Source: an uncultured Selenomonadales bacterium (lineage in GTDB: Bacteria > Bacillota > Negativicutes > Selenomonadales > Selenomonadaceae). From it: a DNA stretch of 64,000 nucleotides. Positions 1 through 64,000 of this stretch are shown one piece after another. The position numbers were made by a program, and so were the translations under genes. Position 1 is the stretch's first letter. Each line of letters starts with the position of its first letter. Under the pieces are notes generated by a model. The model saw nothing but the letters and a program-made list of their open reading frames with translations. It was not told where the DNA came from and did no database searches. Location of the stretch: positions 1 to 64,000 of the forward strand of contig CAMUZG010000007.1 in assembly GCA_947165145.1 (NCBI GenBank), read 5' to 3'.

Positions 1-16
1 TCGATGATTCAGGAAG

Positions 17-47
17 CTCCCGCCTCTAAGCGTAGCGTAGGCGGGAG
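17..47. repeat. perfect inverted repeat (CTCCCGCCT...AGGCGGGAG) just downstream of topB
   Basis: 9-bp perfect arms with 13-nt loop; no T-tract, so not a canonical terminator. Confidence 0.5.
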
Positions 48-51
48 TAGT

Positions 52-2127
52 TCACGGATTGTAGTTTGACGAAGAAAGTATCGGCTCGAAGTCGGCGGCA
101 TTGAAATCATTAGGCGTGTCGATTGGTTGCGGAAGAAAATTTTTCTTACCGTTGAAGTCGGGCTCACCGTCTTTATCGTCGAAACTTGCTCGACAGCGCG
201 GATAATTTTTACAGCCCCAAAAAATGCTGTACCTGCCGTTAATTCTTCTGAGAGCACAGCCACAGCGCGGACACTTGAAAAAATTTTCAGCCACGGAGAA
301 ATTTGCATTGTTCGCCGCCTCAACAAGTTCGCTCGTGAATTTGATTTGCCCCGCCAAAAAATCTTCCAAAGTGCCGTCGCCAACGCTCATCGAGTGCAAT
401 TTATCTTCCCAAATCGCCGTGGCGTCGGGATAAGTCATTTCGTCGGGCAAGGCGTCAATCAGCAGGTAAGCGCGGTCTGTTGGGTAAAGATTTTTCTTGT
501 TGACTGTAAGAAATTCGCGGCGAATAAGGTCGTCGATAATCGCGGCGCGTGTCGCCTCGGTGCCGATGCCGTAAACGTCCTTGAGCTGCTTCGCAACGTC
601 GGGATTCTTGACGTACTTGTGAATATCTTTCATGCCTTGCACGAGACTCGACTCGGTGAATCGTTTTGGCGGAGTCGTCACGCCTTTTTTGATGTCGCAC
701 GCCTCGCAGACAATGTCGTCGCCCGCGCTCATCTGCGGAAGAATAGTTTCGCTCTCGTCGTCGGATTTGAGTTTCGGCGCAACGTAAAATTCTCGCCAAC
801 CGATTATCTTAACGACTTTGCCGCGCGTCGTGAAAAGTTCATCCTTGTACTTGATGTTGACGATTGTTTCGTCGTAGACGTGCTGCGGATAAAATTGCAC
901 GGCGTAATTCCGCGCGATTAGAACGTAAACATTTTTTTCAATCGTCGTTAAATCTTGGGTCAAAAATTTTTGCGTCGGGATAATTGCGTGGTGCGCGGAA
1001 ATTTTCTTGTCGTTCCAAGCTCGGCTCCTGATTGCAACGTCGGCATGATCAATCAAATCTTTAAAAGTTCCGTTACTCACCATGCTCAAATTATGTAAAA
1101 TTCTTTGTGCGTCGCGGAATTGTGTTGTCGGCAGATATTCGCAGTCGGAACGCGGATACGTCGTCAATTTTTTTTCGTAGAGACTCTGCGCGGCGTCGAG
1201 AACTTGTTGCGGCGAATAACCGAACGCTCTGCCCGCAGCAACTTGCAATGTCGACAGCGAGAACGGCAACGGTTGAGACTCTTTACGCTCGGTCGTCTCG
1301 TACGAAGAAATTTTTCCGTCAAGCGGTGCGGTCAAAAATTTTTTCTGCAGGTTGAGCATAAATTTTTCGTCGATGAGCCGTCCGTCCGCGTCGAAGGCTG
1401 ATAGTTCAAGCATTTTCTCTGAAGGCTTGAATTGCGCGATAAATTTTCCGTTGGTGTGCACGAACTTCGCCCATAGCGTGAAAAAGTTGACGGGCTTAAA
1501 ATTTTTTATCTCACGTTCACGGCGCACAACCAAAGCAAGCGTCGGAGTCTTCACGCGACCAATCGGCAAAACTCCCTCGTGACCGTGCCGCTCTGCCGCC
1601 AAAGTGTACGCCCGCGAAAGATTCATGCCGATTAACCAATCTGCGCGGCTTCTGGCAAGAGCGGACTGCTTAAGGTTGAAAAATTCGGCGTTGTCGCGAA
1701 GATCGTCATTGGCGCGGAGAATGCTGGTCTCGTCGAGCGCGTTGAGCAAAATTCTTTTGACGGGCTTTTTGTTGCCGACGTAATCGAGAACTTCATCGAC
1801 AAGCAACTGACCTTCGCGGTCGGGGTCGCCGGCGTGAATAATTTCGTCCGCGTCGTCGATTAACTTACAAACGATTTGAAATTGTTCTGCAGTATTCGGC
1901 GCAACTTCAAGCTTCCATTCACGCGGGACAATCGGCAAATCTTCCGAACGCCATGATCTATATTTCGGGTCGTAAGCGGCAGGTTCAACCTGTTGCAACA
2001 CGTGACCGACGAGCCAAGTCACAATGCCGCCGTTCGTTTTTATAAAGCCTCTGCCTCTGCGCGGATTTCCAAGGCACGCCGCCAATTCTCGCGCCATTGA
2101 CGGCTTTTCGGCTATGTAAAGTCTCAA
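52..2127 (-). CDS. topB: DNA topoisomerase III (type IA)
   Basis: N-term MRLYIAEKPSMARELAACLG, HAGDPDREGQLLVDEVL toprim motif, LTTYPRSDCEYLP active-site Tyr region, C-terminal zinc-ribbon CPRCGCALRRINGRYSIFWGCKNYPRC. Confidence 0.96.
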   Translation of the reverse strand: MRLYIAEKPSMARELAACLGNPRRGRGFIKTNGGIVTWLVGHVLQQVEPAAYDPKYRSWRSEDLPIVPREWKLEVAPNTAEQFQIVCKLIDDADEIIHAGDPDREGQLLVDEVLDYVGNKKPVKRILLNALDETSILRANDDLRDNAEFFNLKQSALARSRADWLIGMNLSRAYTLAAERHGHEGVLPIGRVKTPTLALVVRREREIKNFKPVNFFTLWAKFVHTNGKFIAQFKPSEKMLELSAFDADGRLIDEKFMLNLQKKFLTAPLDGKISSYETTERKESQPLPFSLSTLQVAAGRAFGYSPQQVLDAAQSLYEKKLTTYPRSDCEYLPTTQFRDAQRILHNLSMVSNGTFKDLIDHADVAIRSRAWNDKKISAHHAIIPTQKFLTQDLTTIEKNVYVLIARNYAVQFYPQHVYDETIVNIKYKDELFTTRGKVVKIIGWREFYVAPKLKSDDESETILPQMSAGDDIVCEACDIKKGVTTPPKRFTESSLVQGMKDIHKYVKNPDVAKQLKDVYGIGTEATRAAIIDDLIRREFLTVNKKNLYPTDRAYLLIDALPDEMTYPDATAIWEDKLHSMSVGDGTLEDFLAGQIKFTSELVEAANNANFSVAENFFKCPRCGCALRRINGRYSIFWGCKNYPRCRASFDDKDGEPDFNGKKNFLPQPIDTPNDFNAADFEPILSSSNYNP

Positions 2128-2255
2128 GTCAATTCACCTCGCGACGATTATAACAATTTCTGCGTGAAACAAAAACATCACGACGAAAATTCATTCAGGA
2201 AGTTTTAATCCGATTGTGGTAGTTTGACGAGAAATTTTCTTGGGAGGTGATTTTC

Positions 2256-2906
2256 ATGCGTCTGAAACTTTTCGCGCTGATGTTTTTGTCGACGATAATT
2301 TTTTTGACGGGTTGCGCCAAAGAAGATTCGCCCGAAGCCGCGCTGAAGGAAATGACAATCGCACTCGCTGAAAGAGATTCCGCAAAACTTTCGGGGCGCG
2401 TGGACTTGGATGAATTTTTTTCCGAAACCTACGACGCAACGACAATGGAGCTCGCGAAGAATTACGACGCGTTTAAGAACAAATATCCCGACGATCCATA
2501 CTTCCAACACACTGCGGACTTTTTGGTCGATTACAACACCGAGCACAAGGCGCGGCATTTGAAATTTTTGGACGACGTGAAAGATGCATACTTCGCCAAG
2601 TTGCCCGAACCCGACGTTCCCGAAGAAAATCCCGCCGCTTACGTCGCCAACGAGTTTGAAAAAATTCGTCAATCGACTCTCGTCACGCTCAAGGACGCTC
2701 ATGTTGACGGCGACAAAGCTACGGTCACTTTAGACGTTCGCGGCGATAATTCACTGCGCGGCTACTTCATTGGGCGTTTGACGTTCAAGCTTGCTTTTCA
2801 TCGCGACGAGAAAAATCATTGGCAATTCGACGCAATAGAAAATCTCGACGAATTAATGCCGACGCTCGTCGACAAAGCCGAACTCGTTTGGATAACTTTC
2901 TTTTGA
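2256..2906 (+). CDS. lipoprotein, DUF4878/DUF5105-like
   Basis: SD gggaggtg before ATG 2256; lipobox LTGC; 'SPEAALKEMTIALAERDSAKL' domain start typical of small periplasmic lipoproteins. Confidence 0.7.
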   Translation: MRLKLFALMFLSTIIFLTGCAKEDSPEAALKEMTIALAERDSAKLSGRVDLDEFFSETYDATTMELAKNYDAFKNKYPDDPYFQHTADFLVDYNTEHKARHLKFLDDVKDAYFAKLPEPDVPEENPAAYVANEFEKIRQSTLVTLKDAHVDGDKATVTLDVRGDNSLRGYFIGRLTFKLAFHRDEKNHWQFDAIENLDELMPTLVDKAELVWITFF

Positions 2907-3033
2907 ACGGAACGCGCCACATTAACGCCCGCTTGCAAAAGTTTTGCCTTTATGTTACAGTGTCGACGGCTTCAAAAATTTCAACCGTCGCGACAATCGC
3001 GGCTCGCTAAAATTTTTTGGGAGGATTATTCTT

Positions 3034-3612
3034 ATGGCAATCAGCTTGAAAAAAGGACAGAAGGTTGACCTCACGAAGACAAACCCCGGCTTGAAAAATA
3101 TTTTGATCGGACTCGGCTGGGACATCAACAAATACGACGGCGGCAAAGATTTCGACCTCGACAGCTCGGCTTTCCTGCTTGACGCAAACGGCAAAGTCAG
3201 AAGTGACGCGGACTTCGTTTTCTACGGCAATCTCAAACATGAGAGCGGCGCAGTCGAACATCTCGGCGACAACTTGACCGGCGCGGGCGAAGGCGATGAC
3301 GAGCAAATCAAAATCGACCTCAGCAAAGTTCCCGCTGACGTTGAAAAGATTGACTTCACCGTCACGATTTACGAAGCGGAAGAACGTAAGCAAACTTTCG
3401 GTCAAGTCGAGAACGCTTTTATTCGCGTCGTCAACTCGGAAACCAACGAAGAACTCATCCGCTATGACCTCGGCGAAGATTTTTCAATCGAGACTGCGGT
3501 TGTTATCGGCGAACTTTATCGCAACAAAGGCGAATGGAAATTCAACGCAATCGGCTCCGGTTTCGGCGGCGGACTCGCATCGCTCGGCAAAAACTACGGC
3601 GTCAACGTTTAA
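3034..3612 (+). CDS. TerD family (stress response, predicted Ca2+-binding) protein
   Basis: [45 protein letters not shown] loop; SD gggagga before ATG 3034 (annotated ORF start 2944 is too far upstream). Confidence 0.95.
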
Positions 3613-3613
3613 A

Positions 3614-3682
3614 ATCAATTAGGAATTTGTAATTTGGAATTAGGAATGGGAGCGTCGTGTGCGATTCTCATTCCTAATTCCT
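3614..3682. repeat. heptanucleotide-type short repeat (AATTAGG family), inverted pair
   Basis: CAATTAGGAATTTGTAATTTGGAATTAGGAAT...ATTCCTAATTCC. Confidence 0.7.
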
Positions 3683-3706
3683 GTTTTTAACGGAAGGAGA
3701 ATTATC

Positions 3707-4321
3707 TTGGCTGTCAATCTTCAAAAAGGGCAAAAAGTTTCGCTCAAAAAATCCAACGGCAAAAAACTTTCGCGGCTGATGGTCGGTCTCGGTTGGGACG
3801 CTGCCAAATCCGAAGAGAAAAAAAGCGGCGGTTTCTTCAGCAGAATTTTCAGTTCGGGACCTGCCAACATCGACTGCGACGCATCAGTTTTCGTCTGCCA
3901 AAGCGGCAAATTCGTCGACAAAGACGATTTAGTTTACTTCGGCAACCTCAAGCACAATAGCGGCGCGATTCAGCACATGGGCGACAATCTCACCGGTGAA
4001 GGCGACGGCGACGACGAACAGATTTTTATCGACCTTGACCGTTTGCCCGCGCAGTACGATAAGCTGATTTTCGTCGTCAACATTTATCAGGCAGTCGAAC
4101 GCAAGCAACATTTCGGAATGATTCGGAACGCTTACATTCACATTGTCGACCCCGAAGCTCACGAAGAACTTTGCCGTTTCAACCTCACCGACGATTATAC
4201 CGATATGCTTTCAATGATTGTCGGCGAAGTCTACAAGCGTGGCGACGAGTGGAAATTCAACGCTATCGGCAGCGGCACTAAGGACACCGGTTTGAAAGAC
4301 CTTGCCAGAAGGTTCGCGTGA
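3707..4321 (+). CDS. TerD family protein
   Basis: [53 protein letters not shown] start with SD ggaagga. Confidence 0.93.
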   Translation: MAVNLQKGQKVSLKKSNGKKLSRLMVGLGWDAAKSEEKKSGGFFSRIFSSGPANIDCDASVFVCQSGKFVDKDDLVYFGNLKHNSGAIQHMGDNLTGEGDGDDEQIFIDLDRLPAQYDKLIFVVNIYQAVERKQHFGMIRNAYIHIVDPEAHEELCRFNLTDDYTDMLSMIVGEVYKRGDEWKFNAIGSGTKDTGLKDLARRFA

Positions 4322-4324
4322 TTC

Positions 4325-5401
4325 ATGGAAAATGAAAATCCTGCGGTCAGCGTGATTATTCCGCTCTACAACGCGGAAAAATATATCGGCGAATGTTTGA
4401 CGAGCATTGTGAATCAAACGTTTCAAGATTTTGAGATTGTCATTGCCGACGACTGCTCAACCGACAATTCCCGCGCAGTCGTCGAAAATTTTTTTGCCAA
4501 TTTCGGCGACAGATTGAAGTTGTTGCGGCTCCCGAAGAACAGCGGTTGTTCGGGCGTGCCGAGAAATTTTGCGTTAAAGGAAGCTCGCGGCAAGTACGTT
4601 TTCTTTGTGGACAACGACGACCTGCTGAACGATACCGCTTTGGAAGATTTTTACAAAGTCGCGGAAGATTTCAATGCCGACGTTGTTTACCCCGAAAAAT
4701 GCCTTTCCTTCGACGACGAAAACGGCGCGGTCTCTGCCGAAATTTCGCACTTTCAAAGCGGCAAGTACGTCACGGAGCCGACGCTTGAGACTTTCGACAT
4801 CAACGAGCGCATGACGGGCTTTGTTCGACAGCGTTTTTCGTGGTGGCCGTGGGATAAACTTTTCCGCCGCCAATTTCTCGTCGACAACAACGTCACGTTC
4901 CCCGCGCTCAGAAGGTTCGAGGATTTTGTCTTCACGCTGAAATATCTCGTTGTCGCGAAAAATTTCGTTCGCGTGCCGTTCGTCAACTATTTTTATCGCT
5001 TCCGTGAAAATTCGCCGTCGCACAGGGCTTACGACGTTTTGGAGATTGTGCAGGATATGATTGACATTTTCCGCACGTTGGACGAATTCATGAGCGGCAA
5101 CAAATTTTTCCGCGATAATCCGCAACACAAGTACGAGATTTTAAATTTCTTTATCGGCGGGCAACTCGATTTGACGGTTAAAGGGTTCTTCAATCAAAAC
5201 GACGTGCCGACCGCCGCAATCTACAACTACTTGCGAGAGAAAATTTTTCCACTCAACCCGCAAGACAACGTTGCGCTGACGTCATACTTGTTCATCGCGG
5301 TGAACATCTTGCGATTGCAAACGTCGCGGCAGGCGTCGGAGATTAACGACCTCAAACGTCAGCTTGCCGTGCTAAAAAATAATTTGGAGGTAACACATTG
5401 A
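4325..5401 (+). CDS. glycosyltransferase family 2
   Basis: PAVSVIIPLYNAEKYIGECLTSIVNQTFQDFEIVIADDCSTDNS; VFFVDNDDLL. Confidence 0.92.
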   Translation: MENENPAVSVIIPLYNAEKYIGECLTSIVNQTFQDFEIVIADDCSTDNSRAVVENFFANFGDRLKLLRLPKNSGCSGVPRNFALKEARGKYVFFVDNDDLLNDTALEDFYKVAEDFNADVVYPEKCLSFDDENGAVSAEISHFQSGKYVTEPTLETFDINERMTGFVRQRFSWWPWDKLFRRQFLVDNNVTFPALRRFEDFVFTLKYLVVAKNFVRVPFVNYFYRFRENSPSHRAYDVLEIVQDMIDIFRTLDEFMSGNKFFRDNPQHKYEILNFFIGGQLDLTVKGFFNQNDVPTAAIYNYLREKIFPLNPQDNVALTSYLFIAVNILRLQTSRQASEINDLKRQLAVLKNNLEVTH

Positions 5402-8070
5402 AAATCACAGGTTTAACTGATGCACAAGTTCAAGAAGCCAAGGCGAAGTTCGGCGACAACTCAATCACTGAACAGGCGCGCGAAGGTTTCTGGGACAAAC
5501 TCAAAGGCAATTTCGACGACCCGATAATCAAGATTTTGATTTTCGCGCTGTGTCTGAACGTGTTCTTCGCGTTCATGGGCAAAGCCGAGTGGTACGAATC
5601 CGTCGGTATCGCAATGGCGGTTTTGCTCGCGACGTTGGTTTCGACGTTCTCCGAGTACCGCAACGAAAGCGCATTCCAAAAACTTCAAGGCGAGGCGTCG
5701 CTCATCAGATGCAAAGTCTATCGTAACGGCGTTGTCACGGAAATTCCGATTAACGACATCACAATGGGCGATTGCGTTTTACTGCAGACGGGCGACAAAA
5801 TTCCTGCCGACGGTGTCATCATCGACGGTTCAATCCAAGTCGACCAATCGATTCTCAACGGCGAGGCTAAGGAAGAAACTAAAACTCCTGCGCCGAATCA
5901 AGCTGCTGACGACGAAGCCGCGCAGAGTACCGATTTCCTCAACCACCACAAAGTTTTTCGTGCAGCTGTCGTTGCGGGCGGTTCTGCCGTCATGAGAACT
6001 GTCACGCTCGGCGACAACACTGTTTATGGCAAAATCGCTGGCGAACTCCAAATCGACGAAGACCGCGATACTCCGCTCAAGCTCAAACTCGGTGATCTTG
6101 CCAACCAAATTTCAAAGTTCGGTTACTTCGGCGGCGTCGCGATTGCGGTTGCCTTCATGTTCGAGCGCATTGTTATTCAAAACAATTTTGACGGCGCGTT
6201 GATGTCCGCGTTTTGCTCCGATTGGATGAACGTCCTTAACAGCCTCGTTGAAGCCGTCATGCTCGCTGTCATAATTATCGTTATGGCGGTGCCTGAAGGT
6301 TTGCCATTGATGATCGCAATCGTGTCCGCGCAGAATATGGGCAAGATGTTGAAAGACAACGTTCTTGTCCGCAAAATTTCCGGTATCGAGACGGCTGGCA
6401 GTTTGAACATTCTTTTCAGCGACAAGACCGGCACAATCACCAAAGGTTTGCTTGAGGTCGTCACGTTCATCGACGGCACCGCGAAATTCACGGAGACTTT
6501 CGACAAACTCGGCGGCAAGCTCCAAGAACTTACGTCGCTTTCAATTCGATTCAACAACGGCGCAGTTATCGCGGGCGACAAAATCGTTGGCGGCAACATG
6601 ACGGACAGGGCTTTACTCGGATTCATCATCGGCAAAGACACCGCGCCTAACGTCAACGTCGTCGACACCGTGCCTTTCGACAGCGCGAAAAAATATTCCA
6701 TGGCGAAAGTCAGCGGCGATTACAATCTGTGGCTAATCAAAGGTGCGCCTGAAAGACTTCTCGACAAATGCAGTTACTACTACGACAGCAACGGGCAACG
6801 TCAACCGCTCAATTCGACAGCCGAAATCAACGCGAAGATTGACGAACTTGCCAACCGTGCTATAAGAACGCTCGCGCTTGTCACATACGACGGCGAAGTT
6901 GTTGACGGCAACATTCCCGACAGCGGCTTGACGTTCGTGGGTGTTACGGGCATTCGCGACGACGTTCGCCCCGACGCAATTAAAGCTATCGAACAAGTTC
7001 ACAGCGCAGGCGTGCAAGTTGTCATGATTACCGGTGACCGCAAAGAGACTGCTCAAGCGATTGCTAAAGAGGCTGGCTTGATTGAGATTGACGACGCGAT
7101 TGTTATCACGAGTGCCGAACTCAATGAAATGAGCGACGACGAAGTCAAACAGAAATTGCCTAAGCTCCGCGTTATCGCACGTGCTTTGCCGTCCGATAAA
7201 AGCCGTTTGGTAAGATTGGCGCAAGAATTGAATTTGGTTGTCGGCATGACTGGCGACGGCGTCAACGATTCTCCCGCACTCAAAAAAGCTGATGTTGGTT
7301 TTGCAATGGGCGGCGGTACCGAAGTCGCGAAAGAGGCGTCTGAAATTGTTATCCTCGACGACAACTTTAAATCAATCGGCAAAGCGATTCTCTACGGTCG
7401 CACAATCTTCAATTCAATTCGCAAGTTTATCATCTTCCAGCTGACAATCAACGTCGGCGCAGTGTTAATCTCGTTCGTGTGCCCGCTGTTGGGACTTGAA
7501 AATCCGCTGTCAATCACGCAAATTCTTTGGGTCAATCTCGTCATGGATACGCTTGCGGCTCTGGCATTCGGCGGCGAACCTGCGCTTGATCGCTACATGG
7601 ACGAAGAACCTAAACGTCGCGACGAAAAAATCATCAGCCCTTACATGATGTCGGCAATCGGCACGGGCTCGCTTTGGGGCTTTGCAATGGGCTTGGTCTT
7701 CCTGCTTACAGATTTTTCACGCGACCATTTCCGCGACATCAATCCCGAAGGCGTCACGTTCACATTCGGCGGCGATTCAGTCTACGTGCTCACGGGCTAC
7801 TTTGCGTTCTTCATCTTCATGGCGGTCTTCAACGCATTCAACGCTCGCACCGACAGGATAAACGTTTTCGACAACATTGGCGGCAACACGGGCTTCCTGC
7901 AAGTCATGGCTATGATTGTCGTCGTGCAAATCGGTATGACGTATCTTGGCGGCGCGATTCTCCGTTGCTACGGTCTCACCGCGAATGAATGGCTTTTCGT
8001 CTTGGCAATGGCGTTCACGATTATTCCCGTTGACATCGTTCGCAAGCTGATTGTCGGCGGCTCGAAGTGA
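5398..8070 (+). CDS. calcium-translocating P-type ATPase (PMCA/SERCA-like)
   Basis: TGDKIPADG, PEGLPLMIAI, FSDKTGTIT phosphorylation site, MTGDGVNDSPALKKADVGFAMG hinge; TTG start overlapping GT2 stop. Confidence 0.93.
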   Translation: MKITGLTDAQVQEAKAKFGDNSITEQAREGFWDKLKGNFDDPIIKILIFALCLNVFFAFMGKAEWYESVGIAMAVLLATLVSTFSEYRNESAFQKLQGEASLIRCKVYRNGVVTEIPINDITMGDCVLLQTGDKIPADGVIIDGSIQVDQSILNGEAKEETKTPAPNQAADDEAAQSTDFLNHHKVFRAAVVAGGSAVMRTVTLGDNTVYGKIAGELQIDEDRDTPLKLKLGDLANQISKFGYFGGVAIAVAFMFERIVIQNNFDGALMSAFCSDWMNVLNSLVEAVMLAVIIIVMAVPEGLPLMIAIVSAQNMGKMLKDNVLVRKISGIETAGSLNILFSDKTGTITKGLLEVVTFIDGTAKFTETFDKLGGKLQELTSLSIRFNNGAVIAGDKIVGGNMTDRALLGFIIGKDTAPNVNVVDTVPFDSAKKYSMAKVSGDYNLWLIKGAPERLLDKCSYYYDSNGQRQPLNSTAEINAKIDELANRAIRTLALVTYDGEVVDGNIPDSGLTFVGVTGIRDDVRPDAIKAIEQVHSAGVQVVMITGDRKETAQAIAKEAGLIEIDDAIVITSAELNEMSDDEVKQKLPKLRVIARALPSDKSRLVRLAQELNLVVGMTGDGVNDSPALKKADVGFAMGGGTEVAKEASEIVILDDNFKSIGKAILYGRTIFNSIRKFIIFQLTINVGAVLISFVCPLLGLENPLSITQILWVNLVMDTLAALAFGGEPALDRYMDEEPKRRDEKIISPYMMSAIGTGSLWGFAMGLVFLLTDFSRDHFRDINPEGVTFTFGGDSVYVLTGYFAFFIFMAVFNAFNARTDRINVFDNIGGNTGFLQVMAMIVVVQIGMTYLGGAILRCYGLTANEWLFVLAMAFTIIPVDIVRKLIVGGSK

Positions 8071-8097
8071 TCTCTTTTAGAAAGCACAGGTGATTCT

Positions 8098-9177
8098 ATG
8101 AAAAATCTCAAAGTGTCCGTGTTGATTCCGCTCTACAATCGCAAGCATTACATCGAGGAATGTATTAACAGCGTGTTGGCACAGACGTTCAAAGATTTTG
8201 AGATTGTCGTTGTTGATGATTGTTCAACGGACGGCTCGGCAGATTTTGTCGAAGAAAAATTCAACAAGCAGATTCGCGCCGGTAAGATACGGCTTCTGCG
8301 CAACGTCAAAAATTCGGGCGAGTTCCCCACGTCCAACCGCTTACTGCGTGAGGCGCGTGGCAAGTATCTTTGCATTTTGCACAGCGACGATTTGTATATG
8401 CCCTACGCTCTGGAGCATCTCCACGACGTGGCAGAAAAGACCAATGCTGACGTGGTTCACGGCATAGGACAATTCTTCACGCCGCACGATGGAGTTTTTG
8501 ACAAGAACAAGTTACAAAAAATGCTTCACGACGGGCATCCCGTGGAAAAAGTTGAAATCATGTCCGACGTCCCCGAAGCCCGATTCAACGAATGGATAAT
8601 GGGCGGCAGTTTCATCGACACGCAGTATAATTTCTTCAGCAGAAAATTTATTTTCGACAACGATTTGTTCTTCGACACGGCGGGCGAACATAGATTAATG
8701 GGTTTATGCTGGATGATGAAGGCTAAAGTTTTCGTCAAGACGCCTACGATTTTTTACGTCCGCCGCGACGCCCCCGACTCCGGCACCAACGAAAGAGTTA
8801 TCCCGCCCGAAAAGATTGAGAAATTTGTTGCCACGCGCATTGAACTTTCGCGCTACTTGGAAAAACTTTTGCCGACGTTCGACTTCTTCAAGGACAACGA
8901 GCTTTTGATTGACGCGGTGAGAGTTCACTTGTTCGCGGCGCATGACTACTGGCAAATCGGTCGCATTGGCGTTTACAGAAACGGTATTACGCCCGAAATG
9001 CACAAAGCTGTCAAAGAGGCGTTCAAGAAATATTTGGGCGAAGACGGCAGCTATATGGCGTTCCTGTTCCACTTCGCGCACGAGCTTCAATATCGACGCA
9101 GAATCGAAAGCGATTTTGCAAACGTCGTTCCCGAAATGCATGGCAAGGGCGTAGCGTTTCGTTTCGGCGTAGTTTGA
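8098..9177 (+). CDS. glycosyltransferase family 2 (paralog of 4325-5401)
   Basis: KVSVLIPLYNRKHYIEECINSVLAQTFKDFEIVVVDDCSTDGS. Confidence 0.92.
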   Translation: MKNLKVSVLIPLYNRKHYIEECINSVLAQTFKDFEIVVVDDCSTDGSADFVEEKFNKQIRAGKIRLLRNVKNSGEFPTSNRLLREARGKYLCILHSDDLYMPYALEHLHDVAEKTNADVVHGIGQFFTPHDGVFDKNKLQKMLHDGHPVEKVEIMSDVPEARFNEWIMGGSFIDTQYNFFSRKFIFDNDLFFDTAGEHRLMGLCWMMKAKVFVKTPTIFYVRRDAPDSGTNERVIPPEKIEKFVATRIELSRYLEKLLPTFDFFKDNELLIDAVRVHLFAAHDYWQIGRIGVYRNGITPEMHKAVKEAFKKYLGEDGSYMAFLFHFAHELQYRRRIESDFANVVPEMHGKGVAFRFGVV

Positions 9178-9285
9178 ACTTGCTTAATTCTTGCGGCGTG
9201 ACTTGTTGCAAGTTGCAGGAATACCAGGCACGTTGAAGAAACTAAGCCGTAATGAATCAAAAAATAAATTTTCGGAGGTGATTCG

Positions 9286-10527
9286 ATGGAACTTAGCAAG
9301 GGACAAAAAATCCCGCTCAACGAAAATTTCCTGACGATTAAGTTTGAACGCCCCGATTCCGCGTTGGAGATTGATACGGCGGCTTTCATGACGGGCGGCG
9401 GCGGTAAAGTTGCTGGCGACGAAGATTTTGTTTTCTACGGCAACGCCCGCCACAATTCCGGCTCCGTCACGCACAACGACGACGATTCGATTGATGTTGA
9501 CTTGTCGCGCGTTCCTCGGCACGTCGAGAAAATTTCATTGACCGCAACGATTTACGACGCGGATAAACGTCGGCAGAACTTCAGCATGATTCGCAACGCA
9601 CGGCTCAAAATTTTCGGCACGAACGGCGAAATTGCAATCTTCCCGCTTGAAGATTTTACGGTGGAGACAGCGATTGTCCTCGGCGAAATTTATCGTTACA
9701 AAGGCGCGTGGAAGTTCAACGCGACGGGTGCTGGCTTCAGCGGCGGACTTGCTGCCCTGTGCAACAATTTCGGCATCGAAGTTAAAGACGCTCAACCACC
9801 CGCGCCGCCTCCGCCTGAACCGCCACGTCCGAAGATTGACACCAATCGCAATCGTTCATCGAGTCGCCGCGAAAAAATTACAATCCCGCCGCCGCCGACT
9901 GTTCGCGAAGAACCGCCTCAACCGAAGAAAGTTGAACTCCGCAAGGGGCAGAAAATCAGTTTGGTTAAACGCGGTAGCACTCTTGGCGAAATCGTCATCA
10001 ATCTCAACTGGAGCCAACCGACTAAACCGACGGGCGGATTTTTCAGCAGATTCACGGGACGCAGTGGCATTGACCTTGACTTGGCTTGCTTGTTCGAGCT
10101 CAAAGACGGCTCAATCGGTGCGGTACAGGCTCTTGGCAATCACTTCGGCGAACTCGATTATCCGCCGTACATCGCGCTTGACGGCGACGACAGAACAGGC
10201 TCCGTTGCGGCGGGCGAAACTATTCGCGTCAACGGCAAATTCGCGGACAGGATTAAACGCATTCTGATTTACACGTTCATCTACGAAGGCGCGGCGAATT
10301 GGGAAGAAGCTAAAGGCGTCGTCACCGTGAATTGTCCTGGTAGCCCCGAACTTATCGTGCGCATGGACGAGTACGGCTCCCGCAAACACACCTGCGCCAT
10401 TGCCCTGCTTGAAAACGTCGGCGGTACGTTCAGCGTCGAAAAGGTCGTTGAGTTCTTTGACGATTCCGAGCAAATGGATCGTGCGTTCGATTGGGGATTG
10501 CGCTGGACTATCGGTCACAAAGATTAA
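9286..10527 (+). CDS. TerD-TerA-like two-domain fusion with proline-rich linker
   Basis: N-term TerD-like ([13 protein letters not shown]..., [13 protein letters not shown]); linker [12 protein letters not shown]...; C-term TerA-like (GEIVINLNW...[50 protein letters not shown]). Confidence 0.85.
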
Positions 10528-10570
10528 CGCGCGTAATGCGTGTCATAAAAATTTTTTGGGAGGAATATTT

Positions 10571-11149
10571 ATGGCTATCAGTTTGCAAAAGGGTCAGAAA
10601 GTCGACTTGACGAAGGGCAACCCTAGTCTTAAAAAACTTCTCATCGGTCTCGGCTGGGATGTCAAACGCTACGACGGCGGTTACGATTTCGACTTAGACG
10701 CGGCGGCGTTCCTGCTCGGTGCAAGCGGCAAAGTCAACAGCGACGACGATTTTGTTTTCTATAACAATCTCAAGCATAAGAGTGGCGCGGTCGAGCACAT
10801 GGGCGACAACCTCACTGGCGAAGGCGAAGGCGACGACGAACAGATTAAAATCGACCTCAGCAAAGTTCCCGCGAACGTCGAGAAGATTGACTTCACCGTC
10901 ACGATTTACGACGCAGACGCTCGCAAGCAGAAATTCGGTCAAGTCGAGAACGCTTACATTCGCGTAGTCGACGACGAGACCGGCAAGGAACTTATCCGCT
11001 ACGACCTCGGCGAAGATTTTTCAATCGAGACGGCTGTTGTTGTCGGCGAAATTTATCGCAATAAAGGCGAATGGAAGTTCAATGCAATCGGTTCGGGCTG
11101 GAGCGGCGGTTTGGCGGCTCTCGGCAAAAACTACGGCGTCAACGTGTAA
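10571..11149 (+). CDS. TerD family protein (close paralog of 3034-3612)
   Basis: [49 protein letters not shown]...; SD gggagga before ATG 10571. Confidence 0.95.
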
Positions 11150-11150
11150 A

Positions 11151-11186
11151 ATCAATTAGGAATTAGGAATTTGGAATGTGGAATTT
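11151..11186. repeat. heptanucleotide short repeat array
   Basis: AATTAGG AATTAGG AATTTGG AATGTGG AATTT. Confidence 0.75.
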
Positions 11187-11210
11187 AATTTCATACTCCA
11201 AATAAAAAAG

Positions 11211-11240
11211 TCCCCCGCAATTTCGCAGGGGATTTTTTTT
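11211..11240 (+). terminator. rho-independent terminator after Ter cluster
   Basis: tccccCGC..GCagggga hairpin followed by T8. Confidence 0.75.
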
Positions 11241-11242
11241 CG

Positions 11243-11271
11243 TTGACACTGCGCGGGCAGAATTATAAAAT
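11243..11271 (+). promoter_or_regulatory. sigma-70-type promoter for the CoA-enzyme activase
   Basis: TTGACA-N17-TAAAAT directly after the terminator, ~25 bp before ATG 11296. Confidence 0.7.
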
Positions 11272-11295
11272 TACCGGCGGCGAGGTGATTTTTTT

Positions 11296-14200
11296 ATGAG
11301 AGTCGGAATCGACATCGGCTCCACGACGATTAAACTTGTCGTCATGGACGAGCAACGACTTATCTTCAAAAATTATGCGCGACATTTCTCCGAGATTGGT
11401 AACGCGCTTACAAATTCATTAACGTCGCTGAAGAACATTATCGGCGAAAAAACTTTCAAAATCGCATTGGCAGGTTCGGCGGGCATGGGTATCGCGAAAA
11501 AAATTTCGTTGCCCTTCGTGCAGGAAGTTATCGCCTGTCAACGCGCTGTCGAAGAATTTATTCCGCAGACAAATACCGTCGTCGAACTCGGCGGCGAGGA
11601 CGCGAAGATAATTTATCTCGGCAACGCGCCTGAAGTCCGCATGAACGGCGTCTGCGCGGGCGGCACGGGCTCATTTATCGACCACATGGCAAGCTTGCTG
11701 TCGACGGACGCACTCGGCTTGAACGCGTTGGCGGAAAAAGGTAAACAGCTGTACACGATTGCATCACGTTGCGGCGTCTTCGCGAAGACCGACATTCAAG
11801 CACTGATGAACGACGGCGCAAAGAAAACCGACATCGCGCTATCAATCTTCCAAGCGGTCGTCAATCAGACAATCGGCAACTTGGCGCAAGGTCGTCCAAT
11901 TAACGGCAACGTCGCATTCCTAGGCGGACCGCTACACTTCCTGCCCGAACTCAAAAAACGTTTCGTCGAGACACTCGGACTTTCTCAATCGGAAGTCGTC
12001 GACACGCCCGACGGAAATTTTTTTGTGTCAATGGGCGCGGCACTCAGCGACGAAGCTAAAGATTTTTCGTTGGCTCAGCTTGAAGAATCAATCGCGCGTT
12101 CGGAAGAGTCTGCACGTTCCGAAACTCGCAAAGCTGATTTTATTCTGTTCAATGACGCCGCCGATTATCAAAGTTTCAAAGCTCGACACGACAAAGCCAA
12201 AGTCAAGCGCGGCGACCTGTCGACTTACAGCGGGAAAATTTTCGTCGGCATTGACGCGGGCTCCACGACAACGAAGATTTGCGCTATCGGCGAAGATAAG
12301 CAGATTCTTTACACGAATTACGGCTCCAACGAGGGCGCACCGTTGAAAATCGTCGTCAATCAGATTCGCGACTTGTACGCCAAAATTCCCGCGACTGCGA
12401 CGATTGCCGGCGTCTACACCACGGGCTACGGCGAGGCGATTGTCAAGGCTGCTCTTCACGCTGACGGTTCCGAAGTCGAGACATTCGCTCATTTGACTGC
12501 CGCGCAGGAATTTTGTCCCAACGTGTCGTTTGTGCTGGACATCGGCGGACAGGATATGAAATGTTTCTTCGTCAAGGACGGCACAATCGGCAACATCACG
12601 CTCAACGAGGCTTGTAGCGCGGGTTGTGGCAGTTTCATTCAAAATTTCGCGCAAGGTTTGAACATGACGGTCGGCGACTTCGCGGGCAAAGCTTTGACTG
12701 CTGATGCTCCCGTTGACTTGGGCACACGCTGTACGGTTTTCATGAACTCGAAGGTCAAACAGGCTCAAAAGGACGGTGCGACTGTCGGCGACATTTCTGC
12801 GGGTATCGCGCTCAGCGTCATCAAGAACGCGCTGTTTAAAGTCATGCAACTCAAGAACGTCGACGATCTTGGCGAAAATATCGTCGTGCAGGGCGGAACA
12901 TTTTACAACGACGCAGTGCTCCGTTCGATTGAAAAAATTCTGAACCGTGAAGTCATTCGCCCAGACATCGCCGGCTTGATGGGTGCTTACGGAGCCGCAA
13001 TTCTTGCTCGCGAAAACTGCGCGGGTTGCTCAAAACTTTTGTCGGCTGATGAGCTGGAAAATTTTTCTGTCGTCACGAAAAGCTATCGTTGCGGGCGTTG
13101 CGGCAATAACTGCTTGATAACCATGCAGAAATTCCCCGACGGCGGCAAATATTTCACGGGCAATCGTTGTGAGCGCGGCGTCGGCAACAAGCCCAAAGCT
13201 GATTCCGAAGTCCCCAACGCATTTGCTTACAAATATCGGCGCGTCTTCGATTATCAGCCGCTCGACAATCCTAAACGCGGTACAATCGGCATTCCGCGCA
13301 CGCTCAACATCTACGAAGATTATCCGTTCTGGCACACGCTGTTGACGGAATTGGGTTATCGCGTCGAATTGTCCGCGAAGTCGTCCGCGCAGATTTTCTA
13401 CAAAGGCATTGCGACGATACCGAGCGATTCGCTGTGTTATCCCGCAAAGCTTGCTCATGGTCACGTCATGGATTTGGTTGAACGCGGCTTGACGAAAATT
13501 TTTTATCCGTGCGACCTGTACAATTTCGACACGCGGTCGGATAATTTTTACAACTGCCCGATTGTCGCGAGCTACCCCGAGAACATTCGCAACAACATGG
13601 ACATCTTGCGCGAACGTGGTATCAAATTTATTCAACCGTTCTTGCCCGTCCACGACATGCGCAAATTAAAAAAGCGTCTTGCCGAGGAATTTGCCTTCGA
13701 CGGCGTGACGCGTGCTGAAATTTCTTTTGCTGTCGACAAGGCGGCGGCTGAACTTGAACGTTATCGGCGCGACGTGCAAAATTTCGGCGACGAACTTTTG
13801 AAACGCATTCAACGCACGGGCGAACATGCAATCCTGCTCGTCGGGCGACCGTATCACATCGACCCCGAAATCAATCACGGTATCGCGGAAATGATTCAGT
13901 CGTACAACCTGCCGATTTTGTCGGAGGACATGGTTTATCACGTGCCAGTTGACGCGCCGAAAATTTCCGTCGTCAATCAGTGGAGCTATCACGCCAGACT
14001 TTATCACGCGGCACAATTCGCGGCGCAAAATCCAAACGTCACGCTGATTCAATTAAGTTCGTTCGGTTGCGGACTCGACGCGCTGACAATCGAACAGGTC
14101 AAAGAAATTTTGGAGTCGCACGGACGGATTTACACAATGATTAAGCTTGACGAGGTCTCGAATCTCGGCGCGGCACGAATTAGATTGCGTTCACTGCTTG

Positions 14201-15492
14201 CGGCTTTGAAACGTCGTACGCCCGTCACATACACGCCGAAAATTTTCCCTGAACGTCCGCACTTCACCGCCGACTGCAAAGCTAAACACACAATCCTTGC
14301 GCCGGAAATGGCACCGATTCATTTCGAGCTGGTTCAAACGGTTTTGCGGAAGTACGGCTACAAAGTCATGATACCGCCTCTGCCCGACAAAGCGGCAATC
14401 GATTTGGGCTTGCGTTACGTCAACAACGAAATGTGTTACCCTGCAATCGTCGTGGCGGGACAAATGTTAGCGGCTTTGAAATCTGGCGACTGCGACCCCG
14501 ACAACACGTCGATAATTTTGTTCCAAACGTGCGGCGCGTGTCGTGCGACCAATTACATCAGCGTCTTGCGGCGGGCGTTGAAGTTCGCGGGCTTCGGTCA
14601 AGTGCCGGTCTTCGCGTGCTGGGGTCTGCCCGATGAAACCGACGCTTTCGAGTTGAGCCGCGATTGTCTCATGGACGCGATTAAAGCTTCTGTTTACGGC
14701 GACTTGCTCCAAAACGTCAGCAACCGCATGAGACCGTATGAAATTCATCGCGGGGAGACGGATAATTTATTTGCCGAGTGCATGACGCTTGCCAAGAACG
14801 ATTTGCTTAACGGCAACTACTTGAGCTATCGGCGCAACGTCCGCGAAATTGTTCGGAAGTTCGACGCCATTGCGATTGATGAGACGATTCGCAAGCCGCG
14901 TGTCGGTATCGTCGGGGAAATTTTGGTGAAGTATCACCCCGTTGCCAACAACTTTATCGAAAAAATTTTGCACGACGAAGGCGCGGAAGTCGTCATGCCT
15001 GATTTCGTCGACTTCTTCCTTTACGTCGCTTACGATTCTATTGTCAAGCGCGAACTTCTCAACGGCAGTCGCAAAGATAAATTGTTCGCCGAAATTTTTA
15101 TTCAGTTCATTGAATTTTTTCGTCGCCCGATGAAAAACGCGCTCAAGGATTCCAAACATTTCCGCGCACCACACGCCATTAAACACACTGCGGAATTGGC
15201 AAGCCGATTCGTGAGCAACGGCAATTTGGCGGGCGAAGGTTGGCTCATTTGCGGCGAAATGGTTGCGTTGATTGAAGAGGACATCAGGAATATCATCTGC
15301 TTGAGTCCATTCGCGTGCCTCCCGAATCACATCATTGCAAAGGGCGTCATGCACACCTTGCGCGAGAACTTCGACAACGTGAACGTCACGGCGATTGACT
15401 GCGACGCGGGCTCTTCGGAAGTCAATCAGCTCAACCGTATTAAACTTATGCTCAGTGTCGCGAAAAAATTTTTGCCGCAAAGGAGGCGATAA
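11296..15492 (+). CDS. acyl-CoA dehydratase activase (BcrAD/BadFG ATPase, fused large form)
   Basis: MRVGIDIGSTTIKLVVMD; second copy FVGIDAGSTTTKICAIG; C-GG-GSFI motifs; C-terminal dehydratase/activase-like region (DUF2229 / DUF3411-like). Confidence 0.92.
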   Translation: MRVGIDIGSTTIKLVVMDEQRLIFKNYARHFSEIGNALTNSLTSLKNIIGEKTFKIALAGSAGMGIAKKISLPFVQEVIACQRAVEEFIPQTNTVVELGGEDAKIIYLGNAPEVRMNGVCAGGTGSFIDHMASLLSTDALGLNALAEKGKQLYTIASRCGVFAKTDIQALMNDGAKKTDIALSIFQAVVNQTIGNLAQGRPINGNVAFLGGPLHFLPELKKRFVETLGLSQSEVVDTPDGNFFVSMGAALSDEAKDFSLAQLEESIARSEESARSETRKADFILFNDAADYQSFKARHDKAKVKRGDLSTYSGKIFVGIDAGSTTTKICAIGEDKQILYTNYGSNEGAPLKIVVNQIRDLYAKIPATATIAGVYTTGYGEAIVKAALHADGSEVETFAHLTAAQEFCPNVSFVLDIGGQDMKCFFVKDGTIGNITLNEACSAGCGSFIQNFAQGLNMTVGDFAGKALTADAPVDLGTRCTVFMNSKVKQAQKDGATVGDISAGIALSVIKNALFKVMQLKNVDDLGENIVVQGGTFYNDAVLRSIEKILNREVIRPDIAGLMGAYGAAILARENCAGCSKLLSADELENFSVVTKSYRCGRCGNNCLITMQKFPDGGKYFTGNRCERGVGNKPKADSEVPNAFAYKYRRVFDYQPLDNPKRGTIGIPRTLNIYEDYPFWHTLLTELGYRVELSAKSSAQIFYKGIATIPSDSLCYPAKLAHGHVMDLVERGLTKIFYPCDLYNFDTRSDNFYNCPIVASYPENIRNNMDILRERGIKFIQPFLPVHDMRKLKKRLAEEFAFDGVTRAEISFAVDKAAAELERYRRDVQNFGDELLKRIQRTGEHAILLVGRPYHIDPEINHGIAEMIQSYNLPILSEDMVYHVPVDAPKISVVNQWSYHARLYHAAQFAAQNPNVTLIQLSSFGCGLDALTIEQVKEILESHGRIYTMIKLDEVSNLGAARIRLRSLLAALKRRTPVTYTPKIFPERPHFTADCKAKHTILAPEMAPIHFELVQTVLRKYGYKVMIPPLPDKAAIDLGLRYVNNEMCYPAIVVAGQMLAALKSGDCDPDNTSIILFQTCGACRATNYISVLRRALKFAGFGQVPVFACWGLPDETDAFELSRDCLMDAIKASVYGDLLQNVSNRMRPYEIHRGETDNLFAECMTLAKNDLLNGNYLSYRRNVREIVRKFDAIAIDETIRKPRVGIVGEILVKYHPVANNFIEKILHDEGAEVVMPDFVDFFLYVAYDSIVKRELLNGSRKDKLFAEIFIQFIEFFRRPMKNALKDSKHFRAPHAIKHTAELASRFVSNGNLAGEGWLICGEMVALIEEDIRNIICLSPFACLPNHIIAKGVMHTLRENFDNVNVTAIDCDAGSSEVNQLNRIKLMLSVAKKFLPQRRR

Positions 15493-15493
15493 C

Positions 15494-15754
15494 ATGGATC
15501 TTCAAACGGTCAATCAAGAGAACTTCGACATCAGCAAGCCGATAAATCTTGCGCCGCGTGAAATGACGCTTTTCAAATCGGAACTTGACAAGCAATTCGC
15601 GGAAGGCAACGGCGTCAACATTTTGAAAGCACTGCACAATGCTTTTTATCTGGCAGGATTGGAACGAAGCATAAAACAATTTGACGAAGGCAAAGTCGTA
15701 CAATTTACCGCCGAACAATGGGAGGCTTTCGTCAATGAACAAAACCTTCTCTGA
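15494..15754 (+). CDS. putative antitoxin of YoeB-type pair
   Basis: 86-aa ORF immediately upstream of and overlapping a YoeB ORF; SD aaggagg; not obviously YefM/Phd. Confidence 0.7.
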   Translation: MDLQTVNQENFDISKPINLAPREMTLFKSELDKQFAEGNGVNILKALHNAFYLAGLERSIKQFDEGKVVQFTAEQWEAFVNEQNLL

Positions 15755-15998
15755 AAAGGCTTTTGAGCAATACATCTATTGGCAAACGCAAGACCGCAAG
15801 ACGCTCAAGCGCATTAACGATTTGATTAAGGACATCGAACGCAACGGGGTCGATAAAGGTATCGGCAAGCCCGAACTTCTCAAGCACGAACTTGCTGGAC
15901 ATTGGTCGCGGCGCATAGATGATGCCAATCGTCTCGTTTACAAAATTGATGAACACGGGTCGCTCCGAATCGAATATTGCAAAGGTCATTATGAATAA
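15735..15998 (+). CDS. yoeB: Txe/YoeB family toxin (ribosome-dependent mRNA interferase)
   Basis: YIYWQTQDRKTLKRINDLIKDIERN..GIGKPELLKHELAGHWSRRIDDANRLVYKI...CKGHYE. Confidence 0.93.
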   Translation: MNKTFSEKAFEQYIYWQTQDRKTLKRINDLIKDIERNGVDKGIGKPELLKHELAGHWSRRIDDANRLVYKIDEHGSLRIEYCKGHYE

Positions 15999-16004
15999 AA
16001 ATTT

Positions 16005-16033
16005 CTCCCGCCAAACACGACGGGAGTTTTTTG
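16005..16033 (+). terminator. terminator after yoeB
   Basis: ctcccg-N10-cgggag then T6. Confidence 0.75.
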
Positions 16034-16062
16034 TTGACAGGAAAAATTTTCTGCGTGATAAT
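16034..16062 (+). promoter_or_regulatory. promoter for ClC gene
   Basis: TTGACA-N17-GATAAT embedded directly after the terminator T-tract. Confidence 0.6.
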
Positions 16063-16081
16063 CGCCGGCAAGGAGATGATT

Positions 16082-17431
16082 TTGTTGAGCAAACGACGAT
16101 TGCTGCACGTGCGATTGTTCCTTGAAGGCGCGGTCGTCGGAATTGGTACGGGCGTTGTCGTGGCGATGTTGCGGTTCCTGCTCGACGTGGCGGACATTTA
16201 TCGCCCGCTGATCTTCGCGAAAATCGACAGCCTCGGAAAAATTTTGTTGGCAATCGGCGTGATGATTTTGCTTGCGGCGATTCTGTCGAAAATAATTTCA
16301 CTCGACGCACAAGTCGCGGGCAGTGGCATTCCGCAAATAAAAAAAATTTTGCAGGGACGAGCGCAGATGTTCAAACCGTTCCGACTGCTTGCCATAAAAT
16401 TTTTCGCAACGATAACGGCAATCGGCGCGGGCATGTCACTCGGTCGCGCGGGAATCAGCGTGCAATTCGGCGCGGCAATCGGCAATTTCTTCACGAAAAT
16501 TTTCCACGCGGGACAATCACGTCATGCAATCGTCGAAGGAAATTTTTTGTTGACGGCGGGCGCAGGCGCAGGTTTGGCGGCAATATTCAACGCTCCGCTC
16601 GCGGGGCTGATTTTTTGCATTGAAGAGTTTCGACAAAGATTTTCGCAGGAAATTTTAATCGTGACGATAACCGCGACCGTGACGGCGTCATTTCTCGTGA
16701 AAATTGTGTTCGGTGTGCGACCGGTTTTCGAGACAATCACCGCGACACCGCTGACGATGCCCGCAGTGATGACGTTGCCGAATTTGGAAATGGTGACCGC
16801 GATGAGTGCCGCACCGATAAAATTTTTCGGGCTGTTCATGTCGCTCGGAATTTTGTGCGGACTTATCGGCGCAATGTTCTCCAAAGCGTTGATCTTCGCG
16901 CTCGACGCTTACGACGACTTGAAACTTTTCGGCGTGAAAAGATTCGCAATCCCGCTACTGTTGGCAATCCCGCTCGGAATAAAACTTCCGCAAGTGCTCG
17001 GTTGCGGCAACGTGCTTGTCGACGAACTGCTGATTTCGCACACCGCGCTAAGTCTGCTGATAATTTTGCTTGTCGGGAAAATTTTGTACACGTTGATTTG
17101 TTTCGGCACGAACGCGCCCGGCGGATTGTTCTTGCCCGTGCTGGTTATCGGCGCACTTGTCGGCAACATCTTCGCGCGCGTCGGCAACGGTCTGCACATC
17201 TTCACGGCAGATTGGACGACGCTGTTTATAATCTTCGGAATGGCGGCATTCTTCGCGGCGGTGGTCAAGGCACCGATAACGGGCAGCATTTTGATTTTGG
17301 AGCTTACGGGACAATTTGAACATCTCGTCGGCTTGATTGTGGTGAGCGGCGCGGCATTTCTCGTATCCGATTTGTGCGGCGGCAAACCGATTTTCTCCGC
17401 CCTACTCGAACGTTCGCAAGACAAAAGGTGA
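16082..17431 (+). CDS. ClC family chloride/proton channel or antiporter
   Basis: AGSGIPQIK, GAGMSLGRAGISVQFGAAIG (variant of GKEGP motif), GAGAGLAAIFNAPLAG, GTNAPGGLFLPVLVIG; TTG 16082 after SD aaggag (ORF open from 16031). Confidence 0.92.
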   Translation: MLSKRRLLHVRLFLEGAVVGIGTGVVVAMLRFLLDVADIYRPLIFAKIDSLGKILLAIGVMILLAAILSKIISLDAQVAGSGIPQIKKILQGRAQMFKPFRLLAIKFFATITAIGAGMSLGRAGISVQFGAAIGNFFTKIFHAGQSRHAIVEGNFLLTAGAGAGLAAIFNAPLAGLIFCIEEFRQRFSQEILIVTITATVTASFLVKIVFGVRPVFETITATPLTMPAVMTLPNLEMVTAMSAAPIKFFGLFMSLGILCGLIGAMFSKALIFALDAYDDLKLFGVKRFAIPLLLAIPLGIKLPQVLGCGNVLVDELLISHTALSLLIILLVGKILYTLICFGTNAPGGLFLPVLVIGALVGNIFARVGNGLHIFTADWTTLFIIFGMAAFFAAVVKAPITGSILILELTGQFEHLVGLIVVSGAAFLVSDLCGGKPIFSALLERSQDKR

Positions 17432-17435
17432 TTGA

Positions 17436-18656
17436 ATGAGACGACAAAAATTTTTGACGTTGCCGGCAATGATAGCGTACTTGACTTATATCGGAATGTT
17501 CGTGCCGCTGTCGACGGATTTGTATTTGCCCGCGTTACCAGAAATGGGCAACTACTTCGCGGCAAGCGAATTCCTCGTCGGTTTGACGTTGACGATATTT
17601 TTTTTCGTGTTCGCGGTGAGCATGATATTATTCGGACCGTTGAGCGACAAATTCGGCAGGCGACCGATTTTGATTTTCGGCGCGGCGATTTACACGGCGG
17701 CATCATTTGCCTGCGCGGTCTCGGCGGACATTTACTTTTTATTGGCGGGCAGATTTTTTCAAGCAGTCGGTTCGGGCGCATTGATAACGGTTGCAACGGC
17801 GGTGATTAAAGATTGTTTCCGTGGTCGGCTCATGACGAAAATTTTGGCGATAACGCAGGCGTTGAGCGTGATAGCTCCGATGGGTGCTCCACTTATCGGC
17901 GGCGTGCTGTTGACGTTCACTGATTGGCGTGGCGCGTTCTACCTGCTGACGATTTTGGGCGCGTTGAATTTGTTCGTGTCATTTTTATTTTGCGAAACAT
18001 TGCCCGAAGAAAGATGTTATCGCGGCGACGTTTTACACTCGTTGACATTGCTCGGCGTCGTTGCGCGAAAAAAATATTTCATGGCGGTACTGCTGATGTT
18101 CGCGATTTTGTCGACACCGTACATGGCGTACTTGAGCGCGTCGGCGTTCATCTACGTCGAACAATTTTCGCTGACCGCACAGCAATACAGCTATCTTTTC
18201 GCGGTGAACTCGGCGGCGTCTATCGCAGGTCCGATTATCTTCCTCAAACTGAAAAATATTTTGTCGAACGTCGGGATTTTGCGGCTGACCTTCTTCGTGT
18301 CGATGTTGAGCGGAATTTTGGTGCTGAACGTCGGAAATTTCGGCGCGATAATATTTTTGCTGACGTTCGTGCCGTTCACGATGATTGGTTCCGTGTCGCG
18401 CCCGTTCGCAATGGATCTTCTCCTACTCGAAGCAAAAGAGAACGTCGGGACGGCGTCATCAATGATAAATTTTGTGCCGACACTTTTCGGTAGCGCGGGC
18501 ATGATGCTCGGCACGTTGCCTTGGTGGAATTTTGTCGACGGGCTCGGCATAATCATCGTAACGGCGACGGCGTTATCGTTAATGCTGTGGATTTTGATTA
18601 GGCGCAGACATTTCGGCTCGGCTCGACAATCCGCAAGCGACGTTGTTAACAATTAG
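17436..18656 (+). CDS. MFS transporter, Bcr/CflA-type multidrug efflux
   Basis: 12-TM pattern; PLSTDLYLPALPEM; GPLSDKFGRRPILIFG motif A. Confidence 0.87.
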   Translation: MRRQKFLTLPAMIAYLTYIGMFVPLSTDLYLPALPEMGNYFAASEFLVGLTLTIFFFVFAVSMILFGPLSDKFGRRPILIFGAAIYTAASFACAVSADIYFLLAGRFFQAVGSGALITVATAVIKDCFRGRLMTKILAITQALSVIAPMGAPLIGGVLLTFTDWRGAFYLLTILGALNLFVSFLFCETLPEERCYRGDVLHSLTLLGVVARKKYFMAVLLMFAILSTPYMAYLSASAFIYVEQFSLTAQQYSYLFAVNSAASIAGPIIFLKLKNILSNVGILRLTFFVSMLSGILVLNVGNFGAIIFLLTFVPFTMIGSVSRPFAMDLLLLEAKENVGTASSMINFVPTLFGSAGMMLGTLPWWNFVDGLGIIIVTATALSLMLWILIRRRHFGSARQSASDVVNN

Positions 18657-18718
18657 GAATGTGGAATGTGGAATTAAAAAGCACGTCACGATTCCTAATT
18701 CCTAATTTCAAATTCCAA
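18650..18718. repeat. heptanucleotide short repeat, inverted pair
   Basis: CAATTAGGAATGTGGAATGTGGAATT...ATTCCTAATTCCTAATTTCAAATTCC. Confidence 0.7.
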
Positions 18719-18723
18719 ATCGG

Positions 18724-18766
18724 AAAAAATCCCGTCCACTCGATTTGAGCGGCGGGATAATTTTTT
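18724..18766. terminator. bidirectional terminator between convergent genes
   Basis: aaaaaaTCCCGTCCACTCGATTTGAGCGGCGGGAtaatttttta. Confidence 0.75.
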
Positions 18767-19223
18767 AGCGTTTCAAATTCTGCACGATACGATACTTTTT
18801 GATTTCGGCTTCCAATTCACTGACGGCGATTTCCAGGGCAATTTGTTTCTTTTTAAAATCTTTCGGATCAAGGTCTTCCGCTTCGAGTTCAAGTTGTTGC
18901 AGTTGCAGATTGAGCTTTTTTAACTCCATCTCTTTGACTTCAATGACGCTTTCCAAAATTTCCGGACTGACGGATTCAAGGTTATCGGTCGCGTTATTTT
19001 TGATGTACGTTTCCAAATCTTCCTTGCTGATGCGATAGGATTTGCCGCCCGAAGCTTTGATTTCGCCGTCGCGGATTTTTTTTCTGACGGTGTATTCGCT
19101 GATGTTGAGCAAAGTCGCCACATCTTTTGTTGTGTAAAAATTTTTGTTCATCATGTCGACGATTTTTGAAACAGCCAAAGTGCCTGCAGCTCCTGCCGCC
19201 GCCGCGAGAATCAACGGTACCAT
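18765..19223 (-). CDS. helix-turn-helix (excisionase/MerR-like) protein with hydrophobic N-terminus and coiled-coil C-terminus
   Basis: NFYTTKDVATLLNISEYTVRKKIRDGEIKASGGKSYRISKEDLETYIK HTH_17-like; N-term VPLILAAAAGAAGTLAVSKIV; charged heptad-like C-term. Confidence 0.8.
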   Translation of the reverse strand: MVPLILAAAAGAAGTLAVSKIVDMMNKNFYTTKDVATLLNISEYTVRKKIRDGEIKASGGKSYRISKEDLETYIKNNATDNLESVSPEILESVIEVKEMELKKLNLQLQQLELEAEDLDPKDFKKKQIALEIAVSELEAEIKKYRIVQNLKR

Positions 19224-19309
19224 TTGCCACGCCTCCCAAAAATTTTTTTTATTCTATCAGAGTTTTTTCGCCATAACAACACACGATTAAAATATTTTCC
19301 ACGCAGACG

Positions 19310-19338
19310 TTGACAAATAACAATTCATGCTTTATATT
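19310..19338 (+). promoter_or_regulatory. strong sigma-70-type promoter
   Basis: TTGACA-N17-TATATT upstream of the small glycine-zipper ORF. Confidence 0.75.
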
Positions 19339-19393
19339 GAGCATATACAACAGCAACACAACAACAACATAAAATTACAAGGAGGCAAACATC

Positions 19394-19606
19394 ATGAAGA
19401 GAACCAACGAGAAAATCGGTGCTTTTGCGGGCACAATCTTTGGCATGACGGCAGGTGCCATAAAAGGTGCCAAATACGGAGTCGCGGGCGGCGGCGGCGC
19501 AACCTCTGGCACAATCCCCTTCGCGGTAGCTTTAGGAATAATCGGCGGTCTTGCAGGTGCTCTCGGCGGTAGTGAAATTGACAGACGCGATGACAGCCGC
19601 AAATAA
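19394..19606 (+). CDS. 70-aa glycine-zipper / bacteriocin-like small membrane protein
   Basis: SD aggagg; MKRTNEKIGAFAGTIFGMTAGAIKGAKYGVAGGGGATSGTIPFAVALGIIGGLAGALGGSEIDRRDDSRK; flanked by promoter and terminator. Confidence 0.75.
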   Translation: MKRTNEKIGAFAGTIFGMTAGAIKGAKYGVAGGGGATSGTIPFAVALGIIGGLAGALGGSEIDRRDDSRK

Positions 19607-19625
19607 AATTTAAGCAACGTCACAT

Positions 19626-19670
19626 AAAAAACCCCCGTCACTCGATTTGAGCGGCGGGGAATTTTTTTTA
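19626..19670. terminator. bidirectional terminator
   Basis: aaaaaaCCCCCGTCACTCGATTTGAGCGGCGGGGaatttttttt. Confidence 0.75.
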
Positions 19671-19699
19671 GCGCGGTATGTGCTGATTCACGAAAGATT

Positions 19700-20065
19700 T
19701 TATCTCCGTGAAAAATTTTTACGTCGCAAAGCTTTAGGCTTGTCCCAAATTTCCGTCAGCACGAACGATTCAAGCATTGTTGTCGGCGTCAAGTTCAAGT
19801 TGAGTTCGGAAGTTTCGGGCTCATGTGTCGGCTCGATTGTCGTTCGCGGCGTCGACTTGATTTTTTTCGGGCGAACTTCGGCTTGATTCGGTTGATTGAT
19901 GAAGATTGGGACTTCTTCGCCTGGACGATTCGGATCGTTGGCTAGCGTCGGTATGTCGAAGTCGGGCGATTGATTCGGCGGCGGGAGGCGTTTTGTTTTG
20001 CGTTTGGCAAGATTGTCGATGACCGTGACTGCCAGCCAGATTAAAAAGATTGTCGCGAGTTCCAT
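19700..20065 (-). CDS. small membrane-anchored hypothetical protein
   Basis: MELATIFLIWLAVTVIDNLAKRKTKRLPP... single N-terminal TM, proline-rich tail; start chosen at ATG with SD-like ggggtg. Confidence 0.55.
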   Translation of the reverse strand: MELATIFLIWLAVTVIDNLAKRKTKRLPPPNQSPDFDIPTLANDPNRPGEEVPIFINQPNQAEVRPKKIKSTPRTTIEPTHEPETSELNLNLTPTTMLESFVLTEIWDKPKALRRKNFSRR

Positions 20066-20116
20066 GCTGTCACCCCGCAGAAAATTTTTCGTCATTATAC
20101 AGGACGCGCGAAACTT

Positions 20117-20917
20117 TCACAAGCCGATATTCATGCTACCGACGCGATAGCCCTGCAAATCCAGCGTGACGTAATCGAAACCGTAAGCCTTGAGCTTTTC
20201 AACGAGAACTTCGCGAATTTTCATGAGCTTGTCAAAATCTTCGGGCAAAATTTCAATCCGCGCAATTTTCCCGTGAACTCGAACGCGAAATTGTTCGAAG
20301 TCGTTGTCGCGAAGAAAATCTTCGGATTTCTCGACCATCGCCAATTTTTCGACGCTGATATTTTCGCCGTAAGCAAATCGCGACGCCAAACACGCCATTG
20401 ACGGCTTGTCGGCAGTCAGCAAATTCATTGCGCGGGACAATTCGCGAATCTCGGACTTGTACAGCTCAGCATGACGCAACGGGCTTTTCACGTCGAGTTC
20501 AGCGATTGCCTTCATGCCAGGGCGGTAGTCGTTGTTGTCGTCCATGTTCGAGCCTTCAACGACATGCGCAAGACTGTTCGCCGCCGCGATTGTTTTAATC
20601 TGCGTAAAAATACTTCGCTTGCAAATGTAGCAGCGATTCGGCGGATTTTGTGCAAAGCCGTCAATTTTCAGCGCGTCGACGAAAAAAATTTCCTGCCGAA
20701 TATTTTCATGCCGACAAAAATTTTCAGCCTCATCGCGTTCACGTTTCGGGAACAAATTCGACACGGCAGTCACTGCAAGAATTTTTTCGCCCAAAACTTC
20801 ATGCGCAACCTTGAGCAAAAAAGTTGAATCGACGCCGCCCGAAAACGCAACTGCAACGCTGTTCAATTCCCGCAAATAATTTTTCAGTCGCTCAAATTTT
20901 TCGGAAAGCTCAATCAT
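20117..20917 (-). CDS. larE: ATP-dependent sacrificial sulfur transferase LarE
   Basis: VAFSGGVDSTFLLKVA PP-loop; NPPNRCYICKRSIF; EGSNMDDNNDYRPGMKA; DKPSMACLASRFAYG. Confidence 0.92.
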   Translation of the reverse strand: MIELSEKFERLKNYLRELNSVAVAFSGGVDSTFLLKVAHEVLGEKILAVTAVSNLFPKRERDEAENFCRHENIRQEIFFVDALKIDGFAQNPPNRCYICKRSIFTQIKTIAAANSLAHVVEGSNMDDNNDYRPGMKAIAELDVKSPLRHAELYKSEIRELSRAMNLLTADKPSMACLASRFAYGENISVEKLAMVEKSEDFLRDNDFEQFRVRVHGKIARIEILPEDFDKLMKIREVLVEKLKAYGFDYVTLDLQGYRVGSMNIGL

Positions 20918-20934
20918 AAAATCATCTCCGTTGC

Positions 20935-20979
20935 AAAAAAAATCCCGACTCGACGCGCTGCCAAGTCGGAAATTTTTTT
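20935..20979 (-). terminator. terminator after tsf
   Basis: minus strand: ccgact-N-agtcgg hairpin followed by T-run. Confidence 0.7.
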
Positions 20980-21004
20980 ACGTTATATTCGTGTGACGTT
21001 CAAA

Positions 21005-21883
21005 TTACATGCCGGCTTGAGCCGCAACTTCAGCCGCGAAATCAGTTTCTTTCTTCTCGATACCTTCGCCGAGTTGATAGCGGGTGAAGCGCAGAACTTT
21101 TTCGCCGCCGAGAATGTCTTTGACGGTCTTTTTGTCGTTGGGGTCGGATTTGACAAATTCCTGTTCGATAAGGCAAACTTCTTTGTAGAATTTGTTGATG
21201 CGACCGAGAACCATTTTTTCAACGATTTTTTCGGGCTTGCCTTCTTCGAGAGCCTGTTTGCGGAGAATTTCTTTTTCGTGTTCGAGTTCGGAGGCGTCGA
21301 CGCCAGCGCGGTCAACGGCAAGAGGATTGGCAGCAGCGATTTGCATTGCGACATCTTTGCCGAGTTCGGTGGTGCCGCCCGTCATGTCGACGAGAACGCC
21401 GATTTTGCCGCCCATGTGAATATAAGTCGTGAGTTTGCCTTTGGTCTCGTAAGTGACGAAACGACGAATCGAAATTTTTTCGCCGATAGTCGCGGTTGCT
21501 TCGGTTACGAGGTCGGAAACTTTTTTGCCGTCGATAACGCCGTCATTGAGCGCGTCGAGATCGGCAGGTTTGTTCGCCGCAATGTATTCGATAATCGTCT
21601 GTTCGAGAGCGCGGAAGCTCTCGTTGTTGGCTGTGAAGTCGGTTTCGCAGTTGACTTCGAGCAGGACGCCGGTTTTGCCGTCTTTGGAAATGTAAGCAGC
21701 GACAGCACCTTCAGCAGCGATACGACCGGATTTTTTTGCGGCTTTGGCAATACCTTTTTCGCGCAACCAGTCGATAGCCTTTTGCATGTCGCCGTCGTTG
21801 GCGGTCAAAGCTTTTTTGCAATCCATCATACCTGCGCCGGTTCTCTCGCGCAGTTCTTTAACATCTTTTGCACTGATAGCCAT
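21005..21883 (-). CDS. tsf: translation elongation factor Ts
   Basis: [59 protein letters not shown]. Confidence 0.98.
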
Positions 21884-21985
21884 ATATTTCACCTCAGAAA
21901 ATCTTTCAAAGTTAATCTTCGACTTCGAGCGCGGCAATCGACTTATGTCGTCGCCACGTCAAACGCGACATCTGTTCCGTCGCTT

Positions 21986-22711
21986 TTAAAGCGACTCTTC
22001 GTTCTCTTCGGACGCTTCGGCAATTTCGGCACCTTGGTTGCCTTCGAGCATGGCGTCGGCAATTTTGGCGGTGAGCAGTTTGACAGCGCGGATAGCGTCG
22101 TCGTTGCCAGGAATGACGTAATCAATCTCGTCGGGGTCGCAGTTCGTGTCGACGATTGCGACAATCGGAATGTTGAGCTTGCGAGCTTCAGCGACGGCAA
22201 TACGTTCTTTGCGCGGGTCAACGACGAAGAGTGCGCCAGGCAACTTGTTCATCTCTTTGATACCGCCGAGATATTTTTCGAGACGCGCCATTTCATGACG
22301 GAGCTGCATGACTTCCTTTTTGGTCAAGACTTCAAATGTGCCGTCCTGCTCCATTGCCTCAAGTTCTTTCAGGCGATTGATACGCTTTTGAATCGTCTGG
22401 AAGTTCGTGAGCATGCCTCCGAGCCAACGCTCATTGACGAAGAATTGACCGGAACGAATCGCTTCATCTTTGACGGCTTCTTGAGCCTGTTTCTTTGTGC
22501 CGACGAAGAGAATCGATTTGCCTTCTTCGGCGACGGTGCGGACGAAGTTGTAAGCCTCGTCGACTTTGCGAACGGTTTTTTGCAGGTCGATGATGTAGAT
22601 GCCGTTGCGTTCGGTGAAGATGTAACGCGCCATTTTCGGGTTCCAACGACGAGTTTGGTGACCGAAATGCACGCCCGCTTCCAACAGCTGTTTCATTGAG
22701 ATAACTGCCAT
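21986..22711 (-). CDS. rpsB: 30S ribosomal protein S2
   Basis: [46 protein letters not shown]. Confidence 0.98.
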
Positions 22712-22789
22712 TTGAAAATTCCTCCTGTTTGTTCATTCGCGGAACATTTTTCGCGCCGTTTGACAGGGGTTAGGTTTTAGAAGTTTAAT

Positions 22790-22819
22790 TCCTCATTCCT
22801 AATTCCACATTCCTAATTG
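22790..22819. repeat. heptanucleotide short repeat in the rpsB leader
   Basis: ATTCCTCATTCCTAATTCCACATTCCTAATTG. Confidence 0.7.
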
Positions 22820-22873
22820 ACGAATCTGCACAGGTCGACGCTCCGCCCCGCGTGTTTTGGTTAAACGTCGCGA

Positions 22874-22902
22874 ATTATACCACAAGAAAAATTTCACGGC
22901 AA
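22874..22902 (-). promoter_or_regulatory. promoter of rpsB-tsf
   Basis: minus strand TTGCCG-N17-TATAAT, ~160 nt leader before rpsB ATG. Confidence 0.7.
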
Positions 22903-22917
22903 GAAATTTTTGCAAAT

Positions 22918-24516
22918 TCAATCAAGCAGATTGTCTTCGTAGACGTGACGTAGCTCGGTCAAGTTCTGCGTGTTCAAATCTTTGTGACACGTCCACGACG
23001 CAGAATTAATTTCCATTGTCTGGCGATTGTCGGAAGTGTACTGCTCCCACGCTGGAATTAAATCGTTGTTCGGATTGCCCGTCGCCGCGAAAGATGTCCA
23101 CGTCGCTTGCACTTGCTTAACAAATTTCTGCGCGGGTTTCGGCTCAATGCCTTCGCTCGGATTGTTGAAGACGAACGGCAAATCAATCGAATGACACGAG
23201 CCCAACTTCTCAACGGGGGATTTCTGGCTGAACAGATAAAAATACACGTCGCCGAAAGTCGATTGATATTCCGCCGCAAGCTCTTGACCGACGCGCCAAT
23301 CAAGCTGATTTGCAAACTCCAAAAAATTTTCGTTGCCGTCAGGCTCCGCGTGATTTTCCTGCCACGCACGATAAATTTCCGCTTGATTCGTGAATTCGCC
23401 TTCGTAGACAACGGGCGTCAACTTCGCGTAAAATTCGGGGAGATGTTCCAAAAATTCATCGTAGTACAAAAGCCAATAGCGATACTCGTCAGCGGTGTTG
23501 CCCGTCAAAAATTTTATGCCGCGAGCCGCACCATCTTTCAAAGCGCGGAACGGGTGTTCAGGCAAATATTTTCCGTCGCACGTCGGGAAGTAGTCAGTCT
23601 CCGCGATAAACGGACGCGTCATATAAAATTTCTCGTAAAGTTGCTCAAGTTCTTCGGCAGGTTTGGCGATTAGCTCACGCATATTTTTAAAACCGCCCAA
23701 CGCCATGAACTCTTCGGCAAGTTTGATTGAGTGATCGGGCGTGTGATAGAACGACAGGTGCCCCGATTGCGCGATAACTTTTCTGAACAGACCTTTCGCC
23801 GCAGGAAGAACCGACAGGAACATTACCGACGATGCGCCCGCGCTCTCGCCGAAAATCGTAATGTTGTCGGGGTCGCCGCCGAAATATGCAATGTTCTCTC
23901 TGACCCACGTCAACGCCGCAACTTGATCTTTTATGCCGAGATAGCCGCTGTCCGCGAAGTCAGAATCAATGCCGCTGAAATTCATGAAGCCGAAAATGTT
24001 CAGCCGATAATTAATCGTGACGACGACAACTTCGTGAGCCGCCGCAAGATTCGCGCCGTGATAGCATGGGTCGCTTGAGCCGCCGCTGACGAAGCCGCCG
24101 CCAGGTATGAAAACCATCACGGGTTTGCCGGAAGCGTCGCCGCGCGTCCAGATGTTGAGCGTCAAACAATCTTCGCTCTGCCGATTGAGAGATGCGGGCT
24201 CAACTTTGTCAACGTCTTGAATCGGCGAGGCACCGAAATTTTTTGCGTCGAATTCGTCGTCTGAAGGTTGCAACGGTTGGGGAGCACGCCAACGCAATTC
24301 ACCAACGGGCGGTTGAGCATACGGAATGCCCAGCCACGTTCTGACGCCGCGTTTGCCGACGAAGCCGTTAAATTTGCCGTAACGTGTCCGCACACTGCAA
24401 TTCTTTGCCGCGTGAACGATGTTATCGTCGCCGAAAAAATTTGTTGCCGCGAAGGCGATTGCCGCCATTGAAGTCGCCTTAATGAATTCTCTGCGCGTGA
24501 ATATTTTTTTTAGCAA
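22918..24516 (-). CDS. carboxylesterase type B with Tat-like signal
   Basis: TRREFIKATSMAAIAFAA N-term; GVRTWLGIPYAQPPVGELRW; GGDPDNITIFGESAGASSV nucleophile elbow. Confidence 0.92.
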   Translation of the reverse strand: MLKKIFTRREFIKATSMAAIAFAATNFFGDDNIVHAAKNCSVRTRYGKFNGFVGKRGVRTWLGIPYAQPPVGELRWRAPQPLQPSDDEFDAKNFGASPIQDVDKVEPASLNRQSEDCLTLNIWTRGDASGKPVMVFIPGGGFVSGGSSDPCYHGANLAAAHEVVVVTINYRLNIFGFMNFSGIDSDFADSGYLGIKDQVAALTWVRENIAYFGGDPDNITIFGESAGASSVMFLSVLPAAKGLFRKVIAQSGHLSFYHTPDHSIKLAEEFMALGGFKNMRELIAKPAEELEQLYEKFYMTRPFIAETDYFPTCDGKYLPEHPFRALKDGAARGIKFLTGNTADEYRYWLLYYDEFLEHLPEFYAKLTPVVYEGEFTNQAEIYRAWQENHAEPDGNENFLEFANQLDWRVGQELAAEYQSTFGDVYFYLFSQKSPVEKLGSCHSIDLPFVFNNPSEGIEPKPAQKFVKQVQATWTSFAATGNPNNDLIPAWEQYTSDNRQTMEINSASWTCHKDLNTQNLTELRHVYEDNLLD

Positions 24517-24538
24517 AATGAATCTTCCTTTCCGTTTA

Positions 24539-25630
24539 TCAAAAACTGTGACGCGTTATTTCGACGAGACCAAGCGGCGTCATGTCCACGACTTTTGTCT
24601 GATTGCGGTCGCGGCGTGCGAGATTGCGTAGGCTGTCCATCAAAATTTTTTTGTGCGCGTCGTCAACCATATCGATGAAGTCGACGATGACAATCCCGCC
24701 GAGATTGCGCCACTTCAGTTGCTTGAAAATAATTTCGCCCGCCTCCAAGTTCGTCTGCAAAATCGTTTCGTTGAAGTCGCTACGCCCGACGAATTTGGCG
24801 GTGTTCACGTCGATTGCGGTCAAGGCCTCGGTCTTGTCGATGACGATACGTCCGCCGCCCGGCAACGGCAATTCACGTGCGCGGGTCGAGGCAAGTTCCG
24901 CCGCAATGCCGAACGTCTCAAAAATTTGCGCGGGCTCGTCGTAGAAAAAAATTTTTTCGGGCGGAACGTGTTCAAGCAGTTTGCGTTGTATCTTGAGATT
25001 GTCGACGACAAATTCAGTGTCCGCCGCGAACTCGTCACGAAGAATTTTTTCGATTAAATCGTTGTCGCTGTAAAGCAGGGCGGGCGGTTTACGTTTGTCG
25101 TTGCGTTCCAAAATTTTCGCCCAAAGTTCACGCAGATGTTCGATATCTTCAAGTAGGGAATTTTCATCGCAACCTTCAGCCGCTGTCCGAACGATTATTC
25201 CAGAGTTTTGCGGACGAATTTTTTTTGCCAACGCGTGAAGTCGTTCGTGTTCTTCGCCGCGAATTTTATTCGAGACGCCGACATAATTGAGCGTGGGCAG
25301 GAAGACAGCGAGTTTGCCCGCCAAGCTGATGTTGAACGTGGCACGCGCACCTTTCAAGCCGCATTCGTCCTTTTCGATTTGAATCAGCACATCTTGCCCG
25401 ACGGAAAATTTTTTCGCCGCACTAAATTGCACGAAGGCATTTTTATCGCGACCGATGTCCACGAACGCCGCACGCATGCCAGGTAAAAAATTCTGCACGC
25501 GACCTTTGTAGATGTTGCCGATGAGTCGCGGCACGTCGTACTGTTCGGTGTAAATCGCGTCGAGTTCGTCATTGATGAGCACAGCCGCGCAGGTTCGTCC
25601 GCCCTTGTGGCTGATAATAATTTTTTTCAT
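24539..25630 (-). CDS. ribonuclease E/G family
   Basis: MKKIIISHKGGRTCAAVLINDELDAIYTE; NIYKGRVQNFLPGMRAAFVDIGRDKNAFV S1 domain; TAIDVNTAKFVG; GGIVIVDFIDM. Confidence 0.92.
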   Translation of the reverse strand: MKKIIISHKGGRTCAAVLINDELDAIYTEQYDVPRLIGNIYKGRVQNFLPGMRAAFVDIGRDKNAFVQFSAAKKFSVGQDVLIQIEKDECGLKGARATFNISLAGKLAVFLPTLNYVGVSNKIRGEEHERLHALAKKIRPQNSGIIVRTAAEGCDENSLLEDIEHLRELWAKILERNDKRKPPALLYSDNDLIEKILRDEFAADTEFVVDNLKIQRKLLEHVPPEKIFFYDEPAQIFETFGIAAELASTRARELPLPGGGRIVIDKTEALTAIDVNTAKFVGRSDFNETILQTNLEAGEIIFKQLKWRNLGGIVIVDFIDMVDDAHKKILMDSLRNLARRDRNQTKVVDMTPLGLVEITRHSF

Positions 25631-25632
25631 TT

Positions 25633-25668
25633 CACAATTCCTAATTCCTAATTCCACATTCCTAATTA
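25633..25668. repeat. heptanucleotide short repeat array
   Basis: CAATTCCTAATTCCTAATTCCACATTCCTAATTA. Confidence 0.7.
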
Positions 25669-25710
25669 AAAAAAGTCCCGCCGAGTTGTTCGACGGGAAA
25701 ATTTTTTTAT
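25668..25710 (-). terminator. terminator after the fructose PTS gene
   Basis: tcccgccgagttgttcgacggga hairpin flanked by A-run/T-run. Confidence 0.65.
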
Positions 25711-25723
25711 CGGAAATCAGTTA

Positions 25724-27649
25724 TCAATCTTGCGGACGCGGCTTTCTAATCATGCCGAGAATAAAGCAACCAACGACCGAGCCGATGATAATCGAGAGCA
25801 GATACATAAACGGATTGCCGATTGTCGGGACGACGAAAATGCCGCCGTGAGGAGCCATTAACGTGCAGTCGAACATCATGACAAGTGCGCCTGCCAATGC
25901 CGAACCGACGACGCAAGCCGGTATGACGTGCAACGGGTCGCCCGCCGCGAACGGAATCGCGCCTTCAGTGATGAACGACAAGCCCATGATGATATTCGTC
26001 GCGGTAGTCTTCTGTTCGTTTTTGGTGAACTTGTTCTTGAAGAAAACGGTCGCGAGTGCAATGGCAATCGGGGGAACCATGCCGCCCGCCATCGCCGCTG
26101 CAATGACGTAGTAGTTGCCGTCAGCAAGCAAGCCGACGCCCGTGACGTAAGCAGCTTTGTTCAAAGGACCGCCCATATCGACAGCCATCATGCCGCCGAT
26201 AACCGCGCCCATAACGAGTTTTGCGGAAGGATCCATGTTGGCAAGCGTGTTCTTGAGAGCCTCGTTGATTCCCGCGACGGGAGGACCGATAACGAAGTTG
26301 CAAACCAGACCGATAATCAAGACGCCGAGCAACGGATAGAACAAAATCGGTTTGGTGCCTTCGAGAGACGGAGGCAGAACGCTGAGAGCTTTTTTGAGCC
26401 AGTTGACGACGAAGCCCGCAATGAAACCTGCAAGCAACGCGCCGAGGAAGCCGGAGCCGTTAGCAGCACTCAATGCGCCGCCGACGAAACCTGCCGCCAA
26501 ACCAGGACGGTCAGCGATTGACATCGAGATGAAGCCCGCGAGAACAGGCAACATAAATCCGAAGGACGCGCCGCCGATACCCATGAACGTTGCCGCGGCA
26601 GGAGTGATTGAGCCGAATTTACTGCGCTCTTCAGGCGGCAAGCTGTTCAAGTCAACACTCGCGCCGTCAATCAAGAACGAGATTGCGATTAAGATACCGC
26701 CGCCGATAACGAAGGGCAACATGTGGCTGACGCCGTTCATCAAGTGTTTGTAGACTTGGCGACCGATACTTTCGTTCTCGACGCCACCGCCTGCGTCACC
26801 TGCAGATTCGCCGGCTTTTGCGTGATAAATTGGTGCGGAGCCGCTCAACGCCTTGTCAATGAGTTCGTCGGCTTTGTTGATACCGTCAGCGACTTTGGTG
26901 ATGACGACGTGTTTGCCGTCGAAACGAGCCATTGCGACGTTCTTATCAGCCGCGACGATGATACCGTCAGCTTTGGCGATTTCGTCAGCAGTCAGAACGT
27001 TTTTCGCACCGCCGGAGCCGTTCGTCTCGACTTTGATTGAAATGCCGCGTTTCTTAGCGTGTTGCTCAAGACTTTCAGCCGCCATGAACGTATGCGCGAT
27101 ACCTGTCGGGCAAGCCGTGACCGCAAGAATTTGAATGTGGTCGGCTTTTGATAAGGGCACAGCGTTTGCACTGTCGGTGGGAGCTTGGAACTTGCCGTCT
27201 TCCTTGTCGTCGATGATTTTGAGGAACTCTTCCTTCGTGGACGCCTTAATCAACGCTTCCTTGAAGTCGGGATCCATAACCATCGTAGCGAGCTTCGACA
27301 GAATCATCAAGTGTTCGTCGTTGCCGCCGTCGGGTGCCGCAATTGCGAAGAACAGTCGCGCAGGGTTGCCGTCCATTGACTCGAAGTCAATACCTTTGGG
27401 AATGGTCATTGCGGCGAGACCGGGAGCCTTAACGCCCGACGATTTTGCGTGCGGGGTGGCGATACCGTCGCCGAGACCTGTTGTGCCGGACGCTTCACGA
27501 GCAAAGACATCTTTTTTGTACTGTTCTTTGTTCTTGAGGTTGCCGCCCTTGTCCATCAAGTCAACCAGGTGCGAGATTGCATCCTGTTTGTCCTTGACTT
27601 TGGCACCGAGATCAATGCTCGCATCTTTGAGCAGATCGGTAACTCTCAT
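25724..27649 (-). CDS. fruA: PTS fructose transporter subunit EIIABC
   Basis: EIIA GLGDGIATPHAKS; EIIB ILAVTACPTGIAHTFMAAESLE; EIIC multi-TM GVSHMLPFVIGGGILIAISF. Confidence 0.95.
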   Translation of the reverse strand: MRVTDLLKDASIDLGAKVKDKQDAISHLVDLMDKGGNLKNKEQYKKDVFAREASGTTGLGDGIATPHAKSSGVKAPGLAAMTIPKGIDFESMDGNPARLFFAIAAPDGGNDEHLMILSKLATMVMDPDFKEALIKASTKEEFLKIIDDKEDGKFQAPTDSANAVPLSKADHIQILAVTACPTGIAHTFMAAESLEQHAKKRGISIKVETNGSGGAKNVLTADEIAKADGIIVAADKNVAMARFDGKHVVITKVADGINKADELIDKALSGSAPIYHAKAGESAGDAGGGVENESIGRQVYKHLMNGVSHMLPFVIGGGILIAISFLIDGASVDLNSLPPEERSKFGSITPAAATFMGIGGASFGFMLPVLAGFISMSIADRPGLAAGFVGGALSAANGSGFLGALLAGFIAGFVVNWLKKALSVLPPSLEGTKPILFYPLLGVLIIGLVCNFVIGPPVAGINEALKNTLANMDPSAKLVMGAVIGGMMAVDMGGPLNKAAYVTGVGLLADGNYYVIAAAMAGGMVPPIAIALATVFFKNKFTKNEQKTTATNIIMGLSFITEGAIPFAAGDPLHVIPACVVGSALAGALVMMFDCTLMAPHGGIFVVPTIGNPFMYLLSIIIGSVVGCFILGMIRKPRPQD

Positions 27650-27697
27650 AATACACTACTCCTTACTACGAATGAATGAATGATTCCTGTTTAGAAA

Positions 27698-27730
27698 CTA
27701 GTTCCTAGTTCCTAGTCCCTAGTCCCTAAG
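27698..27730. repeat. heptanucleotide tandem repeat (CTAGTTC/CTAGTCC)
   Basis: CTAGTTC CTAGTTC CTAGTCC CTAGTCC CTAAG. Confidence 0.75.
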
Positions 27731-27777
27731 CTATTTCAATCGGCGATAAAAGGTTGCCGACTGTTAACGATAAAATT

Positions 27778-28170
27778 TTAGCCGCGTGCGTTTGCGGAAA
27801 GTTCGTAGCTTGAACCGTTGAACCAAATACTCAACCGCCACGTATCAAGCAAATCGACGTTGTACCAAGTGATAGTCTCGGCACCTTCGCCGGCGAATTG
27901 AATTTTGATTTTGTACATGGAATTGTTTGGGTTGTAGCGGATTGACCTGTAGTCGCCGCAATTCATGATTTCGGTACCGACGAGGTCTTCGCCCCAATCT
28001 TCACGTTGCATCGGCACGGCGTACAGGAATGCGATTGACATGTCGGTATCGTTGACGATTTCGCAGGGGTCGGTGTCCGCCGCGAAAGCTGACGTGTACG
28101 ACGCCGCGACAATGAACGTTGCCAACAGGAAACTCCGCACGGTCATTGATAAAGTGTTGCGGATAATCAC
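27778..28170 (-). CDS. small secreted protein, paralog 1 of tandem family
   Basis: signal peptide MTVRSFLLATFIVAASYTSAFA; EIVNDTDMSIAFLYAVPMQREDWGEDLVG; SD gaggagg, GTG start inferred. Confidence 0.75.
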   Translation of the reverse strand: MIIRNTLSMTVRSFLLATFIVAASYTSAFAADTDPCEIVNDTDMSIAFLYAVPMQREDWGEDLVGTEIMNCGDYRSIRYNPNNSMYKIKIQFAGEGAETITWYNVDLLDTWRLSIWFNGSSYELSANARG

Positions 28171-28206
28171 GATAAACAAACCTCCTCAAGTTGCGCCAAA
28201 AAAAAT

Positions 28207-28584
28207 TCAGCCACGCGCGTTTTTGGAACATGTGCCGTCTTGGTTGATACTGATTCGCCACGCGTCAAGCAAATCGACAAAGTCAACGCCTTTGCGGGTA
28301 ATCGTCGTGCCGTCAGCGAATTCGACTTTGAGCTTGTAGCGAATGTATGACGTATCGTAATTGATTGAGCGTCTGTCGCCCTGATTCATCACGCCGCTAC
28401 CGACAAGGTCATTGCCCCAATCTTTTTTCTGCACGGGGACGAAATACAGCGACATAATTGGTTTGCCCGTCTCGTTGACGATTTCGAGAGGCTCAGTTAT
28501 TCCCGCGAAAGTTGAGTTTTGCAACGCCGCGACAATGAACGCCGCCATTAGGAAAACTCGCATAAATTGTTTCAGCATAGGCAT
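28207..28584 (-). CDS. small secreted protein, paralog 2
   Basis: signal peptide MPMLKQFMRVFLMAAFIVAALQNSTFAG; EIVNETGKPIMSLYFVPVQKKDWGNDLVG. Confidence 0.8.
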   Translation of the reverse strand: MPMLKQFMRVFLMAAFIVAALQNSTFAGITEPLEIVNETGKPIMSLYFVPVQKKDWGNDLVGSGVMNQGDRRSINYDTSYIRYKLKVEFADGTTITRKGVDFVDLLDAWRISINQDGTCSKNARG

Positions 28585-28702
28585 TCCGCCTTTCGGATAA
28601 CGACGTTGATAAATTTGTTTAAAATCGGCTCGGAAAATTTTCGTTGAGATTGTCATTGGACGCCGTCAATCGCGCCTGCTCGTGTGGTTTCCATTCATGC
28701 CA

Positions 28703-29066
28703 TCAGCTACCATAAGGCGTAACTTTTATCCAACCGACATTGTTCAAATCGAGACTGTTCCAATATTTGTATGTACCGTTCGAGAACTCTGCTTTGACTT
28801 TCACATAACGGATATCGTTAGAGAAGTTTACGGTGAAAATATTTCCATTTGGAATGGAACCAATATTTCTTCCCCAACCGTCATAGTACGATGCAACAGC
28901 GTAAAGTCTAGTAACAGTTTGACCAGATTCATTTACTATGGCGAGTTGCCTTGCAAAAGCTGATGTTTGAACCGCCGTGACGAGGAACGCCGCCAAAACG
29001 AAAACTCTGACGAGCGTCGCGATATAGCTACGCGTTATAGCTTCGGGGGGGTATTGAATCCTTTCA
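28703..29066 (-). pseudogene. small secreted protein, paralog 3; reading frame interrupted at a C7 tract (phase-variable or disrupted)
   Basis: ORF 28703-28996 (LAIVNESGQTVTRLYAVASYYDGWGRNIG) has no good start; the only ATG with an SD (~29066) is in frame only if the C7 tract were C8 (or C5). Confidence 0.65.
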
Positions 29067-29131
29067 TAATAATCAACCTCCTCAAGGTGAATCAGAAAAC
29101 ACTTCGGTCGAATTTCCGAGCCGACCTTAAT

Positions 29132-30010
29132 TCATGAGAAAATACTTTTGATTTTGTTAAAGATTTTTTCGCCGAGAGTCTCGTCGTCTTCGGTAGCTTG
29201 GAAAGGTTGCGCTTGACCTGCTTTGATTCGATTGAAAAGTTGTTCGGGCTTGCGAATACCTGTGCCGACCGAAGTCGTAATCATAAGCTTGCCGTCGAAA
29301 CGTTTCATTGGAATTTTTTTGCTTGCCGCGATGATGACGTAATCGGCGTGTTTGATTTCTTCGTCGCTGAGCGCGTGATAAACTCCCGCCGCACCGTGAA
29401 CTTCAACGCGAATATTCAAGCCCATTTTCTCGGCGCAATTCTTAAGAGCTTCGCGAGCCATAAACGACGATGAAATTCCCGTCGGGCAAGCAGTGACGGC
29501 GATAATCTTCGTGTGCGCGGCAACGTCGGGTTCGGGCATTTCGTTGCGGGAGCGTTCGGCTTCTTTCTGGTCAATGATTCGGATAATGTCGGCGGGCGTC
29601 TCTGCCTTGATGAGATTTTCCTTGAAGGTATCGTCCATCAACAGCACGGCAAGGCGTCCCATATTCGTCATTGCTTCGTCATCAGCCTTTTCGGGAGCCG
29701 CGAACAGCAACAACAACCGCGCAGGTTTTTCGTCGAGTGAATGAAAATCGACGCCTTCGGGCACCGTGATGATTGAGATTGACGGCTTCTTGACGGAACT
29801 GTTTTGAGCGTGCGGCGTCGCCAGACCGTTAGCCAGACCTGTTGAGCCTTGAGCTTCACGCTTGAGCACGTCGCGTTTGACGATTGCTTTGTCGCGAATT
29901 GTGCCCGCAGTCATCAGCAAATCAACGAGCATGTCGATAGCGTCGTTCTTGTCGGTCGGGTGCACGTTGAGCGCAATGGATTTTTTTGAAATGAAGTTTG
30001 TGATTTTCAA
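29132..30010 (-). CDS. PTS fructose EIIAB protein (no EIIC)
   Basis: STGLANGLATPHAQNSSV (EIIA), IIAVTACPTGISSSFMAREALKNCAEKMG (EIIB); TTG start after SD aaaggagg. Confidence 0.9.
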   Translation of the reverse strand: MKITNFISKKSIALNVHPTDKNDAIDMLVDLLMTAGTIRDKAIVKRDVLKREAQGSTGLANGLATPHAQNSSVKKPSISIITVPEGVDFHSLDEKPARLLLLFAAPEKADDEAMTNMGRLAVLLMDDTFKENLIKAETPADIIRIIDQKEAERSRNEMPEPDVAAHTKIIAVTACPTGISSSFMAREALKNCAEKMGLNIRVEVHGAAGVYHALSDEEIKHADYVIIAASKKIPMKRFDGKLMITTSVGTGIRKPEQLFNRIKAGQAQPFQATEDDETLGEKIFNKIKSIFS

Positions 30011-30046
30011 GTGAATACCTCCTTTGTCATTGGGCAAGGGAGCATT

Positions 30047-30961
30047 TTATTTTTTGAGCGATTTGAGCAAAGCCTCGACTTCGGGACGTGTGGCGAGATT
30101 TTCCGAGAATGCAGACGCTGAGCCCGTGCAAAGACCCATTAAGAATGCTTTTTCGTAATCGCCGTTGCTTTCGGTGTAGCCTGCGACGAAACCTGCAACC
30201 ATTGAATCGCCCGCGCCGACCGAGTTAACAAGCGTACCTTTCGGGGCTTCGGATTTGAAGAACGTTTCGCCGCCTTCGGGAACGAAAATTGCACCGTCAC
30301 CGGCCATTGAAATGAGAACGTTACGTGCGCCCATATCCTGCAATTTTTTCGCGTAGGTGACAATTTCTTCGTCAGTCTTGAGTTTGACGCCGAACATGTC
30401 GCCGAGTTCGTGATTGTTCGGTTTGATGAGCCAAGGGTTGAACTTCAAGACTTTGAGCAACAGACCTTTTTCCGCGTCGACGACGAAACGAATGCCCTTG
30501 CCCTGCAGACGTGAAAGCGTTTGTTCGTACATGTCGTCGGGGAGCGTGTTGGGGATTGAGCCGCTCAAAATAAGCGTGTCACCTTCTCCGAGTTTTTCGA
30601 GTTTTGCAAAGAGTTCTTCGCGTTTGGCTTCGCTGATTTTGGGACCTTGACCGTTGATTTCGGTTTCAACGTCGGCTTTGACTTTGACGTTGATGCGGGA
30701 GAACCCTTCATCGAGCTTGACGAAGTCATCTGCGGCGTTGAAGTCGCGGAGCTGACGAACAATTTCGTCGCCCGTGAAGCCGGCAAGGAAACCTGTTGCC
30801 GTGGACTTGTGCCCGAGATTGCCCAAGACGATTGAGACGTTGACGCCTTTGCCGCCGCCGAGAACTTGCTCGTAAGTCACGCGGTTAATTGCGCCCGTCG
30901 TGAGTTTGTCGAGGCGAATGATGTAGTCAATCGCGGGATTGAAAGTTACGGTGTAAATCAT
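30047..30961 (-). CDS. fruK: 1-phosphofructokinase
   Basis: MIYTVTFNPAIDYIIRLDKLTTGAINRV; GGKGVNVS; GTLVNSVGAGDSMVAGFVAGY. Confidence 0.96.
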   Translation of the reverse strand: MIYTVTFNPAIDYIIRLDKLTTGAINRVTYEQVLGGGKGVNVSIVLGNLGHKSTATGFLAGFTGDEIVRQLRDFNAADDFVKLDEGFSRINVKVKADVETEINGQGPKISEAKREELFAKLEKLGEGDTLILSGSIPNTLPDDMYEQTLSRLQGKGIRFVVDAEKGLLLKVLKFNPWLIKPNNHELGDMFGVKLKTDEEIVTYAKKLQDMGARNVLISMAGDGAIFVPEGGETFFKSEAPKGTLVNSVGAGDSMVAGFVAGYTESNGDYEKAFLMGLCTGSASAFSENLATRPEVEALLKSLKK

Positions 30962-31100
30962 CTAAAGTTCCCCCTTGTGAAAAAAATTGATTGAAAATTC
31001 TTGTGCGATTATACAACAGGGCATTGCACTTTTCAAGGCGGCAAGTCAATTAGGAGTTAGAAATCAATTAGGAATTATCATGCTAAAACCTAAAACCTAA

Positions 31101-33143
31101 CTACTTCGTCAACATTTCAAGTTCTTCGGGCGTGACTTTCGTCGAGGAAATTTTTTCTATCGTGTCATCATTGTCAGCGGGCGGCGTGACCATCGGATAA
31201 ACCGTGTCGTTCTCCGCGTCGACGAATTCGACTGGGTCTGCGAAAATTTTTTTAAAGGCAGTTTCCGCCGTGTCGACAGCAAAAATTTTCAAGCCGAGAT
31301 GTCCGTGCGGAATGTCCTTGGCGTTTTCTTTCGGAATGACCAAAGTTTTAATGCCCGCCTGTTTTGCGCCGTAAGCTTTCTCGTTGACGCCGCCGACAGG
31401 ACGAACTCGACCTTGCAACGAAATTTCGCCCGTGACAGCTACGTCTTGCCGAATGCGTTTGCCCGTGACTGCGCTCACCAACGCCGCAAGAATCGCCGTG
31501 CCTGCGCTGGGTCCGTCGATATTGCCGCCGCCGATAACGTTGATGTGCACGTCGAAATCGTGAATGTCTTTGCCCGTCACGCGCCGCAGAACACTTGCCG
31601 CATTGAAAACGGAATCCTTCGCCATGGAGCCGGCGGTCTCGTTGAAACGAATCGTGCCTTTGCCCTTCTCGGCGGGGAAAACGACAGCTTCAATCTCGAT
31701 GACGGAGCCGATAAATCCGCTCACGCCCAAGCCGAAGATGTGCCCGACAGTCGCTTTGCTCGACGCTTTTCGCGTGACGAATTGATAAAGCCGACTGACC
31801 TGCGCCACTTCGTAAACGTCGCTCTTTTCGATTTTAATCGGGCGGTCAATATGCAGAACTTTTTCTTCGTCGCGGTCGAGTGCAAGACTGTAGGCGTCTG
31901 CAAGAATGTTAATTGCCTTGCGTCCTTCGATTGTGTATTCGCTGATGATTTCGGCTAAACCGTCTTCAAGTTCGACATTGAGTTTTCGGGCGGCATTGTT
32001 GATGATGTCGACGATATGCGCGGGCGTCAACGGCTCAAAATAAATTTCTGCACAACGCGAACGCAACGCAGGATTTAACGACGCGGCATCACGAGTTGTC
32101 GCACCGATTAGCACGAAGTCAGCGGGAGCACCGTTATCGAACAGCATTTTGACGTAAGGCGGGACACGTTCATCAGTCGGGTCGTAGTAGCTTGACTCGA
32201 AGAAAACGCGCTTATCTTCCAAAACTTTAAGCAACTTGTTCTGGAGCATGATGTCCATTTCGCCGATTTCGTCGATGAACAAAATACCGCCGTGAGCGTC
32301 CGTGACGAGACCTGGCTTTGGTTCGGGAATGCCGCCGTCAGCAAGTTGACGTTGTGCGCCTTGATAAATCGGGTCGTGCACTGAGCCGATAAGCGGATTA
32401 GTCACGTCGCGAGGATCCCAGCGTAAAGTTGTGCCATCAGTCTCGATAAATGGCGCGTCTTCAGCAAATGGACTTAGTTCCGAGCCGCAAACAGCCTCCA
32501 ACACGAGCCGCGCAGCTGTAGTTTTGCCGACACCCGGCGGACCGTACAGAATCAAATGTTGCGGATAAGGCGACGCGAGCTTTGACCGTAGCGATTTAAC
32601 AGCGCGTTCTTGCCCGACGATTTCTTCCAACGATTGCGGTCGGAGTAGCTCCATAACGGATTGCGTCAAGTGAATGTCTTCAAGCTCCTGCAACTCTTCA
32701 CGCTTCTTGATGTCGTGCGGCGTCTCGAAATTGCCTTCTTCGCGCAGAATTTGCAACCGCATATCTTTGACGTACTCTTGATGATCCTTTTCGAGTTTCT
32801 CGGAGATTTTGCGTTCGATTTTGTCTTCGACTTGCCGACGAGCCATGATGTCCGCGATGAGTTCGGATAGCGCGACGATTTGTCCTTGAATTTCTGAACG
32901 TGACGGCGGCGGGTAAAGCGTAGGATTTTCTTCGAGAATGCGGCGCAGTGCCAAAACTCTTTCTGCGGGGTCGTTTGAACGCATGTAACGTAGCGCGTCC
33001 ATTTTGCCCGCTTGCAAGACCAATCTGTCCGAGCCCATCACGTCGACCAAAATTGCATAGAGCGCGGAAATTTCTCGGTCAAGGTCGGTTTCTTGTCGTG
33101 GCGGCGGAGGATCGTCCTTACCGCCGAAAAATTTTCTGAACAT
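31101..33143 (-). CDS. lonB: ATP-dependent protease LonB
   Basis: LILYGPPGVGKTTAARLVLE Walker A; GGILFIDEIGEMD; GPSAGTAILAALVSAVTGKRIRQDVAVTGEISLQGRVRPVGGVNEKAYGAKQAG Ser-Lys dyad region; adjacent rplI. Confidence 0.93.
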   Translation of the reverse strand: MFRKFFGGKDDPPPPRQETDLDREISALYAILVDVMGSDRLVLQAGKMDALRYMRSNDPAERVLALRRILEENPTLYPPPSRSEIQGQIVALSELIADIMARRQVEDKIERKISEKLEKDHQEYVKDMRLQILREEGNFETPHDIKKREELQELEDIHLTQSVMELLRPQSLEEIVGQERAVKSLRSKLASPYPQHLILYGPPGVGKTTAARLVLEAVCGSELSPFAEDAPFIETDGTTLRWDPRDVTNPLIGSVHDPIYQGAQRQLADGGIPEPKPGLVTDAHGGILFIDEIGEMDIMLQNKLLKVLEDKRVFFESSYYDPTDERVPPYVKMLFDNGAPADFVLIGATTRDAASLNPALRSRCAEIYFEPLTPAHIVDIINNAARKLNVELEDGLAEIISEYTIEGRKAINILADAYSLALDRDEEKVLHIDRPIKIEKSDVYEVAQVSRLYQFVTRKASSKATVGHIFGLGVSGFIGSVIEIEAVVFPAEKGKGTIRFNETAGSMAKDSVFNAASVLRRVTGKDIHDFDVHINVIGGGNIDGPSAGTAILAALVSAVTGKRIRQDVAVTGEISLQGRVRPVGGVNEKAYGAKQAGIKTLVIPKENAKDIPHGHLGLKIFAVDTAETAFKKIFADPVEFVDAENDTVYPMVTPPADNDDTIEKISSTKVTPEELEMLTK

Positions 33144-33145
33144 GA

Positions 33146-33592
33146 TTAACCTTCAACGACTTCGACTTTGATTTTCGTCGTGACTTCGGGATGAAGTTTG
33201 ATAACCGCATCGAAGACGCCGACGCCGGTCACTTCGCCGAGCACGGAAATTTTGCGCTTGTCGACGTTGAGCGCGTGATTTTGTTGGAGAGCTTTGGCGA
33301 CATCAGAACCGCCGACCGAGCCGAAAAGTTTGCCGTCCTTGCCGAGTTTGACGGGGATTTTGACGGAAATTTTTTCGAGCTGTGCGCCGAGCAGTTTAGC
33401 CTCGTCAGCTTCCTTTTGCAGTTTGCGAGCTTTGTTTTCAGCGTTGACTTTGGCGGTGTTCAAGTTGGCAACGGTTGCGTCGACAGCCAATTTTCTCGGC
33501 AAAAGGTAGTTGCGACCGTAACCGTCAGCGACTTCGACAATATCGCCTTTCGCGCCGACTTTTTTTACGTCTGCTTGCAATATAACTTTCAT
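33146..33592 (-). CDS. rplI: 50S ribosomal protein L9
   Basis: MKVILQADVKKVGAKGDIVEVADGYGRNYLLPRKLAV. Confidence 0.98.
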   Translation of the reverse strand: MKVILQADVKKVGAKGDIVEVADGYGRNYLLPRKLAVDATVANLNTAKVNAENKARKLQKEADEAKLLGAQLEKISVKIPVKLGKDGKLFGSVGGSDVAKALQQNHALNVDKRKISVLGEVTGVGVFDAVIKLHPEVTTKIKVEVVEG

Positions 33593-33658
33593 TTCAGTGG
33601 AGCCTCCTTTAATGTTGTCGCCGCATATCTTACCAGATAAAGGCGTTTATGTTAAGCG

Positions 33659-34591
33659 TCAATGATTTTTGCGAGATTTGCCGCGTGCATTGTAGCGCAG
33701 GAGCAGTGCTTGATCCGCCAGATTGAATTGCAAATCGAGGAGCGTTTGTCGAATGATTGTTGGCGTGAGTTTATCGGGCGGCAATCTTTTTTCCAACATG
33801 ACCAATTTTCTTACGTCGGGCGTGTCTTCTTCGCCGAAACGAATTGCTCCCGCGACTTTTTGTATCAGTGACGCCCGCGCAGAGTCAATCACGTCGAACG
33901 AACACTCATTGCGCATTTGCGGCATTTCTTCAAGCAAAAGCCGTTGCACGTCGCGATAATTCAGCCACGGGTTGTCGTAAAGAATTTTGTAAATTTCCTT
34001 GACCATCGCCTCATGCTGCTTGATTCGGCACACTTCGCAAAAATTTTCTTGCGGCGGACAAAGCACATCGCACGACGCGCATTTATGCCAACCTGTCGCC
34101 AAACGAAACTTTTGCAACCGCGCACGACTTATCAACGTCTGCTTGACCGTCTGCCGAAGATTTTCGTTGGAAATTTTTGACGCCTGCTCTTCGCAACGTT
34201 TGACCTCTTCGTCCGTCAATTCAATCTGCTCAAGCGTAAGTGTCGACTTGTTAACCTGCGCGGACTCGTCGCGAAATTCTTGCGGCAAATCGGCGACTTG
34301 ATAGGCTTTGGCAAGGCGAATCTCCTTGACAATCGGCTCATCTTCGTTGAAGGCGGTGTTAATCGCGTCAATGATTTCCTCGGTGAAAAATTTCAGCTGG
34401 TCTTTGAAAGCGGCGTTGCTCACATAAACGAAAAGAACCGCGTGTTCAAGCGCAACAGGCTTGACTTTCGCGGCAATGCATTCGTCAACAAGTTTGTTCC
34501 AATCGTGAATAATTTCCTGGCAAACAAATTTTTGGTACTGTTCTGGACCGAGCGCGCGCATTTTTTCACGCATAAATTTCCGCATTTGCAA
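33659..34591 (-). CDS. DUF721 (DciA-like) domain protein with zinc-ribbon-like Cys cluster
   Basis: NKLVDECIAAKVKPVALEHAVLFVYVSNAAFKDQLKFFTEEIIDAIN; C-x2-C...C-x2-C (CASCDVLCPPQENFCEVC). Confidence 0.65.
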   Translation of the reverse strand: MQMRKFMREKMRALGPEQYQKFVCQEIIHDWNKLVDECIAAKVKPVALEHAVLFVYVSNAAFKDQLKFFTEEIIDAINTAFNEDEPIVKEIRLAKAYQVADLPQEFRDESAQVNKSTLTLEQIELTDEEVKRCEEQASKISNENLRQTVKQTLISRARLQKFRLATGWHKCASCDVLCPPQENFCEVCRIKQHEAMVKEIYKILYDNPWLNYRDVQRLLLEEMPQMRNECSFDVIDSARASLIQKVAGAIRFGEEDTPDVRKLVMLEKRLPPDKLTPTIIRQTLLDLQFNLADQALLLRYNARGKSRKNH

Positions 34592-34606
34592 TCGCGAACA
34601 CCTCCG

Positions 34607-35542
34607 TCAGCTTTTGATGCCGAGTTGCCGCTCATACTCTGCGACTTCTTCAGGCTCAAATTCCACGCGCATTGACTTCCAACGGTCATGCAACCAAAAC
34701 CATTCGTCGGGATATTCGCGGACGTGCTGTTCAATCAGCGTCGCTAACTGCTGTGTCATCTGCGCAATATCAAAATGTTTGTCGGAAGTTTTTTCGACTT
34801 TGAGCGGCGGGAAAATTTCAAGCGTGTGTGTTTCGTCGGAATTTTTGCGCATGAACGCGGGGAAGATTGGAATTTTTCTGAAGCGCGACATTGACGCCGC
34901 ACCCGTCACGAAATTTGTCGCCTGGTTGAAAAATTTCACGACAACGCCGTCGGTGCGCCCGACATCTTGATCCATAATCAGCCCGATGAAATGTCCCTCG
35001 TCAAGCATTTTGTACATCTCGCGGACGCCGTTGCGATAGGTGATATGCATGCCGATTAACGTGCGGTATTCGTTGATGAATTTGTCTGCGCCCGCCGAAC
35101 GTTGCTTTTTCGCCACGCCGACGAGTGGAATGCCGTTTTGCGCGAAGGCTCCGCCCATGAGCTCCCAATTATCGCTGTGACACGTGGCAATCACTGCGCC
35201 GCGTCCGTCGCGTTCGGTCGAGTTAATGTAGTTCGTCAAATGTTCCAGCCCGACAACTTTGACGTGGCTTGACATGTTGCCTTTGAGCTTTGGGAAGGAC
35301 AAAACCTCCATGAACATCGCGCCGAATTGAACGGTACTTTCGCGGGCAATTCGATTGGCTTCTTCGGACGACACGTTCAGACAGCGGCGGATATTGTCCG
35401 TGGCAATTCGTTTACGTTTGGCGGGCAGGAACAGCCATATCAATCGCGCCAAGCCTCGACCGAACGTCATACAAAATTTCAGCGGCAACAGACAAACTGC
35501 GCCGCTCAAAAGTTTCAATAACCTGTATTCGATTGAACTCAC
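34607..35542 (-). CDS. lysophospholipid/lipid A acyltransferase, LpxL/HtrB family
   Basis: AVIATCHSDNWELMGGAFAQNGIPLVGVAKKQ (H-x4-E-like), GLIMDQDVGRTDGVVVKFF, VREYPDEWFWLHDRWK. Confidence 0.92.
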   Translation of the reverse strand: MSSIEYRLLKLLSGAVCLLPLKFCMTFGRGLARLIWLFLPAKRKRIATDNIRRCLNVSSEEANRIARESTVQFGAMFMEVLSFPKLKGNMSSHVKVVGLEHLTNYINSTERDGRGAVIATCHSDNWELMGGAFAQNGIPLVGVAKKQRSAGADKFINEYRTLIGMHITYRNGVREMYKMLDEGHFIGLIMDQDVGRTDGVVVKFFNQATNFVTGAASMSRFRKIPIFPAFMRKNSDETHTLEIFPPLKVEKTSDKHFDIAQMTQQLATLIEQHVREYPDEWFWLHDRWKSMRVEFEPEEVAEYERQLGIKS

Positions 35543-35549
35543 CTTCGCG

Positions 35550-35578
35550 TTGAAAAATTTTTAAGCGTGTGGTAACAT
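35550..35578 (+). promoter_or_regulatory. candidate promoter of small RNA/sORF locus
   Basis: TTGAAA-N17-TAACAT. Confidence 0.5.
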
Positions 35579-35650
35579 TCGACGCGTTGAACTTGCGCAG
35601 TCCACGGACGGGCGGAGCAGTCAATCAGCCCCCGAAAGGGGGGAATAATC

Positions 35651-35713
35651 ATGCTGAGGATGATCATTATGGTTATGGTGATTCTTTGGCTGTTAACAAA
35701 TACAGCCTCGTAA
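35651..35713 (+). CDS. 20-aa hydrophobic peptide MLRMIIMVMVILWLLTNTAS (type I toxin-like candidate)
   Basis: ATG 35651 after purine-rich AGGGGGG, stop TAA 35711; single TM-like. Confidence 0.4.
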   Translation: MLRMIIMVMVILWLLTNTAS

Positions 35714-35793
35714 GCTTTCCCACAAGCTTCAGAGGCTGAAATCTCCTGTAACACCTACAATTATTACGGGGGTAAGACTGCTTTAATCAAGTT

Positions 35794-35822
35794 CGGGCGT
35801 CCTCGGACGTCTTATTTTTTTT
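35794..35822 (+). terminator. terminator of the small RNA locus
   Basis: cgggcgtcc-tc-ggacgtct hairpin (GU-containing) followed by TTATTTTTTTT. Confidence 0.65.
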
Positions 35823-35856
35823 GCCGATGAAAATTTATCACAAGCTGTTTGCAATG

Positions 35857-37050
35857 TCAATCGGCAAGACCAGCCGCCTGTCGAAGTGCTTGAGCCTTGT
35901 CTGTGCGTTCCCACGGAAAATCAACGTCCGTTCTGCCGAAATGACCGTAAGCCGACGTTTGACGGTAAATCGGGCGACGCAAGTCAAGCATCTTGATTAT
36001 ACCGGCGGGACGCAAATCGAAATGTTCCTTGACAAGCTGTTCAATTCGCGATTCGTCGATTTTGGCGGTACCGTGACTGTCGACGCGCACGCTAACAGGA
36101 TAAGCGACACCGATTGCGTAGGCAAGCTGAATTTCGCATTCATCAGCCAAACCTGCCGCGACGATATTTTTCGCGACGTAACGGGCAGCATAGGCAGCAG
36201 AACGATCAACCTTCGTGGGGTCTTTGCCGCTGAAAGCTCCGCCGCCGTGACGAGCCCAACCGCCGTACGTGTCGACGATGATTTTTCTGCCCGTCAAGCC
36301 GCTGTCGCCTTGCGGACCGCCGATAACGAATTTGCCTGTCGGATTGACGAAAAATTTTGTCTCAGCCGTCATCAGTTCAGCGGGGACAATCGGTTTAACA
36401 ACGTACTCAATCATGTCGCGTTTAATCTGCTCCAACGAAACGTCAGGGTTGTGTTGCGTTGAAATGACAATCGTATCGACCGCGACGGGCTTGCCGTCCT
36501 CGTAAGCAATGGTGACTTGCGTTTTTCCGTCGGGGCGAAGGTAGTCGACTTCGTGCGTGACTTTGCGAACTTCAGCCAGACGACGTGCGAGCTTGTGCGC
36601 CAATGAAATCGGCAACGGCATAAAATCAGGCGTGGAATTCGTCGCGTAGCCGAACATCATGCCCTGGTCACCGGCACCGATTGCGTCTTCGATAGCCATA
36701 TCGCCTTCACGCGCCTCAATCGATTTGTTGACGCCTTGAGCAATGTCGGGGCTTTGTTCGTCCAACGAGACGAGTACGCCAACGGTGTCCGCGTCGAAGC
36801 CGTAAGCCGAATTCGTGTAGCCGATGTCGCGAATTGCGCCGCGAATGATTTTCGGAATGTCAACGTAGCATGTAGTGGAAATTTCGCCGACGACGTGCAC
36901 TTGACCCGTTGTAACTAGCGTTTCGCAAGCGACACGACCGTTAGGGTCTTGCTCTATGATTTCATCAAGAATACTGTCGGAAATTCTGTCCGCGACTTTA
37001 TCGGGGTGTCCCTCCGTCACGGATTCGGAAGTAAATAAAACTCTGCGCAT
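35857..37050 (-). CDS. metK: S-adenosylmethionine synthetase
   Basis: [70 protein letters not shown]. Confidence 0.98.
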
Positions 37051-37133
37051 TCTTATACCTCGCTTTCGATTTGTATTCGCGGCAAAGTTATCATGTTTAG
37101 TTTGCAGTGTCAAGGGCGCGTAATCGTCGACGT

Positions 37134-38129
37134 TCAGAAGACAGCCTCAATGGTGCCGATAATTTCTCCGCGATGATTCTTCAGCACAGGCGGGAAAAGT
37201 TTATCGAGTTCGGCGGATTCGTCTTTTGTCAGCAAGTCGAGATATTTAAGCAAGGCGATTGTCATTGGCGTGACCGTCGAAAAATCACCGTCCTCAACCT
37301 TGAACGTGATGCCCAAGTCGCCGTCCTTGACCGCCATACAAAAGACCGCGTCGCTGCCGATTTTGGCGATGATTCTGCCGCCCGTGACCGTTGGAACAGC
37401 GCAATCGATTCTGCCAGTGCCCGCGACAATCTGCGGGTAGTTGCTCATTGCGTCGCGAATTTTCGTTGCGGCGGGTTCGTAGTCTCCCCAATCGCCTTTG
37501 TTCGGCGTGGACAGTCTGGCGTAAGCGAGCGACATGTTGTAAATCGGCAGATAGAACACGGGCACGCCGCAGCCGTCAATGCCGATTTCGAGTTTGTCTT
37601 CGGGCATACGCGACGCCATTGCTACGTGCTTGAAGATGATTTTCTGCGCGGGGTGTTCGGGGCGAATGTAACCCGACACGTCGACGCCGAGCATCATTGC
37701 CAGTGCGATTATCTGCGAATGTTTGCCGGAGCATTGATTGTGCGCCGCAGTGATCGGTTCGCCTGACAGCAACAATTTTTTGTAAGCTTTGCCGTTCAAC
37801 GGACGCAGGACGCCGCAATCCAAAACCGATTCGTCGAGACCAAGCTTTGATAAAATTCCGCGAACAAGTGCGACGTGATTTTCTTCGCCGCTGTGACTCG
37901 ATACGAGCAAAGCAAGTTCTTCGTCGGTTATGTTGTAACGTTCAAGTCCGCCGTTTTTCACGAATGCAAGAGCTTGAAACGGTTTTGCGGCACTGCGCCA
38001 GAACATCGGCAGTTGAGCGTTGCCAATCGACGCGACGACTTCGCCTTTGCAATTGACCGCAACGGCGTCTCCGCGATGAATGTTTTCGACGTGACCTGCG
38101 CGGGTGTAATGCAATAAAACTTCACTCAT
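37134..38129 (-). CDS. L-asparaginase II family (COG4448-like)
   Basis: [68 protein letters not shown]. Confidence 0.87.
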
Positions 38130-38572
38130 GGTTGTTGCCCCCTAAAAAATTCTTCGTTTAAATCTTCAAGAATCACGCAATGTAATTCTTCAAATTGGCG
38201 GAGCTGTTTGTCATTGGTTAAAAACAAATTGCAACCCGTGACGCAAGCCGTTGCCAGTTGCAAAGAATCCGCTGTCTTGAAATATGCATGACTTGCTCGA
38301 ATTTGCGACGCCTTAACGGCCGTGAATTCGTCGATTTCATGAATTTTTATACCGCACGCGTCGAGAAATTCCCAAAAAATATTTATCGCCTGCTTGTTGT
38401 TCGTGCGATAGGGAAACACCAGATATTCCATGCAAGTTATCGTTGACGTGACGAATTCAGCTTGACGATTTAAAAGTCGCGAGAAAATTTGCTCGGCTGT
38501 TGGGCGCAACGGAGATTTTTCGTCAAGTAGATAAATTATCGGCGAGGTATCGACAAAAATTTTATTTTCCAT
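38126..38572 (-). CDS. vapC: PIN-domain toxin (VapC family)
   Basis: IFVDTSPIIYLLD; FKTADSLQLATACVTGCNLFLTNDKQLRQF. Confidence 0.88.
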   Translation of the reverse strand: MENKIFVDTSPIIYLLDEKSPLRPTAEQIFSRLLNRQAEFVTSTITCMEYLVFPYRTNNKQAINIFWEFLDACGIKIHEIDEFTAVKASQIRASHAYFKTADSLQLATACVTGCNLFLTNDKQLRQFEELHCVILEDLNEEFFRGQQP

Positions 38573-38777
38573 CTGAGCGCAAATCCTTTATGTAATTTTC
38601 TACCGCCTCGACGCTACCGAACATATCGCCGCCGCGACCAGAATATTTGTTTAAATCGATTTCTTTTTTTGGCGTTGGCGAATTTTCTCTCGACAGTATC
38701 AGCTGAATAATCGAGTAAAGTTTTTCTTCGGGAACCGATTCTATCAGTTTGAAGGCTTCTTGTCTCAAGGGCGACAT
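38562..38777 (-). CDS. cognate antitoxin (VapB-like)
   Basis: 71-aa ORF overlapping vapC start; MSPLRQEAFKLIESVPEEKLYSIIQLI. Confidence 0.7.
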   Translation of the reverse strand: MSPLRQEAFKLIESVPEEKLYSIIQLILSRENSPTPKKEIDLNKYSGRGGDMFGSVEAVENYIKDLRSDGK

Positions 38778-38857
38778 AAAAATTCCTCCTTGCAAAAAAA
38801 TAAGGTCGAGTCCGCAAACTCAACCATTGTCACTTCCTCAAAAAATTTTAAACAAAC

Positions 38858-40756
38858 TCAAACGGGCGTCGGTGACGAGTTATCTGGAACGTTCGGATGA
38901 TTAACTTCGTCCGGCTTGCTCAAATCAATCGGCGGCTCTTTGGTCAAAAGTTGCTCGATTGTCGGCGGCTTGGCGAAAACGATTGCCTTCAAGTCGTCCG
39001 ACGAAAGTGTTTCCTTGTCCATCAAAGCTTGAGCGATTGCCTCAAGTTTGTCGCGATTGTCGTTGATAATCGTGCGGCAAGCCTCGTACGCCTCGTTCAT
39101 GTAGCGTTGAACTTCCTTGTCAATCTCGCCAGCAACTTCCTCGGAATAATTTTTTTGTTGCCCAAAATAGTATTGTTGCGCGGGGTCGCCACCATAAGCC
39201 ACGGGACCGAGAACGTTGCTCATGCCGTATTGCATAATCATCGCGCGAACGATTTGGCTAGCGTGCTGAATGTCCTGCGACGCGCCCGTTGAAATTTCGT
39301 TGAGAACAATTTCTTCGGCGACACGTCCGCCCATTGCGACTTTCAAACGGTCAATGAGCTCGGAACGTGTGACGTAGCTACGGTCTTCCTTCGGCAACAT
39401 GAGCGTATAACCGCCAGCACGTCCGCGCGGAATTATCGTGACTTTGTGGACGGGGTCAGCGTGTTTAAGCATCATGCCGACGAGCGCGTGACCGCCTTCG
39501 TGGTACGCCGTCAATTTCTTTTCGTTCTCGCTCATGACTTTGGATTTTCGTTCGGGACCCGCCATAACGCGTTCGATTGACTCTTCCATCTCGCTCATAT
39601 TGATTTCGGTTTTGTTGCGACGTGCCGCTAATAGAGCCGCCTCGTTGACGAGATTAGCCAAATCTGCACCTGTGAAGCCGGGCGTTCGACGCGCCAAAAT
39701 GTCAAGGTCAACATCTTTAGCAATCGGCTTACCTTTGGTGTGCACGCGCAAAATCGCGACGCGTCCTTTGACATCTGGTTTGTCGACGACAATTTGACGA
39801 TCGAAGCGTCCGGGGCGGAGCAAGGCTTTATCGAGTATGTCGGGGCGATTCGTCGCCGCAATGATGATTATGCCTTCGTTCGCCGCGAAACCGTCCATTT
39901 CGACCAACAGCTGATTCAAAGTCTGTTCGCGTTCATCGTGACCGCCGCCGACATTTGCGCCGCGCTGACGACCAACCGCGTCAATCTCGTCGATAAAAAT
40001 TATGCACGGGGAATTTTTCTTTGCCTGCGCGAAAAGGTCACGAACTCTTGAGGCACCGACGCCGACGAACATTTCAACGAAATCCGAGCCGCTGATTGAG
40101 AAGAACGCGACACCGGCTTCACCCGCGACCGCTTTTGCCAGAAGAGTTTTACCAGTGCCAGGGGGACCGAATAGCAAGACGCCTTTTGGAATTCGTGCGC
40201 CCAAATCGTTGAATTTTTTCGGGTGTTTAAGGAACTCGACGACTTCGGCAAGATCTTCTTTAGCCTCATCAGCACCAGCCACGTCGTCGAATCGGACCTT
40301 GCCTTTTTCGCCGCCGAGGAGTTTGGCGCGACTTTTGCCGAAGGAAAAAACTTTGCCGCCGCCGCCCTGCGTCTGGCTTATCATGAAGTACCAAAAGCCG
40401 ACGAGCAAAGCAATCGGCAACAGCGTGGAAAGGAGCGTCATCCACCAAGGCGGTTCTTTCGGGTTCTGCGCAAAAATTTCCACGCCGTTGTCTCGGAGCT
40501 TGTTGACAAGACCTTCGTCCTCAACAGGTTCATCGGGGGCTATCGTTGTGAATTCTTTATCGTCTTTCTTCGTAACTTGAATCGTGTTGCGCACGATAAC
40601 GACTTTTCTGATTTCGCCCTTTTCGACTTGCTGAATGAATTGCGAATAGCTCAACTCGTCGACAGGTTTGGGCTTGACGGAAAAATAATCGTAGGCAGTG
40701 ACCGCGATACAAATTACCAGCAGATAAAACCCGACGTTGCGCAAAAAAATGTTCAA
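38858..40756 (-). CDS. ftsH: ATP-dependent zinc metalloprotease FtsH
   Basis: [64 protein letters not shown] (HExxH-type HEGGH). Confidence 0.98.
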
Positions 40757-40783
40757 TCAAAACGCTCCTTTGTTTTGAATTTT

Positions 40784-41341
40784 TTACTTGCCGCCGTAAA
40801 CACTGCGTTTCAAAATGCCGAGGTAGGGCAAGTTGCGATAATGTTGCGCGAAATCGAGACCGTAGCCGACGATAAATTCATCGGGCACTTCAAAGCCGCA
40901 GTAATCAATCGGAACGTCGACTTTGCGGCGACTGGGCTTGTTAAGCAGTGTGCAGACTTTGACGCTATTTGCCTTCTTGTCCATGAAATAATCAATCAGA
41001 TAGCTCATCGTCGTGCCGGAGTCGATAATGTCTTCCACGAGCAAAATATCGCGACCTTTGGGGTCGTTGTCGAGATTTTTGAGAATATTGACTTTGCCGC
41101 CGGTGTAAGAGTTTGCGTCGTAGCTTGAGGCGATGAGAAAGTCGAATTGCACGGGAATGGTCAGTCGCCGCACAACGTCAGTGTAAAACATGACTGCGCC
41201 GTTGAGAATGCCGACCGTTAAAAGCGGTTTTGCGATGTCTTTGTAATCCTCGCTGATTTGCGCACTGAGCTCCTTGGCGCGGGCGGCGATCTCCTCCTCG
41301 GTGTACAGTACGCGTTCGATGTAATCTTCCTTGCTTTTCAT
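40784..41341 (-). CDS. hpt: hypoxanthine phosphoribosyltransferase
   Basis: DILLVEDIIDSGTTMSYLIDYF PRPP motif; between tilS and ftsH. Confidence 0.95.
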   Translation of the reverse strand: MKSKEDYIERVLYTEEEIAARAKELSAQISEDYKDIAKPLLTVGILNGAVMFYTDVVRRLTIPVQFDFLIASSYDANSYTGGKVNILKNLDNDPKGRDILLVEDIIDSGTTMSYLIDYFMDKKANSVKVCTLLNKPSRRKVDVPIDYCGFEVPDEFIVGYGLDFAQHYRNLPYLGILKRSVYGGK

Positions 41342-41390
41342 GACAATCAACCCTTTCCGTTAAAATTTTGCGTTATGAAAAGTATTTTTT

Positions 41391-41570
41391 GATCTACTTT
41401 TCTTTGCGCGCACAAAGAAAAGTAGCAAAAGAAAGTGCGCCTCGCGGGGGCGTCCAAGTCCAAACGATTCCAACGTTAAGACTACCCGCAAGTCATAGTT
41501 CCGGCAAAACGTCCTTTCCGTGGACGTGTTGCCGGCGGCCGTCATCCATGACGGCCTCAAATTCCCGCAA
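41391..41570. repeat. intergenic three-hairpin repeat element, copy 1
   Basis: CTACTTTTCTTTG-CGCGCA-CAAAGAAAAGTAG; CGGCAAAACGTCC..GGACGTGTTGCCG; GGCCGTCATCCATGACGGCC; near-identical to 43456-43638. Confidence 0.85.
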
Positions 41571-41575
41571 TGTTT

Positions 41576-42505
41576 TTAGCGACTCGATATGTTTTGCGTG
41601 ATGAAAAGTCTTCCGTGTTTCAAATTGGCGCGAAGGTTTTTCGGCAACTCGACGCCAGATAAATTGTTGAGCAGAACTTTGCGGACGCCTTCAAAGTGCA
41701 CGAAGCCGAAATCTTTGATTGAGCCGACGACTTGCACTAAAAATTTTTTAATGACGGCGCGTTGAATTGCGGTGTGCAACTTCAAAAATTCTGCGCGGAC
41801 GATTGTGTTGTCGCGAACGACGGTTGGGAAAATTTTTTCGGTTTGCGCGTCGATGAAGTCTGATTCTTCCGCCGCGACTTCGCCCAATCTGCAAAGCGTC
41901 TCAACAAGTGCGGGATTGAATTTTTCCAGCGTCGGGGCGAGTTCCAAGCGGATTTTGTTGCGTGTGGCGTCGAGTTCAAAGTTGGTTGTGTCCAATCGCG
42001 GAGATAAATTTCGTGCGCGACAAAATTTTTCAAGCTCAACTTTTCTGAACGGCAACAGCGGGCGAATCAGCAAGCCGTATTGCGTCGATGTGCGCGATTT
42101 GATTGCCGATAAGCCTGTTGATGTCGCGCCGCGCAGAATTCGCATTAAAATCGTTTCCGCCTGGTCGTCCGCGTGATGAGCAGTGGCAATCGCGTCGCAA
42201 TTCAGTTCGTGTCGCACGTTGCTCAAAAAATTGTAGCGCAGAATTCGTGCGGCAGTCTCGACGGAAATTTTTTCGTCCGCCGCGAATTTGCGAACGTCAC
42301 CGTTGCCAACGACAATTTCAACGTTGCGTGATTCGGCGAAGGCTTTGACAAAATCTGCGTCGTCGATTGAAGTTTGTCCACGCAAACCGTGTTCAAAATG
42401 AGCGATTGCGACTTCAAGTCCGAAACGTTGCCGCACGTTGATTAAAAGTTCCGCAAGGGCAAGAGAGTCCGCGCCGCCCGATACCGCAATCAACACCTTG
42501 CTCAC
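41576..42505 (-). CDS. tilS: tRNA(Ile)-lysidine synthase (short form)
   Basis: KVLIAVSGGADSLALAEL PP-loop; ATAHHADDQAETILMRILRGA. Confidence 0.93.
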   Translation of the reverse strand: MSKVLIAVSGGADSLALAELLINVRQRFGLEVAIAHFEHGLRGQTSIDDADFVKAFAESRNVEIVVGNGDVRKFAADEKISVETAARILRYNFLSNVRHELNCDAIATAHHADDQAETILMRILRGATSTGLSAIKSRTSTQYGLLIRPLLPFRKVELEKFCRARNLSPRLDTTNFELDATRNKIRLELAPTLEKFNPALVETLCRLGEVAAEESDFIDAQTEKIFPTVVRDNTIVRAEFLKLHTAIQRAVIKKFLVQVVGSIKDFGFVHFEGVRKVLLNNLSGVELPKNLRANLKHGRLFITQNISSR

Positions 42506-42557
42506 GCCGTCAAAAATGTTTGAGCCCGCGCAGATGTCAATGAACTTTTTAAACAGT

Positions 42558-42592
42558 TAAAAAGCACCCCCTGCCGCAGAAAGTGCAAGGGG
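42558..42592 (-). terminator. terminator after the S1-domain gene
   Basis: minus strand GCCCCTTGCACTTTCTGCGGCAGGGGGTGCTTTTT. Confidence 0.55.
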
Positions 42593-42595
42593 CAG

Positions 42596-43015
42596 TCAAT
42601 CCGAACGACGCGAACCGCGACCGCCGCGTTTGGAATCGGTTTTTCGTTTGAGGTCGGTCAATCGCTCGTCGCTGTCTTTGAGGAACTTAGACAACTTGTC
42701 TTCAAATGAAGCTGACAGTTGCCTTTGCGGGCGGCGAAAGTCTCCGCGTCGATTTGGTTTTGGTGATTGATTTTCGCTTTCGACGGGCTTGGGTTTGGCT
42801 TGTTTCAAAGACAGCGCGATTTTGTTGCCGTCGATGTTGACGATTTTGACTTGAACTTTGTCGCCCTCGTTCAAGAAATCGTGCACGTCGTTGACATAAA
42901 CGTCAGCGACTTCGGAGATGTGAATCAATCCGACTTTGCCTTCCTCAAGCTCCACGAAAGCACCGAAATTGGCGATTCGCGTAACTTTGCCTTCCACAAT
43001 GCTACCTGCTTCCAT
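42596..43015 (-). CDS. S1 RNA-binding domain protein (YabR-like)
   Basis: MEAGSIVEGKVTRIANFGAFVELEEGKVGLIHISEVADVYVNDVHDFLNEGDKVQVKI; basic tail. Confidence 0.9.
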   Translation of the reverse strand: MEAGSIVEGKVTRIANFGAFVELEEGKVGLIHISEVADVYVNDVHDFLNEGDKVQVKIVNIDGNKIALSLKQAKPKPVESENQSPKPNRRGDFRRPQRQLSASFEDKLSKFLKDSDERLTDLKRKTDSKRGGRGSRRSD

Positions 43016-43054
43016 TGCCTAAATACGTCCTCCCGAAAAATTTTTTGTTGCGTC

Positions 43055-43333
43055 TCAGGGTCGCGCGGCTTGATAGGGCATTTCGCCTTCTTTGGTGAAT
43101 CCTAAATCTTCACGCGCCAGACGCTCAATGTTTTTGATGTCCTGCAGTTCGGCGAGTTCCTTGCGCAATTTTTCGTTCATCGCCTTTGCCTTTTCCAGTC
43201 TTTTGTCGGCAATTCGTTGGCTTTCATTAACGTGAGCAAGGTGCACCTGTTGAGAGATCAAAACCGTTGAGAAGTAAGCGATCATCGCGAACATCACCAA
43301 CGCAAACCAGTTAAAATTTTTTCTTTTCCGCAT
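43055..43333 (-). CDS. septum formation initiator (FtsB/DivIC family)
   Basis: single TM plus coiled coil EKLRKELAELQDIKNIERLAREDLGFTKEGE; synteny with yabR-tilS. Confidence 0.87.
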   Translation of the reverse strand: MRKRKNFNWFALVMFAMIAYFSTVLISQQVHLAHVNESQRIADKRLEKAKAMNEKLRKELAELQDIKNIERLAREDLGFTKEGEMPYQAARP

Positions 43334-43455
43334 TGCGCCGCCTCCTCAGCTTTTGCATATAATAGCAGTTAGTTTTATCTTTCGCAAGGTTTAATGGGGA
43401 TGAGGTGTGGGGTGCCTCGCGTTCGCGGCGTTCAATTAACCTTAAGTATTTGTTT

Positions 43456-43638
43456 GATCTACTTTTTCTTTGCGCGCACAAAGAAAAAGTAGCAAAAAGA
43501 AAGTGCGCCTCGCGGGGGCGTTCAAGTCGTAACTGTTCCAACGTTAAGACTAACCGTAAGTCGTGGTTCCGGCAAAACGTCCTTTCCGTGGACGTGTTGC
43601 CGGAGGCCGTCATCCTTGACGGCCTCTACTTCCTGCGG
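43456..43638. repeat. intergenic three-hairpin repeat element, copy 2
   Basis: same order of three hairpins as copy 1; first stem is 1 bp longer on both arms. Confidence 0.85.
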
Positions 43639-43737
43639 CGAACTCTGTTCACTGCGATAAAAAAATTTCAGCGTTATTTCAACAAGCTACATTGTATTTC
43701 CTGCCGCAGTCAAAACTTTTTGACGTGACGTTATGGA

Positions 43738-43781
43738 TAAAAAAAAATCTGCCGCTCATGTCGAGTGACAGACTTTTTTTC
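43738..43781 (-). terminator. terminator of the giant gene
   Basis: minus strand: agtctgtcactcgacatgagcggcagattttttttt. Confidence 0.7.
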
Positions 43782-43848
43782 AATTAGGAATTAGGAATTA
43801 GGAATTAGAAATTATTAATTCCACATTCCACATTCCTAATTTCAAATT
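43781..43848. repeat. heptanucleotide short repeat, inverted pair after the giant gene
   Basis: CAATTAGGAATTAGGAATTAGGAATTAGAAATTATTAATTCCACATTCCACATTCCTAATTTCAAATTG. Confidence 0.75.
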
Positions 43849-43849
43849 G

Positions 43850-46800
43850 TTATTCGTCTTTCTTGCTGAATTCGCCAATATTGTGGTCAGCAACGTAGGT
43901 GTTGCCGTCGCCGAGTTTGTATTCGACAGCCGCAGTGCTCTGAACGTCGAGATGTGAGCCGTCAGTCAAATCAATCGTGATGCCTTTGTCGGTGATGTCA
44001 ACTGCGGCAAAGTCTTCGGCGTCGAGATAGGTCAAGTCGACAACGTCGCCGTCGTGTGCGTTCTGAATAACGTCGTTGCCGTTCTCCTGCGCGAAGAAGA
44101 ATGTATTCTTGCCACTGCCGCCGATGAGCGTGTCGTTGCTGAAGTTGTCGCCGCCCCAAATTGAGTTGTCGCCGCTACCGCCGATAATCAAGTTGTCGGA
44201 GTCGTTGCCCGCCAAGATGTTCCTATCGCCGTTTGCACGAGAGGCGTCGAGGACTGCGATGTCGCCGAGGTAAACTGTATCTTCGTCATCGCCAAGGAAG
44301 ATGTCAACGTCGCCCATACCTTCGCTGACCGTGAGCGTAGGTTTGTCGCCGAGACCAACGTAGCATTCGGTGAAGCCGTCGAACTCAATAACGTCTTCGT
44401 CGACTTTGGTAAGCATGCCGTTGATAATCATTTCTTGGTCTTGCGCGTCGGTAATGGTCAGCAAGTCTTCGGTGCCGCCGTTGAATCCGATAACCACATC
44501 ATCGCCGACGAGTTCCACGCTTGTGACTGCCGCGCCAGGCATGATGTAAACTTCGTCAGCAGTGTTCGCGTTGGTGCCGTCAGCGAATTCAAAGCCGTCG
44601 ATAGTGTCGTGACCGTCGCCCGCCGCGAAGAAGAACGTTGTCTTGCCGGTCTTTTCGTCGGAAGTGTTGCCCTGCATGAGGTCGTCGCCGCTCCTGGAAC
44701 GAATGGTGCCGTTGCCTGTGCCCGCAATCAAAGTGTTGTTAGCGTTCTCTTCGCCGGTGAGCGTTGCATTGCCGCTGCCGAGCTCAACTTTGTCGAAGCC
44801 GTAGAATTCGACAGCCGAACCGTTCAAGCTACCTCTAGCGTCGTTCAAATTGACGGCAACGGGTCCTGTGTACTCGTTGAAGCTGAGTCCTGTTGTTCCG
44901 TCGCCGATGAAGGTGTCAACGTCGGTGTCGTTCGGTACGCTAAGATCACTGCCGTCCTGCGCGATAGCTACGTTGCGGGAATTTCTGCCGTCGGTGAGCT
45001 TGAGTTCGTACGGTGCGGCGGGATTGAGCGAATCGGCGGAAGTAACCGTTGCAGCCGAAGCCGACAAGCCGTTGAATGTGAGTTGAGCGTTGCCCGAACT
45101 CATCGTCAAACCTGCGGGACCGTAGCCGAATTCCAAAGCCGACAAGTCGTTGACGCGAATTTCGTCGCTGTCGTCGCCGAAGCCACTGTTAAAGCCGTTG
45201 ACAGTGTTGTTGCCGTCCGTCAAAGCAATCGTCGCGCCGCCGTCACGCAAATTCGGGTCGGTGATGTAAATTTGGTTATTGCCCGCGCCCGCGTCAACGG
45301 TATCATCTGCGCCGACAAGAACCGTATCGTTGCCCGCGCCCGCCGCGATTGATGAGCCGTCGCTCTTCTGCGTGTCGGTTGAATTCTGCGCGTAATTGCC
45401 TTTCAAGATAAACGAGTCGTCGGATTTTCTCGTATCGAGCGTGCCGCCGTCGCTGTGCGTGAATCCGACAGCTTGCTTGTCGCCCGTGGCGTCGATGATG
45501 TCCGCTAAGGTTGAGCCTTTGCTTGCCACGTTCGTGCCGAAGCTGATCACCGCGTCGCCCAAAGTCATTGTGCCGTCGCCGAATTTGATTTCGTTCGATT
45601 TGATTGCGTTCCCAATGTCGCTGTAGTCGAACGTTTGAATGTCGGCGTTATCATCATAATTTTCGAGAGTGACTTTGCCGTTCGTCGCGACGATAACGGG
45701 GCTACCGTCTTCCACGTCAACAGTCGCTTCGGCACCGTGACGCACAACAACGCTGTCTTGACCGTCGCCCGTCGTGACAAAGGTCGGGGCGTTCGGGCTG
45801 TCAATCAAAGCAACGTTGTCGCCGCTACTCAAGCCAATTGTCTGCAAGCCTGTCATTGTCGGGTCGATGTAGAATGAACTTTCACCGAGCGCGAGAATTG
45901 CGGAAGCTGATGTGCTTTCCGTTATCGGCATGAAGTTCGGATTGATAGCGTAGACGCCGTCTTCGTTCACTGTGAAAGCCTGCCCTTCCGACGCAACGAC
46001 ACGTTCGCCGTTGATGTTGTAAGTGTCCGCCACGCCGACAGTCAACGTCGCGTCCTTGTCGAGACCGCTGATAACGGTGCCGTCGTCGCTAAGAATCACG
46101 CCGCTTGAATCGCCCGCTAATGTGTAAGGTGCGCCGTTGATTGTTACGGAACCTTCAGGCAATGCCATAATCGCTTTTGATAACGCGCCCGCAATGTTCG
46201 TGCCGTTCGATAAGCCGAGAACCGCCGTGATGTCTTGACCGTCCGTCGCCAATGTTACTTCGTCGCTCGTCGTGGCGAAAGGTTGCCCGTTTACGTTGAC
46301 CATATCAAACGAACCGCTCAACAAACCGCTGAGTCCGTCGATATTCACAACGCGGCTTTGAGCGTCGGTGATGAAGTCAACCGTGGCGTCGACAGTGTCG
46401 GTGACGTTGAAGATGTCGTTGACGAAAGTAAAGGTGCCGTTGCCCGCCGTGGCAAGCGTCAAGTTCGGTGCAGTCGTGACAATCGCGCCGCCGTCGAGTC
46501 CAAGAATCGAACTGATCGCGCCGTCGATAACGGGCACGTCGACTTGACTGTTACTGATGTTGAGCGGAGTGCCGTTAATCGTCGCGGTGTTCACGTCGTA
46601 GACGATTGCGTTGTCGAGACCGTTGATTAAGCCGTTCAAGCCGCGAACTTCCGTAACAAGTCCGTCGTCAGTGCCGAGTGATACCGGTGTCCGCGTCGCG
46701 CTGAACGTCAAAACATTTTCGTCGTTGAGATTGAAATTGTTTTCGTTCTGATGAACAGCAAAGTTGCCGTCGTCGTCAAGCAATGCGCCCGTGACTGATG

Positions 46801-49800
46801 AATTGTTCATCGTGAAAGTTGTCGGCTGATTAGTCGTGAAGGTGTGACCATTGATTCCAAAAGTGCCCGCGCCCGTCTCGATATTGCCGTCGCTGTTGAC
46901 AGTCGCATTGCCGCCCGTAATCGAGTAAGAAGTGCCGTCGACGTTCAAGCCGTTGGAGAAGTCGCCGCTTATCGAGTCGGCACCAGTGACCGCAGTGAGC
47001 TTGCCGTTCGTGACGGTGTAAGTGACGTTGCTCGGTGCGTTGAAGGTTTTATCGACAGTGAGCGCGCCAGCTTTATCCGTCTTAATCGTGGCGTTATTGA
47101 GCCCGCTGACAGTCACGCCGTTGGTTGAGCCGATTTCGTCCAAGCCGTTGATTGCATTCGACGCGATGTTAACGCTGTAGCCGTCAGTGTCGCCCGTGAC
47201 GTTCAAAGTGTCATTGCCGACAGTCAAGCCATTCGCAGTTGCCGTGACGTTCGTTGCCGCCGCTGTGTTCACGGTCTTGTTGTCGATGTTGACGGTGCCG
47301 TCAATCGTCAAGGATTTGCCGTTAGCGTTAGTGGCAGTCGCGCCGCTCGTCAAGCTGACATTGCCGCTGTCGTCGAAGGTCGCAGTGCCGCCCGTGCCAA
47401 GTGTCATGCCGTCGAAGGTAATCGGGCTAATCAAATCAACCGCAACGCCGTCGTCAGTCAAAGTAGCAACTGTGTTATCCGCAACGGTGAGCTCAACGCC
47501 ATTCAAAGTGTAAGTAGCCGCGCCGAGTCCGAGTGCCGTCGATGCAGGTGAGATGACGTTCGCCGCCTTGTCGATGTCAAGAACGTTATCGCCGATTGTA
47601 ACGGAGTTGTCGTTGGCATTGGAAGTGATCGTAGCGTCGCCGCCGATTAGCGAATTGTTGCGGTTGAGTGCAAAGGTCGCGCCCGCCACGTCGTCAAGAT
47701 TGGCAATGGCAGTTGATGCACCAGAGAATTTAACGCCGTCGGTTGTGCCGAGATTGTTGGCAAGTGATTCGTTATCGCTGATGTTGAGCGCGGTGTTGCC
47801 CTTGTTGATGACGGTTACTGGCGTTTCGTCGATGTCCGCCGCCAATTTGACATTGCCGCGTGAATCGAGAGTTTGACCGCTGGCAACGACTTTGCTGAAT
47901 TGCACGCCCTCATCAACGCTGACATTGCCGAATCTGTCAACGGTAACGGTGTATTCGTCGAGTGTGTAGCCGTCGAAGAACCAGCCGTCGTCGTCGTTGT
48001 ATTTGAGTACAGCGTCGTCGGTCGGTGCAGTGTAAGTCTTGCCGTCGATTGTGACGGATGCGCCCTTGTTGAGTCCGCTGATACTGTTGAGATTGCCGTT
48101 ATCGTCGGTGCCGAAGTCGACAGTGTCGTTGCCCATGCCGTCAATCGTGATTTCTTTGTCGCCAATAGAGTGAGTGCCGTCGCCCGCCGTGATGTCAACA
48201 TCTTCTGCGCCTTCAGCAGGTTTAATCGGAATGTCGCCGTCCGCGCTGATTTTGCCTTTGTTGATGTCGACTTCGTCCGCGTCGGAGACTTTTGGAACGT
48301 CGCCCGTTGCGTCGACAGTGAAAGAATCTTTGTCGCTTGAAGGCTTGACGGTGAAGGTTGATTCGGATCCGTCGCTGTTGACGGTGGTAACGGGCACATC
48401 AGCCAAATCGTTATCGATTTCCATGACGGAGCCGTTGTCGGTGATTGAGCTGAGCGTTTCGTCGTCAGCGTCTTTGTTCAAGCTGTAAGTACCGTCAGCG
48501 TCTTTATCCAACGTGCCATAAGTCTTCGTGGGATTGCTGGCGTCATCAACGACGATAGCTGATTCGCCGTTCTCCAACGTGTCTTTATCGACAGTGAGGT
48601 CACCATCGGGCGCGGCGATAAGTGTTGTCCAGTTAGCGTCTTCGGCAAGGTCTTCGAGCGTGAGCCCTGCGGTATAGTCTTTGCTGCCAGTCCAAAGTTT
48701 GTCGTCGGCATTGACGGGACCGAGTGCGCTGATTGTGTATTCGTCGCCGTTGACAGTGAATTTGTCGCCGTTGTTCATGCCGCTGACGGTTACAGTGTCG
48801 CCCGCAACGTTGACAGTCAAGCCGTCGCCCGCCGTGGCAGTGATAGTATCGTTGCCCGTGGTCGTGACGGATTTATTTGCCGCAAGCGTGACAGTGCCGT
48901 TGGTGAGCGTTGAAGTTGAGCCGTCGCTGTCAATGATAACGTCGGTCGTAGCGTTGTAATCTTTGCCGTTGACAGTGACATTGCCCGCCGAAGATTTAAG
49001 CGTCGCCGCGAAGTCGACAGTGTAAGCCGTATCGTCTTTGGTGACGGTGCCGAGTTTTGTTGTCGGATTGGTGACGTTATCCACGACGATTGAAGTTGCC
49101 GCAACGTCGCCGAGATTGAGCACGCCGTTCGTCAATGCGATAAGCGGAGTTGCGTCGCTGTCGTAAGTAAACGTGCCGTCCGCGAAGTTATCGGCAAGCG
49201 TTTTGTCCGTCGAGTTGTAAAGCCCTAAGCCGTCAATGACTTTGTATTTGTCGCCGTTGAGCGTGAACTCGTCGCCCGCAACCAAGCCGCTGATGTTGTC
49301 GACGCCGATAATCATGTCGCCGTTGATAACGGTTGCCGTGACAGTCTCGTCGCCGATATTAACGGGTTGTTTGACAGCCGCGGCGATTGAACCTGCGGTC
49401 AGTGCGACTTCTTTAACGTTGTCGGTGAGCGCGGGAATATCTTCCGTTGCGTCGACAGTGAACGGGTTGCGCGTGTTGTTCGGCGTGACGGTGAAAGTGT
49501 TATCTTCGTTGGCAGTGACAGGAACGTCCGCCGCCGAGCCGTCGATATTCATTGTGACGCCGTCGATTGCGATTGAAGTCAGCGCAGTATCTCCCGCCGC
49601 CAATGTGTAACCGTCAGCATCTTTGGTCAATGCGCCATAAGAAACGGTCGGGTCGTCGAGATTATCCACAAGAATCACTTCGCCGTTGTCCGCTAAAGTT
49701 TCAGCGTTGACGACAAGATTGCCGTCCGTGACTTCAAGCACAGGCGTCCAATTATTTTCGTCGGCAAGCGCGGTGATCGTCAAGCCGTTCGTGAAGTTGT

Positions 49801-52800
49801 CGCCCGTCCAGATGTCGCCGTCGGAATTCATCGGTCCGATAGCAGTGACTTTGTAAGACGCGTCGTTGACAGTGAATTTGTCGCCCGTGCTGAGTTCGCC
49901 GATTGTAATCGTGCCGTCCGCGTTGACAGTGACGTTGATGACCGCAGAATCTTCCGCCGCGTTGATGTCGCTTTCTTCGTCAGCCGCCGTCTCGATAGCT
50001 TTGATGACGTTGCCGTCGGTCGTGGTGACTTCTTCATTCGCCGCAAGCTCAACCGTGCCGCTCGTAAGCGTGGAAGTCGTGCCGTCGCTGTCAATGATAA
50101 CGTCGGTCGTAGCGTTGTAATCTTTGCCGTTGACAGTGACATTGCCCGCCGAAGATTTAAGCGTCGCCGCGAAGTCGACAGTGTAAGCCGTATCGTCTTT
50201 GGTGACGGTGCCGAGTTTTGTTGTCGGATTGGTGACGTTATCCACGACGATTGAAGTTGCCGCAACGTCGCCGAGATTGAGCACGCCGTTCGTCAATGCG
50301 ATAAGCGGAGTTGCGTCGCTGTCGTAAGTAAACGTGCCGTCCGCGAAGTTATCGGCAAGCGTTTTGTCCGTCGAGTTGTAAAGCCCTAAGCCGTCAATGA
50401 CTTTGTATTTGTCGCCGTTGAGCGTGAACTCGTCGCCCGCAACCAAGCCGCTGATGTTGTCGACGCCGATAATCATGTCGCCGTTGATAACGGTTGCCGT
50501 GACAGTCTCGTCGCCGATATTAACGGGTTGTTTGACAGCCGCGGCGATTGAACCTGCGGTCAGTGCGACTTCTTTAACGTTGTCGGTGAGCGCGGGAATA
50601 TCTTCCGTTGCGTCGACAGTGAACGGGTTGCGCGTGTTGTTCGGCGTGACGGTGAAAGTGTTATCTTCGTTGGCAGTGACAGGAACGTCCGCCGCCGAGC
50701 CGTCGATATTCATTGTGACGCCGTCGATTGCGATTGAAGTCAGCGCAGTATCTCCCGCCGCCAATGTGTAACCGTCAGCATCTTTGGTCAATGCGCCATA
50801 AGAAACGGTCGGGTCGTCGAGATTATCCACAAGAATCACTTCGCCGTTGTCCGCTAAAGTTTCAGCGTTGACGACAAGATTGCCGTCCGTGACTTCAAGC
50901 ACAGGCGTCCAATTATTTTCGTCGGCAAGCGCGGTGATCGTCAAGCCGTTCGTGAAGTTGTCGCCCGTCCAGATGTCGCCGTCGGAATTCATCGGTCCGA
51001 TAGCAGTGACTTTGTAAGACGCGTCGTTGACAGTGAATTTGTCGCCCGTGCTGAGTTCGCCGATTGTAATCGTGCCGTCCGCGTTGACAGTGACGTTGAT
51101 GACCGCAGAATCTTCCGCCGCGTTGATGTCGCTTTCTTCGTCAGCCGCCGTCTCGATAGCTTTGATGACGTTGCCGTCGGTCGTGGTGACTTCTTCATTC
51201 GCCGCAAGCTCAACCGTGCCGCTCGTAAGCGTGGAAGTCGTGCCGTCGCTGTCAATGATAACGTCGGTCGTGGCGTTGTAGTCTTGACCGTTGACGCTGA
51301 AAATTCCGGCTGAAGCTTTAATAGCCGTGGCGAAGTCGACAGTGTAAGCGGTATCGTCTTTGGTGACGGTGCCGAGTTTCGTCGTCGGAGCGGTGTCGCT
51401 GTCGTAAACAAAAGCGGTGTCGTCGTCGATTGTGTCAAGGTCAATCTGATTGTTGCTGTTCGGCGCAATGATTTGAGTTTCGTCGCTGTCGAAAGTAAAG
51501 TTGCCGTCGGTGAAGTCGTCGACAAGCGTCTTTGCCGTCGAGTTGAACAATCCAACGCCGTCAATGCATTCGTAATTATCGGCGGAACCGTCGGTGTCGG
51601 TGACGGTGAATTTGTCGCCCGCTGACAAGCCGCTGATACCGTCCGCGCTGATAATCATGTTGCCGTTGGTGGGAGTAATTGTCGTGCCGTCTTCGAGTTC
51701 GACAGGTTGATTGATAGCGGCGTCGAGAGCCCCAGCAGACAATTCGACTTCCTTAACGTCGGTGAGCGCAGGAGCATTGCCCGTAGCGTCGACAGTGAAG
51801 TTTTGAGCGTTTTTGTCGGGCGTGACGGTGAAGGTCGATTGGGAATCATCAGCATTGATTGTGGTGACGGGCACGGTTGAATAATTGGAATCGATAGCGA
51901 CAACGACGCCGTCAACGGTGATGCCAGTCGCGTCGGTGTTGACTTGATTGTCTTTTGTCAAAGTGTAATTGCCGTTTCTGTCTCTGTTGAGCGTGCCGTA
52001 GACTTTGGAGCCGTCGGCGTTGGTGAGCTGTGTAGATGAGTTATTCGCCAAAGTGCTGTCGTCAATGACAATCGTGTCGTTCTCCAATTTGGAAATGCTG
52101 CCCCAAACTCTTTCCTCAAGTTGATCAATGGTTATCGAGCCGGTGGCGATAACATTAACTTCGCCGTTGTAAATTTCTTCTTCGTTGTCGTCGATTCTGT
52201 AAAGCGCGGCGTCAGTGACTTTGTATTCGATTTCGTCAATGGTGAAGATGTCGCCCGAATTCAAACCGCCGATAGTGATTTCGTAGTCAGCCGCAGCAGT
52301 AACAGTTAAACCGTTGCCTTCTTTGACGGTGATAGTGTAATCGGTCGACGTGGAAACTGATTCGTTGTTGGCAAGCGTGACGGAGCCGATATAGAGCGTA
52401 GAATCATCGGCAGTGGTGTCAAGTGTCAATGCGGTTGTGGCGTTGTAAGTTTTGCCGTTGACGGTGACGGTGCCGAGCGGTACGCTGACGGTCGTGGCGA
52501 AGTCGACAGAGTACGCGGAGCCGTTCTTCTTGAGTGTGCCGAGTTTGGTAGCAGTGTCATCAGTTGCGCTGAGAACAACGGCGTCAGTGCCCGTCATTTC
52601 ACTGAGTGGAACAACTCCGTTCGTCGGAACGATAACCTGCGTTTCAGTGTCGCCGAGCGTGAATGTTTCGTTCGCAAAGTTATCGACGAGCGTTTTGTCA
52701 GTCAAGTTGTAAAGGTCAGCGGTGTCGAGGCATTTGTAATTCTTGCCGTTAATCGTGAATGCGTCGCCCGTGTCGATGTCGCTGATTGTAGTTGCGTTGA

Positions 52801-55800
52801 CGATAACGTCGCCTGTTGTCGGCTTGATGGTGTTCGTGCCCGATGTGACGGTCTGATTCTCTTTGACGGTGACGGAGCCGTTGTCGAGTTTGAACGTCGT
52901 GACATCATCGGAGAACGTCGGTGAGTCGGTCGTTTCGAGTTTGAAGGTTGTAGCCTTGTTGTCGAGCGTGACGGCTGAAAGGGTTGTATCTCTGTTTGCG
53001 GTGAACGTTGCGGTCGCGAAGTCGGCGTCCATTGTAACGGCGGTGTTCGTCACGACGATTGAAGTCAATTTGTCGGTGGAGGCTTTGAGCGTGTAAACGT
53101 CGGCTGTATTCTTCAACGTGCCGTAAGACTTTGCGGGATTGATGATATTGTCAACGACAATGGCGGTTTCGCCGTCCGTCAAAGTATCCTTGTTGACAGT
53201 GAGAGAATCGTTGGTCACTACGAGCAACTTCGTCCAGTTAGTGTCGTCGGCGAGTTCGTCAATCGTCAGCCCCACAGTGTAAAGTTTACTGCCCGTCCAG
53301 AGTTTGTTGGCAGAATTGACGGGACCGATTGCAGTGATTTTGTATTCGTCGCTGCCAACAGTGAAAGTGTCGCCGTTGTTCATGCCGCTGACAGTAACGG
53401 TGTCGCCCGCAACGTTGACGGTCAAGCCGTCGCCTGCCGTCGCAGTGATTTTAGCTTTGCCCGTGGGTGTGACGTAAGCGTCCTTTGCAATCGTGACGGT
53501 GCCCGTTGTGAGCGTGGAAGTTGTCTCGGTTGCGTTAAGTGTTAGTGCAGTCGTGCCGTTGTACGTTTCATCGTTGACGGTGACGGTGCCCTTCGTTGAA
53601 TTGACGGTTGTCGCAAAGTTGACAGTCAAATCCGAACCCGCCGCAATCTCGACGTTGGTGATGTCGCCGTCCGTGAATGCGTCGCCTTTCTTGAGCGTGA
53701 ACTTGCTGTCCGCAACGGTGAGCGTGCCGATATTCTTCGTCGGGGCGGTGTCGCTGTCCACAATGATTGAAGTTGCTTTAACGGCGGTGATGTCGACTGC
53801 ATTTTGAATCGGCGCAATGATTGGAGTTTCTTCACTGCCGAATGTGAACGTGCCGTCGGTGAATTTTTCAGCCAAAGTTTTATCGGTCGAGTTGAACAAG
53901 CCGACGCCCTCAATGACGGTGTACTTGTCGCCGTTGAGCGTGAATTCTTCGCCTGCCTCCAAACCGCTGATTTTTTCTGCGCTGATAACCATTGTGCCGC
54001 TCGCGGGCGTGATTGTCTTGTCGCCGACTGTGACAGCTTGATCAACGGTTGCGGAGATTGAGCCAGCAGTCAGTGTGATTTTCTTAACGTCGGTGAGCGC
54101 GGGAACTTTGCTCGTTGCGTCGACAGTGAAAGGCTGTGACTTCTGCGCGGGCGTCGCGGTGAAAGTGTTATCCGTGTTAGCGGTGATAGGTACGGTCGTC
54201 ATTGAGCCGTCGACAGTCAGCTTGATGTTGTCAACTGCGATTGAAGTCAAAGCCGTATCGCCCGCCTTAACGGTGTAAGCGTCGCCTGTCTTCGTCAATG
54301 CGCCATAAGAAACTGTCGGGTCGGTGGCGTTGTCCACGATGATAACTTCGTCGTTGTCGGTCAAAGTGCTCGTGTCGACTTCAAGCTTACCGTCCGTGAC
54401 CGCAAGGACAGCCGTCCAATTTGTTCCATTGTTCAGAGCTTCAATCGTCAAGCCGTTCGTGAAGGTGCCGCCCTTCCAAAGTTTTCCGTCGGAATTCATT
54501 GGACCGATTGCGCTGACTTTGTATTCTTTGCCGTCAACGGTGAAGACATCGCCCGTGCTAAGTTCGCCGATTGTGACGTTGCCGTCTGCGTCGACAGTGA
54601 CGCTGATAACCGCAGGATTTTCCGCCCCTCTGGTTATTGTTTCTTCGACAGCCGCAGTGCTGATAGCTTTGATGTTGTTGTTCGAGGTGTTGACTTCTTC
54701 GTTCGCCGCAAGCGTGACGGTGCCCGTTGTGAGTGTGGAGCTGTCAGCCGTCTTCGCGTCGAGTGTAAGGTCGGTCGTGCCGTTGTAAGCTTTTGTGTTG
54801 ACGGTGACGGTGCCTACTGCCGATTTAACAGCCGTGGCAAAGTCAACAGTCAAATCCGAATCAGCCGCAATGTTGACGGTCTTAATTTTATCCGCCGCAG
54901 AAGTTTCGCCGTTGAGCGTGAACTTGCTGTTGTCTTTGGTGACGGTGCCGATTTTGGCCTTCGGATCAGTGTCGCTGTCGTAGACAAAAGTTGTACCTTC
55001 AGCGATTGCCGTGATGTCGAGCTGTTGAGCGTTCGGCGCAATGATTGGGGTTTCCGTGCTGTTGAAAGGAAGCGTTCCGTCAGCAAATTTATCGGCGAGC
55101 TTTTTCTCCGTCGAGTTGAACAATCCAACGCCGTCGATGAGTTTGTAATCTTTTTCGTTGAGCGTGAACTCTTCGTCCTTGTCGATACCGCTGATTCCCG
55201 TCGCGTCGACGACAACGCTACTGCCTGTCTTCGGCGTGATACCGTTTTTGCCCGTTGTGACGGTTTGATTCGCGTTGGCAATGACGGAGCCTTCATCGAG
55301 AGTGAACGCCGTGACATCATTAGAGAGCGTCGGCGGTGTATCGGTTTCGGAGTCAGTGACGGTTGCGGTGAGCGTGAAAGTTTTCGTCTTATTATCTTTG
55401 AGCGTGACGGCTGAAAGTGTCGTTTCGTCGTTGGCGGTGAATGTGACGTTCGAGGTTGCAAAGGCGGCATCCATTGTAACGGCGGTGTTCGTCACGGCGA
55501 TTGCAGTCAATTCGTCGGTAGCAGTCGCGGGTTTTGTCAAAGTGTAGCCTTCGTTCGTTTTGCTCAATGCGCCGTAAATCTTCGTAGGCGTTTCAATGTT
55601 GTCGACGATGAGAGCTTCCGTTATGCCGTCCGTGAAATCTTCCATGTTCGCGGTAATGTTGAGCGCGTCGCCCGTCACTGCAAGCAGAACGCCCCAATCG
55701 GTTGCGAGCTGGTCAAGCGTGATACCGTTTTTGCCCGTAACGTCGACTGAACCGGTGTAGACGCGTTTATCGTTGTTCTCGTCGATTCTGTAAAGATATT

Positions 55801-58800
55801 TACCGTCCATTGAGTAGGTATTTTCGCCGACAGTGAAGGTATCTCCGTCGGAAATACCGCTGATTGTTACGGTGTCGCCCTCAACGTTGACAATCAAACC
55901 GTCGCCCGCCGTCGCAGTGATTAACTCTTTGCCCGTGGGTGTGACGGAGCTTTTGACCGCAAGCGTGACGGTGCCCGTCGTGAGCGTGGAGCTGTCAGCC
56001 GTTGCCGCGATTGTAAGCTTGATCGTGCCGACGTAATTTTGATTGTTGACGGTGACGTTGCTGTCCTTCGACACGCTGACGGTTGTCGCAAAGTCAACAG
56101 TCAAATCGGCGGTCGTCGCAATATTGATTGTCGTGATAGCGTCGGGAGCGGAAGATTCGCCGTTGAGCGTGAGTTTGCCGTCGTCCGCAACAGTGAGCGT
56201 GCCGAGTTTGGTTGTCGGGGAAGTGTTGTTGTCGTAGACGTTGGCGGCGTTGTCCTGCTTCGTCAAGTTGAGCGTGCCGTCTTTCGGGCAGATGACCCCA
56301 ACGAACTGTGCAGTTTCCAAATCGGCGAGATCGACTGTAGTACCCTTAAGGTCTTCGCAGATAGTTTTATCCGTCATCAAGCCCTGCGCGGACTGGGTGT
56401 AAGTCTTATCGTTCCAGGTGAAAGATTCGCCCGCGTTGAGTTCGCCAATTTCCGTGAAAGAGCCGTCTTCAGCTTTGGCAGTGAATTCGCCGCTCTTGAA
56501 CGTCAAAGTCTGCTTATCGGTTGCAGTGGCAGATGTGTAAGTCGTGTTGAGCGTGACGGTGCCCGCGAAGAGTTTGGCAGTCGTGCCGTCGCTGTCGAGC
56601 GTCAAAGCGTTTGTGCCGCTGAAGTTTTGCTTATTAACGGTGACGTTGCCGTTTGCGTTGACTTTCGTCGCAAAGTCCACGGTGAGCGTTTTATCTGCGC
56701 CGATGTTGACGGTCGTGATGTTAGCCGTAGCGTCTTCTGTGCCTTTGAGCGTAAGCTTGCCTTCATTGATAGTGAGCGTTGCCAATTTCGTCGTCGGCGT
56801 GGTCGTGCTGTCGTAGATGAGAGCTTTGTTTGTCGAAGTTGAAATATCAAGCACTTTCAACGTCGGCGCGATAACATCAGACCAATCGGTGGCAGTGAGT
56901 TCGGTTACGTTGATGTTGCCGTTCGTGCCGAGGTCTTCAGCGATTTGTCCTTGTTCATTAATCAAGCCCTGCGCCGCTTGAATGTAAGTTGCGGTGTTGT
57001 ATTTGAAGCGATCGTTGGGATTCAAGCCACTGATTTCAATGAACTTGCCGTTTTCCGCCGTTACGGAGATACCGTTGCCATTCTCGAATTCCACGGGATT
57101 ATCTTCAAGCGTCGCGTTGACGGAAGGCGTAGCGTTGTTGAGCGTGACTGTGCCGCTGTTGAGCTTGGAAGAAGTTTCAGTGCCGTTGACGGTTGCGTCA
57201 ATGACAATGTCGCCCGCCGCAATGTAAGATACATTATTGACTTTGACGTTGCCGATTGGTGCGTTGATTTGAGTTTTGAAATCGACAGCGATTGTTTTGC
57301 CTGCCGCAAGCTGAACGTTTTCAATGCAGTTGTCGGAGAAGTTGTCACTCTTCGTGAGGGTGAATTCGCCGGCAGGGGAAACGTCGAGTTCAGCAAGTTT
57401 CTTCGTGGGATTTGTCAAGCTGTTGTAGACGAAAGCTTTTTCGGTCTGATCGGTCAAGTCAAGCAACGTGCCTTCAACCGCGATAATCTTGCGGGTGCTC
57501 TCATCGTCCATCGTGAAGACGCCGTTCGCGTAGCCGTTTTCAACTTGTGAGCCTGATTCGGAGTAGAAAAGCCCGTCCGTGCTCATCTTATATCCAATGC
57601 CGTTGACATCAAAACTATCGCCTTCGTTGAGTGCGCCGACGTAAGCTTTGCCGTTCGTGTCGATACCGACGGTCACCGTGCCGCTCTTTATGGTGACTGT
57701 TCTGCCGTCCACGGAGATTGCCGGAGTGTTCGGAGTTGCAGTGAGCGCACCTGCCGACAAAGCGATTCCGTTCACGTTGGTGAAAGTCATCGGATTGTTC
57801 GCAGTGACGGACGTGGCGTCGATTGTGAATTCTGTCTCCACATCTGCTTTGAAGGTGCCACCGCCCGCAGTAATCGTCGTGTCTTTGCAGTCGGCAGGCA
57901 ACGTCGCTTTAACGTCCTTGAGCTCAATGGCAGTCGGAACTTTGTCATTTATCGCGCTGTCCAATTTCAAGTTGTAAGCGTTAACGTCCTTGGTCAGCGT
58001 GCCGTAGCGTAAAGCTGTCGTTGCGTCGGTGAGGTCGGCAACAATGACGCTGTCGCCGTTCGTCGCGATTGTGTTTGATTCAATGGTAAATGCCCCGCCC
58101 GTTGCCGCGAGAATATTTTTCCAATCGTCGCCGAGCAAGTCTGCTGTCGTGACGGAAGTTTTTGCGTCGGGCAAAAGTTTTGTCTTATCAGCCGTTGCCA
58201 AACCGATTGAAGTTTCAACGTAAGCCGCTGTGTCCACGGTGAAACTGTCAGCTTTGTCGAGCGCGGCAATCGTAACGACATCATCTTTTGCGTTGACGGT
58301 TACGGTGCCGTTCGTCGATTTAATCGTTTCGTCTTGAACAATGTTATTGCTGTCGGTGCGGCGCGTGGTTACGTCGGCGTCTTTGACAAGCGTGACGGTG
58401 CCGCCCGTGAGGAAAGCTGTAGAATCGTTGTCTTTGTCGGTGACGATTGTCAAAACGTCCTGCGCGGCGAACGATTTGCCGTTGACGGTGTAGACGCCAT
58501 TGTCGGTGGTGGTGATTGTCGTCGCAATGGTGGTGGTGAACGTCGGGAACAATTTGCCGAGCGTGACGCCTTTCAATTCGTCGAGAATGCCGCCGTCTGT
58601 TGTCGACAAGCTGTAGCCTGTGGAGCTGTCGTAATCGAGTTCAGCAACTTTGATTGTCTGATCGCCGTGCTTAACAACAAACGCTTTGGTGATGTTAAGA
58701 TTCGTCGTCAAGTCGAGCGTGCCGTCTTCTTCAAGCTCAATGACCGTGCCGAAGCCGGAAAGTGCGGAATAAGCAAGCGTCTTGCCGTCGCTGATGTTCG

Positions 58801-61800
58801 TGTCGCAAATTGCAACAGGCTTGTCGCCGTTGAGTTTGGCGAGAACTTTGTTAGCGAGCACTTTGTAAGTATCGTTGTCGCCGACAGTGAAGATGTCGCC
58901 CTCGTCGAGTGAGCCGAGCTGAGTCCAGCCGCCGTCCACAGCCGTAGCAGTGATTCCGTTGTCCGCCGTCGTGCAGGTAATGGTTGTATCGTCAGCAGTC
59001 GCCGTGACGGATTTGCCGTTTGTGATTGTGACGGTGCCGCCAAAGAGCGTGGAAGTTTTTTCGATAACGTCAATGGTGAGATTGTTGCCGGTGTATTCTT
59101 TGCCGTTGACGGTGTAGACGCCGTTGCCCGTGGTGACCGTCGTCGCAAAGTCGGTGGTGACGGTGGCGTCGGTGCCGAGCGCAATGGTTTGAATCGTATC
59201 ACTCGCGCCGTCAATCTGTTTGAAGTCGTAGGAATTAGCGGTTGCAGTGAGATTAGCAAAACGATCCTCCGCGTCTTTCGACACGACGATATAATCTGCC
59301 GCTTCGGGTGCAGTCGAAAGGTCAAGCTTATTTTCGAAGGTTAGCTCAAGCATTTTTGTCCAGGTGTTGGCAGGCAGGACGTAATCTGTGACATTGGGAA
59401 CAGTCCAAATCGTTTTGTCGGTAGTGTCGGTAGTATTGGTCAATCCCGCGCCCTTCATGGTATAGCTTTTCGTGTCGTCAGCAGTGGTGCCCAGCGTGAA
59501 AGTTTCGTCCTTATTGGGCGTGAAAGTCATTGTTCTGAGATAAACTTTGTCGACGGTGCCACCGATTGTGTAGTTGCCGAAAATGACTGCCGCCGCGTTG
59601 TTCAATGTAACTTTCTCGACGGTGCTGAAGTCGTCGGATATGTTCAATGACACGCCGCTGACCGTTATGGAAGTTGGAGCGGTGTTGTCGGTGCCGTTGT
59701 ACTTGATAAGTTTGTTGGTGCCCGAATCACCCGCAGTAATCTCGCCGTAAATAGCGGTGGGTTTATCCAAATTGTCGACGAGAATTCCCGTTGCGTTCGT
59801 GCTGATTGTAACGTCGGCGGTCGTTTGGATAAGGTTCGTCCAATATTGTGAATCCGTGCCCGTCAAGTTGGTTACTTCGTATTCGTAGGTGCCGCCGCGC
59901 CACATTGAATAGCTGTTGCCGCTCTTCTTGGACAAACCGACATCCGTCACGGTGAAAGTGTCGTTGCCGATTGTGAACTTGTCGCCCGAATTTATTTCTT
60001 CAAGCGTCGTCTTGCCGTCGCTGATTTTGACGGTGAACTTGTCGCCTTCAGTGAGCGTGTAAGCTTTGTCGTTGACGGTAACGGAATCGTTTGCTTTGTC
60101 TATGCTGTCGACAGTGACGGTTTTGTCGCCGTCGAAATTGACGTTAACGATGCCGTTCGCTACATTGACAGTCTGATTGTTTGCGGTGACGATTTGATTT
60201 TTATCGCTAAGTGCAAGCGTGCCTTTGTCGAGAGTGACGGCGGTTGCGTTGGTGATTGACGGTGCGGTTGCGTCGTAATTGACGGTAAACGTTGTGCCGG
60301 AAGCAGTAACCTTGAACGAAGCAACGGTGCCCGCGTTGATTGGCAGTTCCTTGAAAGCGTCGGTGAAAATAATTTTGGGTGCGTCTTCCGTCACGGTGAC
60401 GGATTGCAATTTTGCATTATCGGTCTTTCCGTCCGTCGAGAGCTTATAGCTGTCGTCAGCAGTTTTGGTCAGCGTACCGTAAATAATTTTGTTGTCTGTA
60501 TTGTTTACTACAAAAGCTTTGTCGCCCGTGTTCGCCAGTATGCTTACATCGTCGCCGTCAATCTTCAAATTGTTATTCTCGTCCGCCTCAATTTGCGTCA
60601 AAGAATTCCAGTTGGTTTCAATGAGCAAATCGTCGACTTTGATTTCGCCGCCGCTCGTTTCAACTATGTTGCCGTTCCAAACTTTGCTGTCTGAGTCGCG
60701 TTGGAATCTGCCGTTGCTGAGCAGAGTATATTTGACGTTGTCGACGATGAAAGTTTCGTCGGTGTCGAGCGCGCTGATAATCCTGTTGCCGTTCGACATG
60801 TCGACGATAATTCTGTTGTCGGTTGATAAGCTGTCTGCGGCGATTGTGTTCGTGCCGTCGAAGATTGATTGACGTCCGTCGACCAAAGCGATTTTGCCCG
60901 CTGTCTGATTAAGTTGCGCGGCGGCGGTGCTTATGGTTGCGGCGTCTCCGTCGGCAACGGTGAACTTGCCGGCTTCGGTGGTGAAAGTCGCGCCCGAATT
61001 CGTGACATTGATTGCAAACGCGGTGTTCGTCCTGTCAACGGAAATAACGCCGTTCGCGTCCGAGGCAAGTGAGCCGTATTGGGTCGTCTTGTCGCTGTCG
61101 ATGATAATCCAATCGTCTACTCCGTTCGATTGCGGCAACGTGAGGACGTTGTTAACTACGGCGTCGGTTTTCTTCCAAATGCCATTGCCAGCACTGGTCA
61201 AGCTGTCGAGATCGATTTTAGTAGCGTCGCCTGTTCCGAGCAGGAGATTGTCGCTTGAATCCATGAAACCGACTTGTTCTTTGGTGTAAGTCGCGCCGTT
61301 GACGTTTAAGCTGTCGTTATTGCTGATGAGGTCGACGAAAGCTTTTTCGCCGTCGACAATGACGGTGTGATCTTTAACGCTGGTGACGGTGCCTTTATCG
61401 GTTCTGATTATCTGATTGTCCGCCGTGACGCTGAAAGTGCCGCCCGTCAAGCTGATGTTGTCCGCGTTGACAGTCGCGCCAGTGTTAACGTCGGTGACGG
61501 TGAAATTTTTATCGTCAGTGACAGTGAACGCTGCCCGCGATTGGTCGCCGTAAATCTTTTTGTTCGCGAAATCTCTGGTGAAATTGACGGTGGTGTTGTC
61601 TAACGTGATGACGCTGTCAACGGGCCAATCGGTGCCGCCCTCAGATTTTCTCAACGTCTTGGATTTTTGGTCGTAATCGGCGTAAAGCGTGGCGGGATTA
61701 CTGGCGTTGTCGACAACGAGAGCATTAGCAGTGTTGTCCTTGATAACGAGTGCACTCGCCGAAATCAATTTGCCCCAAAGGTCGGTCTTTGGAATGTCGC

Positions 61801-64000
61801 TGAGTTCGACAGTGCCGTCCTTGGAGTTGAAAAGATACATGTTGTTATCGTTCAGGAGCCCAACGACGCCGTTCATGCTGTAGCCGGCACTTGCGATTTT
61901 GAAACTTTCACCGCCGTCCAAACCGCTGATTGTGCCGTCGGAGGAGTTCGCCGCGATTTCAATGACGGTACCTGCGTCGGGCGCGATGATACTATCGTGG
62001 ACGTTGACGGTGACGTTTGAATCGGCTTGAACTGCGCCATTGAGCAGAGAAAATTTTTCGCCGTCGCTGACAGTTGCCAAAGCACCTGCGCCTTCAGTCA
62101 ACGAAAGTTTATAGCCGTCGCCCGCGTCGTCAGTCACTTTGATTGTCGCAGCAGTTGATTGAATCGTGACGTTGGTTAAGCCCGCGCCCATTGAGAGCGA
62201 GCCCGCTTGATAGAAATCGACGCGATTAAGTTTGTCGGTGCTGTCGACTGTCTCGATTGTGTAAATGCCGCCGTTCCTTGTGATTGTGCCGTAAATATTT
62301 TGCAGACTTTCGTTGTCGACGAGGAACGCTTTGCCCTCGAAGTTTGCTGACGGCGGAACAGTCGTAGATTTATCCGAGCCAGTGATTGTGACGACAGCCG
62401 TCCAGTTTTCAGCGTTGGTGAAGTCCGCGTAGGAAACGGAGCCGCCTGTCAACGTGTGAAGTCCAGTTTCGGGCGACCAAATTTTGTAACCGTTATCGTC
62501 TTTTATGAAGCCCGCGCCGCGCACGGAGTAATTCACACCGTCGAAGGTGAAAACGTCGCCGTCCTTAGTTGAGAGTTCGCCGAGAGTGATATTGCCGTTC
62601 GCGTCGATGATAAAGGTCATGCCGTCGCTGTTGTTGGCGATGACGTATTCTTTGCCGTTGAGCGTGAAAGTATCGTTCGCCTTGCCCGTGACGGTGAATG
62701 TCTTTGTATCGGCGTCATAGGCGATGTTAATGCTGTTCGCGTTCTTGTTAACGGTGATTGATTTGCCCGTGCCATTAAAGTTGACTTTCTGATTGATATT
62801 GTTGTCGGTGAAGATGCTACCGCCGAGCAAAGTTATTTCCGTGGCGTTGAGGACGGTAGGATTGGCTTTGTTGCCGCTGACGGTGAACGTGCCGCTTGTC
62901 GTCGATTGAACGGTGAAAGTTGCGTTTTTGTTGTTATTGCCTTTGGTGACGATGACTTTGCCGTCATTGACGAGATCGTAGTCAATGGTGGTATCGCCGC
63001 CCGCTACGCTGATTGTATTGATTGCGTTTGCGCCTTTGTCGAAATCAAAATAATCCTCGTAACCGCCGTCGATTGTCGTTAAGGTGTAGCTACCTGTTTT
63101 ATCGACTTTGAGTTCGGCGAATTTTTTAATGTCTGTCGCGCCATCTGTCGCTTCTTTATCAACAACGACAGCCGAAACGGAATGTTCGCCGCCGAGAGTA
63201 AGAACCTTGTTTTCCGCCTGAATGAACGTACCAAAGTTGTCGGCGTTGAGGTCGCTTAAATCCACGGTGTAGATTTGGTTGTGAGTGTCGTTGTCGTAAG
63301 CACCGACATAAACTTTCTTGACGCCTTTTTCGTCGGTTGTCGTTAAGCCGATTTCTTCGCGGGTGTACTTGGTATTGCCGACGTAGAAGGATTCGCCGAT
63401 TTCAATGTCGCCGACTCTGTCCGTAGTAATGATAACGCCGTCGCTGACGCCGCCCGCAGTGTATCCGTAGCCCGAAACAACAAAGCCGCTCGACGTGACG
63501 GATTGAGATTCAGTGGCAGACAAAATGGAGCCTGTACCCAAGCTGACGCCCTTTGCGCCGCCGATGGAGATAACGTCATTGCTACTCGTGACGGTGTAAG
63601 CTTCGTCGGAAGTCGTCTTGAACGTGGCGTCGTTGACGGTGATTGTGACGCCCGTGAATTCGTCGGTGAGCTGAACCGTCAAGCCGTCGTTTATTGTGAT
63701 GCCGCCCGTCAAATAATTGTAGACTTTATCATCGGTTTCGCCGTCGACTCTCTTTTCAAGCTTATAAACGCCGTCCGAGACTTTGGTTATCTTGCCGTAA
63801 ATTTTGGAATGATCCGTGGAATCGACGATTAAGGATGATTCGTCGGTACCGACCTTTGCCAAAGCGTCTGAGGACATGACAAGCGTGTTGTTGCTGATTA
63901 TGTGCGCCGCGAAAAAATCATCGGTATTCAAAGTACTCGGGTTAAGAGAACCGTTGGGACTGAGTATTATGCTATTCGGATTTTTCCAGATTTTTAAAGT
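43850..64000 (-). CDS. giant repetitive RTX-like secreted/surface protein (partial; N-terminus outside window)
   Basis: >6690 aa; C-terminal NLIIGGSGDNSIWGGDNFSNDTLIGGSGKNTFFFAQENGNDVIQNAHDGDVVDL type RTX/hemolysin-type Ca-binding repeats; many degenerate internal modules; frame stays open to base 64000. Confidence 0.9.
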   Translation of the reverse strand, partial: TLKIWKNPNSIILSPNGSLNPSTLNTDDFFAAHIISNNTLVMSSDALAKVGTDESSLIVDSTDHSKIYGKITKVSDGVYKLEKRVDGETDDKVYNYLTGGITINDGLTVQLTDEFTGVTITVNDATFKTTSDEAYTVTSSNDVISIGGAKGVSLGTGSILSATESQSVTSSGFVVSGYGYTAGGVSDGVIITTDRVGDIEIGESFYVGNTKYTREEIGLTTTDEKGVKKVYVGAYDNDTHNQIYTVDLSDLNADNFGTFIQAENKVLTLGGEHSVSAVVVDKEATDGATDIKKFAELKVDKTGSYTLTTIDGGYEDYFDFDKGANAINTISVAGGDTTIDYDLVNDGKVIVTKGNNNKNATFTVQSTTSGTFTVSGNKANPTVLNATEITLLGGSIFTDNNINQKVNFNGTGKSITVNKNANSINIAYDADTKTFTVTGKANDTFTLNGKEYVIANNSDGMTFIIDANGNITLGELSTKDGDVFTFDGVNYSVRGAGFIKDDNGYKIWSPETGLHTLTGGSVSYADFTNAENWTAVVTITGSDKSTTVPPSANFEGKAFLVDNESLQNIYGTITRNGGIYTIETVDSTDKLNRVDFYQAGSLSMGAGLTNVTIQSTAATIKVTDDAGDGYKLSLTEGAGALATVSDGEKFSLLNGAVQADSNVTVNVHDSIIAPDAGTVIEIAANSSDGTISGLDGGESFKIASAGYSMNGVVGLLNDNNMYLFNSKDGTVELSDIPKTDLWGKLISASALVIKDNTANALVVDNASNPATLYADYDQKSKTLRKSEGGTDWPVDSVITLDNTTVNFTRDFANKKIYGDQSRAAFTVTDDKNFTVTDVNTGATVNADNISLTGGTFSVTADNQIIRTDKGTVTSVKDHTVIVDGEKAFVDLISNNDSLNVNGATYTKEQVGFMDSSDNLLLGTGDATKIDLDSLTSAGNGIWKKTDAVVNNVLTLPQSNGVDDWIIIDSDKTTQYGSLASDANGVISVDRTNTAFAINVTNSGATFTTEAGKFTVADGDAATISTAAAQLNQTAGKIALVDGRQSIFDGTNTIAADSLSTDNRIIVDMSNGNRIISALDTDETFIVDNVKYTLLSNGRFQRDSDSKVWNGNIVETSGGEIKVDDLLIETNWNSLTQIEADENNNLKIDGDDVSILANTGDKAFVVNNTDNKIIYGTLTKTADDSYKLSTDGKTDNAKLQSVTVTEDAPKIIFTDAFKELPINAGTVASFKVTASGTTFTVNYDATAPSITNATAVTLDKGTLALSDKNQIVTANNQTVNVANGIVNVNFDGDKTVTVDSIDKANDSVTVNDKAYTLTEGDKFTVKISDGKTTLEEINSGDKFTIGNDTFTVTDVGLSKKSGNSYSMWRGGTYEYEVTNLTGTDSQYWTNLIQTTADVTISTNATGILVDNLDKPTAIYGEITAGDSGTNKLIKYNGTDNTAPTSITVSGVSLNISDDFSTVEKVTLNNAAAVIFGNYTIGGTVDKVYLRTMTFTPNKDETFTLGTTADDTKSYTMKGAGLTNTTDTTDKTIWTVPNVTDYVLPANTWTKMLELTFENKLDLSTAPEAADYIVVSKDAEDRFANLTATANSYDFKQIDGASDTIQTIALGTDATVTTDFATTVTTGNGVYTVNGKEYTGNNLTIDVIEKTSTLFGGTVTITNGKSVTATADDTTITCTTADNGITATAVDGGWTQLGSLDEGDIFTVGDNDTYKVLANKVLAKLNGDKPVAICDTNISDGKTLAYSALSGFGTVIELEEDGTLDLTTNLNITKAFVVKHGDQTIKVAELDYDSSTGYSLSTTDGGILDELKGVTLGKLFPTFTTTIATTITTTDNGVYTVNGKSFAAQDVLTIVTDKDNDSTAFLTGGTVTLVKDADVTTRRTDSNNIVQDETIKSTNGTVTVNAKDDVVTIAALDKADSFTVDTAAYVETSIGLATADKTKLLPDAKTSVTTADLLGDDWKNILAATGGAFTIESNTIATNGDSVIVADLTDATTALRYGTLTKDVNAYNLKLDSAINDKVPTAIELKDVKATLPADCKDTTITAGGGTFKADVETEFTIDATSVTANNPMTFTNVNGIALSAGALTATPNTPAISVDGRTVTIKSGTVTVGIDTNGKAYVGALNEGDSFDVNGIGYKMSTDGLFYSESGSQVENGYANGVFTMDDESTRKIIAVEGTLLDLTDQTEKAFVYNSLTNPTKKLAELDVSPAGEFTLTKSDNFSDNCIENVQLAAGKTIAVDFKTQINAPIGNVKVNNVSYIAAGDIVIDATVNGTETSSKLNSGTVTLNNATPSVNATLEDNPVEFENGNGISVTAENGKFIEISGLNPNDRFKYNTATYIQAAQGLINEQGQIAEDLGTNGNINVTELTATDWSDVIAPTLKVLDISTSTNKALIYDSTTTPTTKLATLTINEGKLTLKGTEDATANITTVNIGADKTLTVDFATKVNANGNVTVNKQNFSGTNALTLDSDGTTAKLFAGTVTLNTTYTSATATDKQTLTFKSGEFTAKAEDGSFTEIGELNAGESFTWNDKTYTQSAQGLMTDKTICEDLKGTTVDLADLETAQFVGVICPKDGTLNLTKQDNAANVYDNNTSPTTKLGTLTVADDGKLTLNGESSAPDAITTINIATTADLTVDFATTVSVSKDSNVTVNNQNYVGTIKLTIAATADSSTLTTGTVTLAVKSSVTPTGKELITATAGDGLIVNVEGDTVTISGISDGDTFTVGENTYSMDGKYLYRIDENNDKRVYTGSVDVTGKNGITLDQLATDWGVLLAVTGDALNITANMEDFTDGITEALIVDNIETPTKIYGALSKTNEGYTLTKPATATDELTAIAVTNTAVTMDAAFATSNVTFTANDETTLSAVTLKDNKTKTFTLTATVTDSETDTPPTLSNDVTAFTLDEGSVIANANQTVTTGKNGITPKTGSSVVVDATGISGIDKDEEFTLNEKDYKLIDGVGLFNSTEKKLADKFADGTLPFNSTETPIIAPNAQQLDITAIAEGTTFVYDSDTDPKAKIGTVTKDNSKFTLNGETSAADKIKTVNIAADSDLTVDFATAVKSAVGTVTVNTKAYNGTTDLTLDAKTADSSTLTTGTVTLAANEEVNTSNNNIKAISTAAVEETITRGAENPAVISVTVDADGNVTIGELSTGDVFTVDGKEYKVSAIGPMNSDGKLWKGGTFTNGLTIEALNNGTNWTAVLAVTDGKLEVDTSTLTDNDEVIIVDNATDPTVSYGALTKTGDAYTVKAGDTALTSIAVDNIKLTVDGSMTTVPITANTDNTFTATPAQKSQPFTVDATSKVPALTDVKKITLTAGSISATVDQAVTVGDKTITPASGTMVISAEKISGLEAGEEFTLNGDKYTVIEGVGLFNSTDKTLAEKFTDGTFTFGSEETPIIAPIQNAVDITAVKATSIIVDSDTAPTKNIGTLTVADSKFTLKKGDAFTDGDITNVEIAAGSDLTVNFATTVNSTKGTVTVNDETYNGTTALTLNATETTSTLTTGTVTIAKDAYVTPTGKAKITATAGDGLTVNVAGDTVTVSGMNNGDTFTVGSDEYKITAIGPVNSANKLWTGSKLYTVGLTIDELADDTNWTKLLVVTNDSLTVNKDTLTDGETAIVVDNIINPAKSYGTLKNTADVYTLKASTDKLTSIVVTNTAVTMDADFATATFTANRDTTLSAVTLDNKATTFKLETTDSPTFSDDVTTFKLDNGSVTVKENQTVTSGTNTIKPTTGDVIVNATTISDIDTGDAFTINGKNYKCLDTADLYNLTDKTLVDNFANETFTLGDTETQVIVPTNGVVPLSEMTGTDAVVLSATDDTATKLGTLKKNGSAYSVDFATTVSVPLGTVTVNGKTYNATTALTLDTTADDSTLYIGSVTLANNESVSTSTDYTITVKEGNGLTVTAAADYEITIGGLNSGDIFTIDEIEYKVTDAALYRIDDNEEEIYNGEVNVIATGSITIDQLEERVWGSISKLENDTIVIDDSTLANNSSTQLTNADGSKVYGTLNRDRNGNYTLTKDNQVNTDATGITVDGVVVAIDSNYSTVPVTTINADDSQSTFTVTPDKNAQNFTVDATGNAPALTDVKEVELSAGALDAAINQPVELEDGTTITPTNGNMIISADGISGLSAGDKFTVTDTDGSADNYECIDGVGLFNSTAKTLVDDFTDGNFTFDSDETQIIAPNSNNQIDLDTIDDDTAFVYDSDTAPTTKLGTVTKDDTAYTVDFATAIKASAGIFSVNGQDYNATTDVIIDSDGTTSTLTSGTVELAANEEVTTTDGNVIKAIETAADEESDINAAEDSAVINVTVNADGTITIGELSTGDKFTVNDASYKVTAIGPMNSDGDIWTGDNFTNGLTITALADENNWTPVLEVTDGNLVVNAETLADNGEVILVDNLDDPTVSYGALTKDADGYTLAAGDTALTSIAIDGVTMNIDGSAADVPVTANEDNTFTVTPNNTRNPFTVDATEDIPALTDNVKEVALTAGSIAAAVKQPVNIGDETVTATVINGDMIIGVDNISGLVAGDEFTLNGDKYKVIDGLGLYNSTDKTLADNFADGTFTYDSDATPLIALTNGVLNLGDVAATSIVVDNVTNPTTKLGTVTKDDTAYTVDFAATLKSSAGNVTVNGKDYNATTDVIIDSDGTTSTLTSGTVELAANEEVTTTDGNVIKAIETAADEESDINAAEDSAVINVTVNADGTITIGELSTGDKFTVNDASYKVTAIGPMNSDGDIWTGDNFTNGLTITALADENNWTPVLEVTDGNLVVNAETLADNGEVILVDNLDDPTVSYGALTKDADGYTLAAGDTALTSIAIDGVTMNIDGSAADVPVTANEDNTFTVTPNNTRNPFTVDATEDIPALTDNVKEVALTAGSIAAAVKQPVNIGDETVTATVINGDMIIGVDNISGLVAGDEFTLNGDKYKVIDGLGLYNSTDKTLADNFADGTFTYDSDATPLIALTNGVLNLGDVAATSIVVDNVTNPTTKLGTVTKDDTAYTVDFAATLKSSAGNVTVNGKDYNATTDVIIDSDGSTSTLTNGTVTLAANKSVTTTGNDTITATAGDGLTVNVAGDTVTVSGMNNGDKFTVNGDEYTISALGPVNADDKLWTGSKDYTAGLTLEDLAEDANWTTLIAAPDGDLTVDKDTLENGESAIVVDDASNPTKTYGTLDKDADGTYSLNKDADDETLSSITDNGSVMEIDNDLADVPVTTVNSDGSESTFTVKPSSDKDSFTVDATGDVPKVSDADEVDINKGKISADGDIPIKPAEGAEDVDITAGDGTHSIGDKEITIDGMGNDTVDFGTDDNGNLNSISGLNKGASVTIDGKTYTAPTDDAVLKYNDDDGWFFDGYTLDEYTVTVDRFGNVSVDEGVQFSKVVASGQTLDSRGNVKLAADIDETPVTVINKGNTALNISDNESLANNLGTTDGVKFSGASTAIANLDDVAGATFALNRNNSLIGGDATITSNANDNSVTIGDNVLDIDKAANVISPASTALGLGAATYTLNGVELTVADNTVATLTDDGVAVDLISPITFDGMTLGTGGTATFDDSGNVSLTSGATATNANGKSLTIDGTVNIDNKTVNTAAATNVTATANGLTVGNDTLNVTGDTDGYSVNIASNAINGLDEIGSTNGVTVSGLNNATIKTDKAGALTVDKTFNAPSNVTYTVTNGKLTAVTGADSISGDFSNGLNVDGTSYSITGGNATVNSDGNIETGAGTFGINGHTFTTNQPTTFTMNNSSVTGALLDDDGNFAVHQNENNFNLNDENVLTFSATRTPVSLGTDDGLVTEVRGLNGLINGLDNAIVYDVNTATINGTPLNISNSQVDVPVIDGAISSILGLDGGAIVTTAPNLTLATAGNGTFTFVNDIFNVTDTVDATVDFITDAQSRVVNIDGLSGLLSGSFDMVNVNGQPFATTSDEVTLATDGQDITAVLGLSNGTNIAGALSKAIMALPEGSVTINGAPYTLAGDSSGVILSDDGTVISGLDKDATLTVGVADTYNINGERVVASEGQAFTVNEDGVYAINPNFMPITESTSASAILALGESSFYIDPTMTGLQTIGLSSGDNVALIDSPNAPTFVTTGDGQDSVVVRHGAEATVDVEDGSPVIVATNGKVTLENYDDNADIQTFDYSDIGNAIKSNEIKFGDGTMTLGDAVISFGTNVASKGSTLADIIDATGDKQAVGFTHSDGGTLDTRKSDDSFILKGNYAQNSTDTQKSDGSSIAAGAGNDTVLVGADDTVDAGAGNNQIYITDPNLRDGGATIALTDGNNTVNGFNSGFGDDSDEIRVNDLSALEFGYGPAGLTMSSGNAQLTFNGLSASAATVTSADSLNPAAPYELKLTDGRNSRNVAIAQDGSDLSVPNDTDVDTFIGDGTTGLSFNEYTGPVAVNLNDARGSLNGSAVEFYGFDKVELGSGNATLTGEENANNTLIAGTGNGTIRSRSGDDLMQGNTSDEKTGKTTFFFAAGDGHDTIDGFEFADGTNANTADEVYIMPGAAVTSVELVGDDVVIGFNGGTEDLLTITDAQDQEMIINGMLTKVDEDVIEFDGFTECYVGLGDKPTLTVSEGMGDVDIFLGDDEDTVYLGDIAVLDASRANGDRNILAGNDSDNLIIGGSGDNSIWGGDNFSNDTLIGGSGKNTFFFAQENGNDVIQNAHDGDVVDLTYLDAEDFAAVDITDKGITIDLTDGSHLDVQSTAAVEYKLGDGNTYVADHNIGEFSKKDE
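48920..51271. repeat. in-frame tandem duplication, 1161-bp period (387 aa) inside the giant gene
   Basis: 48920-50110 matches 50081-51271 at offset 1161; mismatches only outside these limits where compared (50080 vs 48919; 50111 vs 51272); translations of both copies are identical. Confidence 0.93.

Follow-up and report, generated by a model that had tools for sequence, protein, structure and literature searches.

In an uncultured member of the Selenomonadaceae from the rumen, a short open reading frame (sORF) sits between two housekeeping genes, those for a lipid A acyltransferase (Lip_A_acyltrans; lpxL-like) and the S-adenosylmethionine synthetase (metK), both located on the minus strand, which raises the question of whether the sORF encodes the toxin of a type I toxin-antitoxin system and, if so, where the antitoxin is to be sought. 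The original prediction, made from the window (the whole 64,000-nt stretch of DNA that was analysed), had suspected a type I toxin, had seen no antisense antitoxin and had not recognised the family. The suspicion is supported in kind by homologous copies, covariation in the stems and purifying selection on the sORF, whereas the statement on the antitoxin did not hold. According to a 2025 paper, few phyla are known to have type I systems, and discovery has been biased by searching for relatives of those already described (PMC12390103); in the literature, we found no described type I system from the Negativicutes, of which the Selenomonadaceae are part. None of the protein and RNA libraries tried detects the family described here, although about 140 copies of it exist in a single rumen genus of the Negativicutes.

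Layout of the putative toxin gene

The elements named in the original prediction, i.e. promoter, SD hairpin, sORF, stop-codon hairpin, conserved stretch and terminator, were all found where it had placed them. Together with the arms of a long-distance interaction, they are arranged as follows:

35550-35578, plus strand: toxin promoter, TTGAAA (35550-35555), N17, TAACAT (35573-35578), scored 9/12
35589-35595, plus strand: outer 5' arm of the long-distance interaction, GAACTTG, partner 35788-35794, from the minimum-energy fold
35615-35622, plus strand: inner 5' arm of the long-distance interaction, GAGCAGTC, partner 35776-35783, from covariation
35629-35642, plus strand: SD hairpin CCCCC-GAAA-GGGGG, with the anti-SD CCCCC at 35629-35633 and the SD GGGGG at 35638-35642
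35651-35713, plus strand: putative toxin sORF MLRMIIMVMVILWLLTNTAS, ATG at 35651, 20 codons for 20 aa
35703-35738, both strands considered: interrupted stop-codon hairpin, spanning the stop codon, from double-sided changes and a covariation scan
35739-35767, no strand assigned: fast-diverging part of the 3' UTR from the stop hairpin to the 3' arm, from pairwise identities
35768-35794, plus strand: 3' arm, with GGGGG at 35768-35772 (complementary to the anti-SD), GACTGCTT at 35776-35783 and CAAGTTC at 35788-35794
35795-35822, plus strand: toxin mRNA terminator, 96% of cells paired in the window's subfamily

The toxin promoter has a moderate -10 element in the window (TAACAT), and transcription would start near 35585. 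This set of elements exceeds chance, as the folding energy of the 237-nt transcript was -89.1 kcal/mol (z = -5.2) and none of 200 shuffles reached as low a value; the order of the elements is the same in the homologous copies of the genus. The stretch GGGGGTAAGACTGCTTTAATCAAG (35768-35791), which had been noted as looking conserved, corresponds to the 3' arm in a 5'-3' long-distance interaction.

A peptide family within one uncultured genus

The original prediction had hinged on homologous intergenic copies elsewhere, and such copies were readily found. In a first DNA search, 13 of 61 genomes yielded copies, and all 13 belong to the same genus; the window's own genome had a second one, and the genome G017 had three arranged in tandem. 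A hidden Markov model of the peptide had matches in 44 of 66 genomes of this one uncultured Selenomonadaceae genus, while in 315 other genomes of the class it gave one weak match (E = 0.0036), and this sole match outside the genus is likely to be due to chance. According to a pattern scan of named genomes, the hosts are uncultured and belong to the Selenomonadaceae or Selenomonadales; several came from ruminant rumen or other gut samples. The window's own genome was seen to carry at least three further family copies, L145 (G000:C3), L099 (G000:C20) and L015 (G000:C21). All comparisons below are based on a set of 141 non-redundant copies that were extracted from fetched loci.

The peptides are hydrophobic and 20-28 aa in length, as exemplified by MLRMIFLVVIILWLLTNTAS and MFKIIIRVVILTGIILWALTKTAA. 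That the family had not been recognised before agrees with the library searches: Rfam gave nothing credible, whether over the window at the gathering threshold or over the locus with E values of up to 10, and 28 members had no credible match in Pfam and NCBIfam, including the models of Ibs/Sib, Ldr, Fst, Hok, TisB and TxpA-type toxins, in a test whose power is limited by the weakness of the filters at such short query lengths. An origin from a mobile element was considered and rejected, as the conserved motif had no exact match in viral contigs and there was no match in plasmids.

Selection on the short reading frame

With the initial codon and the six final codons omitted, pN/pS (Nei–Gojobori, related pairs) amounted to 0.27 in the 20-aa form, 0.37 in the 24-aa form and 0.29 in the 26-aa form; with the six final codons counted, it was 0.28–0.41. 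The constraint on the sORF for which the original prediction had suggested looking is thus present (0.27-0.41), and the codon statistics indicate that the peptide is coding and under purifying selection. An SD hairpin of the same type precedes the reading frame in 129 of the 141 copies. With an SD and purifying selection in a family of 20-28 aa, the locus appears to specify a small hydrophobic peptide of the kind expected of a toxin.

The strong structure of the RNA and its covariation might also be taken to mean that the function resides in the RNA itself, as a structured regulatory sRNA whose short ORF is incidental. We regard this as highly improbable, as pN/pS is low over codons outside the antisense terminator as well, the hydrophobic character is kept at 20-28 aa, and the SD is in place in nearly all copies.

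A predicted antisense gene behind the toxin terminator

The original prediction had found no antisense antitoxin. A near-consensus promoter on the minus strand is, however, conserved directly behind the toxin terminator, just outside the interval that had been considered, and three elements can be assigned to a predicted antisense gene:

35832-35860, minus strand: antisense promoter, TTGACA (35860-35855), N17, TAAATT (35837-35832), with an extended -10 TG, scored 10/12
35694-35702, minus strand: putative antisense terminator U-tract TATTTGTTA, running through the codons for L-T-N-T, from synonymous bias
35694-35825, minus strand: predicted antisense antitoxin RNA of about 130 nt, from the promoter-to-terminator interval, on sequence grounds only

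In a promoter scan, this site was the better of two promoter-like sites in the region (10/12 vs 9/12), and the antisense RNA would start near 35825. Across the family, 89% of 135 copies have a promoter scoring at least 10/12 on the minus strand, downstream of the toxin stop, compared to 1.3% of dinucleotide shuffles; in the relatives, the spacer is nearly always 17 and the promoter mostly lies 115–135 nt off the stop codon. A sense promoter of at least 10/12 occurs in 83% of 138 copies and in 0.3% of shuffles, and the antisense promoter is therefore as strong as the sense promoter across the family (89% vs 83%). About one fifth of the copies are without an antisense promoter at the usual place. 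Many of these have a promoter further downstream or a second antisense unit behind, several promoter-less toxin copies being followed by a second, antisense-only unit, and an intact toxin with neither an antisense promoter in range nor a second unit was encountered only about once (L195). Conversely, six antisense-only copies have lost the 5' half of the toxin and kept the antisense promoter (9-10/12, spacer 17), and in L003 the toxin is frameshifted and the antisense side is still present.

Another candidate for the antisense promoter lies within 35760-35791 on the minus strand, TTGATT-N18-TAATAa, from which an RNA of about 60 nt would be made. The site is nearly invariant in the window's subfamily, and TANNNT is mildly enriched there across the family; most of this conservation is, however, explained by the arms of the long-distance interaction, and other subfamilies have no good promoter at this position, whereas nearly all retain the downstream one. 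The internal site is thus an unlikely promoter. In the form TTGATT-N18-TAATAT it had been our first candidate, until the family-wide promoter count pointed to the downstream site instead.

Starting from the downstream promoter, the antisense RNA would probably end at the stop-codon hairpin, which on the minus strand is likely to form the stem of its intrinsic terminator. A terminator at this position is suggested by the codon choice, which fits the antisense U-tract: for Lys within the U-tract, 67 of 72 copies use AAA, whereas this codon makes up 40 of 96 internal Lys codons (p = 7e-13), and for Thr, 93 of 121 copies use ACA as compared to 80 of 232 comparison codons (p = 2e-14). This bias at the end of the reading frame looks like synonymous selection by the overlapping terminator. 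The U-tract TATTTGTTA of the window is imperfect, and the antisense RNA might therefore read through. With a start behind the toxin terminator and an end at the stop hairpin, the antisense RNA would be complementary to the 3' UTR over its full length and to the last codons, so that the locus has what is predicted to be an antisense RNA gene overlapping the toxin mRNA. Taken together, we consider it probable, at roughly 85%, that the locus is a chromosomal type I toxin-antitoxin system of a previously undescribed family.

The -35 element of the antisense promoter (35855-35860 in the window) overlaps the end of metK, and readthrough from metK could therefore also supply antisense RNA. In six copies (L096, L117, L128, L156, L206 and L017), a toxin-less second unit of stop hairpin and antisense gene is fused directly behind the toxin terminator, and in these the antisense RNA may cover two target modules.

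Covariation and the fold of the toxin mRNA

In a structure-free covariation scan of 126 aligned copies, the top pair joined the 5' arm and the 3' arm in the inner helix (99% paired), and the stop hairpin accounted for the second and further top column pairs (99% and 89% paired). Covariation in the stems, which the original prediction had proposed as a check, is thus present in the stop-codon hairpin and in the long-distance pairing. Within the window's subfamily, double-sided changes affect five pairs of the stop hairpin and four pairs of the inner long-distance helix. The outer helix with the arm GAACTTG is paired in 96% of cells there and has zero double-sided changes; in other subfamilies, the outer arms are different but complementary, e.g. 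GCTTGA/TCAAGC. When the structure was given, 10 double-sided pairs were counted in the window's subfamily as compared to 5.8 expected, and every slid version did worse. Cognate arms paired at a mean of -25.7 kcal/mol as compared to -21.6 for arms swapped between copies, and within the window's subfamily none of 5000 permutations reached the observed mean; both statistics ignore kinship among the copies. The advantage of the cognate arms is missing in one of four crude groups.

The 3' arm also covaries with the anti-SD. An anti-SD CCCTC is accompanied by GAGGG in 12 of 15 copies and CCCCC by GAGGG in 1 of 84 (Fisher p=6e-12, not corrected for relatedness), and the variant classes CTCCC/GGGAG, CCTCC/GGAGG and GCCTC/GAGGC agree with this covariation; the SD itself stays G-rich while the anti-SD varies. 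It is suggested by this pattern that the anti-SD and the 3' arm form part of an RNA switch. A divergent subfamily (L144, L147, L183, L188, L193 and relatives) has the arrangement GCGGTTGC...CACTTCC-GAAA-GGAGGTG with a 3' GAGCAACCGC arm, and this 3' arm is a poor fit to the anti-SD.

Folding closed the SD by its own hairpin in nascent, truncated and most full-length RNAs, and the SD is thus predicted to be occluded in the primary toxin transcript. We also considered that the complete mRNA might simply expose the SD as the 3' arm takes the anti-SD. The folds do not favour this: when the anti-SD was forced into that pairing, the median difference was +2.6 kcal/mol against it, staying within 3 kcal/mol in 59% of copies, and the freed SD tended to be captured by the 3' UTR. 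As the SD is closed in most full-length folds and mostly paired in the alternative fold, its opening is not accounted for by the energy model.

A possible two-state switch

Based on these data, the following mechanism might be proposed. The plus strand would give rise to an mRNA of about 235 nt, from which a 20-aa peptide, predicted to be of membrane type, is translated, and the minus strand to the antisense RNA of about 130 nt that starts behind the toxin terminator and stops at the stop-codon hairpin. The toxin mRNA would protect itself in two ways, as the anti-SD hairpin would close the SD as soon as it is made, and the 5' and 3' ends would pair once the molecule is complete. The 3' arm would hold a second partner for the anti-SD strand, which could therefore choose between the SD and the 3' end of the same molecule, so that the full-length mRNA would be silent with a poised exchange between the two partners. 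Most likely, the antisense RNA would bind the 3' UTR and capture the 3' arm, leaving the anti-SD on the SD, and the duplex would then presumably be cleaved by an RNase. Upon loss of the antisense RNA, the mRNA would be remodelled, the peptide would be made and the membrane would be damaged. Expression, the direction of the switch, RNase cleavage and toxicity are all inferred in this scheme. That the toxin mRNA is a two-state switch with a novel layout, in which the anti-SD has a co-evolving 3' partner and the antisense RNA, as a copy of the 5' arm, decides between the states, the last toxin codons doubling as the antitoxin terminator, is a tentative reading to which we assign somewhat less than even odds. 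How a toxin mRNA stays silent until it is complete has usually been approached by structure probing. Here, covariation among natural variants speaks directly for a 5'–3' interaction and for two alternative partners of the anti-SD, and the large number of these variants makes the question testable with chosen natural arm pairs.

Comparison with known type I systems

In Bacillus subtilis, SR4 binds the 3' end of the bsrG mRNA, alters the structure around the SD and leads to cleavage, and TxpA has a length of 59 aa (PMC8167048). As in TxpA/RatA and BsrG/SR4, toxin and antisense genes are convergent here and overlap at their 3' ends, a likeness in layout only, which was read from the positions of promoters and terminators and implies no homology; similar to BsrG/SR4, antisense binding at the 3' end is proposed to alter the structure around the SD. 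In contrast to TxpA, the putative toxin is 20-28 aa in length and has no Pfam or NCBIfam sequence similarity, and, unlike in both Bacillus systems, covariation links the 3' arm to the anti-SD strand, and the predicted antisense terminator lies within the last toxin codons.

In AapA/IsoA of Helicobacter, a local hairpin closes the SD during transcription and a 5'-3' long-distance interaction forms in the full-length mRNA, the 3' end of AapA3 supplying an anti-SD that pairs with the SD (PMC6733600). The present family similarly combines a small hydrophobic peptide, many loci, an SD hairpin and a long-distance interaction. Here, however, the 3' G-run would pair with the anti-SD, i.e. the opposite strand, rather than provide an anti-SD as in AapA3; in addition, the antisense gene overlaps the 3' end, and no similarity in sequence was seen.

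The Ibs peptides of Escherichia coli are hydrophobic, about 19 aa in length and encoded in multiple and tandem copies, and the Sib RNA spans the whole ibs ORF. The very short hydrophobic peptide and the multiple or tandem copies are shared with the family described here, a general resemblance rather than the outcome of a test. In contrast to Sib, the predicted antisense RNA ends at the stop-codon hairpin and would not cover the whole ORF, unless it reads through.

Divergence, arrays and decayed copies

Among pairs with similar ORFs, identity was 0.86 in the ORF, 0.54 in the region corresponding to 35739-35767 and 0.79 in the 3' arm, and the divergent 3' UTR region fell below the identity of the ORF in 98% of 454 pairs. 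This fast-diverging part is likely to be the specificity region of the antisense RNA. In two tandem copies of G017, the peptides are identical and the 3' UTR region differs. Arrays of three toxin units were observed at L138 (G017:C12), L139 (G015:C70), L141 (G017:C3) and L002 (G017:C45), mostly with a spacing of ~310-370 nt and with differing peptides or 3' UTRs.

Decay is also apparent in some copies. The lpxL–metK neighbourhood occurs in only three genomes among the 30 fetched loci (G000, G029 and G061), all three with a copy or a remnant, and no empty lpxL–metK site was found among these loci. The copy of G029 at this site has ACG in place of ATG, TGA in place of a Trp codon and has lost the region of the antisense promoter; the copy of G030 is frameshifted.

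The same RNA anatomy would also be expected if the product were a small membrane protein under antisense control that benefits the cell rather than poisoning it, e.g. in the stress response, and purifying selection together with upkeep in 44 of 66 genomes would be in line with such a role. The family is, however, patchily distributed, forms tandem arrays and often leaves pseudogenes or antisense-only remnants; these features are better suited to a dangerous product, as are the several layers by which translation would be closed, and a benign function appears unlikely to us compared to that of a type I toxin.

A second toxin-antitoxin pair may be located close by. At 38126-38795 on the minus strand of the window, a PIN-domain protein (PF01850) is encoded directly behind a 77-aa ORF, which looks like a VapBC-type type II system at a distance of 2.3 kb from the putative type I module.
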